From assembly GCA_022824465.1 (NCBI GenBank), contig JAJDZV010000007.1, positions 1 to 64,000 of the forward strand: a DNA stretch of 64,000 nt, written 5' to 3'. Below the pieces are notes generated by a model that was not told where the DNA came from, searched no databases, and saw only the letters and a program-made list of their open reading frames with translations. Position numbers and translations under genes: made by a program. The stretch is from Anaerolineae bacterium (GTDB lineage: Bacteria; Chloroflexota; Anaerolineae; Aggregatilineales; Phototrophicaceae). This document shows positions 1-64,000 of the stretch, piece after piece (the stretch's first letter is position 1; each line of letters opens with the position of its first letter).

Positions 1-86
1 CCGTAATGAGCTTCCCGTTCGACTTGCATGTATTAGGCACGCCGCCAACGTTCATCCTGAGCCAGGATCAAACTCTCCGTATTCAC
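1..86 (-). rRNA. rrs: 16S ribosomal RNA, 5' end only (gene runs off the left edge)
   Basis: Reverse complement reads GAGAGTTTGATCCTGGCTCAGGATGAACGTTGGCGGCGTGCCTAATACATGCAAGTCGAACG, the conserved bacterial 16S 5' region. Exact mature 5' end estimated. Confidence 0.97.
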
Positions 87-199
87 AGGGTTTGATTTCG
101 CTCTGTCTTAACCTGCTATTCTGATGTTAACCAGCACTCACCACTAACTAACGCCGTGATATCAAAAAGCGAGAGCTCCCTCTCACTTTCTGTGCGCAT

Positions 200-228
200 A
201 GCGTATCAACAAGCGCCGGGCGTGTCAA
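200..228 (-). promoter_or_regulatory. Probable rRNA operon promoter
   Basis: Minus strand TTGACA (228-223), 17-nt spacer, TACGCT (205-200), about 115 nt upstream of the 16S 5' end. Confidence 0.6.
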
Positions 229-333
229 GGACAAATTGGCGTAACAGAAGAAACAGATCGGACTAGCCAGCGCAGCCGCCAAACCGCGGGACCGAGAAAC
301 GCGGGCGAACAAAAGGCCCCTGTGCTTAATCTG

Positions 334-2364
334 CTACTTCACGCGCACCAGACGGTAGGTCTCGCCCGAAAAGACTAATTCAAAACGCTCCTTGTCAGTC
401 TGATAGAGAGCGTCGATCATCCAGGCATATCCCTTTGGAAATAACAGGTAATCTATGCCGTAGCGATCGACAATCGCAAGCTTCTCTTCCACCGGCGTAT
501 CGCCATCATACAGTCGGAGGTTGTCGCTAAGTTGGGATTCCGCCTGCGCCTGCGGCATGTTGGAGTAGTACGACATGCGCTCCGCTGTGAAGCGCGAGAG
601 CTCAATGACTTTCCAACTCAATGTCATCGCCCGGCTGCGGGACTCCGGGCTTGCCGCGAACCAAACGCGATCATCGTGAGTGGCTTCAACATACTCGCCG
701 ATTTCAAGCAATTCGGCGTCGCCGGATGTCGCGGTCGCCAGATCGCCGCTGACGTTTGCTCTGGGACTGAATTGGAGGAAGTGCCCAGTGAGAATGGCGG
801 CGACAGCCATAAGCGGCAATAGCGCACGCTCATTGCCAAGCCGGCCAATCGCGTCAAGCCGGCTCGGCCGAGCACGCCGCGCGACCGTTATCCCGGTCTC
901 GATGACGTAGCCGAGCATATAGCCGTAGGGCATAAGCCACAATACGCGAACAACATGATAAAAGGACACCACGCGACCGTAGATCCAGGCGGTGAACGGC
1001 AAAAGCCCGAAGCCAATCGCAAGCGCGAAAGCCAGCATCAAGCGGCTGCGGGGATCGAGCCGGCGCGCAAGGACCGCCACTACTGTCAGCGCAACCAGAA
1101 TATAGGTAAAACTGCCTGCCAGTACCGGATGTATCGCATAGAAGCTGTTGCCATTGTCAAGAGGATTGGCGGCGTCGTACATGTGAATGGTGTTGCCGCC
1201 GGTTTCCGGCAAGTCCTCAAAGTGGTAGATGGAAGTGTCCGCAGTGTTCAAGCGTGTGAAAATCGCCGGACTAAACAGCAGCATCATGAGCAGGAGCAAA
1301 TGCAGGGCGGCCATTCGGGCGGCGCGATTCACGACGAATGTGATAACTGCATAGCCGGCGATGATACAGACGGCGAAACCTCCGGCAATGGCGTGAACAC
1401 AGGCAGTCGCCAGGAATGACAACACGAAGGCGAAAAGCGTTCGTCGGTTTCCGGTTGTGATGTATTGATAGGCGCTGGAAATGGCTATCGGCGCCAGCGC
1501 GAACGCGGCGACCGCCTTATCCAACAGACCGCGTGCGAAAAACTGCGACCCAGGTTGGGGACCGATCTGCGCCACCAGGCTGTAGGCGAACAAACCCAGG
1601 CAGACATAGACCAGCGATGCCTTACGGCTATGGTTCAGATTCCGCGCGAATACATACATGCCAGCGACCGACATGAGCATCACAAATGGGTTCACCAAAT
1701 AACGCGCGAGCAGGATAGTCGTCCCGCTTATCTCGACCACCAGCGCTTGCGCCAACACCCAGTAGGTGAAGTACATGCGGTCGGCGATGGGATTGCCGGT
1801 TTCATAATAGGGCTCCGCCCAGCCCAGCGGCTCATCGCGCAGGAAGCCGTTGACGGCCGCATGATGGCGGTTCTGATCGTCGGTGGTTGGTGTTGCGAGG
1901 ATGCTGGAATGGGCGTAGAGCGCCACTTGCACGAGGATGATTGCGAGCAAGGCGGCGATTGCCGCATCACATCTTAATTTGATTGCGGTCCGGCCGCGCG
2001 CTCGCCACAAGACCGCCGCAAAGCCGAGCAGCGCCAAGGCATGCCAGATTAACTCGACGGTATTGATGTGCAGCCTCAGCGTCCGCGTGAAGAGACCCAG
2101 AACGGTAATTAACGCGACCGAGAAGGTAAATCCATAGCCAATGCAGTCGATGAGGTCCCAGTCATCCCGGGCTGGCGCCAGGCTAAAGAGGTAAGCGCCG
2201 GGCAAAATGAAGACCAGAAGACCGACAATGATACGCAGCCAGGGCGACACCAACACGACACCAGCGAGACTTAGCGCCAAGCCAGCAAGCACAATCAGCC
2301 CGCTGATAAGCAACAGGACGCGGTCATTAAGCCAGTATTGGAAGAAAGCAGAGAGGGGCTTCAA
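334..2364 (-). CDS. Large polytopic membrane protein (GT39/GT-C-like topology), tandem paralogue A
   Basis: 676 aa ORF with many hydrophobic segments and a soluble C-terminus; clearly similar along its length to the adjacent 677 aa ORF. Confidence 0.85.
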   Translation of the reverse strand: MKPLSAFFQYWLNDRVLLLISGLIVLAGLALSLAGVVLVSPWLRIIVGLLVFILPGAYLFSLAPARDDWDLIDCIGYGFTFSVALITVLGLFTRTLRLHINTVELIWHALALLGFAAVLWRARGRTAIKLRCDAAIAALLAIILVQVALYAHSSILATPTTDDQNRHHAAVNGFLRDEPLGWAEPYYETGNPIADRMYFTYWVLAQALVVEISGTTILLARYLVNPFVMLMSVAGMYVFARNLNHSRKASLVYVCLGLFAYSLVAQIGPQPGSQFFARGLLDKAVAAFALAPIAISSAYQYITTGNRRTLFAFVLSFLATACVHAIAGGFAVCIIAGYAVITFVVNRAARMAALHLLLLMMLLFSPAIFTRLNTADTSIYHFEDLPETGGNTIHMYDAANPLDNGNSFYAIHPVLAGSFTYILVALTVVAVLARRLDPRSRLMLAFALAIGFGLLPFTAWIYGRVVSFYHVVRVLWLMPYGYMLGYVIETGITVARRARPSRLDAIGRLGNERALLPLMAVAAILTGHFLQFSPRANVSGDLATATSGDAELLEIGEYVEATHDDRVWFAASPESRSRAMTLSWKVIELSRFTAERMSYYSNMPQAQAESQLSDNLRLYDGDTPVEEKLAIVDRYGIDYLLFPKGYAWMIDALYQTDKERFELVFSGETYRLVRVK

Positions 2365-2548
2365 TTGCAGACCTCGCTACATAATCGAGAGTTGTGCGCA
2401 AGCATGTCCGATATATGCGTCTGTACGACATTGCTTGACGATTCGGCGCAAGCTCCTTAATCGAGCTTTCGCGCGCTGGCAATGGGCTCATGTCACAGTG
2501 AGAATCATTCGAAATTGTATCGCTGGCGACAAGCGGCGCTGCGGAGCT

Positions 2549-4582
2549 TCAATGAATCCTGACCAAGCGTAGCGTATCGCTAGAATATACAAGCTCAAAG
2601 CGCTGATTATCAGTCTGATAGAGCCCGTCAATCATCCAGGCGTATTTCTTGTCGAACAGCAAGTAGTCAATGCCATATCGGTCGATAATTGCCAGCTTCT
2701 CTTCCACAGGAATATCCTTGTACAAACGGTAATTGTCGTCGGTTTGGACGCGCATGCTTTCAAGTGGCAGATTTGAATAATAGGACATGCGCTCCGGAGT
2801 AAACCGGGAGAGCGAGACGACCTTCCAGTGCATAGCGATGATTGGCTTGCGATAGCTCTCGCTGGCAGCAATCCAGACACGATGATCATGCTGACCATCA
2901 ATATACGTAGCAATTTCCAGCAGCGGGGCATCGCGGCTGGGCGCCAGCGCGAAGTCCCGGCTGAAATTTATTCTGCTCCTAGAACTGAGAACATGCAAAG
3001 TTACTAGCAAAATCAGCGTGGTCAATGCGACAAGCAACCGGTCCCTAGCTTCGGCGCCGATGCTTCGGGCGACGTCAGGTTTCAGTTGATTCACGAGTTC
3101 CCAGCCCGACTCGAGGGCAAAGCCTAGCATGTAGCCGTAGGGCATTATCCACAGTATTCGCGCCACGAGGTTGTATGCCACTAGCCGAGCGTAAATCCAG
3201 GCGGTGAATGGCAGCAACCCGATGCTGATGGCAATCACATAAGCCAGCATCAGTTTGCTTCTGGCGTCAAGGCGTCGCGCTAGGGCGAACAGAAAAACGA
3301 GCGGCGCCAGAAAATACGTCAGGTGGCCGGCGGCGACAGGGCTGATGGCATACAATCTCTCGCTGCTATTGAGAGGATTGACCGTGTCGTAAACCACAAT
3401 TTTGCTTGCGAAGGCATCATCGACAGAGTCAAAATTATAGATCGTATTCTCCGCCGTGCCCAAGCGCACAAGGAGCGCAGGCGCAAATAGGATAAGGGTC
3501 ACAAAGCCAATCCGAAGCGCGTCTCTACGCTCGGCAGCGCCAGCCATGAATTGAATCAGGCACCAGATGCCGATAACGGCGACGGAAAATCCGCCCAGAA
3601 CCGCATGTACCGAGACAACCGCCCACATTGCCAGGGCGAAACCGAAATAAGCGCGCCAATGTCTAGCTTGCGAGCTTAAGTAGGCGCTTGAGATGGCAAG
3701 GGGCGCAAGCGCGAATGCGGCTACAATTTTGTCGTATTGGCTGCGTACAAGTAGCCTGACGCCGGCCTGGGGATCGACTTCGGCAACCAGGCTCAAGGCG
3801 AGTAATCCCAAACCAACATAAACCAAGGATGACTGACGGCTGTGCCGAAGATTTCGAGCGAATACATACATTCCTGCTGTAGACACCAGTACCACAAATG
3901 GGCTTATCAGATAGCGCGCCTGCATTATCGGCGCCCCGCTGATCTCGACAATCAGCGCTTGAGCCAAGACCCAATAAGTCAGATACATGCGGTCGGCGAT
4001 GGGATTGCCTGATTCGTAGTGCGGCTCCGCCCAGCCCAGCGGCTCATCGCGGAGGAAAGCGTTAACCTGGGCGTGATGAAGATACTGATCATTGTTCTTG
4101 TCCGCCGCTAGAAGACTGGCATAAGCGAAGAGCGCGGCCAGAATCAGGATTGCTGCGAGCATCGCTATAGTAGGCGGACGCAACTGGAGATTAATCGCAA
4201 GCGACCGCCGCCCGCGGCAAAAGACCGCCGCAAATCCGACTATCGCCAACGCATGCCAGATGAACTCGACGGTATCGATGTGCAGCTTCAGCGTCCGCGT
4301 GATGAGACCCAGCAGCGTAATCAGCGCGATCGAGAAAGCAAAGCCGTAGCCGACGACGTCCATGATGTCCCAGTCGTCGCGCGCTGGCACAAGCGCGAAG
4401 AGATATCCGCCCGGCAAAATGAAGACCAGCAGGCCGACGATGACGCGCAGCCAAGGCGAGACAAAGGCGAAATCGCCGAGACTGAGCGCGATGCCCGCAA
4501 GCGCAAGCAGTCCGCCCAAGACGACATAGAAGCGCGGCAGGCGAAGGTAATGCTGTATCGCGTTCCAGGCTGATTGCGTCAC
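2549..4582 (-). CDS. Large polytopic membrane protein, tandem paralogue B
   Basis: 677 aa ORF sharing VSPWLR-IVGLLVFILPG-YLF, EPLGWAEP-YE-GNPIADRMY-TYWVLAQAL and PVEEKLAI-DRYGIDYLLF with 334..2364. Confidence 0.87.
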   Translation of the reverse strand: MTQSAWNAIQHYLRLPRFYVVLGGLLALAGIALSLGDFAFVSPWLRVIVGLLVFILPGGYLFALVPARDDWDIMDVVGYGFAFSIALITLLGLITRTLKLHIDTVEFIWHALAIVGFAAVFCRGRRSLAINLQLRPPTIAMLAAILILAALFAYASLLAADKNNDQYLHHAQVNAFLRDEPLGWAEPHYESGNPIADRMYLTYWVLAQALIVEISGAPIMQARYLISPFVVLVSTAGMYVFARNLRHSRQSSLVYVGLGLLALSLVAEVDPQAGVRLLVRSQYDKIVAAFALAPLAISSAYLSSQARHWRAYFGFALAMWAVVSVHAVLGGFSVAVIGIWCLIQFMAGAAERRDALRIGFVTLILFAPALLVRLGTAENTIYNFDSVDDAFASKIVVYDTVNPLNSSERLYAISPVAAGHLTYFLAPLVFLFALARRLDARSKLMLAYVIAISIGLLPFTAWIYARLVAYNLVARILWIMPYGYMLGFALESGWELVNQLKPDVARSIGAEARDRLLVALTTLILLVTLHVLSSRSRINFSRDFALAPSRDAPLLEIATYIDGQHDHRVWIAASESYRKPIIAMHWKVVSLSRFTPERMSYYSNLPLESMRVQTDDNYRLYKDIPVEEKLAIIDRYGIDYLLFDKKYAWMIDGLYQTDNQRFELVYSSDTLRLVRIH

Positions 4583-5181
4583 AAGTCGCTGCGGCCTTCA
4601 AGCGCTCGCATAAGCGTGACGGAGTCGACATATTCCAGGTCGCCGCCGGTTGGCAGTCCGCGCGCCAGTCGTGTCACTTTGACTCTTGTCGGCGCCAATT
4701 CCCGCTGGAGGTACATCGCGGTGGCATCGCCTTCCATGCCCGGGTTGGTGGCGATGATTATTTCGCTCGCTCCGCCCTGCTTAACGCGCTCCACCAATTC
4801 GCGAATCTTGAGCTCATCGGGTCCGATGCCGTCGACTGGCGAAATGGCGCCATGAAGCACATGGTAGCGTCCCTTGTATATTCCGGTGCGCTCGATCGCC
4901 ATCAAATCCAGGGGCTCTTCCACCACAGCCAAGGTATCGGCCGCGCGATCGGCCGCGCTGCAAATCGGGCAGGGGTCCGCTACAGTGATGTTGAAGCAGA
5001 CGCTGCAAAGGCGGGTATCTACTTTGAGGCGATTCAGAGCGTCCGCCAAGCCAAGCGAAAATTCGTCAGGCGCGCGTAGCAGGAAGAATGTCAACCGGGA
5101 AGCGGTCTTCGGTCCGACGCCGGGCAAGCGCGAAAAAGCCTCAACCAACTTGGTTACCGGTTCGGGGATGGCGCTGCTCAT
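4579..5181 (-). CDS. recR: Recombination mediator protein RecR
   Basis: 200 aa; LSRLPGVGPKTASRL-type helix-hairpin-helix, CSVC...CPIC zinc finger, Toprim region with G-YHVLHG-ISP-DGIGP. Confidence 0.97.
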   Translation of the reverse strand: MSSAIPEPVTKLVEAFSRLPGVGPKTASRLTFFLLRAPDEFSLGLADALNRLKVDTRLCSVCFNITVADPCPICSAADRAADTLAVVEEPLDLMAIERTGIYKGRYHVLHGAISPVDGIGPDELKIRELVERVKQGGASEIIIATNPGMEGDATAMYLQRELAPTRVKVTRLARGLPTGGDLEYVDSVTLMRALEGRSDL

Positions 5182-5247
5182 CGCATATGCCTGGATGCCT
5201 ACATTTGTTGGACAGGCTAAGCCAAACGGAGATCCTGCGGCCTCGAG

Positions 5248-5622
5248 CTAGCCGAGCAGCCCGCCCAAACCCGGGAGATCGCCCAAGCCGCCGGTGATCG
5301 CTTCCATACGCTCAGCCGCCATGGCTTGGCTCTGTTCGATTCCTTGATTGACCGCAGCGACGAGCAAGTCCTGGAGGTCGGTCAGCCATTCTTCATCATC
5401 CATATCAATGACGTCGGGATTGATCTCGACCGATTGCACGCGCTGGTGGCCCGTGATGACAATCTTGATGGCGCCGCCGCCGACAGAGACCTCAGTCGTC
5501 TCGCGCTCAAGGCTCTCCTGCGCTTCGGCCATATCCTGCTGCATCTTCTGCAGCATGGCCATTGGGTTGGCGCCGCCGGGGAGTCCGCCAGATCCGCGCC
5601 TGCTGCCGCGTCGTTTGCTCAT
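5248..5622 (-). CDS. YbaB/EbfC family nucleoid-associated protein
   Basis: 124 aa; MLQKMQQDMAEAQESLE...GGAIKIVITGHQRVQSVEINPDV...DLLVAAVNQ; next to recR/dnaX as commonly found. Confidence 0.93.
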   Translation of the reverse strand: MSKRRGSRRGSGGLPGGANPMAMLQKMQQDMAEAQESLERETTEVSVGGGAIKIVITGHQRVQSVEINPDVIDMDDEEWLTDLQDLLVAAVNQGIEQSQAMAAERMEAITGGLGDLPGLGGLLG

Positions 5623-5700
5623 GCTGTTTCTCCTGGAATCGCTTGGCTTGTGGCTGCGACCTAACTATAGGTAATTCTGCCGAATCGCACAACGCGGAAG

Positions 5701-6481
5701 TCAACTGACGGCTTGCGGATTCAGCAAATACACATGCGCGCCATAAGGCGGGTTTTCAAAGACGAACTGGGCGCCGCGCTGCGCCATGGCGTCGCGGCTC
5801 AGCTCGGGATCCATAACGACGGCATAGAGCGGACGATCCGGCAACTGCGCTTGCATGACGCCGAGCAGATCGCGATAATCATCCTCGCTGATCCTCGGAT
5901 CATAGAATACGGGCTGATCTATGATGCGCTGGTCGCATTCCGCCATGAAATCGGAATACAGCTTCCCGCCTTTCGACAAATAATTCAGTCGTTCATGCAA
6001 GAGCTTTGCTTTCGGCGTGTTAACACGGGGCACGAGCACGACTGCTTCGTCAGGCGAATTATCCCTGATCCACGGGAACGCGGCAATCGGCCGCCGAGTG
6101 TTTCGGCTGAAGGCAAGACGCCCGCGTGCGGGATGCGAACCGTGCTTCCGCCGGCCGCCATTTGATCGACCAAGCGATGCGAACCGTAAGCGGCATTGGG
6201 CATTCAATAACGCAAGCGCGATCAAGGCTTTTACCCCCGGCATCAACACTTCCGAAGGTCGACCTTGAACCGCGCGCCTGCAGCGTCAGAGGCGCCAGCG
6301 GAAGAAGTACGGTGATGCCCAACAGCGCCGACCAGATGTTGATGTTGAGCGGCAGCAACAAATAGAGAATATAGCCGACGCCGACGAAGAGCCCCGCAAC
6401 TAGAAGTTGAAGCGGTAGAAGCGCCTCCACAACCACCAGGGATAGCAGCGCCCAAGCGACGCCAAGCTGGGAATCATTCAC
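5701..6481 (-). pseudogene. Probable frameshifted remnant of a membrane protein gene
   Basis: Hydrophobic N-terminal segment in one frame (ORF 6059..6481) and a soluble coding-like C-terminus in another (5701..6249), with a coding-like middle segment in the third frame (5985..6203). Confidence 0.5.
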
Positions 6482-8051
6482 CGACTACGCCTCCGAGCCG
6501 CTTGCCTGCGGCGATGAGCGGATCGTCCGCGACCGGCGCTGTATCTCGGGCGGCATCATCCGGCGTCAGCGCGTCATCCACCACCTGCACTTCCAGACGC
6601 AGCTTTACTTCGTGCAAATCGAAAATCGCTTGCTCGATTACTTTGGCGCGTTTTGGTTCGGAGATCTTCTGTTTGAAGACTTCTTTCGGCACACCGAGAA
6701 TCAGCCGATTGCCATCAATCAGCCGGACGTGCGCATGGGCGAGCAAGGGCGGCAAATTCTTGTTGTAGCGATACAGCCGGCCGAGAATGTCGTCCCAGCC
6801 GCCGTGAATCTTCGCCACCGGATATATCGGCGTCTCGCCCGGCCGGCTGCTGGCGGCGCGCTCGAAGTTTGCCTGCATGGCGATCGGCTCTTGACGGACA
6901 GGCCCCTCTTCCGAGCGCGCTTGCGAGCCTGGCGATGGCGCAGCAATTGCAGGCGCTTTTGCTGTGCCGTCTTCCTCCAAGACCTCGACATAAGCCAACT
7001 CAAGCGACAACTGCGGTTGCCAGCCGCCGGTATAAGCATTCACCGCGGCATTGAAGGCGCGAATGGCATTGAGCAGTCGGGAGCGCTCAATGCGCTGCGC
7101 CAGATCGCCGTAACGCCGCTGCTCTTCTTGCGCCGCTTCGATCAGGTCAGCGCTGGCGGTTTGCGCCAACATGATGTTGCGCAAGACATTGACCAATTGT
7201 TGCCCGAACTGGCGCGGATCAATGCCGCTGTCAATCGCGAGGTTGATGACATGGATACCGCGCGCGACATCTTCTTCGACGAGCGCCTCAACCAGGTCAT
7301 GGACTTGCATGGCGCTGGCCGTGCCCAGCAGTTGCTGCGCCAACGCCAGCGTTATTGTCTCGGCCGGGTCGGCGACGATCTGATCGAGCAAGCTGATGCT
7401 ATCGCGGACGCTGCCGGTTCCCTGCCGCGCGATCAGTTCCAGCGCCCGCGGTTCAATCGATAGCGACTCGGCTTCGGCGATGAGAGCCAGTCGCTCAGTG
7501 AGTTCGCTTAGGGACACGCGCCGAAACTCGAATTGCAGACAGCGGCTCTTGATGGTGGCCGGCACTCTGTCAATCTCGGTGGTAGCCAGCGCGAAGAGGG
7601 CGTGATCGGGCGGCTCCTCCAAGGTCTTCAGCAAAGCGTCAAAGGCGTTGCCGCTGAAACGATGCACTTCGTCAATGATATAGACCTTGAAAGCGCCTTC
7701 GCCAGGAGCAAAAGCGATCTTGTCGCGTAATTCGCGGACATCGTCAACGCCGGTGTGCGAGGCGGCGTCAATCTCAATTAGATCTAGGTAACGCCCCTCA
7801 TTGACCGCGATGCAATTGGCGCAAGCATTGCAGGGACGATTAGCCGGGTCGTCGCTCGTGCAATTGACCGCTTTCGCCAGCAGACGGGCGGTAGTAGTTT
7901 TGCCCGTGCCGCGCGGTCCGCTGAACAGATAGGCATGCCGTATGCGTCCGCGCGCCAGGGCGTTGCGCAATGTGCGCGTGATATGCTCCTGTCCGACTAC
8001 ATCGTCAAATGAGAGCGGACGCCACTTGAGGTAGAGGGCTTGCTCGGGCAC
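6474..8051 (-). CDS. dnaX: DNA polymerase III subunit gamma/tau
   Basis: 525 aa; LYLKWRPLSFDDVVGQEHI, Walker A SGPRGTGKTTTAR, CNACANC zinc module, DEVHRFSGNAFDALLKTLEEPP. Confidence 0.97.
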   Translation of the reverse strand: MPEQALYLKWRPLSFDDVVGQEHITRTLRNALARGRIRHAYLFSGPRGTGKTTTARLLAKAVNCTSDDPANRPCNACANCIAVNEGRYLDLIEIDAASHTGVDDVRELRDKIAFAPGEGAFKVYIIDEVHRFSGNAFDALLKTLEEPPDHALFALATTEIDRVPATIKSRCLQFEFRRVSLSELTERLALIAEAESLSIEPRALELIARQGTGSVRDSISLLDQIVADPAETITLALAQQLLGTASAMQVHDLVEALVEEDVARGIHVINLAIDSGIDPRQFGQQLVNVLRNIMLAQTASADLIEAAQEEQRRYGDLAQRIERSRLLNAIRAFNAAVNAYTGGWQPQLSLELAYVEVLEEDGTAKAPAIAAPSPGSQARSEEGPVRQEPIAMQANFERAASSRPGETPIYPVAKIHGGWDDILGRLYRYNKNLPPLLAHAHVRLIDGNRLILGVPKEVFKQKISEPKRAKVIEQAIFDLHEVKLRLEVQVVDDALTPDDAARDTAPVADDPLIAAGKRLGGVVGE

Positions 8052-8213
8052 GCGTTGTCCTCCGCGATTCTATCGTCAGTCTAGCACCAGCGGTCGAGGC
8101 AATCAAGCGGAGGCGGAAGACGAGCAAAGCCGCATCAATGTAAGAGTGGCGGTCTTCGAGGCATCAAGACTTACAGAACGCGCTGCCATCCAGCGTTGTT
8201 GTAAAAGGAACCT

Positions 8214-9992
8214 TTGCATTTTATTTGGTCGGAGGCGGTCATGGTTATGGAAGTTATGGACAAGGATACTTACGTTTCGGTCGCCCGATTAGACGAGCTC
8301 AAACGCAAGGGCAGCATCACGGTGCAGCCAAATGGCAAAACGCTCGTCCTTTTTCTGTATGGCGAGCGAGTTTACGCGCTGGACAATCGCTGCCCGCATA
8401 TGGGCTTCCCGCTGGACAAGGGATCGGTCGAAGAGGGGATTCTAAGTTGCCACTGGCACCACGCGCGCTTCGATCTGGCAAGCGGCGGCGCCTTTGACCT
8501 GTGGGCGGACGATATCGAGAGCTTTCCCGTGGACCTGCGCAACGGCGAGATTTACGTCGACTTGAGCGCCAAAGGCAACAGCGTCAAGCATCAAAGCAAT
8601 CGTCTGCGCGATGGCTTGCAGCACAATCTCAGCCTGGTCGTCGCCAAAGCCGTGATTAACCTGCTCAACCAAAATGTAGCGCCGGCTGAGCCCTTCCGCA
8701 TTGGGCTTGGCTTCGGGACACAGTATCGCGGCATGGATTGGGGACGCGGCTTGACGACGCACGGCTGCACAATGAATCTCATTCCCTACCTGGACGATGC
8801 CGACAAACCCTTGGCGCTCTTTCACGGCTTGGCCGATGTCGCCAGCGATACGTCCGGCATGTCGCCGCGCTTCAATCCGCGCCCCTTGCCGAACGACGAG
8901 ACCGCTATACCGACGCTAAAAGCCTGGTTCCGCCAATTCGTGGAAGTGCGCGACGCCCAGGCCGGCGAACGCGCCATCGTGTCCGCATTGCGCGCCGGCG
9001 CCGATGACAAACAGATCGCCGATATGCTCTTTACCGCCGCGACCGACCATCGCTATCTGGACGCCGGTCATACGCTGGACTTCATCAACAAGGCCTTGGA
9101 ATCGGTCGACTTGGCTGGCTGGAAGCATGCTGAGCTGGCATTCACCAGCGTCGTGCCAAATCTGACTGACGCGCGGCGCATGGAGGAATCCAACGCCTGG
9201 CGCAAGCCAATCGACCTGATACCGATTCTGGAAGCGGCCTTCGAGCAGTTGAACGACGCCCTGGCTGCCGGCGCCGACCGCGAATCCAAAGACGATGTCG
9301 AAGGGCTGATGCCCACTCTGCTCGGCGATGATCCGCAGCTGATCGCAGATCTGCTGCTTCAGCTTTTGCGTGATGGCGTCAAGCCGGTGGACCTGGCTGG
9401 CATCGTCGCGTACGCGGCCGCGCGGCGGATTGCGCACTTCCATACCAGCAATGAATTCGGCGACTGGGATACCGCCCTGCATACTTTCACCTTCGCCAAT
9501 GCCGTGCGCCAAGGCTTGCAGCGCGTGGCTTCGGCCGGTTTGATGCGCGGCATATTTGACGCGGCGATGAGCATCTACCTCGATCGCTTCTTGAACTTGC
9601 CGTCAGTCCGGCTGCCGCAGCCGCAACCTGTGGCTGATCCGGACGCGCTGCTGGATGACTTCGAGACCTTGCTCAACTTGCAGCAACAGGTCAATCCAGC
9701 CGGAACCTTGGCGGCGCAATATCTGGCGAGCGGCGGCGCGCCCGAGAAACTAATGGCGAAAATGGGACATCTGTTGCTGCGTGAAGACCGCAACTTCCAT
9801 ACAATTCAATGTATCGAGGCGGCTTTCAACCAGTTCAACATCATCAGAGCCGAGTCCGAGGAACGGGCGAACCATGTACTGGTGGCGGCGGCGCGCTATC
9901 TGGCCGCCCACGCGCCCACAATGCGCTCGCAACTGCAGACATTCACCATCGCGCGGCGGCTCTCCCACGGCGAGAACTTATTCGAAGCCTGA
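8214..9992 (+). CDS. Rieske [2Fe-2S] domain protein with large C-terminal domain
   Basis: 592 aa; NRCPHMGFPLDKG...SCHWHHARFDL Rieske ligands, followed by about 480 aa not assigned. Confidence 0.88.
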   Translation: MHFIWSEAVMVMEVMDKDTYVSVARLDELKRKGSITVQPNGKTLVLFLYGERVYALDNRCPHMGFPLDKGSVEEGILSCHWHHARFDLASGGAFDLWADDIESFPVDLRNGEIYVDLSAKGNSVKHQSNRLRDGLQHNLSLVVAKAVINLLNQNVAPAEPFRIGLGFGTQYRGMDWGRGLTTHGCTMNLIPYLDDADKPLALFHGLADVASDTSGMSPRFNPRPLPNDETAIPTLKAWFRQFVEVRDAQAGERAIVSALRAGADDKQIADMLFTAATDHRYLDAGHTLDFINKALESVDLAGWKHAELAFTSVVPNLTDARRMEESNAWRKPIDLIPILEAAFEQLNDALAAGADRESKDDVEGLMPTLLGDDPQLIADLLLQLLRDGVKPVDLAGIVAYAAARRIAHFHTSNEFGDWDTALHTFTFANAVRQGLQRVASAGLMRGIFDAAMSIYLDRFLNLPSVRLPQPQPVADPDALLDDFETLLNLQQQVNPAGTLAAQYLASGGAPEKLMAKMGHLLLREDRNFHTIQCIEAAFNQFNIIRAESEERANHVLVAAARYLAAHAPTMRSQLQTFTIARRLSHGENLFEA

Positions 9993-10016
9993 GTCGCGCA
10001 AGGCGGCTGTGCGCCG

Positions 10017-11021
10017 CTAGCGATTGTAGATGATATAGGTGTCGCGCAATTCCTCGCGCAGTTCAAGATAGTGGCGGTAGCGCCTGGGGACGATTTCGCC
10101 CTGCTCGACGGCGCGGCGGACTGCGCAATCCGGCTCGTCGGTATGGGTGCAATTGCTAAACTTGCAATCCAGCACGTAGCGCTCAATGTCGACGTAGTAG
10201 GCGTCCAGTTCGTCCGGCTCGATATCCCAAACCGTTAGCGAACGTATCCCGGGCGTATCGGCAAGGTAACCGCCGCGGTCCAGGCGAATCAGGGCGCTGT
10301 CGCGCGTGGTGTGGACGCCTTCTCGCGATTGCTGGCCGACTGATTTCACCTGCCGTCCCAAGCCCGGCTGGATGCGGTTGAGCAAGCTGGTCTTGCCGAC
10401 GCCGGAGGGACCGGTGAATACCGATATGCCATCGCACAGCAGCGCTTTCAAGACTTCAAGGCCGTCGCCTCGCAACGCGCTGGCGCGGATGACGGGATAG
10501 CCAAGCGGCTCATAAGCCTTCAAGAGTTCGTCGATATGCGGCGCATAGGGCAGGTCGATCTTGTTGAGCACGATCAAAAGGTCCTGGATCTGCGACTTTT
10601 CGCCCGCCACCAGAAGCCGGTCAAGCAGCTTGAGATTTGGGGCGGGCTGCGCCGCCGAGACGACGAAGAGCGCGCGATCGGCGTTGGCGATGACGACCTG
10701 CTCGCGTTCCGCTTGCCCCGACCCGCGTTTGCCGCTTGTGCGGACCGCGCGCGAAAGCACGCTCTTGCGCGGCGCAAGCTCCTCGATCACGCCCATGAGC
10801 TCATCGACGCCTTCTTCGCGGCGCAAGCTAATCGTGGCGCGATCGCCAATGGCGGCGATATCGGACGACATGGCTTCCTCTTTAAGTCGACCGCGCAACT
10901 CGCACATGACCGTGGCCCGGTCCTCCGCCTCGACCCAATAGAAGCCGCTCTGTTCTCTGACGATCAAGCCTGTATAGCTTTCGTGCAATCCTCTGCCTCC
11001 AGATTGCCTGGTCACTCCCAA
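10017..11021 (-). CDS. rsgA: Ribosome small subunit-dependent GTPase A
   Basis: 334 aa; GPSGVGKTSLLNRI, LNKIDL, DTPGIR circularly permuted G motifs and the C-(N)C-H-EPDC zinc site. Confidence 0.95.
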   Translation of the reverse strand: MGVTRQSGGRGLHESYTGLIVREQSGFYWVEAEDRATVMCELRGRLKEEAMSSDIAAIGDRATISLRREEGVDELMGVIEELAPRKSVLSRAVRTSGKRGSGQAEREQVVIANADRALFVVSAAQPAPNLKLLDRLLVAGEKSQIQDLLIVLNKIDLPYAPHIDELLKAYEPLGYPVIRASALRGDGLEVLKALLCDGISVFTGPSGVGKTSLLNRIQPGLGRQVKSVGQQSREGVHTTRDSALIRLDRGGYLADTPGIRSLTVWDIEPDELDAYYVDIERYVLDCKFSNCTHTDEPDCAVRRAVEQGEIVPRRYRHYLELREELRDTYIIYNR

Positions 11022-11153
11022 TTATAACGACTGACGTGGCGAGGGCGATAGGAAGTCGGCAAATCAGCCGCGCGCCAGTTATCAATGGGCAAGCCCGGTG
11101 ATTTGGAGTAAACTCGGCGGATGAACGTAGTTCAGTATAATTGAGGCAATGAC

Positions 11154-11948
11154 GTGGACGAAGAGACTGGCGCAACAAAGACTACTTATGCGCGCGGCGG
11201 CAGCCACGACTCAGGTGTGATATTGCATTACGTGGCGATCGCCGTGGTATGTTTCGTCATCGGGCTGATCGTCGGCAGATCCGCGCCCGTACCCTCATCC
11301 GAGCAGGCGCCGGTCGCTTTTGATGAGGCGCAGCTCCGCGCGGTCGTAGCCAGCGTCCTCGAAGAACGCGCGCAAGCCGACGCTGCCGAAGGAGGACCCG
11401 ACAGATTTGCCCTGGTCGATGACGACCCCTATTTGGGCGCCGTCGATGCGCCAATCGTCATCGTCGAATTCAGCGACTTCTTCTGCGGCTACTGCAAGCG
11501 GCATTTCGACCAGACTTTCGCGCCACTGCTGGAAAACTACGGCGGGCATATTCGTTATGTCTACCGGGATTTCGCCCGCTTGACGCAAGAATCAACGCCG
11601 GCCGCCGCCGCCGCTCAATGCGCCTTTGAGCAGGGCAAATTCTGGGAGTTCCACGGCGATTTCTTCTCCAATCAGGATTCGCTGGGCGCGGATTTCTATC
11701 TAGCAACCGCCGAAAAACACGCGCTTGATATGACGCGATTTGCCGAATGCCTGGAAGAAGGGCGCTACGTCAACGAGGTCGAGATTGACGGGCTGGATGG
11801 CCAACTGGCTGGCGTGCGCGGAACGCCGGGCTTCTTCATCAACGGCCAGATACTCAGTGGCGCGCAACCCTACAGCATCTTCGAGCGCATGGTGCAGCGC
11901 GAGCTCGACAAAGCTGGCATCGACTGGCGCGCTGAAGCCGCCGGTTAA
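11154..11948 (+). CDS. DsbA-family thioredoxin-fold oxidoreductase, membrane anchored
   Basis: 264 aa, GTG start; one N-terminal TM segment; EFSDFFCGYCKRHF active site; GVRGTPGFFING cis-Pro region. Confidence 0.9.
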   Translation: MDEETGATKTTYARGGSHDSGVILHYVAIAVVCFVIGLIVGRSAPVPSSEQAPVAFDEAQLRAVVASVLEERAQADAAEGGPDRFALVDDDPYLGAVDAPIVIVEFSDFFCGYCKRHFDQTFAPLLENYGGHIRYVYRDFARLTQESTPAAAAAQCAFEQGKFWEFHGDFFSNQDSLGADFYLATAEKHALDMTRFAECLEEGRYVNEVEIDGLDGQLAGVRGTPGFFINGQILSGAQPYSIFERMVQRELDKAGIDWRAEAAG

Positions 11949-12055
11949 TGCCGGACAACTGCGAGCTTCACAAGGTCCCTCAATTGCGCGGGACTATGAC
12001 TCGACGTCGCGCGGCACAGCTATGCGGACTGTGACGAACGATCAGACAGCGAAAA

Positions 12056-13375
12056 ATGACCAAGCGCGGAAAGCGACAATCACGCGACAAGCGCAATACG
12101 CAGGCGCAGAGCCGCGGCGATGTCATCGACCTGGAAATTAGCGAATTGGCGCATGGCGGGCGCGGGCTCGGCTGGCATCATGGCAAGCCGGTCTTCGTGC
12201 CCTATACGCTTCCCGGTGAAGCGATTACCGCCGAAATTACCGGCGGGCGCAAGAATGTGACCTTCGCGCGCGGCTTGCGACTCACGACGGCTTCCGGCGA
12301 CCGCGTCGTGCCAAGCTGCCCTCACTTCGGTCCGGGGCAATGCTGGGGTTGCCAGTGGCAGCATATTGACTACCCCGCCCAACTGCTGCTGAAACAAGAC
12401 ATCGTTGCCGACCAGCTTTCTCGCCAGGGCAAGCTGCCCGATAAGCTCATTGATTCCGCCCTGAGGTCCCCGCTGCCGGCGACATCCCTCTGGCAATACA
12501 ATCACACGCTCAGCTTGCTGCGCGATGAGTCCGGTTCCTGGGGCTTGCGGCGTGATGGCGGCGGCATCCAGGCGATCGGCGAATGCCACATTGCTCACCC
12601 AGCGCTGCTTGACCTTCTGGCGCGAATCGACTTCGATTATCACTTTGCCCGCCGCCTGACCTTGCGGCGCGGTACCGACGGGCGCTTGATGCTGATCCTC
12701 GAAGTCAAAGCCGAAAAAGCGCCGGAACTGCGCGCCGATATTCCGCTAAGCGTCAATTTGATCTTGCCCGACCGCGAGCCAGTCAATCTCATCGGCGACG
12801 CGCATAGCCATTTCGACGTTGCCGGACGACGCTTCCGCGTGACCGCCGGCGCGTACATTCGACCAAGCGTCGACGGAATCGAACGGCTGGTCGCCGAAGT
12901 CCAACGGGCGCTGCAATTGCCAGGCGGAGGCAGAGCCCTCGACCTCTATGCGGGCGTCGGCGTCTACAGCGCCATTATCGCCGCCGGCGCCGAGCTTGTA
13001 ACCCTCGTAGAGAGCTATCCGCCCGCGGCCAACGACGCCGATTCGAATCTCAAAGACTTCGACAACATCGATGTGATCGAAGGCGCGGTCGAGACGGTAC
13101 TCGCCGAGCTCGCGGACGCCGACGCGCGCTACGATGCCGCCGTCGTCGATCCGCCGCCGGCCGGCGTAAGTCGGGATGTGATTGACGGACTCGCTCGGCT
13201 GGAGGTAGAGCGGCTGGTTTACGTCAGTGGCGATCCCGCTTCTCTGGCGCGCGACTGCCAGCCCTTGCTCTCGGCAGGTTATCATTTGCGCGCGGTTCAG
13301 CCGATTGATACCGCGCCGCATACTTTCTATATCACTTGCGTCGCGCGTTTCGAGCGTCAGCCGATGAGCGCCTGA
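12056..13375 (+). CDS. Class I SAM-dependent RNA methyltransferase, TrmA/RlmD family (degenerate catalytic motifs)
   Basis: 439 aa; TRAM-like N-terminus, C-x7-CWGC cluster, ALDLYAGVGVYS SAM motif, VVDPPPAG and YVSGDPASLARD. Confidence 0.88.
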   Translation: MTKRGKRQSRDKRNTQAQSRGDVIDLEISELAHGGRGLGWHHGKPVFVPYTLPGEAITAEITGGRKNVTFARGLRLTTASGDRVVPSCPHFGPGQCWGCQWQHIDYPAQLLLKQDIVADQLSRQGKLPDKLIDSALRSPLPATSLWQYNHTLSLLRDESGSWGLRRDGGGIQAIGECHIAHPALLDLLARIDFDYHFARRLTLRRGTDGRLMLILEVKAEKAPELRADIPLSVNLILPDREPVNLIGDAHSHFDVAGRRFRVTAGAYIRPSVDGIERLVAEVQRALQLPGGGRALDLYAGVGVYSAIIAAGAELVTLVESYPPAANDADSNLKDFDNIDVIEGAVETVLAELADADARYDAAVVDPPPAGVSRDVIDGLARLEVERLVYVSGDPASLARDCQPLLSAGYHLRAVQPIDTAPHTFYITCVARFERQPMSA

Positions 13376-14478
13376 AGCGCCTCAATCAGCCGGTCTATAT
13401 CGTCCGGCGAGTTGTAGGCTTGCACCGAAACCCGTACCGCGCAAATGCCCTTGTATTTTCCCAGCGGCACTTCTATGCGATACTCGTCGTAGAGACGCGT
13501 CTTGACTGCCGACGCGTCGCAATCAGGCAGCAAGATCGTCACCATCTGCGCGAACTGATCGCGCGACAGGGGCGGTAGTCCGTACAGACCGCAGAGCCGC
13601 GATTGCGCCTCGGCCGCCAGTCGATGACATCGAGCGCGAACCTGATCCCAATTGTTTTGGCGCTGGTAGTCTATGGCGGTCGGAACCGTCAGATAGGGCG
13701 CGATATCCCGCGTGCCGTCCCATTCGTTGCGCTCGACGAAGCCGCTGCCATCAAGCCAGCCATGCGATATCACCAGCGGCTCGATCAGCCCGTGATGCTC
13801 CGCGCGGACATGCAGAAAACCGGATCCCTTGGGCGCGCAAAGCCACTTATGGAAGTTGCCGCTGTACATATCAGCGTCGATAGCCGCCAGATCGAGGGGC
13901 AATTGCCCGGGCGCATGGGCGCCGTCGATGATCGTCACGATGCCAAGCTCGCGCGCGCGGCGGCAGATTCCGGCGACCGGGAAGATCAACGCGCTTGGCG
14001 ATGTGATGTGGCTGATGACGATGACTTTCGTCCGCTCGCTGGCGTCAGCGAAAAACGCGTCGATGAAAGCCTCATCCGAAGTATAAGGCAACTGCGCCTC
14101 GTGCTTGATGACGCGCGCGCCGGTCTTCATCGCCACGAATTCAAGCAGTCGGTTCACGGCGCCGTATTCGTGCGTGCTGGTCAGGATTTCGTCGCCGGCG
14201 TCCAGGTGAAGAGAGCGCAGCGCCAGATTCACGCCTGTGGTGGCGTTGGTGACGAATACGATATCGTCGGCGCAAACATTGAGGTACTCGGCGACACGAG
14301 CGCGCGCGTCCGCCATGAGCGCGGGCCGCTTCCGCAACAGAAACTCGATCGGCTGCCGTTCAAGCGCCAATTGCCAGGCTTGATATCGCTCGAAGACCGG
14401 CCGCGGGCAAGCGCCGAAAGAACCGTGGTTGAGAAATATGATGTCATCACGGATGAGAAAATCTGCGCGCGTCGGCAT
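13357..14478 (-). CDS. Aminotransferase class V family protein (isopenicillin-N epimerase-like)
   Basis: 373 aa; LNHGSFGACP, TNATTGVNLALRSL, IDGAHAPGQLPLDL, YSGNFHKWLCAPKGSGFL (PLP lysine). Confidence 0.92.
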   Translation of the reverse strand: MPTRADFLIRDDIIFLNHGSFGACPRPVFERYQAWQLALERQPIEFLLRKRPALMADARARVAEYLNVCADDIVFVTNATTGVNLALRSLHLDAGDEILTSTHEYGAVNRLLEFVAMKTGARVIKHEAQLPYTSDEAFIDAFFADASERTKVIVISHITSPSALIFPVAGICRRARELGIVTIIDGAHAPGQLPLDLAAIDADMYSGNFHKWLCAPKGSGFLHVRAEHHGLIEPLVISHGWLDGSGFVERNEWDGTRDIAPYLTVPTAIDYQRQNNWDQVRARCHRLAAEAQSRLCGLYGLPPLSRDQFAQMVTILLPDCDASAVKTRLYDEYRIEVPLGKYKGICAVRVSVQAYNSPDDIDRLIEALQALIG

Positions 14479-14589
14479 GGCGACCGGTCTTTGGGCTAGA
14501 GATTGGCAATCCGCGCCATTCTAGCGCAGATCCGCTGGCAGCGCCCGATCCCGATCAACTAGATTGGTCACTTCGGATTCGCCGAGCGC

Positions 14590-15471
14590 TCAGCATTGCG
14601 AATCTAGCGAAAAGCGGACGATGCGGTCGAGGCTCGCGTAATCTTGCAAGACGATCGCTTCCAACTGCAGTCTTTCAGCGACGAGCCGCTTGACCGCATC
14701 CCCCTGGTTCGCGCCGATCTCAAGCAAGACATCAGCCCTCGGCGCGCATACAAATTGCAACTGCTCCAACAGCCGGCGGATAAGCGCCAAGCCGTCGGCG
14801 CCGCCATCAAGCGCCAGCCGCGGTTCCCAGTCGCTGACCGCCAGCCCAGGCAAATCATCCGTGGCGATATAGGGCAAGTTCGCCATGAGCAGGTCCAGCT
14901 TGACGCCGCGTTCGATCAAGGGCTGCGCCAGGTCTCCCCGGCTGAAGGCGATATCGGCTCCATGGCGCTTGGCATTGCGGCGCGCCACGTTTAATGCCGC
15001 TTCACTGATGTCGGTGGCGCAGACCTTGCTCCGCGGTCGCTGGCGCGCCAAAGCGATGGCGAGCGCTCCGCTGCCCGTGCCGATATCGGCGACGGCTTTC
15101 GCCTGCCTTGGCTCAACAAGCCGCAGCGCCTCTTCCAGCAGCAGTTCGGTCTCCGGGCGCGGGATAAGCACCGATGGCGTGACCTGAAGCGCAATATCGT
15201 AGAAGCCTCTTTCGCCGAGGATATACGCGACGGGTTCACCAGCGGCGCGGCGCGCAAGCATCGAATCGAACGCGCGCAGCTCCTTCGCCTGTAATTCGTA
15301 TTCGCCATGGGCATATAGAAAAGCCCGCTCCGCCTTTAGCGCCTGTGCCAGCAGCGCTTGCGCGTCGAGATCGGCCGACGCCGACGGCATTAACCTGGAG
15401 CGCGCCCGACGCAGTACTGCGCCGACGGTGGCAGCTTCTTGCCTCGCGGCAGCATCAATGGCGACAGTCAC
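14590..15471 (-). CDS. prmC: Peptide chain release factor N5-glutamine methyltransferase
   Basis: 293 aa; GERGFYDIALQVTPSVLIPRPETELLLEEAL, ADIGTGSGALAIALA, ANLPY; immediately follows prfA. Confidence 0.94.
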   Translation of the reverse strand: MTVAIDAAARQEAATVGAVLRRARSRLMPSASADLDAQALLAQALKAERAFLYAHGEYELQAKELRAFDSMLARRAAGEPVAYILGERGFYDIALQVTPSVLIPRPETELLLEEALRLVEPRQAKAVADIGTGSGALAIALARQRPRSKVCATDISEAALNVARRNAKRHGADIAFSRGDLAQPLIERGVKLDLLMANLPYIATDDLPGLAVSDWEPRLALDGGADGLALIRRLLEQLQFVCAPRADVLLEIGANQGDAVKRLVAERLQLEAIVLQDYASLDRIVRFSLDSQC

Positions 15472-16538
15472 GCCACCCCGCCAACCGCGAGTTGCTCCGC
15501 CTGCTCCTGGGTCGCCAGCTGATCGATAAAGTTATCGAGTTCGCCGTCCATGACCGCCGGCAGATTGAAGCTGCTGTAGCCGATGCGATGATCAGTGACG
15601 CGACCTTGCGGATAGTTATAGGTGCGGATTTTCTCGCTGCGGTCGCCACTGCCGACCTGACCGCGACGCTCGGCATCCCGTTCGGAACGCTGTCGCTCGA
15701 CTTCCGCCTCATACAGACGCGCAATCAAGACCTGCTTGGCGCGCATCTTGTTTTGCAATTGGCTGCGCTCGTCCTGCATCTCGACGACCAAGCCGCTGGG
15801 TTTGTGAATGAGACGCACCGCCGAATCCGTTGTATTTACCGATTGCCCGCCTGCGCCTCGAGAGCGAAAGACCTGAGTCTCGACATCGCTCATATTCAGT
15901 TGCACATCGACTTCGTCCATCTCAGCCAAGACCGCAACCGTCGCCGTGCTGGTATGAATGCGCCCCTGGCTCTCGGTCGTCGGCACTCGCTGAACCCGAT
16001 GCACGCCGCTTTCGTACTTCAAGCGGCTGAATGCGCCATCGCCCTTGATCTCAAAAGTGACGTTCTTGAACACGCTGTTGCCCTGCTCATGGACATCCAA
16101 CAGTTGGACTTTCCAGCGCTTCGATTCGGCATAGCGCATATACAGCCGCATAAGATCGCCGGCGAATATGCCCGCTTCATCGCCGCCGGCGCCAGCCCTT
16201 ATCTCCACGATCACATTCTTGCTGTCTCGCGGATCCTTGGGCAAGAGCAGCAAGCGCAGCGACTCCAGCAGTTCAGCGGCGCTCGCCTCGAGTTGCGCCG
16301 CTTCTTCCTGCGCCATCTCACGCATGTCGGCATCATCAACATTGGCGAGTTCGCGCGCCTCCTCAAGCTCCTGCGACTGCTTTTGATACAGACGATATGC
16401 GTCCACAATCGCTTGCAAGCTGGCGCGTTCCTTCGCCAAGTCCGCCACTCTCTCGAAGTCGGCGGCGATGGCGGGGTCGCCCATCATAGCTTCCAGTTCA
16501 TTGTAGCGGCTTTCAACTTCCGCCAGTTTTTCCAGCAT
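15468..16538 (-). CDS. prfA: Peptide chain release factor 1
   Basis: 356 aa; [22 protein letters not shown]-like, [25 protein letters not shown] (GGQ). Confidence 0.97.
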   Translation of the reverse strand: [356 protein letters not shown]

Positions 16539-16770
16539 GGGCTAACTCAGTTCGTTTCTCAAATGGTTCACATGGTCGGAGGGCGGTCGCCCACGGATCG
16601 GCGCAGACGGACAGATGCTGTGAAAGCGCGGGCAAGCTTGCTAAAATTCGTCCAGCCGCAAGAGCTTGCGACAAATCGGTTTGAGGTACATTGCGCCTAT
16701 TATACTCGGCTGCAACAAGCTGCAAAGGCGGAAGTCAAGCCGCGCGACTCAATGCTGATAAGGCCAACGG

Positions 16771-17724
16771 ATGCGAGCAGTGAAGATTCTGAGGACACCT
16801 GACGAACGCTTCGCCAATCTGCCGGAATACAAATTCGCGCCGCATTACGCGCAAGTCGGCGATACGCGGCTCCACTTCGTCGATGAAGGCGCGGGCGCTG
16901 ATACCGTGCTCTGCTTGCATGGCGAGCCGACCTGGTCATACCTCTACCGGCGCATGATCCCGCCCCTGGCCGCGCATTGCCGCGTCGTGGCGCCGGACAT
17001 GGTCGGATTCGGCAAGTCCGACAAATACGAAGACGAAGACGACTACAGCTTCCACATGCACTATGGCAGACTTCTGGGATTGATCGAAACGCTGAACCTG
17101 CAAAATATCACGCTGGTCTGCCAGGACTGGGGCGGTTTGCTGGGCTTGACCTTGGCCGCGAACGAAGCGCATCGCTTCGTGCGCCTGGTCGTGCTGAATA
17201 CCTTCCTGCCCACGGGCGGAGAGAAAATCAGCGAGGCTTTCTTGCAGTGGCGCGCCTTCAGCCAGAAGGTTGGCAAGCGCATGCAGATCGGACGGCTGAT
17301 CGCGCAGACAATTACCAACTATCAGCTGCCGGCCGAAATCATCGCCGCCTATGACGCGCCCTACCCCAACGACAGCTACAAAGCCGGCGCGGCCGTGTTT
17401 CCCTCGCTCGTGCCAATCTCGCAGGAGATGCCCGGCGCGGCCGAGATGCGGGCGGCGCGAGAGCAACTTGCGCGCTGGACCAAGCCCGCCCTGGTGATGT
17501 TCAGCGACGGCGACCCGATTCTAGGCGGCGCGGCCAGCTTCTTCCGGCGGCTCATACCCAGCGCCTCTGATCAGCCTAAAATAACGATTCGCGGCGCGGG
17601 CCACTTCCTGCAGGAAGAGCGAGGCGAAGCGATTGCCGGCCAGGTCATCGCCTTCATCAAGCGCACGCCAATTCCGCCGGACCAGCCTCGTGCCGGGGCA
17701 AGCGATAAAGGGACAAGGGCATGA
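16771..17724 (+). CDS. Haloalkane dehalogenase-like alpha/beta hydrolase
   Basis: 317 aa; HGEPTWSYLYRRMIPPL, CQDWGGLLGLTLA nucleophile elbow, GAGHFLQEERGE. Confidence 0.9.
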   Translation: MRAVKILRTPDERFANLPEYKFAPHYAQVGDTRLHFVDEGAGADTVLCLHGEPTWSYLYRRMIPPLAAHCRVVAPDMVGFGKSDKYEDEDDYSFHMHYGRLLGLIETLNLQNITLVCQDWGGLLGLTLAANEAHRFVRLVVLNTFLPTGGEKISEAFLQWRAFSQKVGKRMQIGRLIAQTITNYQLPAEIIAAYDAPYPNDSYKAGAAVFPSLVPISQEMPGAAEMRAAREQLARWTKPALVMFSDGDPILGGAASFFRRLIPSASDQPKITIRGAGHFLQEERGEAIAGQVIAFIKRTPIPPDQPRAGASDKGTRA

Positions 17725-18683
17725 CCGCGAACCAGCTGAAACGCAATCCGGGCATCCCGCTGGATATGGGCTGGGTGCGCAATACGACGGTCAATCTCAG
17801 CGCCACCAAGCGCCGCGCCCAGACGCTTGCAACCCGTCGCAGCGTAAAAAAAGATTGGCAGGCGGCTTGGCTGCTGCGGGCTATCACAATGATCGATCTG
17901 ACGACCCTGGCAGGCGACGACACCCCCGGCAAGGTCACCCGGCTCTGCGCCAAGGCGCGGCAGCCATTGCGCCAGGATATCATCGATGCGCTGGATGTCG
18001 CCGCGCTGCAACTGACGGTCGGCGCGGTCTGCGTCTATCATCAACGCGTCAAGGACGCTTTGGCGGCGCTACGAGGCACAGACATACCCGTAGCCGCCGT
18101 CTCCACTGGCTTTCCCGCCGGGCTCAGCCCCTACCCCCAGCGTATCGAAGAGATTCACCAGTCTGTCGAAGCTGGCGCTGACGAGATCGACATCGTCATT
18201 TCACGCGAGCATGTGCTGCGCGGCGATTGGCTGGCGCTTTACGACGAGGTCCGCGAGATGCGGCGCGCCTGTGGCGACGCGCACATAAAAACTATCCTGG
18301 CAACCGGCGAGCTGGGACCGCTCTGGCATGTGGCGCAGGCGAGCAAGGTATGCATGATGGCCGGCGCCGACTTCATCAAAACGAGCACAGGCAAAGAACC
18401 GATGAACGCTACGTTGGAAGTCGGCTTGACCATGGTCCGCGAGATCCGCGCCTATCAAGCGCTGACCGGTTACCAAATTGGCTTCAAACCGGCCGGCGGA
18501 ATCCGCAGCGCCAAAGACGCCCTGAACTGGCTCATCCTCATCAAAGAAGAATTGGGCGACGACTGGCTCAACAGTCGGCTCTTCCGCTTCGGCGCCTCTG
18601 GCTTGCTCACGGACATCGAGCGACAACTCTCCCATCACGTCACCGGACGCTACGCCGCACGGCATCACATGCCTATGGCATAG
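17721..18683 (+). CDS. deoC: Deoxyribose-phosphate aldolase
   Basis: 320 aa; MIDLTTLAGDDTPGKV, AVSTGFPAGLSPYPQRIEEI, GADEIDIVI, FIKTSTGKEP, GFKPAGGIRS. ATGA overlap with upstream gene. Confidence 0.94.
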   Translation: MTANQLKRNPGIPLDMGWVRNTTVNLSATKRRAQTLATRRSVKKDWQAAWLLRAITMIDLTTLAGDDTPGKVTRLCAKARQPLRQDIIDALDVAALQLTVGAVCVYHQRVKDALAALRGTDIPVAAVSTGFPAGLSPYPQRIEEIHQSVEAGADEIDIVISREHVLRGDWLALYDEVREMRRACGDAHIKTILATGELGPLWHVAQASKVCMMAGADFIKTSTGKEPMNATLEVGLTMVREIRAYQALTGYQIGFKPAGGIRSAKDALNWLILIKEELGDDWLNSRLFRFGASGLLTDIERQLSHHVTGRYAARHHMPMA

Positions 18684-18761
18684 AGCCGCGCCTTTGCGTC
18701 TTTCCGCCGTCAACTCTATACTTCCCTGCAATGGCAATTTGGAACTGCCGTCCGCCCGACC

Positions 18762-20387
18762 ATGCTTACTCTGCTTGAAGCGCTGCAATTGCCCATACTG
18801 CGGAACTCCCGCCTTGTCGCCGGCGCCGGCGGATTGGAGCGCGCGATACGCTGGGCGCACAACCCCGGCGTTCCCGATGCCGCCGACTGGCTTCATGGCG
18901 GCGAGCTCGTCCTGACCACCGTCAGCCATATGCCAGCGGCGCCGGCCGCGCAATGCGAATACCTGCGCCAGTTGGCTGAACGCGGCGTCGTCGCCGTGGT
19001 CATCACCATCGGCACGCTGGTCGACGAAATCCCCCAATACCTGCGCGCCATCGGCGATGAGCTGGACCTGCCGCTGATCGAACTGCCTTATCAGACGCGC
19101 TTTGTCGATATCGCCAAGGTCATAAACGAGCGGATCGCCGAAGACAACCTGGACACGATCAGCCGCGCGCTTACCATCCAACAGCAATTGTCGCGTCTGG
19201 TCCTCGAAGGCGGCGGCTTTCCCGAGCTGGCGGAAATGCTGGCAGATCAGGTCGGGCATTCAATCAGCATCGAGAACGACCGCTTTGAAGCCATCGCCAA
19301 TCGCAATATCGCCGCGGTCGATTCGGCGCGGCGCTACACGATCAAACACGGTCGCACCAATCCCCGGCTGGTCGAAGCCCTCGAAGACGAATATCTGCCC
19401 AGGATTCGCGCGACGCTGCGGCCCCTGCAACTGCCAGCCATGCCGCGCTTGGGCTTGGAGATGGAGCGCTTGCTGGCGCCGATCGTCGTGCAGGGCGAGA
19501 TTTACGGCTATATGTGGATCATCGCCGATGTCCACGCTCTATCGCCCATCGACCTAATGGCGATTGAGATCGGCGCGACAGTCGCCGCCTTGCTCATGCT
19601 CTACCAAGAGTCGCGTCAAGCCGCGGAAGCGTCGCTTAAGGGCAGCCTGATGGCGCAACTGATTGAAGGCGAAGGCGCCAGCGAAACCATCCTGCGCGAT
19701 CAATCGCTACGTTACGGGGTCGATCTGCGCTTGCCCTGGCGAATGCTGCTCGTCAACGTCAGCGACCAACAACCGCCCACCGCGACGCGCGCCTACCGCA
19801 CGATCAATCATTTGCTGGCTATCGACAAGCGCCAGGCGGTCGCCGCCCAATTCGCCGGGCAAGTGGTCATCTTGGCGCAGGCCGAAGAAGATACCGAAGC
19901 GATGACGCAAGCGATCATTAACCAATTGGAAAACGGCGAAGGCAGCTTGAAGATCGCTATCACCCGCCGATTCAGCGGTATGGACCAGGTCGGCGCCGCC
20001 CATCGACAATGCCACGAAGTGCTGGCGATTGGCCAGCGCCTCGATAAACGCAGCCATGCGCACCGCTTTGAAGACTTGGGTTATATCCACACGCTCTATC
20101 ACGCCGGGCGAGTCGGCTTGACCCAGAACGAATACGCGCCGATCCTGCGCCGGCTCCTGGACGAGCGCCAGACCGACCTCTTCCGCACCCTGGAGACCTA
20201 CCTGGACGCGGGCGGCAACAGCGTGCAAACCTCCGAAGCGCTGCATATTCACCGCAGCACCTTGAACTACCGCTTGGCGCGTATACGAGATATCTGCGAA
20301 GTCGACCTCTCCGCGCCGGCCACCCGTCTCAACTTGCAGATCGCGCTGAAACTCATGCGGCTCTTTGACAATCTCAATCTCGACTAA
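18762..20387 (+). CDS. PucR family transcriptional regulator
   Basis: 541 aa; PucR-like N-terminus (LTLLEALQLPILRNSRLVAGAGGLERAIRWAH) and C-terminal HTH (TLETYLDAGGNSVQTSEALHIHRSTLNYRLARI). Confidence 0.93.
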   Translation: MLTLLEALQLPILRNSRLVAGAGGLERAIRWAHNPGVPDAADWLHGGELVLTTVSHMPAAPAAQCEYLRQLAERGVVAVVITIGTLVDEIPQYLRAIGDELDLPLIELPYQTRFVDIAKVINERIAEDNLDTISRALTIQQQLSRLVLEGGGFPELAEMLADQVGHSISIENDRFEAIANRNIAAVDSARRYTIKHGRTNPRLVEALEDEYLPRIRATLRPLQLPAMPRLGLEMERLLAPIVVQGEIYGYMWIIADVHALSPIDLMAIEIGATVAALLMLYQESRQAAEASLKGSLMAQLIEGEGASETILRDQSLRYGVDLRLPWRMLLVNVSDQQPPTATRAYRTINHLLAIDKRQAVAAQFAGQVVILAQAEEDTEAMTQAIINQLENGEGSLKIAITRRFSGMDQVGAAHRQCHEVLAIGQRLDKRSHAHRFEDLGYIHTLYHAGRVGLTQNEYAPILRRLLDERQTDLFRTLETYLDAGGNSVQTSEALHIHRSTLNYRLARIRDICEVDLSAPATRLNLQIALKLMRLFDNLNLD

Positions 20388-20845
20388 TCCGCCGATTTGG
20401 CGACAGCGACCGCGATGGCCTGCGTCTTACTGTGCGACAGGCTGATATCCCAGTCGTTTAACTTCAATTCATGCGCCAATGACCGAGCCGCGCCATGCAA
20501 CTCCAGCCGCGGACGCCGGCTTTCCGCATCCGTCCGTATCTCGATTTCCACCCAGCGGACATCGCCGATCCCGGTGCCGAGCGCCTTGGCCACCGCTTCC
20601 TTGGCGGCGAAACGCGCAGCCAAGCGCACCGGATGATCCCCGCAGTCATGCCGCTCGCCCTCAGTGAAGAAGCGCTTAAGAAACCGCTCGCCGAAGCGCT
20701 CGATGCCCCCAGCGATCCGCTCGCATTCGATCATGTCAATGCCGCAGCGTATCACGCTAATCCTGGCCTTCTCGTCGAGCCGCGCTCTGATAACGCAGCG
20801 ACTTCTCCACCGGGCGATACTACCCCTAGCCAGCCTTCGATACAA
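20384..20845 (-). CDS. acpS: Holo-[acyl-carrier-protein] synthase
   Basis: CGIDMIECERIAGGIERFGERFLKRFFTEGE, RFAAKEAVAKALGTGIG, ISLSHSKTQAIAVAV. True start probably internal (near VIRCGIDMIE). Confidence 0.93.
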   Translation of the reverse strand: MYRRLARGSIARWRSRCVIRARLDEKARISVIRCGIDMIECERIAGGIERFGERFLKRFFTEGERHDCGDHPVRLAARFAAKEAVAKALGTGIGDVRWVEIEIRTDAESRRPRLELHGAARSLAHELKLNDWDISLSHSKTQAIAVAVAKSAD

Positions 20846-20946
20846 TAGGCGCCGCGCGCTGACAAAGCCTGCCCGATTCGCTAGCGCGTTTTCCCGATGT
20901 CTGCGAAAATCGCATTGATGACAGATTCACCCAGACAGAGGCATCA

Positions 20947-21543
20947 ATGATCGCTCGTTTGTGTTTATCTTCATGCGTCATCATCATCGCTCTTCTAGTC
21001 AGCGCTTGTGCCGGCGCGGAAAACAGCGCGCCAGAGCCGACGCCAATTCAATGGCAGCGCGTCACCTTCTTCGCCGACCGGCTACAACCCGGCTTCGCCC
21101 TGAACATCCCCGCCGATTGGCGCTACGAAGTGAGCGATACCGGCGTCATCGTCTTCAACTATCCCCGCCTGCTGGCGCTTGAGAGCGACGATGCCGATCT
21201 GCCACGTGGCTCGATCATCGCCAATCTTACCATGCTGTCCGCCCATGACGTGCAATTGATCGGCGCGCGCAACGCCGCCAGCATCCTGGACGCCTTCATC
21301 GGCGCGGCCTCAGATGTCCGCCTGGGTCCGACATACCAAGCTGCCGAAACCATCGCGCTCAACGGTCGAGACAGCGCCCAGTTCTTCGTCAGCATCGACG
21401 GCAGCGACAGCCTGCTGCTGGCTCTGGACCTGTCCGGCAACTACGTAATGGCGATCCTGGTCGCGCCCGAAGGCGAGCTGGCGCGCCAGTCACAACTCCT
21501 CAATCTGATTTTCGGCTCAATCGAATTGCGTCTCTCCCAGTAG
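20947..21543 (+). CDS. Putative lipoprotein
   Basis: 198 aa; signal peptide with lipobox LLVSAC. Confidence 0.75.
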   Translation: MIARLCLSSCVIIIALLVSACAGAENSAPEPTPIQWQRVTFFADRLQPGFALNIPADWRYEVSDTGVIVFNYPRLLALESDDADLPRGSIIANLTMLSAHDVQLIGARNAASILDAFIGAASDVRLGPTYQAAETIALNGRDSAQFFVSIDGSDSLLLALDLSGNYVMAILVAPEGELARQSQLLNLIFGSIELRLSQ

Positions 21544-21645
21544 ACGGGACCCGGTCTGTGAACCGATCCTCGACATCAGCGCCGCCTGCCCGTCGTCAAT
21601 GCTCAGCGACGCCCGCTGTCTGCAGAGCGCCAGGCGGGACCACCC

Positions 21646-22320
21646 ATGGCTAGCTTACGCTTTCGTCTTAGGCAACAGGTTTGGCGCCTGTCTGCCCCAC
21701 GCAAGATCCGACGCTATCTGGCGAGCGCGCCAGTGGCGAAACTGCAAATCGGCAGCGGGCACAATCTGCTCGCCGGCTGGTTAAATACGACCCTTTACCC
21801 GCTCGAGCCGGGCACGGTTTATCTCGACGCGCGCCGCCCATTCCCGCTTCCGGATGCCTCGCTGGATTATATCTTCAGCGAACACCTCATCGAGCATCTC
21901 GAATTCGACGAAGCGCGGTCAATGCTGCGCGAATGCCATCGCGCGCTGAAGCCCGGCGGACGCATGCGCATCGCCACCCCAGACCTAAAGCAAATCATCG
22001 CCCTATACACACAGCCCGACGGCGCGGACCAAGCCAGCTACATTCGCTGGATCATGTCGACCTTTCGCTCCCAATTCGGCGACTTCAGTCCGGCGCATGC
22101 CATCAACCAGTCCTTCCACGGCTGGCGTCACAAGTTCATCTACGATGAACCGACCTTGACGCAAGCGCTAGCGGACGCCGGCTTTTGCCGCGTGATGCGC
22201 TTCCAGCCCGGCGAAAGCGACGTCGACGGCTTGCGCGGTCTTGAGCGGCACGGCCGCTACGTCGGCAATGAGCAAGCCATGCGCTATGAAACCATGGTCT
22301 ATGAAGCCATGAAGCCGTGA
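21646..22320 (+). CDS. Class I SAM-dependent methyltransferase
   Basis: 224 aa; LQIGSGHNLLAGWLN, SLDYIFSEHLIEHLEFDEARSMLRECHRALKPGGRMRIATPDL. Confidence 0.88.
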   Translation: MASLRFRLRQQVWRLSAPRKIRRYLASAPVAKLQIGSGHNLLAGWLNTTLYPLEPGTVYLDARRPFPLPDASLDYIFSEHLIEHLEFDEARSMLRECHRALKPGGRMRIATPDLKQIIALYTQPDGADQASYIRWIMSTFRSQFGDFSPAHAINQSFHGWRHKFIYDEPTLTQALADAGFCRVMRFQPGESDVDGLRGLERHGRYVGNEQAMRYETMVYEAMKP

Positions 22321-22359
22321 CGGCCGACGGGACGCGACCGTCGCGTCAGCGCTTGCGAA

Positions 22360-22557
22360 TCACGCCTTGCGCTTCCGTCGACAGCGATATATGTCCAGCG
22401 CGGCGACAATAATCAAACCAGCAGCCAGAACCGGTACCGCAAATCCTGTCATCACACCCGACACCCGGTTTCCCAAGTTACGCGCCCATTGTACCGACCA
22501 TTGCGCGATGTCTGCCAACGACTCCCGGAAACAAGGCGCGAAATTAGCTGTCCCCAT
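22360..22557 (-). CDS. Possible small single-TM membrane protein
   Basis: 65 aa; GVMTGFAVPVLAAGLIIVAALDIYRCRRKRKA (TM plus basic tail). No clear RBS. Confidence 0.3.
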   Translation of the reverse strand: MGTANFAPCFRESLADIAQWSVQWARNLGNRVSGVMTGFAVPVLAAGLIIVAALDIYRCRRKRKA

Positions 22558-22615
22558 CTTGAGCGTTTTCCGCTAACATACTGCGCTTGATGCAATTGAT
22601 TGAGGGTGTACGCGC

Positions 22616-22927
22616 ATGCCTATATATACCTATCGCCGCGAGGACGGCACCACCTTTGACTTCCGCCAACAATTCCGCGATAGCCCGCTCGAAATATGCC
22701 CGACAACTGGTCAGGGCGTCTCCCGCGTGATCCAACCGGCGGGCATCATTTTCAAAGGCAGCGGATTCTACGTGAATGACAACAACAAAGCGAAGAATCC
22801 CGCCAAGCCGACTGGCAACGGTGAAAACGGCAAGTCCCCGGCAACGGACAAGCAAAGCGAAACCAAGACTGAGAAGAAGTCCGAGACTAAAGGCGACAAA
22901 GCCAAGGCTGCGCCCAGCCCAAGCTAA
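22616..22927 (+). CDS. FmdB-family-like small protein with degenerate zinc ribbon
   Basis: 103 aa; MPIYTYRREDG-TFDF...CPTTGQGVSRVIQPAGIIFKGSGFYVND; Lys-rich tail. Confidence 0.82.
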   Translation: MPIYTYRREDGTTFDFRQQFRDSPLEICPTTGQGVSRVIQPAGIIFKGSGFYVNDNNKAKNPAKPTGNGENGKSPATDKQSETKTEKKSETKGDKAKAAPSPS

Positions 22928-22966
22928 AGCGCCGCGACTCTACAGCCGGCTACCAGGACAACCAGT

Positions 22967-24085
22967 ATGCGACTCTACCTCGTCAGGCATGGCATCGCCG
23001 AAGACTTCGCTGACAGCGACTTCGCCCGCCAATTGACCGCCCGTGGCCGGCGCCGCGTGAAAACTGCCGCCGCGGTAATGAAACGATTGAATCTGCGCCC
23101 GGCGCGAGTTTACAGCAGTCCGCGCGCCCGCGCCCGCCAAACCGCCGAGATAATCGCCGATGCGCTCGACCTGCCCGTGATCATCGCGGAACAGGTCAAC
23201 TTCGGATTTGAGCTCAGTGACATCAACAGACTCACCCGCGACCTACGAGTCGACGACGAGGTCATGTTTGTCGGGCACAATCCCGATATGAGTCTGTTGA
23301 CGCATCAACTGACCGGCGTTGACGTATCAATGAAGAAGGGCGGCTTGGCGCGCATTGATGTCCCCGGCAAACAGGCGCGCGACGGCGAACTGGTCTGGCT
23401 CATCGCGCCGCGAGTCTTCGACGCGCTCGGCAAGTCCCGCATGCCGTCGCCCGTTCGGTCAGTCAGCCTGTCGACGCCGCCACAGAAACTTCCCCAAAGT
23501 CAACACGCATTGCACCGCCTGATTCGCCATCGCTGGAGTCCCGTTGGCTTTGATCGCGAGCGCAATATCAAGCGTGCGACCCTGCTCAGCATACTTGAGG
23601 CGGCGCGCTGGGCGCCTTCATCCTCCAATATCCAGCCCTGGCGCTTTATCGTCGGCCCGCGCGACAACCAGGCGGAATTCCAGAAGATCTTGTCCGTATT
23701 GGCGGAGGGCAACCAAGCCTGGGCGCGACATGCAGCCCTTCTCATGATCGCCGTGACGCACGTAGAACCGAAGCCTGGGCGGACCTATCGCCACGCGGGC
23801 CATGACCTGGGCCAGGCGATCGCCCAGATGGCGCTGCAGGCGCTGGACTATGGCATCTATACGCATCAAATGGCTGGCTTCTCACCCGAAAAGGCGCGCG
23901 AACTTTACCAAGTGCCAGACGACTTTGAGCCCTTTACCGCCATTGCCCTGGGCTACCGCACAAGCGATCTACGGCATCTCGGCGACAGGCAGCGCGCGCG
24001 AGAGTCGTCTCAGCGCGAAAGACGACCGCTCAGCGAAATGATATTTAGCGCCGCCTGGGGCGAGACGGCGGACTTCACCGAGTGA
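22967..24085 (+). CDS. Fusion of SixA-type phosphohistidine phosphatase (N) and nitroreductase-family domain (C)
   Basis: 372 aa in one frame; LVRHGIAED, YSSPRARARQTAEI, FVGHNPDMS; then HRLIRHRWSPVGFDRE...ILEAARWAPSSSNIQPWRFIVG. Confidence 0.87.
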   Translation: MRLYLVRHGIAEDFADSDFARQLTARGRRRVKTAAAVMKRLNLRPARVYSSPRARARQTAEIIADALDLPVIIAEQVNFGFELSDINRLTRDLRVDDEVMFVGHNPDMSLLTHQLTGVDVSMKKGGLARIDVPGKQARDGELVWLIAPRVFDALGKSRMPSPVRSVSLSTPPQKLPQSQHALHRLIRHRWSPVGFDRERNIKRATLLSILEAARWAPSSSNIQPWRFIVGPRDNQAEFQKILSVLAEGNQAWARHAALLMIAVTHVEPKPGRTYRHAGHDLGQAIAQMALQALDYGIYTHQMAGFSPEKARELYQVPDDFEPFTAIALGYRTSDLRHLGDRQRARESSQRERRPLSEMIFSAAWGETADFTE

Positions 24086-24160
24086 AGCTCCCGGCCGCAA
24101 GCGCAGTCTATTCGCATCGCTGATGCCGCAGTCCGCGCCAGGAAAAGTTTCCCAGCCAAG

Positions 24161-25720
24161 GTGACCGGTTTGCACGATCTGAAACGAGGCGGCATCGCAG
24201 TCATCGACTTCGGCTCGCAGTATACCCAGCTCATCGCACGCCGCGTCCGCGAGCTTGGCGTCTACTCGGAAGTCTACGCCAGCGACGCCAACCCCAAGCA
24301 GCTCATCCAGCATCAGCCGGCCGGCTTCATCCTCTCCGGCGGTCCGGCAAGTGTCTACGAACAAAACGCGCCCCAATTGCCGGCAGCACTAGCCCAAAGC
24401 GACAAACCCGTGCTCGGCATCTGTTACGGTATGCAACTGCTCGCGCAAGCCAGCGGCGGCAAAGTCTCCCCCTCCGCGTCGCGCGAATACGGTCCCGCCA
24501 CTATCACCCATCGCGCGCGCAGTCCGCTCTTTGACGGGTTGGCGTCGGAACTAACCGTCTGGATGTCGCACGGCGATCGCCTGGAAGCGCCGCCCCCGGG
24601 GTATCACGCCCTTGCCGAATCTGACAACTCGCCCTGCGCCGCAATCGGCGACATGAGGCGCAACCGCTACGGCGTTCAATTCCACCCCGAAGTACGTCAC
24701 AGCCCGCAAGGCGCGGCGATCTTGAGCAACTTCCTGTTCCGGATCTGCGCTTGCCAAAAGAACTGGTCCGCCGAAGCCTTCATCGGCGACGCAGTCGCCA
24801 AGATCCGCGCCCAGGTCAAGAACGAGCGCGTCCTGCTGGCTTTGAGCGGCGGCGTCGACTCGGCTGTTGCCGGCGCCTTGATCCACCGCGCGATTGGCGA
24901 GCGGCTCACCTGCGTCTTTGTCGATCACGGCTTGCTTAGACAAGACGAGGCGCAGCAGGTCGCGCGCGTATTCCGCCATGAACTTGGCATGAATCTCATC
25001 GCGGTCAATGCCGTCGAGTCATTCTTGAGCGCCCTTCGGGGCTTGACCGAGCCCGAATCCAAGCGCAAAGCCATCGGCAAAGTCTTCGTCGATGTCTTCA
25101 GTCAAGAGGCGCGCCACCTCCGCGATATCCGTTTTCTGGCGCAGGGCACCATCTATCCCGATATCATCGAAAGCGCCGCCGACAGCAAAAGCGCCAAGAC
25201 CATCAAATCCCATCACAACGTGGGCGGCTTGCCCGCTGATCTCCGCTTTGAACTTGTAGAGCCGCTGCGCGATTGCTTCAAAGACGAAGTGCGCGCGATC
25301 GGCGCCGCCCTTGGTTTGCCCGATGCCATCGTCTGGCGGCAGCCCTTCCCCGGTCCCGGCCTGGCGATACGCTGCCTCGGCGCACTTACCTGGGAGCGCC
25401 TGGAGAAACTGCGCGCCGCTGATGCCATCTTCACCAGCGAATTGGATGCGGCCGGACTGCTGAGGCGCGGCACCGCGCAGAGCTTCGCCGTCTTGCTGCC
25501 CGTGAAAAGCGTCGGCGTCATGGGCGACAAACGAAGCTATGAAGAGGTCTTGGTCTTACGCTCTGTCACCACTGACGATTTCATGACGGCTGATTGGGCG
25601 CGCTTGCCCTATGACTTGCTGGCGCGGGTAAGCGCGCGCATCGTCAACGAAGTCGCCGGTATCAACCGCGTCGCCTACGACATCACCAGCAAACCGCCCG
25701 GCACCATCGAGTGGGAATGA
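24161..25720 (+). CDS. guaA: GMP synthase (glutamine-hydrolysing)
   Basis: 519 aa; [73 protein letters not shown]-terminus. Confidence 0.98.
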
Positions 25721-26527
25721 GCCGCCTGGCGGCCGCGGGCTCGACCGGGGGGTCTTATCGTGTCCCTTCCGCGCCCGTTGGACTTCGCGCAGCCCTCAAC
25801 CCCGATCTCTCATCGCCAACACTTGAATGATGTCCCCAAAACCGACGCTTGCCTTGCCCCAATCTGTGAATTCACAATATTACCGCAGTCCGGTGCGCCA
25901 GCCGTATCTAGCTGTTTCATACCCACGGCATGGCGGTGAACCAAGTTGCTGCCGGCGCCATACACTCGCCTTCACAACTTCCCGTCCGGGCATTTTCGCG
26001 CAAGGCCGGCGCGGCGCGGCGAAGCTCCGTCCGATTCGGTAGGCAAACACGACTCGCCACTGACACGCGCGGAGCTCTAGCCGGCGCCATCGGATCCAAC
26101 ATGCAAGGCGTCGCCGCAATTGGCGCCAGAATATCGCAAATCCACTGCCGGCCTACACGAGCCATATGCCAGACTGCCGCCATTGAATCCGCCGCCGTGT
26201 CACAATTTGACAAAATTCGGCGCGGCATTCGTCCAAGGCTATCTCACAACAACGGTGCTTCAGCCAAAATACAACAGACTGTTACAAGGTTTGAATGCAG
26301 CTTGCAAAGTAAGAATATTCATGCTATTTTCGTGGCAATTCGGGAATCTCGCCTGCTTGCGCGCCAACCAAGTACCGGGCAATGCCGCAAGCGCTTGACG
26401 ACTCTTATGCCTCGGCAACCAACGGCTATCGCACTCCTGCGCTGATACCCCCGCGCGCATTCTAACAGCCGATTCGGGCGCCCCAAGCGATCGCCGTCCA
26501 CGCCCGGACAAATGACAAACTTGGTTG

Positions 26528-26555
26528 TTGCAATATTGGTAATTCTTGTTATAAA
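26528..26555 (+). promoter_or_regulatory. Possible promoter of the response regulator gene
   Basis: TTGCAA (26528-26533), 16-nt spacer, TATAAA (26550-26555). Confidence 0.35.
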
Positions 26556-26675
26556 GTGGCTTGCCATGACCTTTGAGCGGCAGTATCGTCACAATTGTTA
26601 CAAATCTTAATTATTGATGCCGCAACGCTCTGCCCGAGCTACGATGAATTGACCCGCGATCAGGAGCAGCATTTT

Positions 26676-27362
26676 ATGCCACAAAAGATACTCGTGATCG
26701 ATAACGAAAAGTCTACGGTCGACCAGGTATCGCAGTTGCTCCACGGACGCGGATTCGAGGTATTCCGGGCTTCCTGCGCCCAGGGCGGCTTGCGCGAGGC
26801 GTACAGCAACCAGCCCGACTTGGTCTTGCTTGACGTCGTCCTTCCCGACCGTGACGGCTGGGAAATCTGCCGACAGTTGCGCGAAATGTCAGATATGCCG
26901 ATTATATTTCTTAGCGCGCGAAAAGAGAAACGCGACATTATCAAGGGCTTGGACCTGGGCGCCGATGATTACGTCACCAAACCCTTTGACGACGATGAAT
27001 TGGTCGCGCGGATCAACGCGCGGCTGCGGCGCTCGCCACGCACAACCGTGAATGAAGAGCTTGTCTTCAACCATGGCGACTTCCGCATGAACCTAATGAA
27101 TCGCGAGGTTTGGATCAGCAAAAGCCTGAAACACCTGACGCCAAAGGAATTCGATCTGCTGGCAGTCCTGGTCAAAAATGCCGGGCGCGTCGTGAAACGT
27201 ACAGAATTGGTGACAGAAGCCTGGGGCGACGAATACAGCGACGCCATTGACAGTCTCAAGCTCTATATCCATTACCTGCGGCAAAAGATTGAAGTCAACC
27301 CTCAGCAGCCCGAATATATTCTCACGTCGCGCGGCGTTGGCTATCGCTTCGTCAAGCGCTGA
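26676..27362 (+). CDS. OmpR/PhoB-family response regulator (orphan)
   Basis: Start MPQKILVIDNEKSTVDQV preceded by AGGAG; QPDLVLLDVVLPDRDGWE receiver Asp; winged helix LTPKEFDLLAVL...DSLKLYIHYLRQKIE. ORF track starts upstream at 26595. Confidence 0.93.
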   Translation: MPQKILVIDNEKSTVDQVSQLLHGRGFEVFRASCAQGGLREAYSNQPDLVLLDVVLPDRDGWEICRQLREMSDMPIIFLSARKEKRDIIKGLDLGADDYVTKPFDDDELVARINARLRRSPRTTVNEELVFNHGDFRMNLMNREVWISKSLKHLTPKEFDLLAVLVKNAGRVVKRTELVTEAWGDEYSDAIDSLKLYIHYLRQKIEVNPQQPEYILTSRGVGYRFVKR

Positions 27363-27368
27363 AGCAAG

Positions 27369-28487
27369 CTATGCCAGCGCCGAACGCAAAAGCGCATCCG
27401 TCTCCCGCGCCATCCGTTCTAAACTGAAATCCTCAATACCCAGCGCGCAGTTCGCGGCGAATTCATCACGGCGATCAATGAGCTCGGCAATCCCCGCGCG
27501 CAGCGCCCCCAATTCCACATGCGGCGTCAGCACGCCATTGACCCCGTGCCGCACGACTTCAGCATTGCCCCCGACATCGCTCGCGAGGACCGGCGTCCCC
27601 AAGCGCAGGCTTTCCAACAGCGTATGCGACAGGCCTTCATATCCGCTGTACAAAGCCAGCCCGTCGGCAGCGACCAGCCGGCGCTGAACCTCCTCCGGGT
27701 CCAGGCGACCGGTGAATTGGACGCGTTCGCCTAGGCCGCGCGCTCGAGCTTCCAGCCGCCCGCGGTCTGGTCCGTCGCCGACGACGACCAGTCGAATCCC
27801 CGGCATCTCGGCAATCGCGTCGATCAAGTGGTCGATGCCTTTCCAGGGCTGCAGGCGCGCCACCGTCACTATCGTCGGCAGATCGTCCCAACCCAAAGCT
27901 GCCGCAAGCTCCGCGCGCTTGCCAACCGACTGCGATATGGGCGCCAGCGCATTGCCGATCACCCGCACCTTGTCCGCGTTTACGCCCCAAGCGATCACCA
28001 TCCGCTTGAGATAATGACTCGGCACAATCACCACATCCATATCGGCAACCTGCCGCGAGCGCGAGCGCTTCTGCCAGCGCGCCCGCCAATCGCCCGTAAA
28101 ACGCTGGAATTCGTCGACCGTCATGTCCGGCGCTATCCAACCGCGGCGGATGCAGCGCTCCCAGGCTTGATCGCCGACGATCTTAAGCACACGCGGCAAA
28201 TTGCGCCCGCCCCACAGCGGCAAGTCAATCGTTTGCGCGTACACCATGTCCGCCCAAGCTAGCTGCTTCCAGGCGGCAAGTCCATACTTCGCGCGCCGCA
28301 AGGGATAAACCTCGCGCGCGATTCGCGTCACTGTATAAGGATAGTCGCCGCCCTTCCCATCGCCATAGGACAGCACGCGAACTTGCCAGCCCAAGCCTTG
28401 CAAGGCCGGCAGAATGCTCCTCAGATAAGTAGCCGGTCCGCCCGCCTCAGGATGAAATATCCCGCTCGCTACCAAGAGCTTCGGCAA
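27369..28487 (-). CDS. Glycosyltransferase family 4 protein
   Basis: 372 aa; SGIFHPEAGGPATYL, GDGPDRGRLEARARGLGERVQFTGRLDPEEV, YEGLSHTLLESLRLGTPVLASDVGGNAEVV. Confidence 0.93.
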   Translation of the reverse strand: MPKLLVASGIFHPEAGGPATYLRSILPALQGLGWQVRVLSYGDGKGGDYPYTVTRIAREVYPLRRAKYGLAAWKQLAWADMVYAQTIDLPLWGGRNLPRVLKIVGDQAWERCIRRGWIAPDMTVDEFQRFTGDWRARWQKRSRSRQVADMDVVIVPSHYLKRMVIAWGVNADKVRVIGNALAPISQSVGKRAELAAALGWDDLPTIVTVARLQPWKGIDHLIDAIAEMPGIRLVVVGDGPDRGRLEARARGLGERVQFTGRLDPEEVQRRLVAADGLALYSGYEGLSHTLLESLRLGTPVLASDVGGNAEVVRHGVNGVLTPHVELGALRAGIAELIDRRDEFAANCALGIEDFSLERMARETDALLRSALA

Positions 28488-28499
28488 TGGCGCCTCCCG

Positions 28500-29285
28500 C
28501 TAGCTGCGCCGTCCGCGGATGATGATATGCCGATTGACGAATGTCGCCGCGTCCGTTTCCCACTCGCGCGGATCCATCCACGCGCGCGCAATCGCCGGCG
28601 CATCGGCCATCATCTGCTTTAGCTCGTCGATCGTCGCCGCGTCATTGCCTTGACGCCGCGCCCAGGGGAGAAAGTCATGCCGCTTGATGTACTGCTCGGC
28701 ATGCTCTACTGCGATGCCGGCCGCGCGGCACAGCCCCTGCCATTCCTCCTGGTTGAACCCTCGATTGTGGCTTGGATCGCGCAAGCGCTCGAAAGCGTCC
28801 ACACTACGCGCGGCTTCGTCGTCGGCCGGCAGCAAGTGGTCCTGCAACAGCAGCACGCCGCCCGAGCGCAAAACCCGCGCGCACTCATGCAGAAATCGCT
28901 GCGCATCTGGGAAGTGATGCGGCGCGATGCGACAAGTCACCAAATCGAAGCGCCTGTCCGCAAAGGGCAAATCCTCCGCATCAGCTTGCTCGAAGCTGAC
29001 ATTCTTTAGTCCCTGCTTGGCAATCAGGTGCTCGCGCGCCTTGTCCAACATCCGCGGCGTGAGGTCGCTCGCCACGACATGCGCGACATGCGGGGCAAAT
29101 TTCAGCGCCGTATGACCGCCCCCGGTGGCGATATCGAGCGCCCGCCAATGCGCCTGCGGTCGCGCAATCGCCAGCAGCCGCTCAAGATCCGAGCCTCTGG
29201 CGTGCGTCTCGCTGGACACATAGCCCTCGGCAAACTGCGTATAACGCGCCTTTGACAGCGCTTTTGAATCGGCCGGACTTGACAT
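28500..29285 (-). CDS. Class I SAM-dependent methyltransferase (UbiE/type 11)
   Basis: From MSSPADSKALSKARYTQFAEGYVSSETHARGSDLERLL; ALDIATGGGHTALKFAPHVAHVVASDLTPRML. ORF track extends to 29510 but that would overlap the upstream region of the S9 gene. Confidence 0.9.
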   Translation of the reverse strand: MSSPADSKALSKARYTQFAEGYVSSETHARGSDLERLLAIARPQAHWRALDIATGGGHTALKFAPHVAHVVASDLTPRMLDKAREHLIAKQGLKNVSFEQADAEDLPFADRRFDLVTCRIAPHHFPDAQRFLHECARVLRSGGVLLLQDHLLPADDEAARSVDAFERLRDPSHNRGFNQEEWQGLCRAAGIAVEHAEQYIKRHDFLPWARRQGNDAATIDELKQMMADAPAIARAWMDPREWETDAATFVNRHIIIRGRRS

Positions 29286-29462
29286 TATGATTCCTCGACC
29301 GCTGACCGCTGAGTACGCCGCTAATCTTACCTGACAAATGGCGCAGAGACAGTCGTCACTTGTGTCGCGCTGCCAATACGACAAGGGCTGACCGCCGACG
29401 CGCCGAGGTGCTAGAATACGCATGACGACCTGCAAGATTCTATTGCGCCAAAAGGGGCCACA

Positions 29463-31424
29463 ATGAACAATCGACGCCCGCTGCAAAAGGAAGACCTGTT
29501 TGCGCTGCACTTTCTAAACGGCGGCGCCCTGTCGCCCGACGGCGCCATGCTGCTTTACACCGTCAACAAGATAAATGCTGACGAAGATAAAGAGTTCAGC
29601 GCATTGTACTTGCAAGACCTGGCCACGGGCGAGACGCGCCAAATGACCAGCGGCAAAGCCAAAGACGGCAACGCCGCTTGGTCGCCCGATGGCAAGTTGA
29701 TCGCCTTCACCTCCGACCGCGACGGCTCTGCGCAGTTATACCTGATGCCGGTCGATGGCGGCGAGGCGCGCCAAATGACCCGCTTCAAGCGCGGCATCGG
29801 CGGAAGCTTCGCCTTTTCGTCCGACGGCAGTCAAATCGCTTTCTGCGCCAAGGAAGATCGCGACGCCCCCGACCTCTCGACCGAGCCCTATCGCGTTGAA
29901 CGTACGGTCTATCGCTTCGACGCCATTGGCTATCTCGATGACGAAGTCCAAGACGTCTATGTCTTGGGGCTCGACAGCGGCGAGATCCAGCGGCTCACCC
30001 AAGATCGCGCCAACAACAGCAATCCGCGCTGGTCGCCCGATGGCGCGTGCATCCTTTACGACGCCAACATGCGCGCTGACGCCGCCCGCGCTATGACGCC
30101 GGACCTGATGTCGGTTGATCTCAACGGCGCAATCACCACCGTTCTGGCAGGCTGGGCGAGCATCGCCAAAGCCGCCTACACGCCCGACGGCGAGCGAATC
30201 GTCTTCAGCGGGCGCCCAGACGACGGCAAACCCATCGGCACGAAGTCCGACCTCTACACGCTTCATCTCGCCAGCGGCGACCTTGACTGCCGCAGCGCCG
30301 GGCTTGATGTCGGCGTCGGCGGACGTCTCTCGCTGGATATGCCGATCAGCGGCCTGAGCCAGCCCAACCTCCTGGTCAGCGACGATGGCGCCCACGCCTA
30401 CACCACCGTCCAGAGGGGCGGAAGCGAACACATCTATCGCATCGCCCTGCAGGGCGCGGAAGCGTTCCAGCCAGTCACCAGTGGCGACTGCGCTGTCTTC
30501 CCGCTGGACCGCCGCGGTGACCAACTGCTCTACGCCCGCACCAGCCTGAATTCGCCGCCCGATCTCGTCTTGACGCCTCTCGCCGACAACGACGCCCGTC
30601 AGTTGACCCGCCTTAACGCCGCGCATCTGGAATCCATCGACCCGCCCCAGACGGAACGCCTCGAGTGGCGCAGCATCGACGGCGAGCCGGTCGAAGGCTG
30701 GTTCATGAAGCCGCCGACGGGAGCAGCCCCCTACCCCACGATTCTTTACATCCACGGCGGACCTCATGCCGCCTACGGCTACGGCTTTCATTTCGACTTT
30801 CAAATGCTCGCTGGCGCCGGCTATGGCGTGCTATTCCTCAATCACCGCGCATCAACCGGCTACGGCGACCACTTCTCAACCGCGATCAAAGGCGATTGGG
30901 GCAACCTCGATTACCACGACCTGATGACCGGCGTCGATCATGCCATCGCGCGGGGCTTGGCTGATGCCGAGCGTCTCGGCGTCTGCGGCACATCCGGCGG
31001 CGGCAACCTCTCCTGCTGGATAATCGGCCAGACGGGGCGCTTCAAAGCGGCGATTCCCCAAAATCCCGTCACCAACTGGCGCAGCTTCTACGGCGCCAGC
31101 GACATCGGCATCTACTTCGGCGTCGAGCAGATGGGCGGGCATCCGCACGAGATTCCCGAAACCTATGACAAGTGCTCGCCAATTACCTACGCTCACCGCT
31201 GCACGACGCCAACCTTGCTCGTGCAAAGCGAATTGGATTGGCGCTGCCCGGCCGAGCAGTCGGAGCAATTCTACACCGTGCTCAAGGCGAACGGCTGTAC
31301 CGTAGAAATGCTGCGCCAGCCCGGCGGCTCACACGGCGCTTCCATCAATGGGGCGGTTAACCTTCGCCGCGCCCACAATGACGCCATGCTCGATTGGTTC
31401 GCGACTTATGTGCTGGGAGCATGA
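29463..31424 (+). CDS. S9 family peptidase (prolyl oligopeptidase/acylaminoacyl-peptidase-like)
   Basis: 653 aa; beta-propeller repeats (WSPDGKLIAFTSDRDGSAQLY), catalytic GTSGGGNLSCW, C-terminal H in PGGSHGASING. Confidence 0.94.
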   Translation: MNNRRPLQKEDLFALHFLNGGALSPDGAMLLYTVNKINADEDKEFSALYLQDLATGETRQMTSGKAKDGNAAWSPDGKLIAFTSDRDGSAQLYLMPVDGGEARQMTRFKRGIGGSFAFSSDGSQIAFCAKEDRDAPDLSTEPYRVERTVYRFDAIGYLDDEVQDVYVLGLDSGEIQRLTQDRANNSNPRWSPDGACILYDANMRADAARAMTPDLMSVDLNGAITTVLAGWASIAKAAYTPDGERIVFSGRPDDGKPIGTKSDLYTLHLASGDLDCRSAGLDVGVGGRLSLDMPISGLSQPNLLVSDDGAHAYTTVQRGGSEHIYRIALQGAEAFQPVTSGDCAVFPLDRRGDQLLYARTSLNSPPDLVLTPLADNDARQLTRLNAAHLESIDPPQTERLEWRSIDGEPVEGWFMKPPTGAAPYPTILYIHGGPHAAYGYGFHFDFQMLAGAGYGVLFLNHRASTGYGDHFSTAIKGDWGNLDYHDLMTGVDHAIARGLADAERLGVCGTSGGGNLSCWIIGQTGRFKAAIPQNPVTNWRSFYGASDIGIYFGVEQMGGHPHEIPETYDKCSPITYAHRCTTPTLLVQSELDWRCPAEQSEQFYTVLKANGCTVEMLRQPGGSHGASINGAVNLRRAHNDAMLDWFATYVLGA

Positions 31425-32182
31425 GGCGCCTCCCAGCGCACTTGCTTGATCAAATCGCGATCAAGTTCATCCAGGCGATCCGGACCCAAGCGCTGCAATG
31501 CGCTGCGCACGGCGTAAGAGTCGCGCCGCAGCGCCGCCACGTCTATGCCCTGGCAGCTATCCGGCAACGGGTGAAGCCATTGCACGCTCCGCTGCAACAT
31601 CTTCAGCGCGCCGCGAAAGTTGCCGCGCTCAATCTGATAATAGGCGACTCCCACTTGCAATATCGCCCGATACAAGTCGCGCACCGGTCCCGGAGTCGCC
31701 ATCCACAATTCCTCAAACAAGTCGTGCTGCCGATAATATTCGCCTCGGTTGAACAGCGCCACGCCTTCGACTGCCAGCCGCGGCAGCGCGTCCGCGCATT
31801 CGCAGGCCAGTTGCGCCATTGTCGCCGCATCCGGCGCGCGCGCCAGGTCCCGCGCCAGCGTATTCAATTGAGCCCTTAGCTCGATCCAGCTCAACGCCAG
31901 GTCGGCGCCATTGAGTATCGCATCGGCGCGAACATCGCTCGCATCGCTGACCAGGCATATCGGAATACGACGCGTCGCCGCGCTCGTCTTCGCCGCCAGC
32001 GCCAACGCACGCCAATTGTCCAGGCGCCCATCCACGAACAGAAGCGCCGCTCGCCGTTCAATTAAGATGTCGAAGAAGTGTTGCGTCGCGTTCAGCATTA
32101 TGGTATCGTACTCGTGGAGTAGCTGGCAGTGACGGGCAAATGCTTGGCGCGGGCTTACGAAAACAATGGTTGCAGGTCCCAT
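31406..32182 (-). CDS. DUF309 domain protein with receiver-like N-terminal region
   Basis: 258 aa; FNRGEYYRQHDLFEELWMATPGPVRDLYRAILQVGVAYYQIERGNFRGALKMLQ (DUF309). Confidence 0.8.
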   Translation of the reverse strand: MGPATIVFVSPRQAFARHCQLLHEYDTIMLNATQHFFDILIERRAALLFVDGRLDNWRALALAAKTSAATRRIPICLVSDASDVRADAILNGADLALSWIELRAQLNTLARDLARAPDAATMAQLACECADALPRLAVEGVALFNRGEYYRQHDLFEELWMATPGPVRDLYRAILQVGVAYYQIERGNFRGALKMLQRSVQWLHPLPDSCQGIDVAALRRDSYAVRSALQRLGPDRLDELDRDLIKQVRWEAPHAPST

Positions 32183-32330
32183 GTAGGTTCGAATTGATCT
32201 CCATGACTCTAAACCGATACTACGTCAACATCACCACCGACCAACAGGCGCCATTCTCGCCAATGACCGCGTTCAGCCGCTGCTATTGCTTGCGTAACGG
32301 TTTATACTACTGGTTAGTCGCTCAATTTGC

Positions 32331-32360
32331 TTGACAGCCCGATTGTCAGGCTTATATAAT
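32331..32360 (+). promoter_or_regulatory. Consensus sigma-70-type promoter upstream of DUF177/sigA genes
   Basis: TTGACA (32331-32336), 18-nt spacer, TATAAT (32355-32360). Confidence 0.75.
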
Positions 32361-32427
32361 GCATACGAAATAGCTTATTGCTAAATCATACTATGTGGCA
32401 AACTAACCGCCAAATGAGGCGAGCAGC

Positions 32428-32976
32428 TTGAACTTTGCCAACGGCAGTTATCTCAATAAGCGGCTCCTCCGCATCAATGTGGGGTTTCTCTTGTCGGAAG
32501 GTCCCGGCAATGCCAGAGACATCCCCCTCGGCTTCTCTCAACGGATACAAATCGACGACGAGCTCTACTTGCGCGCTCTTACCGGCCAGCTCACGCTTAC
32601 ACGCACTAGCGAGGGTATCCTCGTGCAGGGTGCGCTACGTGTCGAACACGAGCGGGAATGCGACCGCTGTCTGGATCCCTTTGCTCATCAGTTTGCCTTG
32701 GAACTTGCCGAGCTCTTTGCCTCGCCGCCAAACAGCAGCAAAAGTGTATTCAGCGTCGATGGCAACGGTGAAATCGATCTCGCGCCCTTGCTCCGCGAAG
32801 AGGTGCTGATTGAAGCGACTTACCGCGCCTTCTGCCGCGAAGACTGTCCCGGCCTCAGCGCCGACAGCTGCGACAAACCAATTGACGACATTCAGACTTT
32901 CCAGAACGAGCGTGCTTTGCTGAATGATGACCTAGAGATTGACCCGCGTTTGGCGGTATTGAAGCAATTGCTGTAG
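32428..32976 (+). CDS. YceD/DUF177 family protein
   Basis: 182 aa, TTG start; VEHERECDRCLDPFAHQFALELAELF, EIDLAPLLREEVLIEATYRAFCREDCPGLSADSCDKPID. Confidence 0.88.
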   Translation: MNFANGSYLNKRLLRINVGFLLSEGPGNARDIPLGFSQRIQIDDELYLRALTGQLTLTRTSEGILVQGALRVEHERECDRCLDPFAHQFALELAELFASPPNSSKSVFSVDGNGEIDLAPLLREEVLIEATYRAFCREDCPGLSADSCDKPIDDIQTFQNERALLNDDLEIDPRLAVLKQLL

Positions 32977-33049
32977 TCATAGCCAGGGTTCATCAGATGC
33001 GCGCGGTGCATGGGGTGTAAGCGCGTTTTGATTCGTAAGGGGTGTTGCA

Positions 33050-34138
33050 GTGGACGACTTTGAAAACAGGTACGAGTCTGACATTGACCTGATGACATAT
33101 CTTGAAGACGACAAGTCGGAGTCGGCCAGCTTCGAGTTCTTCCTCGACGAAAGCGACTTGGATACCCTCGAGGACAACTTCGAGGACGATGGCGCGCTGG
33201 GCGAGCACGACGATGATCACGACCTCGGTGAAATCGCCTCCAGCGATACCGTCGGGCTATACCTCAAGGAGATGGCGCGCGTCCCCTTGCTCACCACCGA
33301 GGAAGAGGTGCAATTGGCGAGGCGGCAGGAAGCCGGCGAGCTCGCTACCGAGCAACTCGAGCAAGCCCCCGACCACGAACGCCGCGCGGAATGGCAATTC
33401 CTGATTCAAGACGGCTTAAACGCCCGCGACCATCTCATCAAGGCGAATACGCGCCTTGTCGTCTCCATCGCCAAGAAGTATATGTCGCGCGGCGTGCCCT
33501 TTCTCGATCTCATCCAGGAAGGCAACCTCGGCTTGATGAAAGCTGTGGAGAAATTCGACTACCACCGCGGCTACCGCTTCAGCACCTACGCCACTTGGTG
33601 GATCCGCCAGACTATCACTCGCGCCATCGCCGACCAAGGCCGCACGATTCGCGTGCCCGTCCACATGACCGACCGGATACGTCAGCTGTACCGCGTCGCC
33701 CGCGATCTCGAGCAGGAAACCGGCTGCAAGCCCTCTATTGAAGAAATCGCCGAAGTCATGGAATGCGAGCCGCGCAAAGTCCAATGGATGCTCAAAGTCT
33801 CCTGGCGACCGCTCAGCCTCGAGCACCCGGTCGGCAAAGACGACGACAGCGAACTCGGCAGCTTCATCGAAAGCGAACGCGAACCCAACCCCTCGGATAG
33901 CGCCTTTGGCAAGCTGCTCAAGGAACAGATCGAAGAACTCCTCAGCACCCTGACGCCGCGCGAAGCCCGCATCCTGCGCCTGAGATTCGGCCTGCAAAAC
34001 GGCCACTGCTACACCCTCGAAGAAGTCGGGCAGAAATTCGGCTTGACGCGCGAACGCATCCGCCAAATCGAAGGTAGAGCGTTGCGGCGCCTGCGTCACC
34101 CCCGCCGCAGCCGCAAACTCCGCGATTACCTTGATTGA
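33050..34138 (+). CDS. sigA: RNA polymerase sigma factor, primary sigma-70 (RpoD/SigA)
   Basis: 362 aa, GTG start with [108 protein letters not shown]. Confidence 0.96.
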
Positions 34139-34217
34139 CGCTCTTGAACCCAGCCCGGTCTATCGCCGCGGAGCGCCCAATCCGCGGTCGTGGCTATAAC
34201 ATGTGTTCCAGCCTTGG

Positions 34218-35201
34218 CTAATCCAGCCGCGCCTCGAGCAATGCCGCTTCTTTCGCCGGCGGCAAATCAGCCGGTCTCGGCGCATCGGGCGGCTGCCTGC
34301 GCGCCCATTCCCAAGTATCGCGAATCGTCTCCTGTGGCTCGCGGAAGCTCAAGCCGTCCCCCAGCGCCCGGTCAATATTGAAGGTCATAAAGCTCTCCGC
34401 CAGCTCCCGGTTGACCCAAAGTGGCAATTCCATAAACTCGCTGACCTCGTGTTCGCGCAAGAACTCGTCGCTGCAGTGATGAAACTGCGCGTCGCTATCC
34501 AGCGCCAGCTTCATCACAGGCAGCAATTCGCCAAAGGTCATGCGCCGAGCCGGACCCGTGACATTGTACGCGCCGGACGCCCGCGCTTCCACCAGCCGCA
34601 AAATAAAAGCCGCCAGGTCTCGCGCGTCGATGAACTGTATCGGCTGCTCCGCTGGCGGGGCGATGACTTGCCCGCCTTTCGCCGTTCGCCTTGCCCAATA
34701 GGTAAAGCGGTTGCTTGGGTCGCGCGGACCAACGATCAATCCCGAACGGATCGCCAGGCTCCTGCCCGGGAAATACAACTGCGCCGCCGCTTCGCAAAGG
34801 ACCTTCAGCGGTCCATAGCTCTCGCCGGTGACCTCTTCGACCGCTTCATCCTCCAGCCTCAAGACCTCAGACGACTCGTCGCGATTCGCTCCGCCTAACA
34901 TCGGATACACCGACAGCGTCGAGATGAAGACGTAGCGCTCGATACTATCCCGCAGCGCCGCCGCCGACAGCCTCACCAGCCGCGGCACATAACCGCAAGT
35001 ATCAATGACCGCGTCCCACTTCCGCCCGGCCAAGCGCTCAAGATCTGTCTCACGATCGCCAATAATCATCTCGACATCGGCCTTGAAATCGGACCCGCTC
35101 ACGCCGCGATTGAAAAGCGTTACACGATGTCCGTCCGCGAGCGCTTCAAAGACCAGTGCCGGTCCCAGGAAATTCGTCCCGCCAATGATCAATAGATCCA
35201 T
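34218..35201 (-). CDS. NAD-dependent epimerase/dehydratase family protein
   Basis: 327 aa; LLIIGGTNFLGPALVFEALADGHRVTLFNRG. Confidence 0.9.
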   Translation of the reverse strand: MDLLIIGGTNFLGPALVFEALADGHRVTLFNRGVSGSDFKADVEMIIGDRETDLERLAGRKWDAVIDTCGYVPRLVRLSAAALRDSIERYVFISTLSVYPMLGGANRDESSEVLRLEDEAVEEVTGESYGPLKVLCEAAAQLYFPGRSLAIRSGLIVGPRDPSNRFTYWARRTAKGGQVIAPPAEQPIQFIDARDLAAFILRLVEARASGAYNVTGPARRMTFGELLPVMKLALDSDAQFHHCSDEFLREHEVSEFMELPLWVNRELAESFMTFNIDRALGDGLSFREPQETIRDTWEWARRQPPDAPRPADLPPAKEAALLEARLD

Positions 35202-35360
35202 AGCTTCTCCTCGGCGCTCGGCTCTTCCGCTGACGGCAATCTGGAATCGGCTCGCCGGCGCCTAAACCCTTCTCGACGCTTACGCCGCTCGACCTGCGGC
35301 TATCATACCCTATCGTCGACTGCGGCTGTCGGCTTTTCTTTCTATGCTAAAATCGCCCTT

Positions 35361-36734
35361 ATGTACAGGCGACAAACGCACCTGAGAACCGCCGCAATCC
35401 TCTGCGGCTATATGCTGCTTCTGCTCGCCTGCAACCTGGGGATGAGCGACACAACGCCGCCGACCCTGGCGCCGCTGCCGACATTCACGCCGCGCGCCAC
35501 CCTCGGCTATGCCGCCGCTCGCCCGGTCGTCATCGCCGAAATCGATGTCACCGCCGTGCCGCCAAGCGAGAACATCGTGCCGACCCTGCTGGAACGAATC
35601 GAGACTGACCGGCTGGTGTCCCATATCCGCAGCCTGCAGAACTTCCGCACGCGGCACATTGGCTCGTCGGTGGTTTCGCCCTTGGAAGGCATCGGCGCGG
35701 CGCGCAAGTACATCAAAGACCAACTGGAAATCTATAGCGCGGCGTCCGGCGGCAACCTTTATACTTTCGAGCAGAGCTTTGAAGCCTTTGTCACCGCCGA
35801 AGACAAGTCGATGCAATACAATATCGTCGGCGCGATCGGCGGCGCCGAAGTCAACGCCGGCACGCTCATTATCGGCGCGCATTACGACAGCGTCGGCATT
35901 CCGCTGATCGATGGCGAGGCTTTTGCGCCCGGCGCCAACGACAACGGCTCGGGCGTCGCCGCCCTGCTCGAGCTGGCGCGCATCATGAGCGCCGAGCAAT
36001 ACCGGGCGACCATCATGTTCGTCTTCTTCTCCGCCGAAGAATTCAACCGTCAAGGCAGCATACACTTTGCCGCCTGGGCGCAAGACAAAAACATTGATGT
36101 GCTCGGCATGATCAATGTCGATACCATCGGCAACGTGCATGACAGCCGCGGCAATCGCAACGATCGCCAACTGCGCGTTTTCTCCGCCGGTCCCAACGAC
36201 ACCTCCGTTTCCCGCAAGCTGGCGCGCGAAGCCAACTTCCTCGGTTACAACTACAACCTGGATCTGGACCTCCTCGTACAAGACGAGATCGACCGCGAGA
36301 ACCGCTACGGCGATCACTTCTCCTTCAGCGAAATCGGCTATCCGGCGATCCGCCTCATCAACGCCTACGAAGAAAAACGCAACGCCGACCCCACCGACAC
36401 CATTCAATACATCGAGCCGGATTACCTTCGCCGCGCTTCGCAGGCGATTCTGGCGCTAGTCAAGTCTCTTGCCGATGGTCCCCGCCCACCCGCCAACATC
36501 GTTCTGCGCAACCGCGACGACGGCAAACGGGAGCTGGTCTGGGAGCCGGTCGCCGATGCCGCCAGCTATATCGTCGCGCTGCGTCCGCGCGATTCGCTGA
36601 TCTATCAACAGTTCTCCTTTGAAGGGACCAAGCTGGCATGGGACGGATTCACCGATTACGCCGGCATCGCCATCGCGGCCAAAGACGAACGCGGCGTCAT
36701 TGGTCCTCTTTCCCGCGAGATCATTCCACGCTAG
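35361..36734 (+). CDS. M28 family metallopeptidase, lipoprotein
   Basis: 457 aa; lipobox LLLLAC; IIGAHYDSVG, GANDNGSGVAALLELAR, FFSAEEFNRQGS. Confidence 0.92.
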   Translation: MYRRQTHLRTAAILCGYMLLLLACNLGMSDTTPPTLAPLPTFTPRATLGYAAARPVVIAEIDVTAVPPSENIVPTLLERIETDRLVSHIRSLQNFRTRHIGSSVVSPLEGIGAARKYIKDQLEIYSAASGGNLYTFEQSFEAFVTAEDKSMQYNIVGAIGGAEVNAGTLIIGAHYDSVGIPLIDGEAFAPGANDNGSGVAALLELARIMSAEQYRATIMFVFFSAEEFNRQGSIHFAAWAQDKNIDVLGMINVDTIGNVHDSRGNRNDRQLRVFSAGPNDTSVSRKLAREANFLGYNYNLDLDLLVQDEIDRENRYGDHFSFSEIGYPAIRLINAYEEKRNADPTDTIQYIEPDYLRRASQAILALVKSLADGPRPPANIVLRNRDDGKRELVWEPVADAASYIVALRPRDSLIYQQFSFEGTKLAWDGFTDYAGIAIAAKDERGVIGPLSREIIPR

Positions 36735-36762
36735 GCATGCAGCCGAATTGAGGCGCTTACCC

Positions 36763-37911
36763 GTGACCCAGCCCGACCCGGGGCAACTGCGAGCCGCCCA
36801 TATCATCAAAGCCACCCGCATCAGCGGCGCTGAAAGCCATCTATTGGTCCTCCTGGCTGGCTTGCGCCAACGCGGGGTCGACGCGCGCCTGATCCTCCTG
36901 GTCGAGCCGGATATGCCCATGGACGACATGCTCGCCGAAGCTTCCGACCGCTGCATTCCCGCGTCACGGCTCATCATCCGCCGCGATTACGATCTGCCGT
37001 TGCTTCTCCGGCTCCGCGGCGCCCTGCGGGAGATGCAGCCGGACATCGCGCATACGCACCTCGTTCACGCCGACGTCTACGGCTATTTCGCGGCGGCGGC
37101 CGCTCGCGTCAAGCATGTCGTCAGCAGCCGGCACAATGACGATCAGTTTCGCCATTCGCCGCGCTGGCGACGGATCAACCGCTGGCTCTGGCGCCGACTT
37201 GACGCCGGGATCGCCATCTCTCACGCCATCAAGCATTTCGCCATCGAGGTCGAAGGCGCGCCCGCCGACAAAGTACGCGTCGTTCATTACGGCATGGAAT
37301 ACGACTGGCTGAGCGACAGCGACATCGACCGTTCCCGCATGCGCCTGCGGAGCGAACTCAAGCTGGCTGACGATGCGCTGCTTCTCGGCATCGTCGGCCG
37401 TCTGGTGCGGCAAAAAGGCATTCCCTATGCCCTGGAAGCGCTGCGCCGCATCCGAGCCGACTTCCCCGAGGCTCATCTTGTTATCGCCGGCGATGGCGAC
37501 CAGGCGGCCGAGCTCAGGCGACTGGCATCGGCTTTGGGCATCGCCGATCGCGCGCATTGGCTGGGCTGGCGCGCCGACGCCGCCGATCTAATGGCCGCCT
37601 TTGATGTGCTGCTGGTCCCGAGCCTGTGGGAAGGCTTTGGGCTGGTCCTGCTGGAAGCCATGTCCCGGCGCGTTCCAGTGGTCGGCAGCCGCGTCAGCGC
37701 CATTCCCGAAGTCGTGCAAGACGGCGAAACCGGCATCCTCTTTGAGCCGCGCAATGTCGACGCCCTGGCTGCGGCAATCACGCGTCTGCTGCGGGACCGC
37801 GCGCTGCGCAAGTATATGGGGCTGCTGGGCGCCGCCCGCCTCGAGGAACGCTTCAGCGCCCGCCGCATGGTCGAAGGCACAATCGCGCTATACGAAGAGA
37901 TCCTGCGCTGA
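36763..37911 (+). CDS. Glycosyltransferase family 4 protein
   Basis: Probable GTG start at 36763 (track gives TTG 36619 inside the M28 gene); IVGRLVRQKGIPYALEALRRI, LWEGFGLVLLEAMSRRVPVVGSRVSAIPEVV. Confidence 0.92.
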   Translation: MTQPDPGQLRAAHIIKATRISGAESHLLVLLAGLRQRGVDARLILLVEPDMPMDDMLAEASDRCIPASRLIIRRDYDLPLLLRLRGALREMQPDIAHTHLVHADVYGYFAAAAARVKHVVSSRHNDDQFRHSPRWRRINRWLWRRLDAGIAISHAIKHFAIEVEGAPADKVRVVHYGMEYDWLSDSDIDRSRMRLRSELKLADDALLLGIVGRLVRQKGIPYALEALRRIRADFPEAHLVIAGDGDQAAELRRLASALGIADRAHWLGWRADAADLMAAFDVLLVPSLWEGFGLVLLEAMSRRVPVVGSRVSAIPEVVQDGETGILFEPRNVDALAAAITRLLRDRALRKYMGLLGAARLEERFSARRMVEGTIALYEEILR

Positions 37912-37924
37912 GGCGAGCCCGACA

Positions 37925-38692
37925 ATGATGAACATCTACCTCGCCTATGCCCCGCAAGACGACGCGCGCGCCGAAGAAGTACGGCGAATCTTGCTGGCGC
38001 AGGGGTATCGTCCCTGGCGCGACCCGCAGCCGGCCGGCGAAAGCGAATGGCACGCCGGCATGGAAGCGGCGATACAAGCCGCGCGGGCTCTCGTCGTGTT
38101 AGTGTCTCCAGCTTCGGCAACATCAATATACGTAACCTACGCCTGGTCATTTGCCGTGGGCGCCGGTCTTCCGGTCTTCGCGCTCATCCTCGAACCGGCG
38201 CCAGAACATCCGCGCTTGCAGTTCACGCATCGCTATGATCCCGGCGACTTCAGCGATGAGAACCGCTTCTGGGATCATTTTGTTGAAGACTTCAAGCGCC
38301 AGACGGAAGCTCATGCAGTCAAGCGCAAGCCCCTCGCGCGCCCGCCCGACGACGCCCCAATCGACAAGAGCGTGATGCCGACAGAAGCCGGCTATTGGCT
38401 GGTCATGCGGCGCGGTCCCTTGGTCAATCAATTGTTTCACCTGGAGCGCGAGGTCGTCAACCTGGGGCGCGACCTGGCGAACGACATCGTTATCCGCGAC
38501 TCGCAGGTGAGCCGCTTTCACTTGCGGCTGACGCTGCGCGGCGATGATTACCGCCTCGAAGACCTGGGCAGCAGCAACGGCACACGCGTCAACGGCGCGC
38601 CGACAAGCGGGCAAATCGGCTTGAATGACGGCGATGCCATCGCCATAGGCGAGACCGTGCTGTTGACCTACGATCTGGTTTATCAAGACTAG
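37925..38692 (+). CDS. TIR-domain / FHA-domain fusion protein
   Basis: Start MMNIYLAYAPQDDARAEEVRRILLAQGYRPWRD (TIR-like); C-terminal VNLGRDLANDIVIRDSQVSRFHLRLTLRGDDYRLEDLGSSNGTRVNG (FHA). Track ORF from 37601 overlaps the upstream gene. Confidence 0.87.
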   Translation: MMNIYLAYAPQDDARAEEVRRILLAQGYRPWRDPQPAGESEWHAGMEAAIQAARALVVLVSPASATSIYVTYAWSFAVGAGLPVFALILEPAPEHPRLQFTHRYDPGDFSDENRFWDHFVEDFKRQTEAHAVKRKPLARPPDDAPIDKSVMPTEAGYWLVMRRGPLVNQLFHLEREVVNLGRDLANDIVIRDSQVSRFHLRLTLRGDDYRLEDLGSSNGTRVNGAPTSGQIGLNDGDAIAIGETVLLTYDLVYQD

Positions 38693-39432
38693 CCGCCTAG
38701 ATCGCCGATGACGCGCGCGGGATTGCCCGCCACGATCAAGCTCGGCGGCACATCGCGCGTGACCACGCTGCCCGCGCCGACCACCGCCCCCGCTCCAATC
38801 GTCACGCCCTTGAGCACCAGCGCGTTCATGCCGATGAAGACATCATCCCCGATGCTGACTGGCGCGGTATCCGCGGCGAGCGGGCTCTCATGGCGGCGCT
38901 GCGGCTTCAAGGGATGGAAGTCTGTATCGGTGATGACGCTGTTGGCGCCGACCCAGACGCGATCGCCAATCGCGATGCGCGCATCACAGACCAGCGAGCC
39001 GCCGGTCATGCCGAAGTCAGCGCCGATGGTGAGCGCGGCGCCGGGCCGGCGCGTGCTGATGATGACCGGATGGTTGGGTCCCAGCGGGTTGCTGCGCGCG
39101 GTCGAGCGCAGGCTCATGCGCGCGCCAATGCGGATGCGGCTGTCGCGGTGACGCTGGATAATTGGGACGCCATAGCAACGCCAGCCGGCGCCCACCTCAA
39201 GACCGCGCAGCGTCCAGGCGGCCAGCGGCAGAATCAGCAGACGGCGCAACTCGTTGCCCGCCTTCCAAGGCATCGCCCGCGCCTGCCGCAGCGACGCCTG
39301 CGAGAGCAGCGCGTCCGGGATATCAACCGCTTGCGAACTAGTCTTTGTCATTCGAGCGTCGTCCTCGTTCATCATTGCATTGTACACACGGAGCGCGCCG
39401 GGCGACACACGGGCGGCGGAAAGCGACGGCAA
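38689..39432 (-). CDS. Left-handed beta-helix acyltransferase (hexapeptide repeats)
   Basis: 247 aa; IGDRVWVGANSVITDTDFHPL...VSIGDDVFIGMNALVLKGVTIGAGAVVGAGSVVTRDVPPSLIVAGNPARVIG. True start may be at an internal Met. Confidence 0.9.
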   Translation of the reverse strand: MPSLSAARVSPGALRVYNAMMNEDDARMTKTSSQAVDIPDALLSQASLRQARAMPWKAGNELRRLLILPLAAWTLRGLEVGAGWRCYGVPIIQRHRDSRIRIGARMSLRSTARSNPLGPNHPVIISTRRPGAALTIGADFGMTGGSLVCDARIAIGDRVWVGANSVITDTDFHPLKPQRRHESPLAADTAPVSIGDDVFIGMNALVLKGVTIGAGAVVGAGSVVTRDVPPSLIVAGNPARVIGDLGG

Positions 39433-39563
39433 GCGACGGGAGGCCGGCGGAAATCATTAAAGTAAAGGACGGACGGAGTAGGGAGAATGGACAAAAAAGT
39501 ATGGAGCGAGTACGGAGAAAGACCATAACTAGACGGGCGCAGGGCAGTGTTGTCAGGCGACTC

Positions 39564-39582
39564 TATCGATACCGTATCGATA
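39564..39582. repeat. Perfect 9-bp-arm inverted repeat TATCGATAC-C-GTATCGATA
   Basis: Direct reading of the sequence. Confidence 0.9.
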
Positions 39583-39847
39583 CAGCCGTCGATTTTGGGC
39601 GGAAAGTCGCATTTCGCGCGCTGAAAGTTTGAGTCTGGATTGTGGAACGGTTGCTTTAGGTACATGGCTGTATATGGTGATAGTCCGCGCATAGAGTAAA
39701 GTCTAGCAGGAAACCGGCGGGCAAAGGCGACTATATGGTCGCGTATGAGACTTTTCGTTCGGCGAGGCGCCGGCGACTTGATACGTCGCCATACAAGGTT
39801 TGATCGTTGTTGCAGTTATCATATCGAGATCTTACCCCACCCCCCGG

Positions 39848-39875
39848 CCCCCTCCCCGACGAGTCAGGGAGGGGG
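39848..39875. repeat. C/G-rich hairpin element CCCCCTCCC-N10-GGGAGGGGG
   Basis: Perfect 9-bp arms (39848-39856 / 39867-39875); related GAGTCAGGGA-GGG sequence at about 59528-59555. Confidence 0.7.
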
Positions 39876-40129
39876 AGCTGCTCGACGCACTGGTTTTGGC
39901 GGATTATCGCCTACGCTGAATATGACAGACAGCAACAATCGAGCTCGCAGTACTCGCTTAACTGCCAACGCCAATCAAGCCTTACCAAGCGTGTGGGTCA
40001 GAAAAGAACCTGCGGTTGATTCTGGACCATTTTCCAGCGGGCGACTTAAGAGGTCGCGCAGGTCGCTTAGAAACTGACCGCCGGCACTGATCTTACTCGC
40101 GCCTCGACGCGACCTTAGGAGCGCAAGCG

Positions 40130-43100
40130 TCATGACGGCACGTTGAAGACGACATCGTCGGCTTGCACGATATTGCCGCTGTGGATGAGCGCAAGGCGCA
40201 GCACATAATTGCCCGGGCGAAGCGCGTTGGCGTGCAAGATCTCAAGCTGGCTGTTGATGACCGGGCTGTGATGCGGATTGCCCAGCGGCGTCCAATCGGC
40301 GAATTGTCCGCCGCGAATGTAGAAGTGATAGTTCTGGCCTTGGCTGCCGTTGAAGTGGGCGGTGCCCATGATGGGTATCGGACCGCGGATGGACTGGCCT
40401 GTGACCGGCTGCTGAATTTGCAGCACGGCGCCGACATTGCCGATGGTCGCCTGGCTGTAGACGCCGTGCCAACAATCCACCGTCGGCAGGAATGCCAGGG
40501 CGTTTTCGCGGGCGTAGCGCTCGGCTTCGATAGCGTCGCTTTGCGAGGTGGCGGGACCGGCGATGAAGACGAGATTTTGCGCGCCGGCGGCGAGCGCTTC
40601 CTGGGCGTGTTCGACGGGCACGCGGCAATAATTCGGCGGGATAGGTTGCTGCGCGCCCGGCGCGACGCGAAACTGAACCGCAGCCGCCACCTCGGGCGCC
40701 AGCGGATACGCCAGGGTTTGGAAGACGCCCGGCGATACTTCCTGCGAGACCGACCCTTGGACCGGCACCGGCGTCGGATAGCGCTGCGCCGGCTGCGGAT
40801 AAATCAAGACGCCATTTTCGTCGGGAACGCCGGCTGGTCTGTCCAGCGTCCACTCGCTGATGGTCGCCGGGCAGCGCGCGGAAAGCTCTGTCAGGCGGCG
40901 CACATCGCAGACCTGGCGCCGGGTCAAGCCCGACGGCGGGATCGGCTTGTCGTTCAGCAATTGCCCATTGCTGGCGAAAGCGCCCAGGAGGTCCAGGTTG
41001 CCGTAGATGGCGGTCAACACGGTATTCCAGATGGGCGCGGCGCCGGTCAAGCCAGAAGAGTCAATCATGGGATCGCCATTGTTGTTGCCCACCCAGACGC
41101 CGACAGCGACATTGCGCGTATAGCCGATGGTCCAATTGTCCTTGACATCGTCGGTGGTGCCGGTCTTGACCGCGGCGTAGATATTCTCAGTTCGCAGCGG
41201 ACTGTAGGCGCCCATCGCCTCCGAGCGAGCGCTGTTGTCAGCCAGCATATCGGTGATGATGAAGGACAGGCGCGGATCGAGAACGCGCTGCTGACGCGGC
41301 AAGTTAAGGGCTGTCCTAGCGGTTCTATTGCCGTAGGGGCAGCCATCGGCGTATTGATAGATGATTTCGTCGTCGCTGTTGATGACGCAACGAATCGAGG
41401 TGACTGGCACATAAGTCCCATGATTGGCGAAGACGGCATAGGCATTGGTCAACTCGATAAGGGAAACTTCGCCGCCGCCGAGCGTCAGGGACAAGCCATA
41501 GTTCGAGGCGTCTTCTTTCAGCGTGGTGATGCCGAAGCGCCGCAGCAGGCTCAGCAGGTAATCGACGCCGACCACCCGCAGGGTCTGCACTGCCGGGACG
41601 TTGTAGCTATTGGCCAATGCCGCGCGCATGGTCATGGGACCGTGGAACTGACTGTCAAAGTTTCGCGGGGCGTATAGGGGCAAGCCCGGCAGGTCGATCT
41701 GCGCGCGTGTGTCCCAAAGCACATCCAGGGTCGACATGCCGCGCTCCATAGCGGCTGAATAGGTGAATGGCTTCATCGTGCTGCCGGGTTGGCGGAAGGC
41801 GGTAGTGACATTGACGCTGCCGTCGATCGCCTCGTTCTCGTAGTCGATGCTGCCGACCATGGCGATGATTTCTCCGCTGGCCGGCTTGGTGACCACGACG
41901 GCCGCATTGCTGACATTCTTGGCATGCAGCTGCGCCACCTGGTTGGCGGCCGCTCGCTGCGCCAGGCGATTGACATTTTGGTCGAGCGTGGTGTAGACGC
42001 GCAGTCCGCCGCCGCTGATCGCTTCCGGACCGTAACCGAGACCGCGCAGCAGGCGCTCGAGTTCGCCTTGCGCGTAGACGGTGAAATGGGGCGCGGTCAA
42101 CGAGACCTTGGGCGGCACAAAAGTCAAACCCTCCTGCAAAGCAGCGCGCGCCTGATCCTGAGAGATGAACCCCTCTTCCACCATCTCGCCCAGGACTTGA
42201 CGCCAGCGTCCATCAACAGCGGCTTGCACGGCCGGGTCGGGATTCAGCGGGTCGAGGCTGGCCGGCGCTTGGGGCAAGCCAGCCAGCATCGCCGCCTCGC
42301 CCAGGCTGAGTTGATCGACGTCTTTGCCGAAGAAGGTCTGCGAGGCGGTCTGCACGCCATAAGCCAGGTTGCCGTAGTAGATCTCGTTGAAATACATCTC
42401 GAGAATTTCTTCCTTGCTCTTCGATTGCGTGAGCACAATCGCCAGCAAGATTTCCTCAGCTTTGCGGGCGATGCTCCGTTGAGCGCGCTTCTCGAAATCG
42501 AAGAAGACGTTGCGAACCAGTTGCTGTGTGATGGTGCTGCCGCCGGGAGTGTTTTCACCGGCGGAGGCGCCCAGATAATTCAGCGCGGCGACAGCGGTGG
42601 CGGCGACATCAATGCCGATATTCTGCATGAAGGTGTCGTCTTCAATCGCGATCGTCGCCAGGATCAAGGACTGCGGAATGCGATCGAAGCTGACGCGCAC
42701 ACGGCGCCCCTCGCCGAAAGCTTCGTAGAGTTCGTTTCCGTAGCGGTCGTAGATGAAGGTGCTTTCAAAGCCGCGATAATTATCGACTTCAGCCACGCGC
42801 GCCGTCCATTCGGCTTCGACTTGTGGCAGGAAGATCATGGCGGCGCCGATAGACAGGAAGGTCAAGCCGCCGCAGAATGTCAGGCAGAGACCGGCGAAGA
42901 CCCATAAGCAGCCCAGAGGCAAGCCAAATGCGCGCCGCTTGCGTCGCCGGCCAGGCGTCCGCTTGAACCGCTCGGTCAGCATCCGCGGCTGTTGGGCGCC
43001 GGGCGGGGGCGGGACCGGTTCCAGCGAGTCCGGCAGCGGCGGCAGCGTCCCGTCCCCGGGCGAGCGCGCGGCTGGGATCGTCGACCGGAGATCGGTCCGC

Positions 43101-43357
43101 GATCTTTCCGGCGGCGACTCGATTTGGCTGTAAGCTGGCAGGGTGACCAGTTTGCCGGGCTGGCGGCGGGCGTCTCGAGGCGTGACTTCGTCCAATTCCG
43201 AAACATGCGGCAGCGAGAAAGGCACATTGCTCCCGGGACCGACCTGGACCATTTCGGTCGTCATGGTGTCGTCGTCAAGCGAGGGCGGTGGCTCGATCCG
43301 GTCCGTGGTCTCGAAATCATCGTTATCACGCTGGGGTGATCGCGCTTCGGGCGTCAT
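40130..43357 (-). CDS. Class A penicillin-binding protein (PBP1A-like)
   Basis: Start MTPEARSPQRDNDDF preceded by AGGAG; GT51 EDDTFMQNIGID, GSTITQQLVRNVFFD; transpeptidase QPGSTMKPF (SxxK), VKTGTTDD (KTG). Track ORF extends to 43654. Confidence 0.95.
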   Translation of the reverse strand: MTPEARSPQRDNDDFETTDRIEPPPSLDDDTMTTEMVQVGPGSNVPFSLPHVSELDEVTPRDARRQPGKLVTLPAYSQIESPPERSRTDLRSTIPAARSPGDGTLPPLPDSLEPVPPPPGAQQPRMLTERFKRTPGRRRKRRAFGLPLGCLWVFAGLCLTFCGGLTFLSIGAAMIFLPQVEAEWTARVAEVDNYRGFESTFIYDRYGNELYEAFGEGRRVRVSFDRIPQSLILATIAIEDDTFMQNIGIDVAATAVAALNYLGASAGENTPGGSTITQQLVRNVFFDFEKRAQRSIARKAEEILLAIVLTQSKSKEEILEMYFNEIYYGNLAYGVQTASQTFFGKDVDQLSLGEAAMLAGLPQAPASLDPLNPDPAVQAAVDGRWRQVLGEMVEEGFISQDQARAALQEGLTFVPPKVSLTAPHFTVYAQGELERLLRGLGYGPEAISGGGLRVYTTLDQNVNRLAQRAAANQVAQLHAKNVSNAAVVVTKPASGEIIAMVGSIDYENEAIDGSVNVTTAFRQPGSTMKPFTYSAAMERGMSTLDVLWDTRAQIDLPGLPLYAPRNFDSQFHGPMTMRAALANSYNVPAVQTLRVVGVDYLLSLLRRFGITTLKEDASNYGLSLTLGGGEVSLIELTNAYAVFANHGTYVPVTSIRCVINSDDEIIYQYADGCPYGNRTARTALNLPRQQRVLDPRLSFIITDMLADNSARSEAMGAYSPLRTENIYAAVKTGTTDDVKDNWTIGYTRNVAVGVWVGNNNGDPMIDSSGLTGAAPIWNTVLTAIYGNLDLLGAFASNGQLLNDKPIPPSGLTRRQVCDVRRLTELSARCPATISEWTLDRPAGVPDENGVLIYPQPAQRYPTPVPVQGSVSQEVSPGVFQTLAYPLAPEVAAAVQFRVAPGAQQPIPPNYCRVPVEHAQEALAAGAQNLVFIAGPATSQSDAIEAERYARENALAFLPTVDCWHGVYSQATIGNVGAVLQIQQPVTGQSIRGPIPIMGTAHFNGSQGQNYHFYIRGGQFADWTPLGNPHHSPVINSQLEILHANALRPGNYVLRLALIHSGNIVQADDVVFNVPS

Positions 43358-43598
43358 CACCGCTCCTACTCTGCCCTGCCCTGGAGTCAATTCTATCAGC
43401 CGCCAGGCGCCAGCGACATTATTCGCTTGCGCGCTTGACGGCATCGCATTGGCGGAATTGCCGCCACTATTCCAGCATAAACGATGGGCGTCATACGCGC
43501 AGGACGGCACGCCAACGGCTGACCTACGCTGTTGCGGCAACTGGATAAGCCCGCGTTTGACTGTTAGAATTGGCGCGCGGAATCCGCCGAGAGGGTCT

Positions 43599-44612
43599 AT
43601 GAACCAGGGACCAACAGCGATAGACGCCCCGGAGCTTGAGCTTTCGATCGTCATCCCGGTCTACAACGAGGAAGGCAATATCGAGACGCTCCATCGCGAG
43701 TTGACCGAGGCGCTCGAAGCGATCGGGCGGGAGTACGAAGTCATCGCCATCAACGACGGCAGCCAAGACCGCAGCTACGAGCGCCTCAACGCGGTGCAGG
43801 CGGGAGATAGGCGCTGGCATATCATCCACTTCCGCCGCAACTTTGGGCAGACGGCGGCGATGGCGGCCGGCTTTGACGCGGCGCGCGGCGAAATCGTGGT
43901 CACGATGGATGCCGACTTGCAGAACGACCCGCGCGATATCCAAGGCTTGCTTGACAAGTTCGATGACGGTTACGACATCGTCAGCGGCTGGCGGCAAGAG
44001 CGCAAGGAGCCCTTTCTGCTGCGGCGCCTGCCCTCGGCGATCGCGAACAGTTTGATTTCGCGCAGCACGGGCATCAAACTGCATGATTACGGCTGCACGC
44101 TGAAGGCATATCATTTTGATGTGGCGAAGGGCGTCCAGCTTTATGGCGAGTTGCACCGCTTCATACCGGCGCTGGCGCGGCAAATGGGCGTTCGCGTGGC
44201 TGAAGCGCCGGTCAAGGATCGGGCGCGGCGCTGGGGCAGCAGCAAGTATGGCATCAGCCGCACCTTCAAGGTTGTGCTGGATTTAATCGTGGTGGTCTTC
44301 ATTCTGAGTTATTTCAATCGTCCGCTATACGTATTTGGCGCGGCGGGGTTCCTGGTTGGCGGCTTAGGCGCGCTGCTGGGCGCTTACCTGACCGTCTTCA
44401 AGCTGCTGACCGAGAACAAGATCGGCGATCGTCCGCTGCTGCAGCTGGCGGCGCTCTTGATGGTGCTTGGCGTGCAGTTTGTAAGCACCGGCATCGTCGC
44501 CGATATGATCATGCGCACCTATCATGAGTCGCAGCACAAGCCGATTTACTTCATTCGCGAGCGGCGGCGGGCGGAAAACGACAGTGAATCGGCCGAGTTG
44601 GAGGAGGCTTAA
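43599..44612 (+). CDS. Glycosyltransferase family 2 (polyprenyl-phosphate glycosyltransferase-like)
   Basis: From MNQGPTAIDAPELELSIVIPVYNEEGNIETL; MDADLQNDPRDI; two C-terminal TM segments. Confidence 0.94.
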   Translation: MNQGPTAIDAPELELSIVIPVYNEEGNIETLHRELTEALEAIGREYEVIAINDGSQDRSYERLNAVQAGDRRWHIIHFRRNFGQTAAMAAGFDAARGEIVVTMDADLQNDPRDIQGLLDKFDDGYDIVSGWRQERKEPFLLRRLPSAIANSLISRSTGIKLHDYGCTLKAYHFDVAKGVQLYGELHRFIPALARQMGVRVAEAPVKDRARRWGSSKYGISRTFKVVLDLIVVVFILSYFNRPLYVFGAAGFLVGGLGALLGAYLTVFKLLTENKIGDRPLLQLAALLMVLGVQFVSTGIVADMIMRTYHESQHKPIYFIRERRRAENDSESAELEEA

Positions 44613-45340
44613 AGCGAGGGGGGCTCGAAGTCGCGCGGTCCGTCATAGTCATGAAACTGTAAATGCCAGAGCGAGGGCTTTGAATCGGTGGCGTCGAGCG
44701 TTTCGAGCATGATGATGTCCAGCGAGGCGAAGCGACCGTCCTCCGCCGTGATCGTCGCCACCACTTCGACGTCAGCCTGCGGCTCGATGAAGCCGAATAG
44801 CAGAACCGATACGCCAGTGCCCGACGCCCGCGCGCGCAATTGCCATATTGCAGGTTCGCGATCCTGCGCCGCGACCGCTTCAATCGAAAGCTCAGACAGA
44901 TTCGCCATAGCGAATTCGATGCCGTCGCCGGGCGCCAAGAGGCGATTGACATCGAAGCCCTCGAATGCCGGCAGCGGATACCAGGGCGCGCCGCTCGGGA
45001 AGCTGAGCCATTGCTGGTCGCCATGCGAGTAGATTGATAGCGACAGGGGCAGGAACAATTGCAGCTCCGCGCTGATATGCAACTCGTCCGGACTGAGGTA
45101 CTGCGTCTCGGCGGTTTGCAGCGTGGCCGGCAGCATGTTGACGCCATCGAAGGACAAAGCCAGGGGATAGGGTTCGCCCGTCTGCGTAATCGTCAGTTTG
45201 AAGCTGTCAGCGGCTTGCAGTTGGTCGACGGCGGCGTCAATCAGCGCCTGTGGATCGGCGTCGCCGACTTCTTGCGCCCGTAAGACAGCAAGGGTGGCGA
45301 GCAGACTTAAAGACACAATCAATATGCGCCAAATTCGCAT
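44609..45340 (-). CDS. Secreted LppX/LprG-like or hypothetical protein
   Basis: Signal peptide MRIWRILIVSLSLLATLAVLRAQ; DADPQALIDAAVDQLQAADSFKLTITQTG. Track start at 45748 considered too early. Confidence 0.7.
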   Translation of the reverse strand: MRIWRILIVSLSLLATLAVLRAQEVGDADPQALIDAAVDQLQAADSFKLTITQTGEPYPLALSFDGVNMLPATLQTAETQYLSPDELHISAELQLFLPLSLSIYSHGDQQWLSFPSGAPWYPLPAFEGFDVNRLLAPGDGIEFAMANLSELSIEAVAAQDREPAIWQLRARASGTGVSVLLFGFIEPQADVEVVATITAEDGRFASLDIIMLETLDATDSKPSLWHLQFHDYDGPRDFEPPSL

Positions 45341-45425
45341 GCGGTCTTCCCAAAGCCCTCCGTCGGACATCGCCAATACTAAACCATACGCAAAGGCAAG
45401 CCAATCGTCATAGCCGCTGATTGCC

Positions 45426-47933
45426 CTACCGTTGCCGCTCATAACTGACGCGGGCGCTCGCTTCGACGACCGTGAAATGCAGCGGCTCGCTTGTCGTTCG
45501 CGCGCCGTCCGCCAGCGTTGCGCTTGCGCGCAGGCGGTAATCGCCGGGCTGCAGGGTCCACCAGAGCGTCCAAGGCGGTTCGTGAACTGCGCCGATCGCA
45601 TCGCCGTTGAGCCGGAATTCGATGATTCGAGTTTGCGCCGGCGCGTCCAGCTCAAAGCGCAATTGCTGTGTCGCAGGCGGAATCCGCTGGCTGAACTGAT
45701 AGACCGTGTAGGGATCGGGCGAAAGCCAGCGCAGCGTCCCCGCGCCAACTAGCTTCAAGGATGCGGCGGACGGCGGCGCCGGGATGCCTTGCGAAGCCGC
45801 CCAGTTGCGCGCTTCCGGCGGCAGCATGAGGAAGACGCGCTCCAGCCGGTCAGCGGGCGCGGTCAGTTCATCGGCGATCAATCCAGTCCGGCGGTCGATG
45901 ATGAATGGCTGATGAAAGCGGTCAAAATCGCGCGGCTCTGTGCCGGCTATGAATAGTTCGCTGACACGCGCCTGGCAGTGCTTGGTGGGCAGGAGGCCGC
46001 TCAAGCGACAGACGTCTTCGCGGCGCAAGCCAGGCGGCTGGTGAAATTCGCGCTGGGGCTGGCCGCGTGTCGCCGCGCGCAAGAAGAGATTGAAGATCGG
46101 TCCGGCGCCGCTGATGCCGCTGACATCGATCATCGGGGCGTTATCGGCATTGCCGACCCAAACGCCAAGGACCAGGTCGGGCGTATAGCCCATCAGCCAA
46201 TTGTCGCGGAAGTCGGTGGTGGTGCCGGTTTTGGCCGCGGCTGGGAAGCCGACATTGAGCGGGCTATTTTCGCCAAATGCGGGAATGCGCGCGCGGTTAT
46301 CCGACAGAATGTCGCTGATGATATGGGCGACCCGTTCATCCATCACTTTTCGCTGCACTGCCGGCGGCTCATAGCGATAGAGCTGCTGGCCGTCCATGTC
46401 CGTGATGCGCAAGACAAGCTGCGGCTGGATAGCGTATCCGCCATTGGCGAAGGCGGCGTATGCCTGCGCCAGGTCAAGCAGCCGTACCTCGCCCCCGCCC
46501 AAAGCCAGGGACAAATCGGCGCGGGGGTTTTCGCGCAGATTCTCCAAGCCGAGATCGCTGACGAAGGCCACGAAGCGTTCGATGCCGACATGCTCGAGCG
46601 CGAGCACTGCCGGAATGTTGTAGGAGGATGCCAGCGCCTCGCGCAGCAGCACCGGACCGTGCTCAGCCTGTCCATAATTCGCCGGCGCGTAACTCTCGAG
46701 CTTGCTGGTGATGAAAGGCGTATGGACATCGAGGAACATGGTGGCGGCGGTAAACGGGTTTGGAAAGGCCGGGTCCAGCGCCGCGGCATAGACGAAGGGC
46801 TTCAGCGCGCTGCCAGGCTGGCGGTAGGCGAGGGCCGCGTTTACCGCGCCATCAATGCGCTCTTCAAAGTAATCCGGGCTGCCGAGCAGGGTCAAGACTT
46901 CGCCGGTTCGCGGATCCAGCGCGACCACGGCGGCATTATTGGCTTCGGCGGGTCGCGCGCCGGCGGGGGGATGATTCAGCGCCTGCAACTGCCGGCGGAC
47001 GATACGCTGCGCTTGCCTGGTCCAGTCGAGGTCGACCGTCGTCACGATTTCCAATCCGCCAGCGCGCATCGCGGTCGCGTAGTCCCGCTCCAGCAGGCGC
47101 CAAACTTCCATGACGAAATGCGGCGCTCCAATGGGAAAGACGCTGGGCGCAAATTGCAGTTCGTCCCGCTGCGCCACGCTTGCCTGCTGCTCGCTGATGA
47201 AGCCGTGGCGCGCCATTAGCCCGAGGGCGACCGCCTGACGAGATTTCGCCCGCTCAAAGTGTGTGAGCGGATCATGGCTGATGGCGTTCTGCACGATACC
47301 GGCCAGCAGCCCGCATTCCGCCAGCGAGAGATCGGCGGCGCCCTTGGCGAAGTAGGCGCGGGCGGCCGCTTCCAGACCGTATGCCAGGTTTCCGAAGTAG
47401 ACCTGATTGAGATACAGGGCGAGGACTTCGTCTTTGCTGAAACGCGAATGCAATTGCAGCGCCAAGGCCATTTCGCGCAGTTTCCGGCGCAGGCTTCGCT
47501 CGGCTTGATCGGCCGGGTCGAGCAAGACCAGGCGCGCGGTCTGCTGCGTGATAGTGCTGCCGCCGGCGACGATCGCGCCTTGGCGCAGGTTGAGCCAGAG
47601 CGCGCGCATGATGCCGAGGGGGTCGATGCCGGGATGCGAAAAGTAGTTGGCGTCTTCGGTGGCGATGACGGCATTGACGCAGTGCTGCGGCATCTCGGAC
47701 AAGCTGAGTTGGCGATTGCGTCCTTGCTCTGCGGGTAGAATCTCGTAGAGCAGACGCCCATGCCGGTCGAGGATGCGCGTTGACGGCAAGGCCAAGCCCG
47801 CTTCCAGATCGTCGAGCGACGGCAGATCTGCCAGCGCCCAGGCCATAACAGCGGCGATCAATCCGCCAAGCAGCAGGGTCGCAAGCAGGCATGCCCTGCT
47901 CGCGCGAGACAGTCGCTGAAACGAGACCCTCAT
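45426..47933 (-). CDS. Class A penicillin-binding protein (PBP1C-like)
   Basis: From MRVSFQRLSRASRACLLATLLLGG; EDANYFSHPGIDPLGIMRAL, GSTITQQTARLVL, QPGSALKPFVYAAAL, AKTGTTTDFRDNW. Confidence 0.94.
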   Translation of the reverse strand: MRVSFQRLSRASRACLLATLLLGGLIAAVMAWALADLPSLDDLEAGLALPSTRILDRHGRLLYEILPAEQGRNRQLSLSEMPQHCVNAVIATEDANYFSHPGIDPLGIMRALWLNLRQGAIVAGGSTITQQTARLVLLDPADQAERSLRRKLREMALALQLHSRFSKDEVLALYLNQVYFGNLAYGLEAAARAYFAKGAADLSLAECGLLAGIVQNAISHDPLTHFERAKSRQAVALGLMARHGFISEQQASVAQRDELQFAPSVFPIGAPHFVMEVWRLLERDYATAMRAGGLEIVTTVDLDWTRQAQRIVRRQLQALNHPPAGARPAEANNAAVVALDPRTGEVLTLLGSPDYFEERIDGAVNAALAYRQPGSALKPFVYAAALDPAFPNPFTAATMFLDVHTPFITSKLESYAPANYGQAEHGPVLLREALASSYNIPAVLALEHVGIERFVAFVSDLGLENLRENPRADLSLALGGGEVRLLDLAQAYAAFANGGYAIQPQLVLRITDMDGQQLYRYEPPAVQRKVMDERVAHIISDILSDNRARIPAFGENSPLNVGFPAAAKTGTTTDFRDNWLMGYTPDLVLGVWVGNADNAPMIDVSGISGAGPIFNLFLRAATRGQPQREFHQPPGLRREDVCRLSGLLPTKHCQARVSELFIAGTEPRDFDRFHQPFIIDRRTGLIADELTAPADRLERVFLMLPPEARNWAASQGIPAPPSAASLKLVGAGTLRWLSPDPYTVYQFSQRIPPATQQLRFELDAPAQTRIIEFRLNGDAIGAVHEPPWTLWWTLQPGDYRLRASATLADGARTTSEPLHFTVVEASARVSYERQR

Positions 47934-47955
47934 CGGAGCGCGCTCATGATGGTCT

Positions 47956-49110
47956 TCAGAATTTACGCTGGATGATATACTGCGCCCATTGCGCCAGGAG
48001 GGAGCGGTAGCGATTGTCGGGCAGCGCCTCAAGCTTCTGCAGCGCTTCGTGGACGTAGCGGCGCGAGATGGCTTGCGCGTATTCGACCGCGCCCGTATCG
48101 CGGAGCAGCGCGATCGCCGCCCGCACTTCAGCAGCGCTCGCCTTCTCGGCGCCGAGCGTACGTGTCAGCCGCTCTTCTTGCTCGGGATCTGCTTGCGCCA
48201 GCGCCTTGAGCGTCAGCAGGGTCGTCTTGCCCTCGCGGATATCGGAGCCGACTGGCTTGCCAAGCTGCCGCGCATCGCCGACAACGCCGAGGATGTCGTC
48301 CTGAATTTGGAAGGCTGTGCCGCAGAGCCGGCAAAAGCTGGCGAGCGCCTTGACCGAGGGCAAGTCGGCCGAGGCGTCATCCAGCGCGATCGCCGCGCCA
48401 GCGCGCCCGGCAAACTCGTACAAGACGCCGGTCTTCTTCGCCAGCACATCAATGACGGCGGCCTCATCCAACTGAAGCGCCGCGCCAGCATACTGGACAT
48501 CGAGCGTTTCGCCCTCGACCAATTGCGGCGTCACCAGGCTCGCCAGCTCCTGCCCCAAGCGAACAACGAGTTCAGCGGAGACGCCGGCGTCGCAGGCTTC
48601 AAAGAGCAGCGACCAAGCCCAGGATTGTTGGACGTCGCCAGCCAGAATCGCGATTGTCGTGCCGTAATGCTCGGCTTCGGAAACCGCCCAGCCGAACTCC
48701 GCCGATGCGCGACGGGCGAAATCATGATGCACGGTCGGCAAGCTACGGCGGGTATCATCGCGATCAATGACATCGTCATGGACGAGTGTCCAGGTGTGGT
48801 AGATCTCTATCGCCGCCGCGACCGGCAGCGCCCGCGATTCATCGCCGCCAAGCGCGCCGCAAGACAGCAGCGTCACCGCAGGCCGCAGCGACTTGCCGCC
48901 GCCTTTGACGTAACTATACACGGCGTCGCGGATATGGTCCGGCTGGAAGCGCCGTACAAAGCGCTCCTGCATCAGGTAATCCAAAAGCCGCTGTTTGCGG
49001 CGCGCCACCGCATCCAGCAAGCTGCTGAAGTCTTCGCGAGCTTGCACAGGCAAGGCAATCCCAAGCGCTAGTCTCAGCTTAATTGTAGCACCAGGACAGC
49101 AAGCGCCCAA
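47956..49110 (-). CDS. Polyprenyl (isoprenyl diphosphate) synthase
   Basis: 384 aa; GGGKSLRPAVTLLSC, LVHDDVIDRDDTRRSLPTVH, FQIQDDILGVVGD. True start possibly downstream. Confidence 0.94.
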   Translation of the reverse strand: MGACCPGATIKLRLALGIALPVQAREDFSSLLDAVARRKQRLLDYLMQERFVRRFQPDHIRDAVYSYVKGGGKSLRPAVTLLSCGALGGDESRALPVAAAIEIYHTWTLVHDDVIDRDDTRRSLPTVHHDFARRASAEFGWAVSEAEHYGTTIAILAGDVQQSWAWSLLFEACDAGVSAELVVRLGQELASLVTPQLVEGETLDVQYAGAALQLDEAAVIDVLAKKTGVLYEFAGRAGAAIALDDASADLPSVKALASFCRLCGTAFQIQDDILGVVGDARQLGKPVGSDIREGKTTLLTLKALAQADPEQEERLTRTLGAEKASAAEVRAAIALLRDTGAVEYAQAISRRYVHEALQKLEALPDNRYRSLLAQWAQYIIQRKF

Positions 49111-49193
49111 TGCGTGGGCCTGGTCCTACGCCAGATGGCGCGGCAGGCTATCCGCCTTCGCGAAACCTTAGGCTATGCGCCTTGCCGAAGGAC

Positions 49194-49937
49194 CTAGCTA
49201 ATCTCAATATCCCGCAGAAGCAGCGACTGCGCCCGCGGCAGATCCAGCAGTCCCCAGCCGAAGCGCCCTTGCGGGGTGACAATCGCATATTGATTATCGA
49301 TCCAGGCGATGAAGCCCAGCTTGCCGCGCGCGACATGCTCGGCCTCAAGCACAACCGCGCCATCGACGGAAAATGTTGCGCCATCAGCCCGCCAGTCGAT
49401 GCAATAGCGGCGCCAGTCATTCAGCAAGCTGCTGTCAAGCGGCGCCTCGCTAATGCCAAGCGCGCGCTGCCCAATAGGACGCCAGAGCGAATTGTAAAGC
49501 AGCGCATTTCGCATCAGGAGAAAGCCCAAGGGCGCCAACGGAAGAAGCGTTAGAAAGCGCCAGTTGCGCGCGTTGAATGTCGCCGCCTTCCAGCCACTAC
49601 CCGGCCGGCCTTGCGCCAGCGCGATCTCGCTCTCCCGACTGGCGAAGAAGAACCAGATCGCTTGGGGTAGGCGATACGAGCGCTGACTCGGCATGAAGGC
49701 ATGATTCCAGAAACCGAAGCCGGCCGTGCCCTTGATTTCGCCCTCGGCGCGCGCGCGCAAACTCAGACGCCGCGGCGGCGCGTTGCGGAAGTCGGCGCGC
49801 TTGGCGTAATCGCTGATCTGCGCATCGTGATATCGGGCGGACGGGCCGGCTGGCAAGTTGAGACTGAAACCCACATCATCGAGGCGGACGCGCCCCTTGC
49901 CCAATTCGGTGACATGCCAAAGTTCAATGTCGTTCAA
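49194..49937 (-). CDS. Hypothetical protein, possibly concanavalin-like lectin/glucanase fold
   Basis: 247 aa; RLSLRARAEGEIKGTAGFGFWNHAF...YCIDWRADGATFSVDGAVVLEAEHVARGKLGFIAWIDNQYA. Confidence 0.72.
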   Translation of the reverse strand: MNDIELWHVTELGKGRVRLDDVGFSLNLPAGPSARYHDAQISDYAKRADFRNAPPRRLSLRARAEGEIKGTAGFGFWNHAFMPSQRSYRLPQAIWFFFASRESEIALAQGRPGSGWKAATFNARNWRFLTLLPLAPLGFLLMRNALLYNSLWRPIGQRALGISEAPLDSSLLNDWRRYCIDWRADGATFSVDGAVVLEAEHVARGKLGFIAWIDNQYAIVTPQGRFGWGLLDLPRAQSLLLRDIEIS

Positions 49938-49943
49938 AGCCCG

Positions 49944-51053
49944 TCAGCGCACATCAATGGCGCAGCTTTCTTCTTCAAATTCGATGGCGGTTCCGGGACC
50001 GTAGTTGGCGTAGCCGTCGCTGATCGCTTCGCGCCAGGTGACGCGATAGGTGATGGTATGTCGCCCGGCCGCCAGCGGACCATAGGGCACATGCCAATAG
50101 ACGACATGCTGCGTACCGCTGGTCCGGGGATTGCCGCGATATTGGTTGACATTGGCTATAGGCTCGCTATTGACGCGCAATTCGTGCGTGGCATTGCTCA
50201 TGTGATCGCGCAGGTAGGCTTCTGTGCTGGCGAACCACGCCCAATAGATCCTGATTGTCGAGCCGGGCGTCAAGCCAGATGGCGCGCCGATGCCGAAGGA
50301 AGGGTCGTCGCAGAAGGCGAAGACATTAACGCCAATTCGCGGCGGCGCGGTGGGTCCTGCGGGCGTGTCGGTTGGAGGCTGGGTGGCGGTCGCTGTCTCG
50401 GTCGGCGTCACTGGCGCGGCGGCGGTGGTCGCCGCGACCAAGACAGTCGCCGTCATATTCATTGCGTCGGTATCGGCGATCTGCACATTGAAGATCAGGA
50501 GACCGTCCTCGGCCGAGTCGCTCTCATCGGCTTCGAGCGCGCCAACTTCCACCACCAGGCGCGTCTCACCGCTGATTCTGAAAGCGTCGCCGTCGTCTTG
50601 CGGCGCTTGAACCTCAAGCAAGCCGGCGCTGATCCAGCCCTCTGCGCCATTCTCCAGCCGCACGTTGTACCAATCGTCATCCTCGCTCGTCCCCAGGATC
50701 TGCACACCGCTGCCGGGCTCAAGCGCGTTGAAGACGCCGTGGTTTGTGCCCGGTCCGCGGCGGACGTTGGCGCGGCGTTGAGAGCTTACGATGGCATAGA
50801 CGGTGGGCGTGGGCCAGGGCGTGGGGCGGTCTGTCGCCGTAGCCGTATAGGTCGGCGTGTTGGTGAGGGTGGGCGTAGCGGTTGCAGTATAGGTCGCCGT
50901 GGCGGTCGCGGTATTGGTCGCCGTCGGCGGGACAGGCGTGTCAGTCGGCGTGAATGTCGCGGTCGGCGCAAGCAGCGCATCCATATTGCAGGCGCTCAGC
51001 GTCAGGCATAGGGCGAATGCCAAGATGAGCCAAGGAGCGCCCGGCAAAGACAT
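49944..51053 (-). CDS. Lipoprotein with Thr/Pro-rich linker and bacterial SH3 domain
   Basis: From MSLPGAPWLILAFALCLTLSAC (lipobox); RRANVRRGPGTNHGVFNALEPGSGVQILGTSEDDDWYNVRLENGAEGWISAGLLEV. Confidence 0.85.
   Translation of the reverse strand: MSLPGAPWLILAFALCLTLSACNMDALLAPTATFTPTDTPVPPTATNTATATATYTATATPTLTNTPTYTATATDRPTPWPTPTVYAIVSSQRRANVRRGPGTNHGVFNALEPGSGVQILGTSEDDDWYNVRLENGAEGWISAGLLEVQAPQDDGDAFRISGETRLVVEVGALEADESDSAEDGLLIFNVQIADTDAMNMTATVLVAATTAAAPVTPTETATATQPPTDTPAGPTAPPRIGVNVFAFCDDPSFGIGAPSGLTPGSTIRIYWAWFASTEAYLRDHMSNATHELRVNSEPIANVNQYRGNPRTSGTQHVVYWHVPYGPLAAGRHTITYRVTWREAISDGYANYGPGTAIEFEEESCAIDVR
50799..50966 (-). repeat. Low-complexity Thr/Pro/Ala-coding tract
   Basis: Encodes PTATFTPTDTPVPPTATNTATATATYTATATPTLTNTPTYTATATDRPTPWPTPTV. 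Confidence 0.85.
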
Positions 51054-51239
51054 CCGCGCCGCCGTGCTGCGAATCCGCGCCGATGAAGGCATCATGCGCT
51101 AACCAAGATCCAAATCGCGTCAGTCATATTCGTCAATTATAGGGTTGCGCCTGCGAGCGCGCAAAACAGTCCAACCAGCTTGCTGCCACTTTAACGCTTG
51201 AACTTTCGCCATTTGACGGTTATGCTGTTTGTGACGCGC

Positions 51240-51315
51240 GTGCCTGTAGCTCAGTGGATAGAGCACTGGTCTACGGAACCAGGTGTCGGGAGTTCGAATC
51301 TCTCCAGGCACGCCA
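51240..51315 (+). tRNA. tRNA-Arg (anticodon ACG), CCA encoded
   Basis: Perfect 7-bp acceptor stem GTGCCTG/CAGGCAC, D stem GCTC/GAGC, anticodon arm CTGGT-CTACGGA-ACCAG, T arm GGGAG-TTCGAAT-CTCTC, G discriminator, CCA. Confidence 0.97.
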
Positions 51316-51319
51316 TGAG

Positions 51320-51343
51320 AACCAGTCGCGAGGCTGGTTTTTT
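51320..51343 (+). terminator. Intrinsic terminator after tRNA-Arg
   Basis: AACCAG-TCGCGAGG-CTGGTT followed by a T run. Confidence 0.75.
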
Positions 51344-51362
51344 GCTTTGCCAGGCGAGCCGC

Positions 51363-52769
51363 TTAATTCATGGTCGCGCTACGCAATATGATCCGGTCGC
51401 GCGTCCAATGGCGCTCGTACCAGGCGCAGGCCTCAAAGCTGTCGTTAAGCGCCGTCATCCGTTCAGCCAGCGCAGCCCGCATTGATTGCAGCAACTCGGC
51501 GTATTCGCTCTCGTTCGCCAGATTGCGCATCTGATAGAGATCGTCTTGATTATCAAAGAGAAGCTCGCTGCCATCCGCGCGGTATACAGCATAAGTGTAT
51601 TGTTTGCCGCGCAGCGCCCGCCACTCGTGCCCGTCTTCGAATATAGCCGTTGCGCCCATCCCCTGCATAAATGCGGCGCTCGGCTCATCAATGCGCTCGC
51701 CTCGCAAGATCGGGCTGAAGTCGAATCCTTCCGCTTCGTCGGGCACAGGCAGACCCAGCGCGGATAGCAGCGTTGGCATGATGTCGGGTGTGTTGAGGCA
51801 AGCGTCAGATACGGAACCCGGCGCGATAACGCCATCCCAGCGAACCAAGAAGGGAACGCGCACGGCTTCTTCATAGAAGATGTTCTTGGCGCGTCTTCCC
51901 TGCGCGCCGAACATCTCGCCGTGATCGGAGGTGAAGACGAAAATCGTGTTTTCGAGCAGATCCCGCCCTTCACAGGCCGCCAGCAAGCGGCCGATATTCC
52001 AGTCGAGGTTGGCGGTCATCGCGTAATAGACGCGCATCCACTCGGTCAATTCGCCGCGCTGCTCCGCGCTCATCCGCGCCCAGGCATCCGCGTGCCGGTC
52101 GTTTTCAGGCTTGTAATTTGGCGGCAAGCTGAACTCTGTTTCCGCGAATAGCTGGAGATATTCCTTCGGCACGTTGCCCGGATCCCAGGGGTCATGCGGC
52201 GTCCCGAGTGACAGAAACAGCGCAAATGGCTGGTCTTTCTGAGCCGCTTGACCAAGCTTCTCGATTGCCAAGCTGGTTTGACCATCTGGCTCGTAGCCGA
52301 CGACGGCGATGCGTTCCGGACTCTCTTCGTGATAATACTGATCCCAATAGGTATGGTGAAAGCCATAGGCTGCCCAATAGCCGTCAAAGCCGAGGCGGTG
52401 CGATCCGCGCGGCGTGAAAGAGTTTTTCGGATCGTTGTGATTGCCCAGTTGGTTCGCCCAAAGATGCCATTTGCCTATGTAATAAGTCTCGTATCCGCCA
52501 TCGCGCAGCACGTGCCCGAAGCAGCGCTGATCGGGATTGATGCGCAGTTCGTTGATGACCATGCCGGTGCTGCTGGAATACTTGCCGGTGAAAAGCGATG
52601 CGCGGTAAGGCGCGCACATAGGGCTGCCGGAGACGCAATTGACAAAGTCCAACGAGGCGGCAGCGAGCCGATCGATATTCGGCGTACGCGCCTTGGCGTC
52701 GCCGGCGTATCCCAGCGATTGATAGCGCAATTGGTCAGCGAATACGTATATCAGATTGGGCTGGGTCAT
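51363..52769 (-). CDS. Sulfatase (type I, Cys-type)
   Basis: 468 aa; IYVFADQLRYQSLGYAGDAKARTPNIDRLA; C-A-P-Y-R-ASLFTGK formylglycine motif. Confidence 0.93.
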   Translation of the reverse strand: MTQPNLIYVFADQLRYQSLGYAGDAKARTPNIDRLAAASLDFVNCVSGSPMCAPYRASLFTGKYSSSTGMVINELRINPDQRCFGHVLRDGGYETYYIGKWHLWANQLGNHNDPKNSFTPRGSHRLGFDGYWAAYGFHHTYWDQYYHEESPERIAVVGYEPDGQTSLAIEKLGQAAQKDQPFALFLSLGTPHDPWDPGNVPKEYLQLFAETEFSLPPNYKPENDRHADAWARMSAEQRGELTEWMRVYYAMTANLDWNIGRLLAACEGRDLLENTIFVFTSDHGEMFGAQGRRAKNIFYEEAVRVPFLVRWDGVIAPGSVSDACLNTPDIMPTLLSALGLPVPDEAEGFDFSPILRGERIDEPSAAFMQGMGATAIFEDGHEWRALRGKQYTYAVYRADGSELLFDNQDDLYQMRNLANESEYAELLQSMRAALAERMTALNDSFEACAWYERHWTRDRIILRSATMN

Positions 52770-52798
52770 CGTTGGTCCTTTGCCCAGGTAGATGCGAG

Positions 52799-52930
52799 TG
52801 GGCGGGCGACCGGATAGGCCGCCCCTACAACGTTCATGTTCAGATGGATTTCCGGCGCGGGCGAGCCAAGGCCTGCGCCTACGGATTCGACAATGATTAG
52901 GATTGGTAGGGGTCAGCCATTGGCTGACCC
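52799..52930. repeat. Cluster of three related REP-like imperfect palindromes
   Basis: GGGCGACCGGATAGGCCGCCCCTACA; GCGGGCGAGCCAAGGCCTGCGCCTACG; GGTAGGGGTCAGCCA-T-TGGCTGACCC (10-bp perfect arms 52910-52919/52921-52930). Confidence 0.6.
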
Positions 52931-52953
52931 GGTTTTATATTCGCGCGAGAGAG

Positions 52954-54270
52954 CTAACTCTGGAACAGGATGAAGTCATCCAAACGCGCTTGAGCGTCAG
53001 CCAGCGCGACTTCCGGCGTCTTGATGCCAAGGATGGCGGCTTCGACCTCTTCATGCACGATAGCCCAGAAAGCGTTGCCCCAAACTTCGCGCGGCACTGA
53101 GCGGACGTTGGACGACATCGAAGCGTATTCCGAACGGTGCGGCAGATTCTGGAATTCCTCGCTGGCGATTACCGAGCTGCGGGTCATGCCATGGCCGACG
53201 CGCGCCCAAACAACCGAGTTGTCGCTCAGCCATTTGATGAACTCGACCGCCGCCTGAACCCGCGCCGGATCCGCATTTTGCCCCAAGGGCACGAGCCAAT
53301 TGTGCGAGCCGGCGAATGTGCCTGGCTGGTCAAACAGCTGCGGGAAGTCAGCGACATAGTAATTCTGCAGCGCCACATCGCCTTCCGCGATCTGCCGGTC
53401 GAAACCGTTGATGCGCCAGGTGCCGTCGATCAAACCAGCGCTTTCGCCGTTGGCGAAGTTCTCGACTGCGATGGCGCCATTGATCTCGTTATAGGGGCGC
53501 GTGATCGCGGCGGAGGCTTGCAGCTCCAGGAGGTGATTCAGCGCTTCCAAGGCTTCGGGCGTATCGACCGTCGGGTTGCCGGCGTCGTCCGCAAGGGCGC
53601 CGCCCAACTGGAAGATGAAGGCGGTTAGCGGACGCACGGTGCCAGCTTGCCCTGCCATTTCCGCGATCGGTTTGCCGGTGGCCTCGTAGACTTGCTCGGC
53701 AGCCGCGACAAAGTCTTCGGGCGAGGCCGGCAGCATGGGAGCGCCCATGTCATCGACCAGGCCTGCTTCCGCCCAGAGGTCGAGATTGATATGCCATATC
53801 GTCGCCGCCAAGTCAAAGGGCACCCCGTAGAATTCGCCTCGGTAGATGCCGTAATCGGCGGCGCCCTCGGTGAAGTCGCTGGCATCAATGCCCACCGCTT
53901 CCATCACATCGCTTAAGGGTGTCAATGCGCCGCGCGAGGCATATATCGGGATACGACGTCCGTGCAGCACGGCGATATCCGGCGGCGTGCCGGCCGCGAT
54001 GGCGGCGTTGAGCTGGGTCGTGCCAGGCCAATCCGCCACGATGGTCTCCACCTGAACATCGGGGTTCTCCGCATTCCATATATTGGTCAAGGTGGTGATG
54101 ATGCCGCATTCGCTGGTCGTGCCGGAAAGGTCGGTGACATCGCCATAGTCATCGACGCAGTCGCCGAAGATGCGCATCACGGTCAAGGTCATACTGTCTT
54201 GCGCCACGGCGGACGCGCCGAGACACATGACGAGCAAGAGTACAGCCGTTACAGTTGCGAACTTACGCAT
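52954..54270 (-). CDS. Extracellular sugar-binding protein of ABC transporter (set 1)
   Basis: From MRKFATVTAVLLLVMCLGASAVAQD after AAGGAG; GTPPDIAVLHGRRIPIYASRGALTPLSD; followed by permease genes upstream on the same strand. Confidence 0.91.
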   Translation of the reverse strand: MRKFATVTAVLLLVMCLGASAVAQDSMTLTVMRIFGDCVDDYGDVTDLSGTTSECGIITTLTNIWNAENPDVQVETIVADWPGTTQLNAAIAAGTPPDIAVLHGRRIPIYASRGALTPLSDVMEAVGIDASDFTEGAADYGIYRGEFYGVPFDLAATIWHINLDLWAEAGLVDDMGAPMLPASPEDFVAAAEQVYEATGKPIAEMAGQAGTVRPLTAFIFQLGGALADDAGNPTVDTPEALEALNHLLELQASAAITRPYNEINGAIAVENFANGESAGLIDGTWRINGFDRQIAEGDVALQNYYVADFPQLFDQPGTFAGSHNWLVPLGQNADPARVQAAVEFIKWLSDNSVVWARVGHGMTRSSVIASEEFQNLPHRSEYASMSSNVRSVPREVWGNAFWAIVHEEVEAAILGIKTPEVALADAQARLDDFILFQS

Positions 54271-54347
54271 TTTGCCAGTCTCCTTTTCTGAAACTATTCT
54301 AAACAATTCGGAACCTCAAACACTTGCTTATATGCGCCTCCTCATCC

Positions 54348-55229
54348 CTACTTTATTCCGCTTGAGATCTGGATGCCGGAAATGATGCGCTTCTGGAAGA
54401 TGAAGAAAAAGACGACAATTGGCAAGCCGGCGGTCCAGGCGGCCGCCATCGTCTGGCCATAATTAGCTTCGTAGGTGGTCGCTGTCAGATTGTTCAAGCC
54501 GATAGTAATGGTCATAATTTCGGGATCGGTGGCGGCGACGAGGGGCCAGAGATATTCATTCCAGGTCCCGAGAAAGGTGAAAATGGCAAGCGCCGTCAGC
54601 ACCGGCGTCGACAAGGGCAGAAAGATGCGGAAATAGACGCCGATGCGGCTGGCTCCATCGAGCCGCGCCGCTTCCTCCAATTCAATCGGGATGCCTTTGA
54701 AAAACTGCACGAGCAGGAATACGGCAAAAGGCGATGCCACGCCGGGCAGGATGAGCGCGGGAAAGCTGTTCAGCAACTTGAGATTGGAGAAGAGCAGATA
54801 GACCGGGATGAATGTCGCTTGACCCGGCACCATCAGACCAATCAGCACAAAGTAGAAGACATATTGCCGAAAGGGAAACTTGACCCGCGCGAAACTGTAT
54901 GCCGCCAGCGAGCAGATCATCAACTGGAAGAAGGTCCGCAAAGTCGCAACGATCAAGCTGTTGACGAACCAGCGCGGGATGCGGCTGCTGGAGAAAACAA
55001 AATCGTAGTTTTCCGCCGTGAATGGCAGGGGCAGCAGAAGCGTCAGATTCGCCGTGATCGAATGCTCCGGACGCAAGGACAGCGCCAGCGTCCAGACGAT
55101 AGGCACAAGCCAAACGAAGGCGAAAAACGTCATCGCGGCGATGATGAAGACATTGCGCCGCGTCTGCTGCCGCTGACCTAAGGCTTGCTGCGAGCTCAGG
55201 CGCTCGATCGAGGGGACGGCTTCCATCAA
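54348..55229 (-). CDS. Carbohydrate ABC transporter permease, MalG-like (set 1)
   Basis: 293 aa; EEAARLDGASRIGVYFRIFLPLSTPVLTALAIF (EAA loop). Confidence 0.94.
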   Translation of the reverse strand: MMEAVPSIERLSSQQALGQRQQTRRNVFIIAAMTFFAFVWLVPIVWTLALSLRPEHSITANLTLLLPLPFTAENYDFVFSSSRIPRWFVNSLIVATLRTFFQLMICSLAAYSFARVKFPFRQYVFYFVLIGLMVPGQATFIPVYLLFSNLKLLNSFPALILPGVASPFAVFLLVQFFKGIPIELEEAARLDGASRIGVYFRIFLPLSTPVLTALAIFTFLGTWNEYLWPLVAATDPEIMTITIGLNNLTATTYEANYGQTMAAAWTAGLPIVVFFFIFQKRIISGIQISSGIK

Positions 55230-56155
55230 TCACCCTCTCCGCGGCTGAAGAACCAGAGCTGCAAAATCGAGACGGAAAAGAGAAAGATGAAGAGCACAAA
55301 TGCGATGGCTGAACCGTAACCCAACTGCCAATAATCGAAGGAGCGCTCAAAGAGATACATGACCAGCGGGCGGGTGCTGCCGGCCGGTCCGCCGCCGGTG
55401 AGCACGTCAATCAGCGGGAAGACCTGAACCGAGGCGATCACCTGCAAGACAATCACAAATAGCATGGGGCGCCGCAATCCCGGCAGGGTGACATGACGGA
55501 AAAGCGCCCAGCGTCCGCCGCCGTCCACTTTGGCTGCATCATACAGCGTTTGCGGAATATCCTGCAAGCCAGCCAGGAATATAAGCATATTGAAACCGAC
55601 CGACCACCAGACTTTGGTGATTGCCACGGTCGGCATGGCGCTGGCTTCATCGAGGAACCAGGAGCCCATCGATACACCGAGCGAATCAAGTACGGCGTTT
55701 ACGAAGCCGCGTTCGCCCGGCGCAAAGACGCGGGCGAAGACCAAGCCGACGACCGTCACCGACAGGATATTGGGCATATAGAAGATCGTGCGGAAGATGC
55801 CGATGCCGCGCACCCGTTGATTCAACATCAGCGCCAAGGAAAGGCCCACGATGATCAATCCCGGCCCAGCCAGTACGGCGAAAAACAAAGTGTGCTCAAG
55901 CGACGACCAGAAGAGCTTGTCCTTGCCGAAGAGAATCTCGTAATTCCGCAGACCGACGAACTTGATGTTTGTGCCGATCACATCCCAGTTATGCAGGGAA
56001 ATCCAAAAGCCCTGCAAGATGGGCAGGAAGCTGAATATCAAGTACAAGATGATGAAAGGCGCGATGAAGAGGAAACCAACGAGGGCGTCTTGCCGTTCCA
56101 TCTTCGTAAGGCGAGGGACGGAGGGTTTGCGGCGCGCGATTGTCAAATGAGCCAT
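55226..56155 (-). CDS. Sugar ABC transporter permease, MalF-like (set 1)
   Basis: YDAAKVDGGGRWALFRHVTLPGLRRPMLF (EAA loop), multiple TM. Start ambiguous; MAHLTIARRK at 56155 chosen, track goes to 56305. Confidence 0.92.
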   Translation of the reverse strand: MAHLTIARRKPSVPRLTKMERQDALVGFLFIAPFIILYLIFSFLPILQGFWISLHNWDVIGTNIKFVGLRNYEILFGKDKLFWSSLEHTLFFAVLAGPGLIIVGLSLALMLNQRVRGIGIFRTIFYMPNILSVTVVGLVFARVFAPGERGFVNAVLDSLGVSMGSWFLDEASAMPTVAITKVWWSVGFNMLIFLAGLQDIPQTLYDAAKVDGGGRWALFRHVTLPGLRRPMLFVIVLQVIASVQVFPLIDVLTGGGPAGSTRPLVMYLFERSFDYWQLGYGSAIAFVLFIFLFSVSILQLWFFSRGEGD

Positions 56156-56336
56156 TGCCTCCGCCGGTCTCATATCCTGCTGGCGGTCGGATAATCGGAT
56201 TGTATTGCAGCGGTTAACGCTTCGCAAACACTTCAGCCATTCAGGCGCTTCGTGGGAGAGGATTTTGCGATTCGGCGCGCATTTGGTAACCTTGTAGAAA
56301 GACATTGTTGCTTAGAGTTCTTATGCAGGAAATACT

Positions 56337-57293
56337 TTGATTCGCGGGGCCAAACGAGCGCCGGCTGCGATTAGACACGGGCTGAACTTTCGCTTGACCT
56401 ACAAACAGTCCGAAGCGCTCTCCGGAATACTCATGGCAGCGCCCTGGATTCTGGGCTTTCTATTCTTCGTCGCCGGTCCCATGATCGCCAGCCTCTACCT
56501 CGCCATGACCCGCTGGGATTTGTTCACGCCGCCGCGCTTCCTCGGGCTGGACAATTTCCACGCGCTGCTCACCGATGACAACACCTTCTGGCTGTCATTT
56601 CGCGTGACCACGCTTTACGCCGTTTTCAGCGTGCCGATTCAGATAGCGGTTGGCTTGGCGCTGGCGCAGATGCTCAACCAGAAGATCCGTCTGCTGGGGA
56701 TGTTCCGCTCGGTCTATTATCTGCCGTCGGTGCTCAGCGGCGTCTCTATCGCGATCATGTTTCGCTGGATCTTCGGCACGCAATACGGTTTGCTGAACGG
56801 CGCGCTGAAACTCCTCGGCATCGACCCGATATCATGGCTGGGCGACCCGAGTATTGTGCTTTTCAGCTTCATCTTGATGAGTGTCTGGGGCAGCGGCGCC
56901 AATATGCTGATCTACCTTGGGGCCTTGCAGAGCGTGCCGACGGAGCTCTACGAAGCGGCTGAGGTCGATGGCGCGGGCTCCTTCCGCAAGTTTTTCAAGA
57001 TTACCGTGCCCATGATAACGCCAGTCATCTTTTTCACGCTGGTCAATGGAATCATCCTCAGCTTGCAGGAGTTTCAGACGCCCTTCATTCTGACCAATGG
57101 CGGACCAGCCAACGCCAGCCTCTTCATCGTGCTCTATCTCTATCGCAACGCCTTTCAATGGTTCAAGATGGGCTACGCCTCCGCCATCGCCTGGATCATC
57201 TTCTTCTATGTGTTGGTCTTGTCGCTGCTGGTCCTGCGTTCATCCAAAGCCTGGGTGTATTACGAAGGCTCGCTGAAAGGACGGGGCGAATGA
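56337..57293 (+). CDS. Sugar ABC transporter permease, MalF-like (set 2)
   Basis: 318 aa, TTG start with AGGA RBS; YEAAEVDGAGSFRKFFKITVPMITPVIFF (EAA loop). Confidence 0.93.
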   Translation: MIRGAKRAPAAIRHGLNFRLTYKQSEALSGILMAAPWILGFLFFVAGPMIASLYLAMTRWDLFTPPRFLGLDNFHALLTDDNTFWLSFRVTTLYAVFSVPIQIAVGLALAQMLNQKIRLLGMFRSVYYLPSVLSGVSIAIMFRWIFGTQYGLLNGALKLLGIDPISWLGDPSIVLFSFILMSVWGSGANMLIYLGALQSVPTELYEAAEVDGAGSFRKFFKITVPMITPVIFFTLVNGIILSLQEFQTPFILTNGGPANASLFIVLYLYRNAFQWFKMGYASAIAWIIFFYVLVLSLLVLRSSKAWVYYEGSLKGRGE

Positions 57294-58159
57294 CGGCTTG
57301 GAGCCTGGCGCGCAAGGCGAATCGCAAACGGACCGATGCGATTCAGAAGTTTGTTATTTACCTTATACTTATCGCTGGCGCAGTCATCGTGCTCTTCCCC
57401 TTTCTGTGGACATTCTCAACCTCGCTGAAGACGCCGGATCAGGTCTATCAGATACCGCCGCAAATGATACCGGATCCGGCTGATCCCCTGAATTATGCGC
57501 GCGTGCTGGTTGATCGTCCCTTCGCTCGCTGGATGTTGAACTCGCTCTTCGTCGTAGTCGTCTCGACCGTCGGCACCTTGCTTTCTTGCAGCCTGGCGGC
57601 ATTCGCCTTTTCGCGCCTGCGCTGGCCCCTGCGCGACAAGCTGTTTCTGGTGCTGCTGGCGACGATGATGCTGCCAACCCAAGTGACGCTCATCCCGACT
57701 TTCATCCTCTTCAAGGAGTTGGGCTGGATCAATACCTATTTCCCCATCACATTGCCGGCTTGGTTCGCGCGGAATGCCTTTTATGTCTTCTTGCTGCGGC
57801 AGTTTTTCATGACCATTCCGCTGGACCTGGATGACGCCGCCCGCATGGACGGGGCGAGCCACCTGCAGGTCTACTGGCGGATCATCCTGCCCATGAGCAA
57901 GCCGGCTCTGGGCGTCGCCGCGCTTATGTTCGCCCAATTCAAGTGGCGCGAATTCCTGGCGCCGCTGATCTATCTCAATCGCACCGACTCCTTGACTGCG
58001 GCGGTCGGCTTGCGAACCTTCATGGACGAGACGCACGGCACCGATTGGGAGTTGATGATGGCGGCGAATATCATGTTTATGCTGCCCGTGGTGATCGTCT
58101 TCTTCTTCACGCAGCGCTACATGATTCAAGGCGTCGTCATCACGGGCGTGAAGGGGTAA
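57290..58159 (+). CDS. Carbohydrate ABC transporter permease, MalG-like (set 2)
   Basis: Starts ATGACGGCTTGG overlapping upstream stop (ATGA); DDAARMDGASHLQVYWRIILPMSKPALGVAAL. Confidence 0.94.
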   Translation: MTAWSLARKANRKRTDAIQKFVIYLILIAGAVIVLFPFLWTFSTSLKTPDQVYQIPPQMIPDPADPLNYARVLVDRPFARWMLNSLFVVVVSTVGTLLSCSLAAFAFSRLRWPLRDKLFLVLLATMMLPTQVTLIPTFILFKELGWINTYFPITLPAWFARNAFYVFLLRQFFMTIPLDLDDAARMDGASHLQVYWRIILPMSKPALGVAALMFAQFKWREFLAPLIYLNRTDSLTAAVGLRTFMDETHGTDWELMMAANIMFMLPVVIVFFFTQRYMIQGVVITGVKG

Positions 58160-58236
58160 TCAGCGAAAGGAGGCGCCAAACGACCAAAAATGCCAACGCA
58201 AGTTAGGTTCAGTGTTCTTCAAGAAAGGAAGAGAAA

Positions 58237-59517
58237 ATGCACAAGTTATCGAGACGAGATTTTCTGAAGTATTCGTCGTTATCGGCATTTGGCGCAATGG
58301 TCGCAACGTCGCCCTGGTCGACATTGGCGCAGGACGCGGTGACGCTGCGGCTGACGGCCTGGGGCAACCCGACCGAGGTGCAAGCGCGCGAAGCCACCTT
58401 GGCGCTCTATGATGAAATGCAGGACGCCATTGATATAGAGTTCATCCACACGCCGGGCTCTGAGTATATGACCAAACTCCAAACCCAACTGGCGGGCGGC
58501 GACTATCCCGATGTGATGTTCCTGGGCAACGGCGCGATAGAACCTTTCGTGGCGCGCGGTCAGTTGCTGGCGCTGGACGATTACCTGGCGCGGGACAACT
58601 TCGATACCTCCGATATTTCGCAGCAGAATCTGAAGCTCTACAACGTCGATGGCGTGCAATATGGCTTCCCGGTGGATGCGCCCAATCAGCAACTGTTTTA
58701 TAACAAGACGCTGTTTGATGCCGCCGGCATAGACACGCCAGCGGCCGACTGGGAAGACGAATCCTGGAACTGGGACGCCTTCCTCGAGAAGGCAATCGCG
58801 CTGACGGACCACGAAGCGGGTATCTGGGGCTGGCAGGTCAAGACCGGCTTCCGCGCCTGGTGGATATGGGTGACGGCGAACGGCGGAACATTTTTCAACG
58901 ATGAAGGCACGGAGTGCGTCCTGAATTCGCCGGCGGCGGTCGAGGCGCTGCAATTCCTCGCCGACCTGATTCACGTGCACGAGGTGGCGCCGCCGCTTGA
59001 CGTAGCCTCAGAAATGGGCTCGGGCGAGCTCTTCCAATCAGGCGTCACCGCCATGGAAACCTGGTGGCCCGCCATTGGGAGGATGCGCACCAATATCGCC
59101 GACAAGTTCGAATGGAATGTGGCGCCACATCCGGCTGGGGCTGCGGGCAAGTCGACCTCCGGCGGCGGAACGGGTCATACGGTATCCGCCTTCACGCAGC
59201 AGCCTGACGAGTCCTGGGAGTTTCTCAAATTCCTGATCTCGACGCCTTGCGTCTCGCTCTGGACCGATATCATGGGCATCGTGCCGCCATTGACTTCGGT
59301 GGCGGAATCTGATGTATTCCTGAAGCCGGGCGAGCCACCGGCCGATATCCTGGTCTTTACCAAGGGCAACGATTATCTGCGCCCGGACCCGCGCCATCCG
59401 CAATTTACGCAAGCGCAGCAGATCGCGCAGAGCCAGTTGGAGCGGCTCTGGGTCGGTGGGGTGACGGCGCAGGAAGTCTGCGATGACGCCGTCGCTGAGA
59501 TCAATCGACTGCTATAG
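58237..59517 (+). CDS. Extracellular sugar-binding protein of ABC transporter with Tat-type signal (set 2)
   Basis: 426 aa; MHKLSRRDFLKYSSLSAFGAMVATS; TKLQTQLAGGDYPDVMFLGNGAIEPFVARGQLLALDDYLARD. Confidence 0.93.
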   Translation: MHKLSRRDFLKYSSLSAFGAMVATSPWSTLAQDAVTLRLTAWGNPTEVQAREATLALYDEMQDAIDIEFIHTPGSEYMTKLQTQLAGGDYPDVMFLGNGAIEPFVARGQLLALDDYLARDNFDTSDISQQNLKLYNVDGVQYGFPVDAPNQQLFYNKTLFDAAGIDTPAADWEDESWNWDAFLEKAIALTDHEAGIWGWQVKTGFRAWWIWVTANGGTFFNDEGTECVLNSPAAVEALQFLADLIHVHEVAPPLDVASEMGSGELFQSGVTAMETWWPAIGRMRTNIADKFEWNVAPHPAGAAGKSTSGGGTGHTVSAFTQQPDESWEFLKFLISTPCVSLWTDIMGIVPPLTSVAESDVFLKPGEPPADILVFTKGNDYLRPDPRHPQFTQAQQIAQSQLERLWVGGVTAQEVCDDAVAEINRLL

Positions 59518-59687
59518 GACCACAACAACCCCGCCCCAAAGAGTCAGGGATGGGAGCGCAACAGCAAGGGCGACGAGGCATATGGCGGGAGCGGCGGCTG
59601 CGTCGGGTGGGTATCAAGCGGTTCCTTTGACCGGCGTGGCGGGGCCGCCCCGGCGGGTCGCCCACTTGCATGAACCGGTGAAATGCT

Positions 59688-61175
59688 ATGGCTGACCGGC
59701 CCAATTTCATCATCATCATGACCGATCAGCAGCGCGCTGATCTCTGCCGCCGCGAGGGCTTCCCGCTGGATACGACGCCTTTCCTGGACAAATTGGCGCG
59801 CCAAGGGCAGTGGTTCAATCGCGCCTACACCACCATGCCGGCCTGCCTGCCCGCGCGGATCAGCATGCTGACGGGCCGCTATCCATCGGCGACGCGCGCG
59901 CGCACCAATCACAACAAAGAGGACGCCACATACAGCCGCGACCTGATTGATGTGCTGGACGAGTTCGGCTATCGCAGCGCGCTCTGCGGCAAGAATCACT
60001 CGCACCTGAGTTCCGAACGGCTCGATTACTGGTTTGAACTTGGGCACGCCGGCGGCAGCGGCGCTGATCGTACGGAAGACGAAAAGGCCTTTGATGACTA
60101 CCTGCTCAGTCTCAATCATCGCGCCGACCTGGAAGCGGCGCCCTTCCCGTTGGAGACGCAATGTCCCTGGCGGGCGGTGACCGCTTCCATCAACTGGATC
60201 GAGTCGCTTGACGGCGCGCAGCCATTCTTCCTCTGGCTGTCCTTCCCTGAGCCGCATAATCCCTACCAGGCGCCCGAGCCTTACTTCTCGCTCTTTCCGC
60301 CGGAATCGCTGCCGCCGAACCGGACCGATGCTTCGGCGCTGGCGGGCAAGAGCTTCAAATATCAGTGGACGCGGCATATTGGCGAAGTCGCCTTCGACAA
60401 CTACGCCGAGCAGTTGCCGCGCGCCCGCTCGAATTACATGGGCATGCTGCGTTTGATAGATGACCAGGTAAAGCGCTTCGTCAGTTTCCTTGAGGACAAA
60501 GACCTGCGTGAGAATACGCATCTGATCTTCTTGTCCGATCACGGCGATTTCGTCGGCGAATACGGCTTGGCGCGCAAGGGTCCGGAGCTGCCTGAAGTTT
60601 TGACGCGCATCCCCTTCAGCTGGGCGGGACCCGGCATCGAGGGGCGGCACGAGCCACACGAGGCGCATATCTCCATCGCCGACATCATGCCGACGATATG
60701 CGACTTCATTGGCGCGCCCTTGCCCGAAGGCCTGCAGGGCCGCAGTCTGAAACCCCTGCTCCTGGGCGAGGATTATCCAAAAGAGGAATTCGCCAGCGCT
60801 TACGCAGAGCACGGATTCGGCGGTTTGCATTACACCGCCGAGGACGGCTTTGATCCCAGCGAAGACGGCTTGACGCCCGGCGTCGCCTTTGACGAACTGA
60901 ACGGCTGGTCGCAGAGCGGTACCATGCGCATGGTCCGCCGCGGCGATTGGAAGCTCATCTTCGATATGCAGGGCGCGGGGCAACTCTACGACTTGCGCGG
61001 CGATCCGCTAGAAATGCACAATTTGTACGGCGAGCCGCTGGTCGCCGGGATTCAAGCCGAACTCCTGGCGGAACTCCTGGCTTGGATCCTCCGCGCGCAA
61101 GATCCGTTGCCCTATCCACGCCGGCGCTACAAGTTCAAATCTGACCCGCGCAACTATTGGGCGAGTCATCGCTAA
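59688..61175 (+). CDS. Sulfatase (type I, Cys-type)
   Basis: 495 aa; FIIIMTDQQRADLCRREGFPLDTTPFLDKLA; C-L-P-A-R-ISMLTGRYP; FLSDHGDFVGEYGLARKGP. Confidence 0.95.
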   Translation: MADRPNFIIIMTDQQRADLCRREGFPLDTTPFLDKLARQGQWFNRAYTTMPACLPARISMLTGRYPSATRARTNHNKEDATYSRDLIDVLDEFGYRSALCGKNHSHLSSERLDYWFELGHAGGSGADRTEDEKAFDDYLLSLNHRADLEAAPFPLETQCPWRAVTASINWIESLDGAQPFFLWLSFPEPHNPYQAPEPYFSLFPPESLPPNRTDASALAGKSFKYQWTRHIGEVAFDNYAEQLPRARSNYMGMLRLIDDQVKRFVSFLEDKDLRENTHLIFLSDHGDFVGEYGLARKGPELPEVLTRIPFSWAGPGIEGRHEPHEAHISIADIMPTICDFIGAPLPEGLQGRSLKPLLLGEDYPKEEFASAYAEHGFGGLHYTAEDGFDPSEDGLTPGVAFDELNGWSQSGTMRMVRRGDWKLIFDMQGAGQLYDLRGDPLEMHNLYGEPLVAGIQAELLAELLAWILRAQDPLPYPRRRYKFKSDPRNYWASHR

Positions 61176-61202
61176 GGCAACGCACATCGCTCCAGCCTCA
61201 GG

Positions 61203-62669
61203 CTACAGGACGGTCTGCAACTTGCGGAAACGCGGCGCTTCGCCTGGCGCTGGCGAATTTATGAAGGCGCCGCGCTTGACCACCTCCTCGCGCCCGCCGA
61301 GGGATGCAATCCGCCGCTGCTGATCCATCTTCGCCCGCCGGTCGACCGCTTCGGGGTCGACGATAGCGCGCAGATTCGCTTCATAATCGGAGAGCAAGTT
61401 CTGCGAATCCGCGTCCAGATTCGCGGCAAGATCGTTGACTTCGTCTGGATCGGCGACCAGGTCAAAGAGTTGCGCCGGCGCACCGACATGATAGATGTAT
61501 TTGTAGCGTCGGTCGCGCAGCATGTAATAGGCATTCTGCGACGCAATGGCGTGGTACTCGGCGAAAACAGTGCGGTCGCGGTCCGGGCCCGCAGCGATGT
61601 CCCAAAGCGATTCGCCCGGCAGCGCCTCAGCCTTCTCATCCGCCGGGCAGCCGACGGCAGGCAACACCGTGGGAAAGCAATCCACCATAGAAATCGGCGT
61701 GTCGACAACTTTGCCCGCCGGCACATCCGGACCTGATATGATAAACGGTATCGCCGAAGCTTCTTCGTACATGGTGAACTTGCCGAAGATGCCGCGCGCG
61801 CCCAGATGCTCGCCGTGATCCGATGTATAGATGACACGGGTCTTCCCCCGAAGTTTCAGCGCGTCCAGCGCCGCCAGCACCTGCCCGATCTGGTCATCAA
61901 GGAAGGTGCAGATGCCGTAGTAAGCCGCGTGCAGCCGACGAATGGTCGCTTCGTCAAAGGGTCGATCATGACCGAAAAACCGTCTCATGGCTTCATATGC
62001 CGGATGCCGGGGCCAGTCGGAATCGCGCCACTGCGGCGGCAGCGTGACGTCCTCATGTCGATAGCGTTTATAGGTCTCGGGCGGCGCGAGAAATGGCGGA
62101 TGCGGCGTCACGAAGGATAGAAACAGCGCCCAGGGATTCTCGTCGGCGGCGCGCTCATGCAACCAACGAATGGCGTTGTCTCGGTTGCGAATATCATATT
62201 GCTGATAAGTGGATCCGCCCGGTCCCGCTTCGTCTATGCCCACGCGCGAGTCACGCAGGAGGGAGCCATCGCGAATGCCGCTGGCGGGATCGCCGATGCC
62301 CTCGACAACGTGCAGCGGCTCGATCTCCCGCGTGAAGCCGTTGTCGTCATCCGCGCTGCGGAAATGCAGTTTGCCGATGGAATCGACGCAGAAGCCCTTC
62401 TCTTTCAGCCGATGACCCCAACTGGGCACTTTGCCATCGTAGGGCATGCCGTTGTCCCAGTTGCCGATCTGGTGAATGTATTGCCCGGTCGCGAGGGAGG
62501 CGCGGGCTGGCACGCAAATCGCGCAATTGGTATAGGCATTGCTGAAGCGCGTCCCGTCCGCGGCTAATCGATCCAGATTGGGCGTCTGCACGATGCTATG
62601 CCCGGCGCAGCCCATAGCCGCCGCCTGATGTTGATCGGACATGATGAAGAGCAGATTGAGCGGTTCCAT
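61203..62669 (-). CDS. Sulfatase (type I, Cys-type)
   Basis: 488 aa; LLFIMSDQHQAAAMGCAGHSIVQTPNLDRLA; C-V-P-A-R-ASLATGQY; YTSDHGEHLGARGIFGKFTMYEEASAIPFI. Confidence 0.95.
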   Translation of the reverse strand: MEPLNLLFIMSDQHQAAAMGCAGHSIVQTPNLDRLAADGTRFSNAYTNCAICVPARASLATGQYIHQIGNWDNGMPYDGKVPSWGHRLKEKGFCVDSIGKLHFRSADDDNGFTREIEPLHVVEGIGDPASGIRDGSLLRDSRVGIDEAGPGGSTYQQYDIRNRDNAIRWLHERAADENPWALFLSFVTPHPPFLAPPETYKRYRHEDVTLPPQWRDSDWPRHPAYEAMRRFFGHDRPFDEATIRRLHAAYYGICTFLDDQIGQVLAALDALKLRGKTRVIYTSDHGEHLGARGIFGKFTMYEEASAIPFIISGPDVPAGKVVDTPISMVDCFPTVLPAVGCPADEKAEALPGESLWDIAAGPDRDRTVFAEYHAIASQNAYYMLRDRRYKYIYHVGAPAQLFDLVADPDEVNDLAANLDADSQNLLSDYEANLRAIVDPEAVDRRAKMDQQRRIASLGGREEVVKRGAFINSPAPGEAPRFRKLQTVL

Positions 62670-62791
62670 TCGCCGATCTTAGCCCAAAGCCGCCGCCTAA
62701 AGCAAACAAATGACGTGACCCTTGCAACGCTGGCAATCATAGGCCTAACCGATATACTTGGCGGAAAGTCTACCCTTGACCAGTCACATCC

Positions 62792-63841
62792 ATGACACAA
62801 ATTATCCGGGCTGAGCCGCTTGAGAGCCTCTGCCGCGAGATCTTCATCGCCAAGGGCGCGCCGGTCGACATCGCCGCCATCGTCGCCGAGTCGCTTGTGA
62901 CTACCAATCTCTTTGGTCACGACTCGCACGGCGTCTTGCGCGTCAAACAATACGTCACGATGATCCGCGACGGCATGATACAGCCGGACCAGCGCCCGCG
63001 GATTCACAAGCGATTCGGCGCTACGGCAATGGTGACTGGCGGCTATGGCTTCGGGCAAATCGGCGCGCGTTACGCTGCTGAACTGGCGGCTGAAATTGGC
63101 GCGGAACATGGCATCGGCGCAGTTTCGCTGGGGCAATCGACGCATGTCGGGCGTCTGGGCGAATACACGGCGATGATTGCGGCAAAAGGGCTGATCGGCA
63201 TCGGCTTCACCAGCGGCAGCATGTACAGTGGCTGGGTAACGCCTTATGGCGGGCGCGAGCGGACCTTCGGCACGAATCCGATGTCCTTCGCCGTGCCCAG
63301 CGGTGATGGCGGGTCGCTCTTGCTCGATTTCGCGACATCTGGAGTCGCCCATGGCAAGATCGTGCTGGCGCGGACGAAAGGCGCGCCCCTGCCAATCGGC
63401 ATGATGCTGGACAAAGAAGGACGCCCGACCACCGATGCGGGGATCCTGGACGATGGCGCCGTGCTGCTGGCGATGGGTTTGCACAAAGGCTCAGGCTTGT
63501 CGCTAATGATGGAAATCATCCCGACCCTGCTCGCGGGTCACCGCCCCATCAGTTCGCCCGAGTTTCATTTTGGCAATCCCACCCTGCTAATCGCGCTGGC
63601 GCCGGCCGCATTTGACGAAGAGACCGACTTCACAGAGCACGTCGACAGCTTGAAGCGGCGCGTCAAAGCCGTGACGCCGGCCGATGGCTTCGCCGAGGTG
63701 CTGCTCCCCGGTGAGCCGGAAGCGCAATCATACGCCGAGCGCGTCAAGTCGGGCATTCCGCTGCCGAAGGAGGTCTGGGCGGATCTCTGCGCGCTGGCCG
63801 CTAACCTTACGATTTCCTCGCCAATCCAGGCTTTGACCTGA
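62792..63841 (+). CDS. Ldh family oxidoreductase (malate/L-lactate dehydrogenase-like)
   Basis: 349 aa; TTNLFGHDSHGVLRVKQYV, GYGFGQIGARYAAELAAE, FGTNPMSFAVPSGDGGSLLLDFATSGVAHGKI. Confidence 0.93.
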   Translation: MTQIIRAEPLESLCREIFIAKGAPVDIAAIVAESLVTTNLFGHDSHGVLRVKQYVTMIRDGMIQPDQRPRIHKRFGATAMVTGGYGFGQIGARYAAELAAEIGAEHGIGAVSLGQSTHVGRLGEYTAMIAAKGLIGIGFTSGSMYSGWVTPYGGRERTFGTNPMSFAVPSGDGGSLLLDFATSGVAHGKIVLARTKGAPLPIGMMLDKEGRPTTDAGILDDGAVLLAMGLHKGSGLSLMMEIIPTLLAGHRPISSPEFHFGNPTLLIALAPAAFDEETDFTEHVDSLKRRVKAVTPADGFAEVLLPGEPEAQSYAERVKSGIPLPKEVWADLCALAANLTISSPIQALT

Positions 63842-63882
63842 ATTCATAGCGTATCGGCAACTGGACGAAAGGAGACTCGACA

Positions 63883-64000
63883 ATGAATCAGCCCAAACCG
63901 ACGAAAGGCAAGACTGACTGGTTCGTGCATGACCGCTTCGGCATGTTCATCCATTGGGGTTTGTACGCCCTGCCCGCGCGCCACGAATGGGTCAAACAGC
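63883..64000 (+). CDS. Alpha-L-fucosidase (GH29-like), N-terminal part, truncated by window edge
   Basis: ATG after AAAGGAG; translates MNQPKPTKGKTDWFVHDRFGMFIHWGLYALPARHEWVKQ, typical of GH29 N-termini (RFGMFIHWGLYAL.ARHEW). Confidence 0.82.
   Translation, partial: MNQPKPTKGKTDWFVHDRFGMFIHWGLYALPARHEWVKQ

Follow-up and report, generated by a model that had tools for sequence, protein, structure and literature searches.

The window, by which I mean the whole 64,000-nt stretch of Anaerolineae DNA analysed, contains a gene for a protein related to RlmD, the 23S rRNA m5U1939 methyltransferase. Its surroundings (10017-16538) consist, in order, of rsgA (-), a dsbA-like gene (+), the RlmD-family gene itself (+), a class-V aminotransferase gene (-), prmC (-) and prfA (-). 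Further upstream (8214-9992) lies a 592-aa ORF in which an N-terminal Rieske [2Fe-2S] domain is fused to a long region free of Pfam domains. The order of genes around the RlmD-family gene is conserved in most of the window's genus and not outside it, and I therefore discarded the rsgA/dsbA/aminotransferase/prmC neighbourhood, confined as it is to that genus, as a source of a stable operon partner that might give a clue to function.

The features of the gene are given below. Residue equivalences were read off against E. coli RlmD (sequence from NC_000913) by alignment, and the counts refer to 93 aligned inactive copies, from 27 genera of the sister families f1 and f8, and to a canonical comparison set of 23.

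12056..13375, + strand: RlmD-family ORF (P0001), a putative pseudoenzyme of 439 aa with an ATG start (TIGR00479, PDB 1uwv, AlphaFold2, Foldseek)
12113..12271, + strand: TRAM RNA-binding domain, residues 20-72 (PF01938, E 1.7e-7)
12317..12352, + strand: Fe-S cysteines C88, C96 and C99 (RlmD C81, C87 and C90), in 93/93, 93/93 and 92/93 inactive copies by alignment
12584..12586, + strand: fourth Fe-S cysteine, C177 (RlmD C162), in 93/93 inactive copies
12806..13357, + strand: Rossmann methyltransferase domain, residues 251-434 (secondary structure of the model, Foldseek)
12860..12862, + strand: Arg269 where RlmD has Gln265, which contacts the uracil; new to the inactive clade and fixed there (Arg in 91/93 inactive, Gln in 22/23 canonical copies)
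12938..12970, + strand: SAM motif I, LDLYAGVGVYS, residues 295-305, kept (D296, Y298, G300 and G302 near-invariant)
13148..13165, + strand: DPPPAG for DPPRxG, residues 365-370, with Asp365 kept and Pro368 at the position of Arg366 (alignment)
13226..13237, + strand: SGDP for SC(N/D)P, residues 391-394, with Gly392 at the position of the nucleophile Cys389 (Cys in 0/93 inactive, 23/23 canonical copies)
13319..13336, + strand: HTFYIT for HTxHxE, residues 422-427, with Thr427 at the position of the base Glu424 and Tyr425 at that of His422 (alignment)

An RlmD homologue and its catalytic positions

The protein is by descent a full-length homologue of RlmD (TIGR00479, COG2265). In a profile search it scores 203.7 bits on TIGR00479, above the curated cut-off of 183.55, as against 24.5 bits on the profile trmA_only, and its closest solved relative is RumA (PDB 1uwv, 5.4e-34). 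The AlphaFold2 model has a mean pLDDT of 94.2 and aligns over its full length in Foldseek to RlmCD and RumA (TMq 0.79-0.86), both of which rank before TrmA. The TRAM domain, the four-cysteine Fe-S motif and the Rossmann domain are all present in the RumA fold, the cluster itself being predicted. Both fold signatures named in a preliminary description of this DNA are there, C-x7-CWGC at C88/C96/C99 (within CPHFGPGQCWGC) and LDLYAGVGVYS at residues 295-305.

These results bear on the idea that the protein is a chaperone of tRNA rather than rRNA, a role with precedent in the family, since E. coli TrmA has been shown to act in this way and both yeast Trm2 and bovine TRMT2B have been proposed to do so. 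The protein is nonetheless RlmD-type by profile, by fold and by its Fe-S domain, and the m5U54 of tRNA is accounted for by a separate TrmFO, which the same genome carries (611 bits). A tRNA target is therefore rather improbable.

The preliminary description had also read SGDP for SCNP, DPPPAG for DPPRxG and HTFYIT for HTxHxE, and the alignment bears out all three, including the exact place of the first, where Gly392 is encoded by GGC at 13229-13231. Thr427 is encoded by ACT at 13334-13336, and across the window's genus the base position is occupied by T, D or S. Two changes may be added to that list from the alignment with E. coli RlmD, Arg269 and a Tyr (Tyr267) at the position of Phe263. A cysteine conserved at the equivalent position in relatives, for which that description had suggested looking, occurs in none of the 93, and no substitute emerges elsewhere in the alignment: apart from the four Fe-S cysteines, no Cys reaches a conservation above 30% among the inactive relatives. 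A Cys codon is likewise missing at this place from the independent assemblies of every other genome in the genus, so the base-call error at 13229-13231 that had been entertained is not the explanation. Since nucleophile and base are both lost, formation of m5U should be abolished, and inactivity in this sense is well supported.

Distribution, descent and copy number

An RlmD-type match is found in 147 of the 154 genomes of the order. All 34 genomes of the window's genus have one full-length copy from which the Cys is absent, its codon being mostly GGN or AGC where canonical copies have TGC or TGT. Within the aligned f1 and f8 copies, the Glu at the base position is kept in six of 93, and the SAM core is near-invariant at D296, Y298, G300, G302 and D365, E319 (E or D) being its loosest member. 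A search of the phylum with a strict threshold found no members of this inactive clade outside the order.

Families f2-f7 are canonical in the members sampled, apart from one exception each in f3 (L129, from G044) and f4 (L030, from G040). These two Cys-less proteins, with SADP and SSDP respectively, sit within otherwise canonical families and are possibly recent further independent losses, or else sequencing or assembly problems.

The inactive copies of f1 and f8 form a single clade (SH-aLRT 99, in a quick tree without bootstrap rooted on other Anaerolineae families). By targeted tblastn, the locus GT2 (-), RLMD (+), suhB (+) is common to f4, where the gene is canonical, and f8, where it is inactive; in several f1 genera, too, suhB (+) comes next after RLMD (+). 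The window's own genus does not keep this neighbourhood. Because the inactive gene occupies the locus that canonical RlmD occupies elsewhere, it is a positional orthologue and not a stray paralogue. I think it probable that the pseudoenzyme arose from the RlmD orthologue in the ancestor of these two families of Chloroflexota (Anaerolineae) and was retained for the binding of RNA.

The preliminary description had asked whether a canonical paralogue exists beside the inactive gene. None was found in the window's own genome (87% complete), where a search for a second RlmD/TrmA-type gene gave only weak partial methyltransferase matches, and a canonical copy is absent from the assemblies of the genus that were searched. 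Eight further near-complete f1 genomes, none of them with a known second copy, have one RlmD/TrmA-type gene each; they include the single-contig G124, in which that gene is the inactive one. In two genomes chosen for having two copies, the search recovered both. Genus g8 (f8) and the f1 genus g16 (at least four genomes) do carry extra canonical copies, which lie at other loci and group with f7. These second copies (L045, L046, L113-L116 and L122-L124) may be either an old duplicate or the result of horizontal transfer.

In canonical families as in inactive ones, the gene after rlmD encodes a SuhB-like inositol monophosphatase (L037, L117-L121, L127 and neighbours). In E. coli, SuhB has a role in rRNA transcription and ribosome biogenesis.

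Loss of the catalytic residues has also taken place in family f40. Canonical motifs are present in 38 of 40 other genomes from the class, and both exceptions belong to f40. Further genomes of that family lack the Cys wherever the C-terminal half is readable and keep the four Fe-S cysteines; DPPR is mostly altered, often to NPP, and one member (L194) has lost SAM motif I. The inactive copies in f40 are L160, L184, L194 and L203-L212, and f57, the sister of f40, is canonical. A common origin of the two inactive clades was rejected (AU p = 1.6e-4, the group tested having been named after seeing a first tree). The inactivation in f40 is thus independent of that in f1 and f8, and it is family-wide.

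What goes beyond the preliminary description, then, is that the trait extends through a clade, that the protein is the positional orthologue of RlmD and that the loss has been repeated. A search of open-access papers turned up no account of RlmD pseudoenzymes forming a clade in bacteria. As the inactive copies exceed the curated cut-off of the RlmD equivalog, these relatives are probably mis-annotated as RlmD, and predictions of m5U1939 in their genomes are probably wrong.

Constraint on the gene and its proposed role

The inactive gene is under purifying selection. Pairwise dN/dS within the window's genus is 0.13-0.28, and the methyltransferase domain, with 61% identity across the genus, is not decaying. 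In genus g8, from which five genomes were compared, dN/dS is 0.027-0.052 for the inactive copy and 0.063-0.100 for the canonical copy in the same genome pairs, and it is lower for the inactive copy in 6/6 of these (non-independent) pairs, a contrast to which unusual selection on the canonical copy, if that copy was relocated or transferred, may contribute. The central Fe-S domain in g8 diverges in amino acid sequence by 6.9% in the inactive and 15.7% in the active copy. Across genera, the ratio of methyltransferase to Fe-S domain divergence is 0.75 (0.64-0.86) for canonical copies and 1.02 (0.90-1.17) for inactive ones, so that the Fe-S/RNA-binding domain has gained in relative constraint at the expense of the methyltransferase domain. 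Decay or drift of the gene, or an error of sequencing or assembly, might have been supposed from the missing active-site residues, but it is hardly credible in the face of ORFs that are full-length across the clade, dN/dS well below 1, agreement among the 34 genomes of the genus and invariant Fe-S cysteines.

The preliminary description had left two readings side by side, a dead RNA binder and an enzyme with changed chemistry. The latter would methylate another atom or base (e.g. N, O or 2'-O) from SAM with no Cys nucleophile, Arg269 serving as a new active-site residue, and it can draw on the near-invariance of the SAM core (with E319 kept as E or D), on the fixation of Arg at the Gln265 position and on Asp115, newly invariant in the inactive clade. 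The positions around the target base, however, have not been fixed anew: the Cys position holds S, G, A, D, Q, L, E or P and the Glu position D, T, Q, S, H or E, while those of His422 and Phe263 are highly variable (entropy percentiles 61-91). Moreover, DPP or motif I is weakened in several lineages of the inactive clade, and the parallel f40 clade shows no fixation of the Arg and has in L194 a member devoid of motif I. The loss of m5U chemistry is thus strongly supported, and of the two readings the dead RNA binder fits better, given the lost positions that were not fixed again, the shift in constraint and the decay of motif I in f40 with the Fe-S cysteines kept; changed chemistry I consider quite improbable.

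Selection preserves the protein together with its Fe-S cysteines and RNA-binding parts, which suggests a task distinct from methylation, that of holding or folding RNA. In the family, two genomes of the window's genus among them, the sequence around U1939 in 23S rRNA is intact; the site was checked in relatives because 23S rRNA is not detectable in the window's own MAG. Considering this context together with the retained TRAM domain, Fe-S cysteines and fold, I favour the reading that the protein is a pseudoenzyme that binds RNA in 50S assembly. I believe, with some confidence, that it derives from RlmD and has kept the ability to bind 23S rRNA, serving as an assembly factor or chaperone without making m5U1939. 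Both the chaperone role and the RNA target are inferred, the target from orthology. The pseudoenzyme would bind the RlmD site, in domain IV of 23S rRNA around U1939, through its TRAM and central Fe-S domains; it would do so during assembly of the 50S subunit, acting as an rRNA chaperone or an assembly checkpoint with no transfer of a methyl group. The SAM pocket may have been kept as a structural element or as a sensor of its ligand, and Arg269 may fill or close the uracil pocket.

Some observations count against this explanation. The methyltransferase domain persists and most of the SAM core is near-invariant, neither of which should be required of a protein that served only as an RNA chaperone, and the fixed Arg269 hints at a role in the active site. 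The retained SAM core and Fe-S cysteines and the fixed Arg269 are the grounds for supposing a new activity, either another kind of 23S rRNA modification or a SAM- or redox-gated switch in ribosome assembly, which I regard as unlikely. A further reading makes the protein a sensor or regulator, in which occupancy by SAM or the redox state of the Fe-S cluster gates binding to nascent 23S rRNA, so that assembly of the 50S subunit would follow methionine or redox status. Both cofactor sites are indeed conserved with the chemistry lost, and a DsbA-like thioredoxin gene adjoins in the window's genus; that neighbour is genus-specific, however, and this reading seems decidedly improbable.

The assembly-factor reading touches on a long-standing question: are rRNA-modifying enzymes retained because of the modification they make, or because they act as chaperones while ribosomes are assembled? 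With the methylation residues lost at least twice at the scale of families while the protein was kept, and with g8 holding both kinds of copy, evolution has separated the two roles, which makes the question open to gene swaps and deletions.

Comparison with known systems

E. coli RlmD/RumA (PDB 1uwv, 2bh2) shares with the window protein the TRAM, central Fe-S and Rossmann domains, the four Fe-S cysteines and the SAM core, with a TM-score to the model of 0.79-0.81 (query-normalised), and canonical RlmD is found at the same locus in sister families; what the window protein lacks are equivalents of Cys389, Glu424, Gln265, Arg366, His422 and Phe263. The best fold match is RlmCD of S. pneumoniae (PDB 5xj1, 5zq0; TMq 0.86), which differs in being active, on both U747 and U1939. 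Its general base is E443 (PMC5614603, PMC6235398), and its Q283A and D381A variants retain about 50% and 4% of activity on U1939, and 8% and 2% on U747, with RNA binding not severely impaired in either (PMC6235398).

Pseudoenzymes in families of uracil methyltransferases are already known singly. The mitochondrial TRMT2B of cattle and rat is an m5U-family protein that has lost the nucleophilic Cys and conserved the remainder, and in Bovinae, where Cys is replaced by Tyr, it has been proposed to be purely a chaperone (PMC7237155). It differs in being a TrmA-type, eukaryotic protein, and the published change concerns the Cys in a few mammals, whereas the clade of the window protein has lost the whole set of residues across bacterial families. 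TrmFO-like proteins of mycoplasmas (e.g. MCAP_0613) are likewise homologues of a uracil-C5 methyltransferase in which the catalytic Cys is replaced and the cofactor sites are kept, with function unknown (PMC7226160), but they have an unrelated folate/FAD fold. E. coli TrmA, of the same superfamily, offers the non-catalytic role in RNA folding, as a tRNA chaperone (reviewed in PMC11301382), but, unlike the protein proposed here, it has catalytic activity and its target is tRNA.
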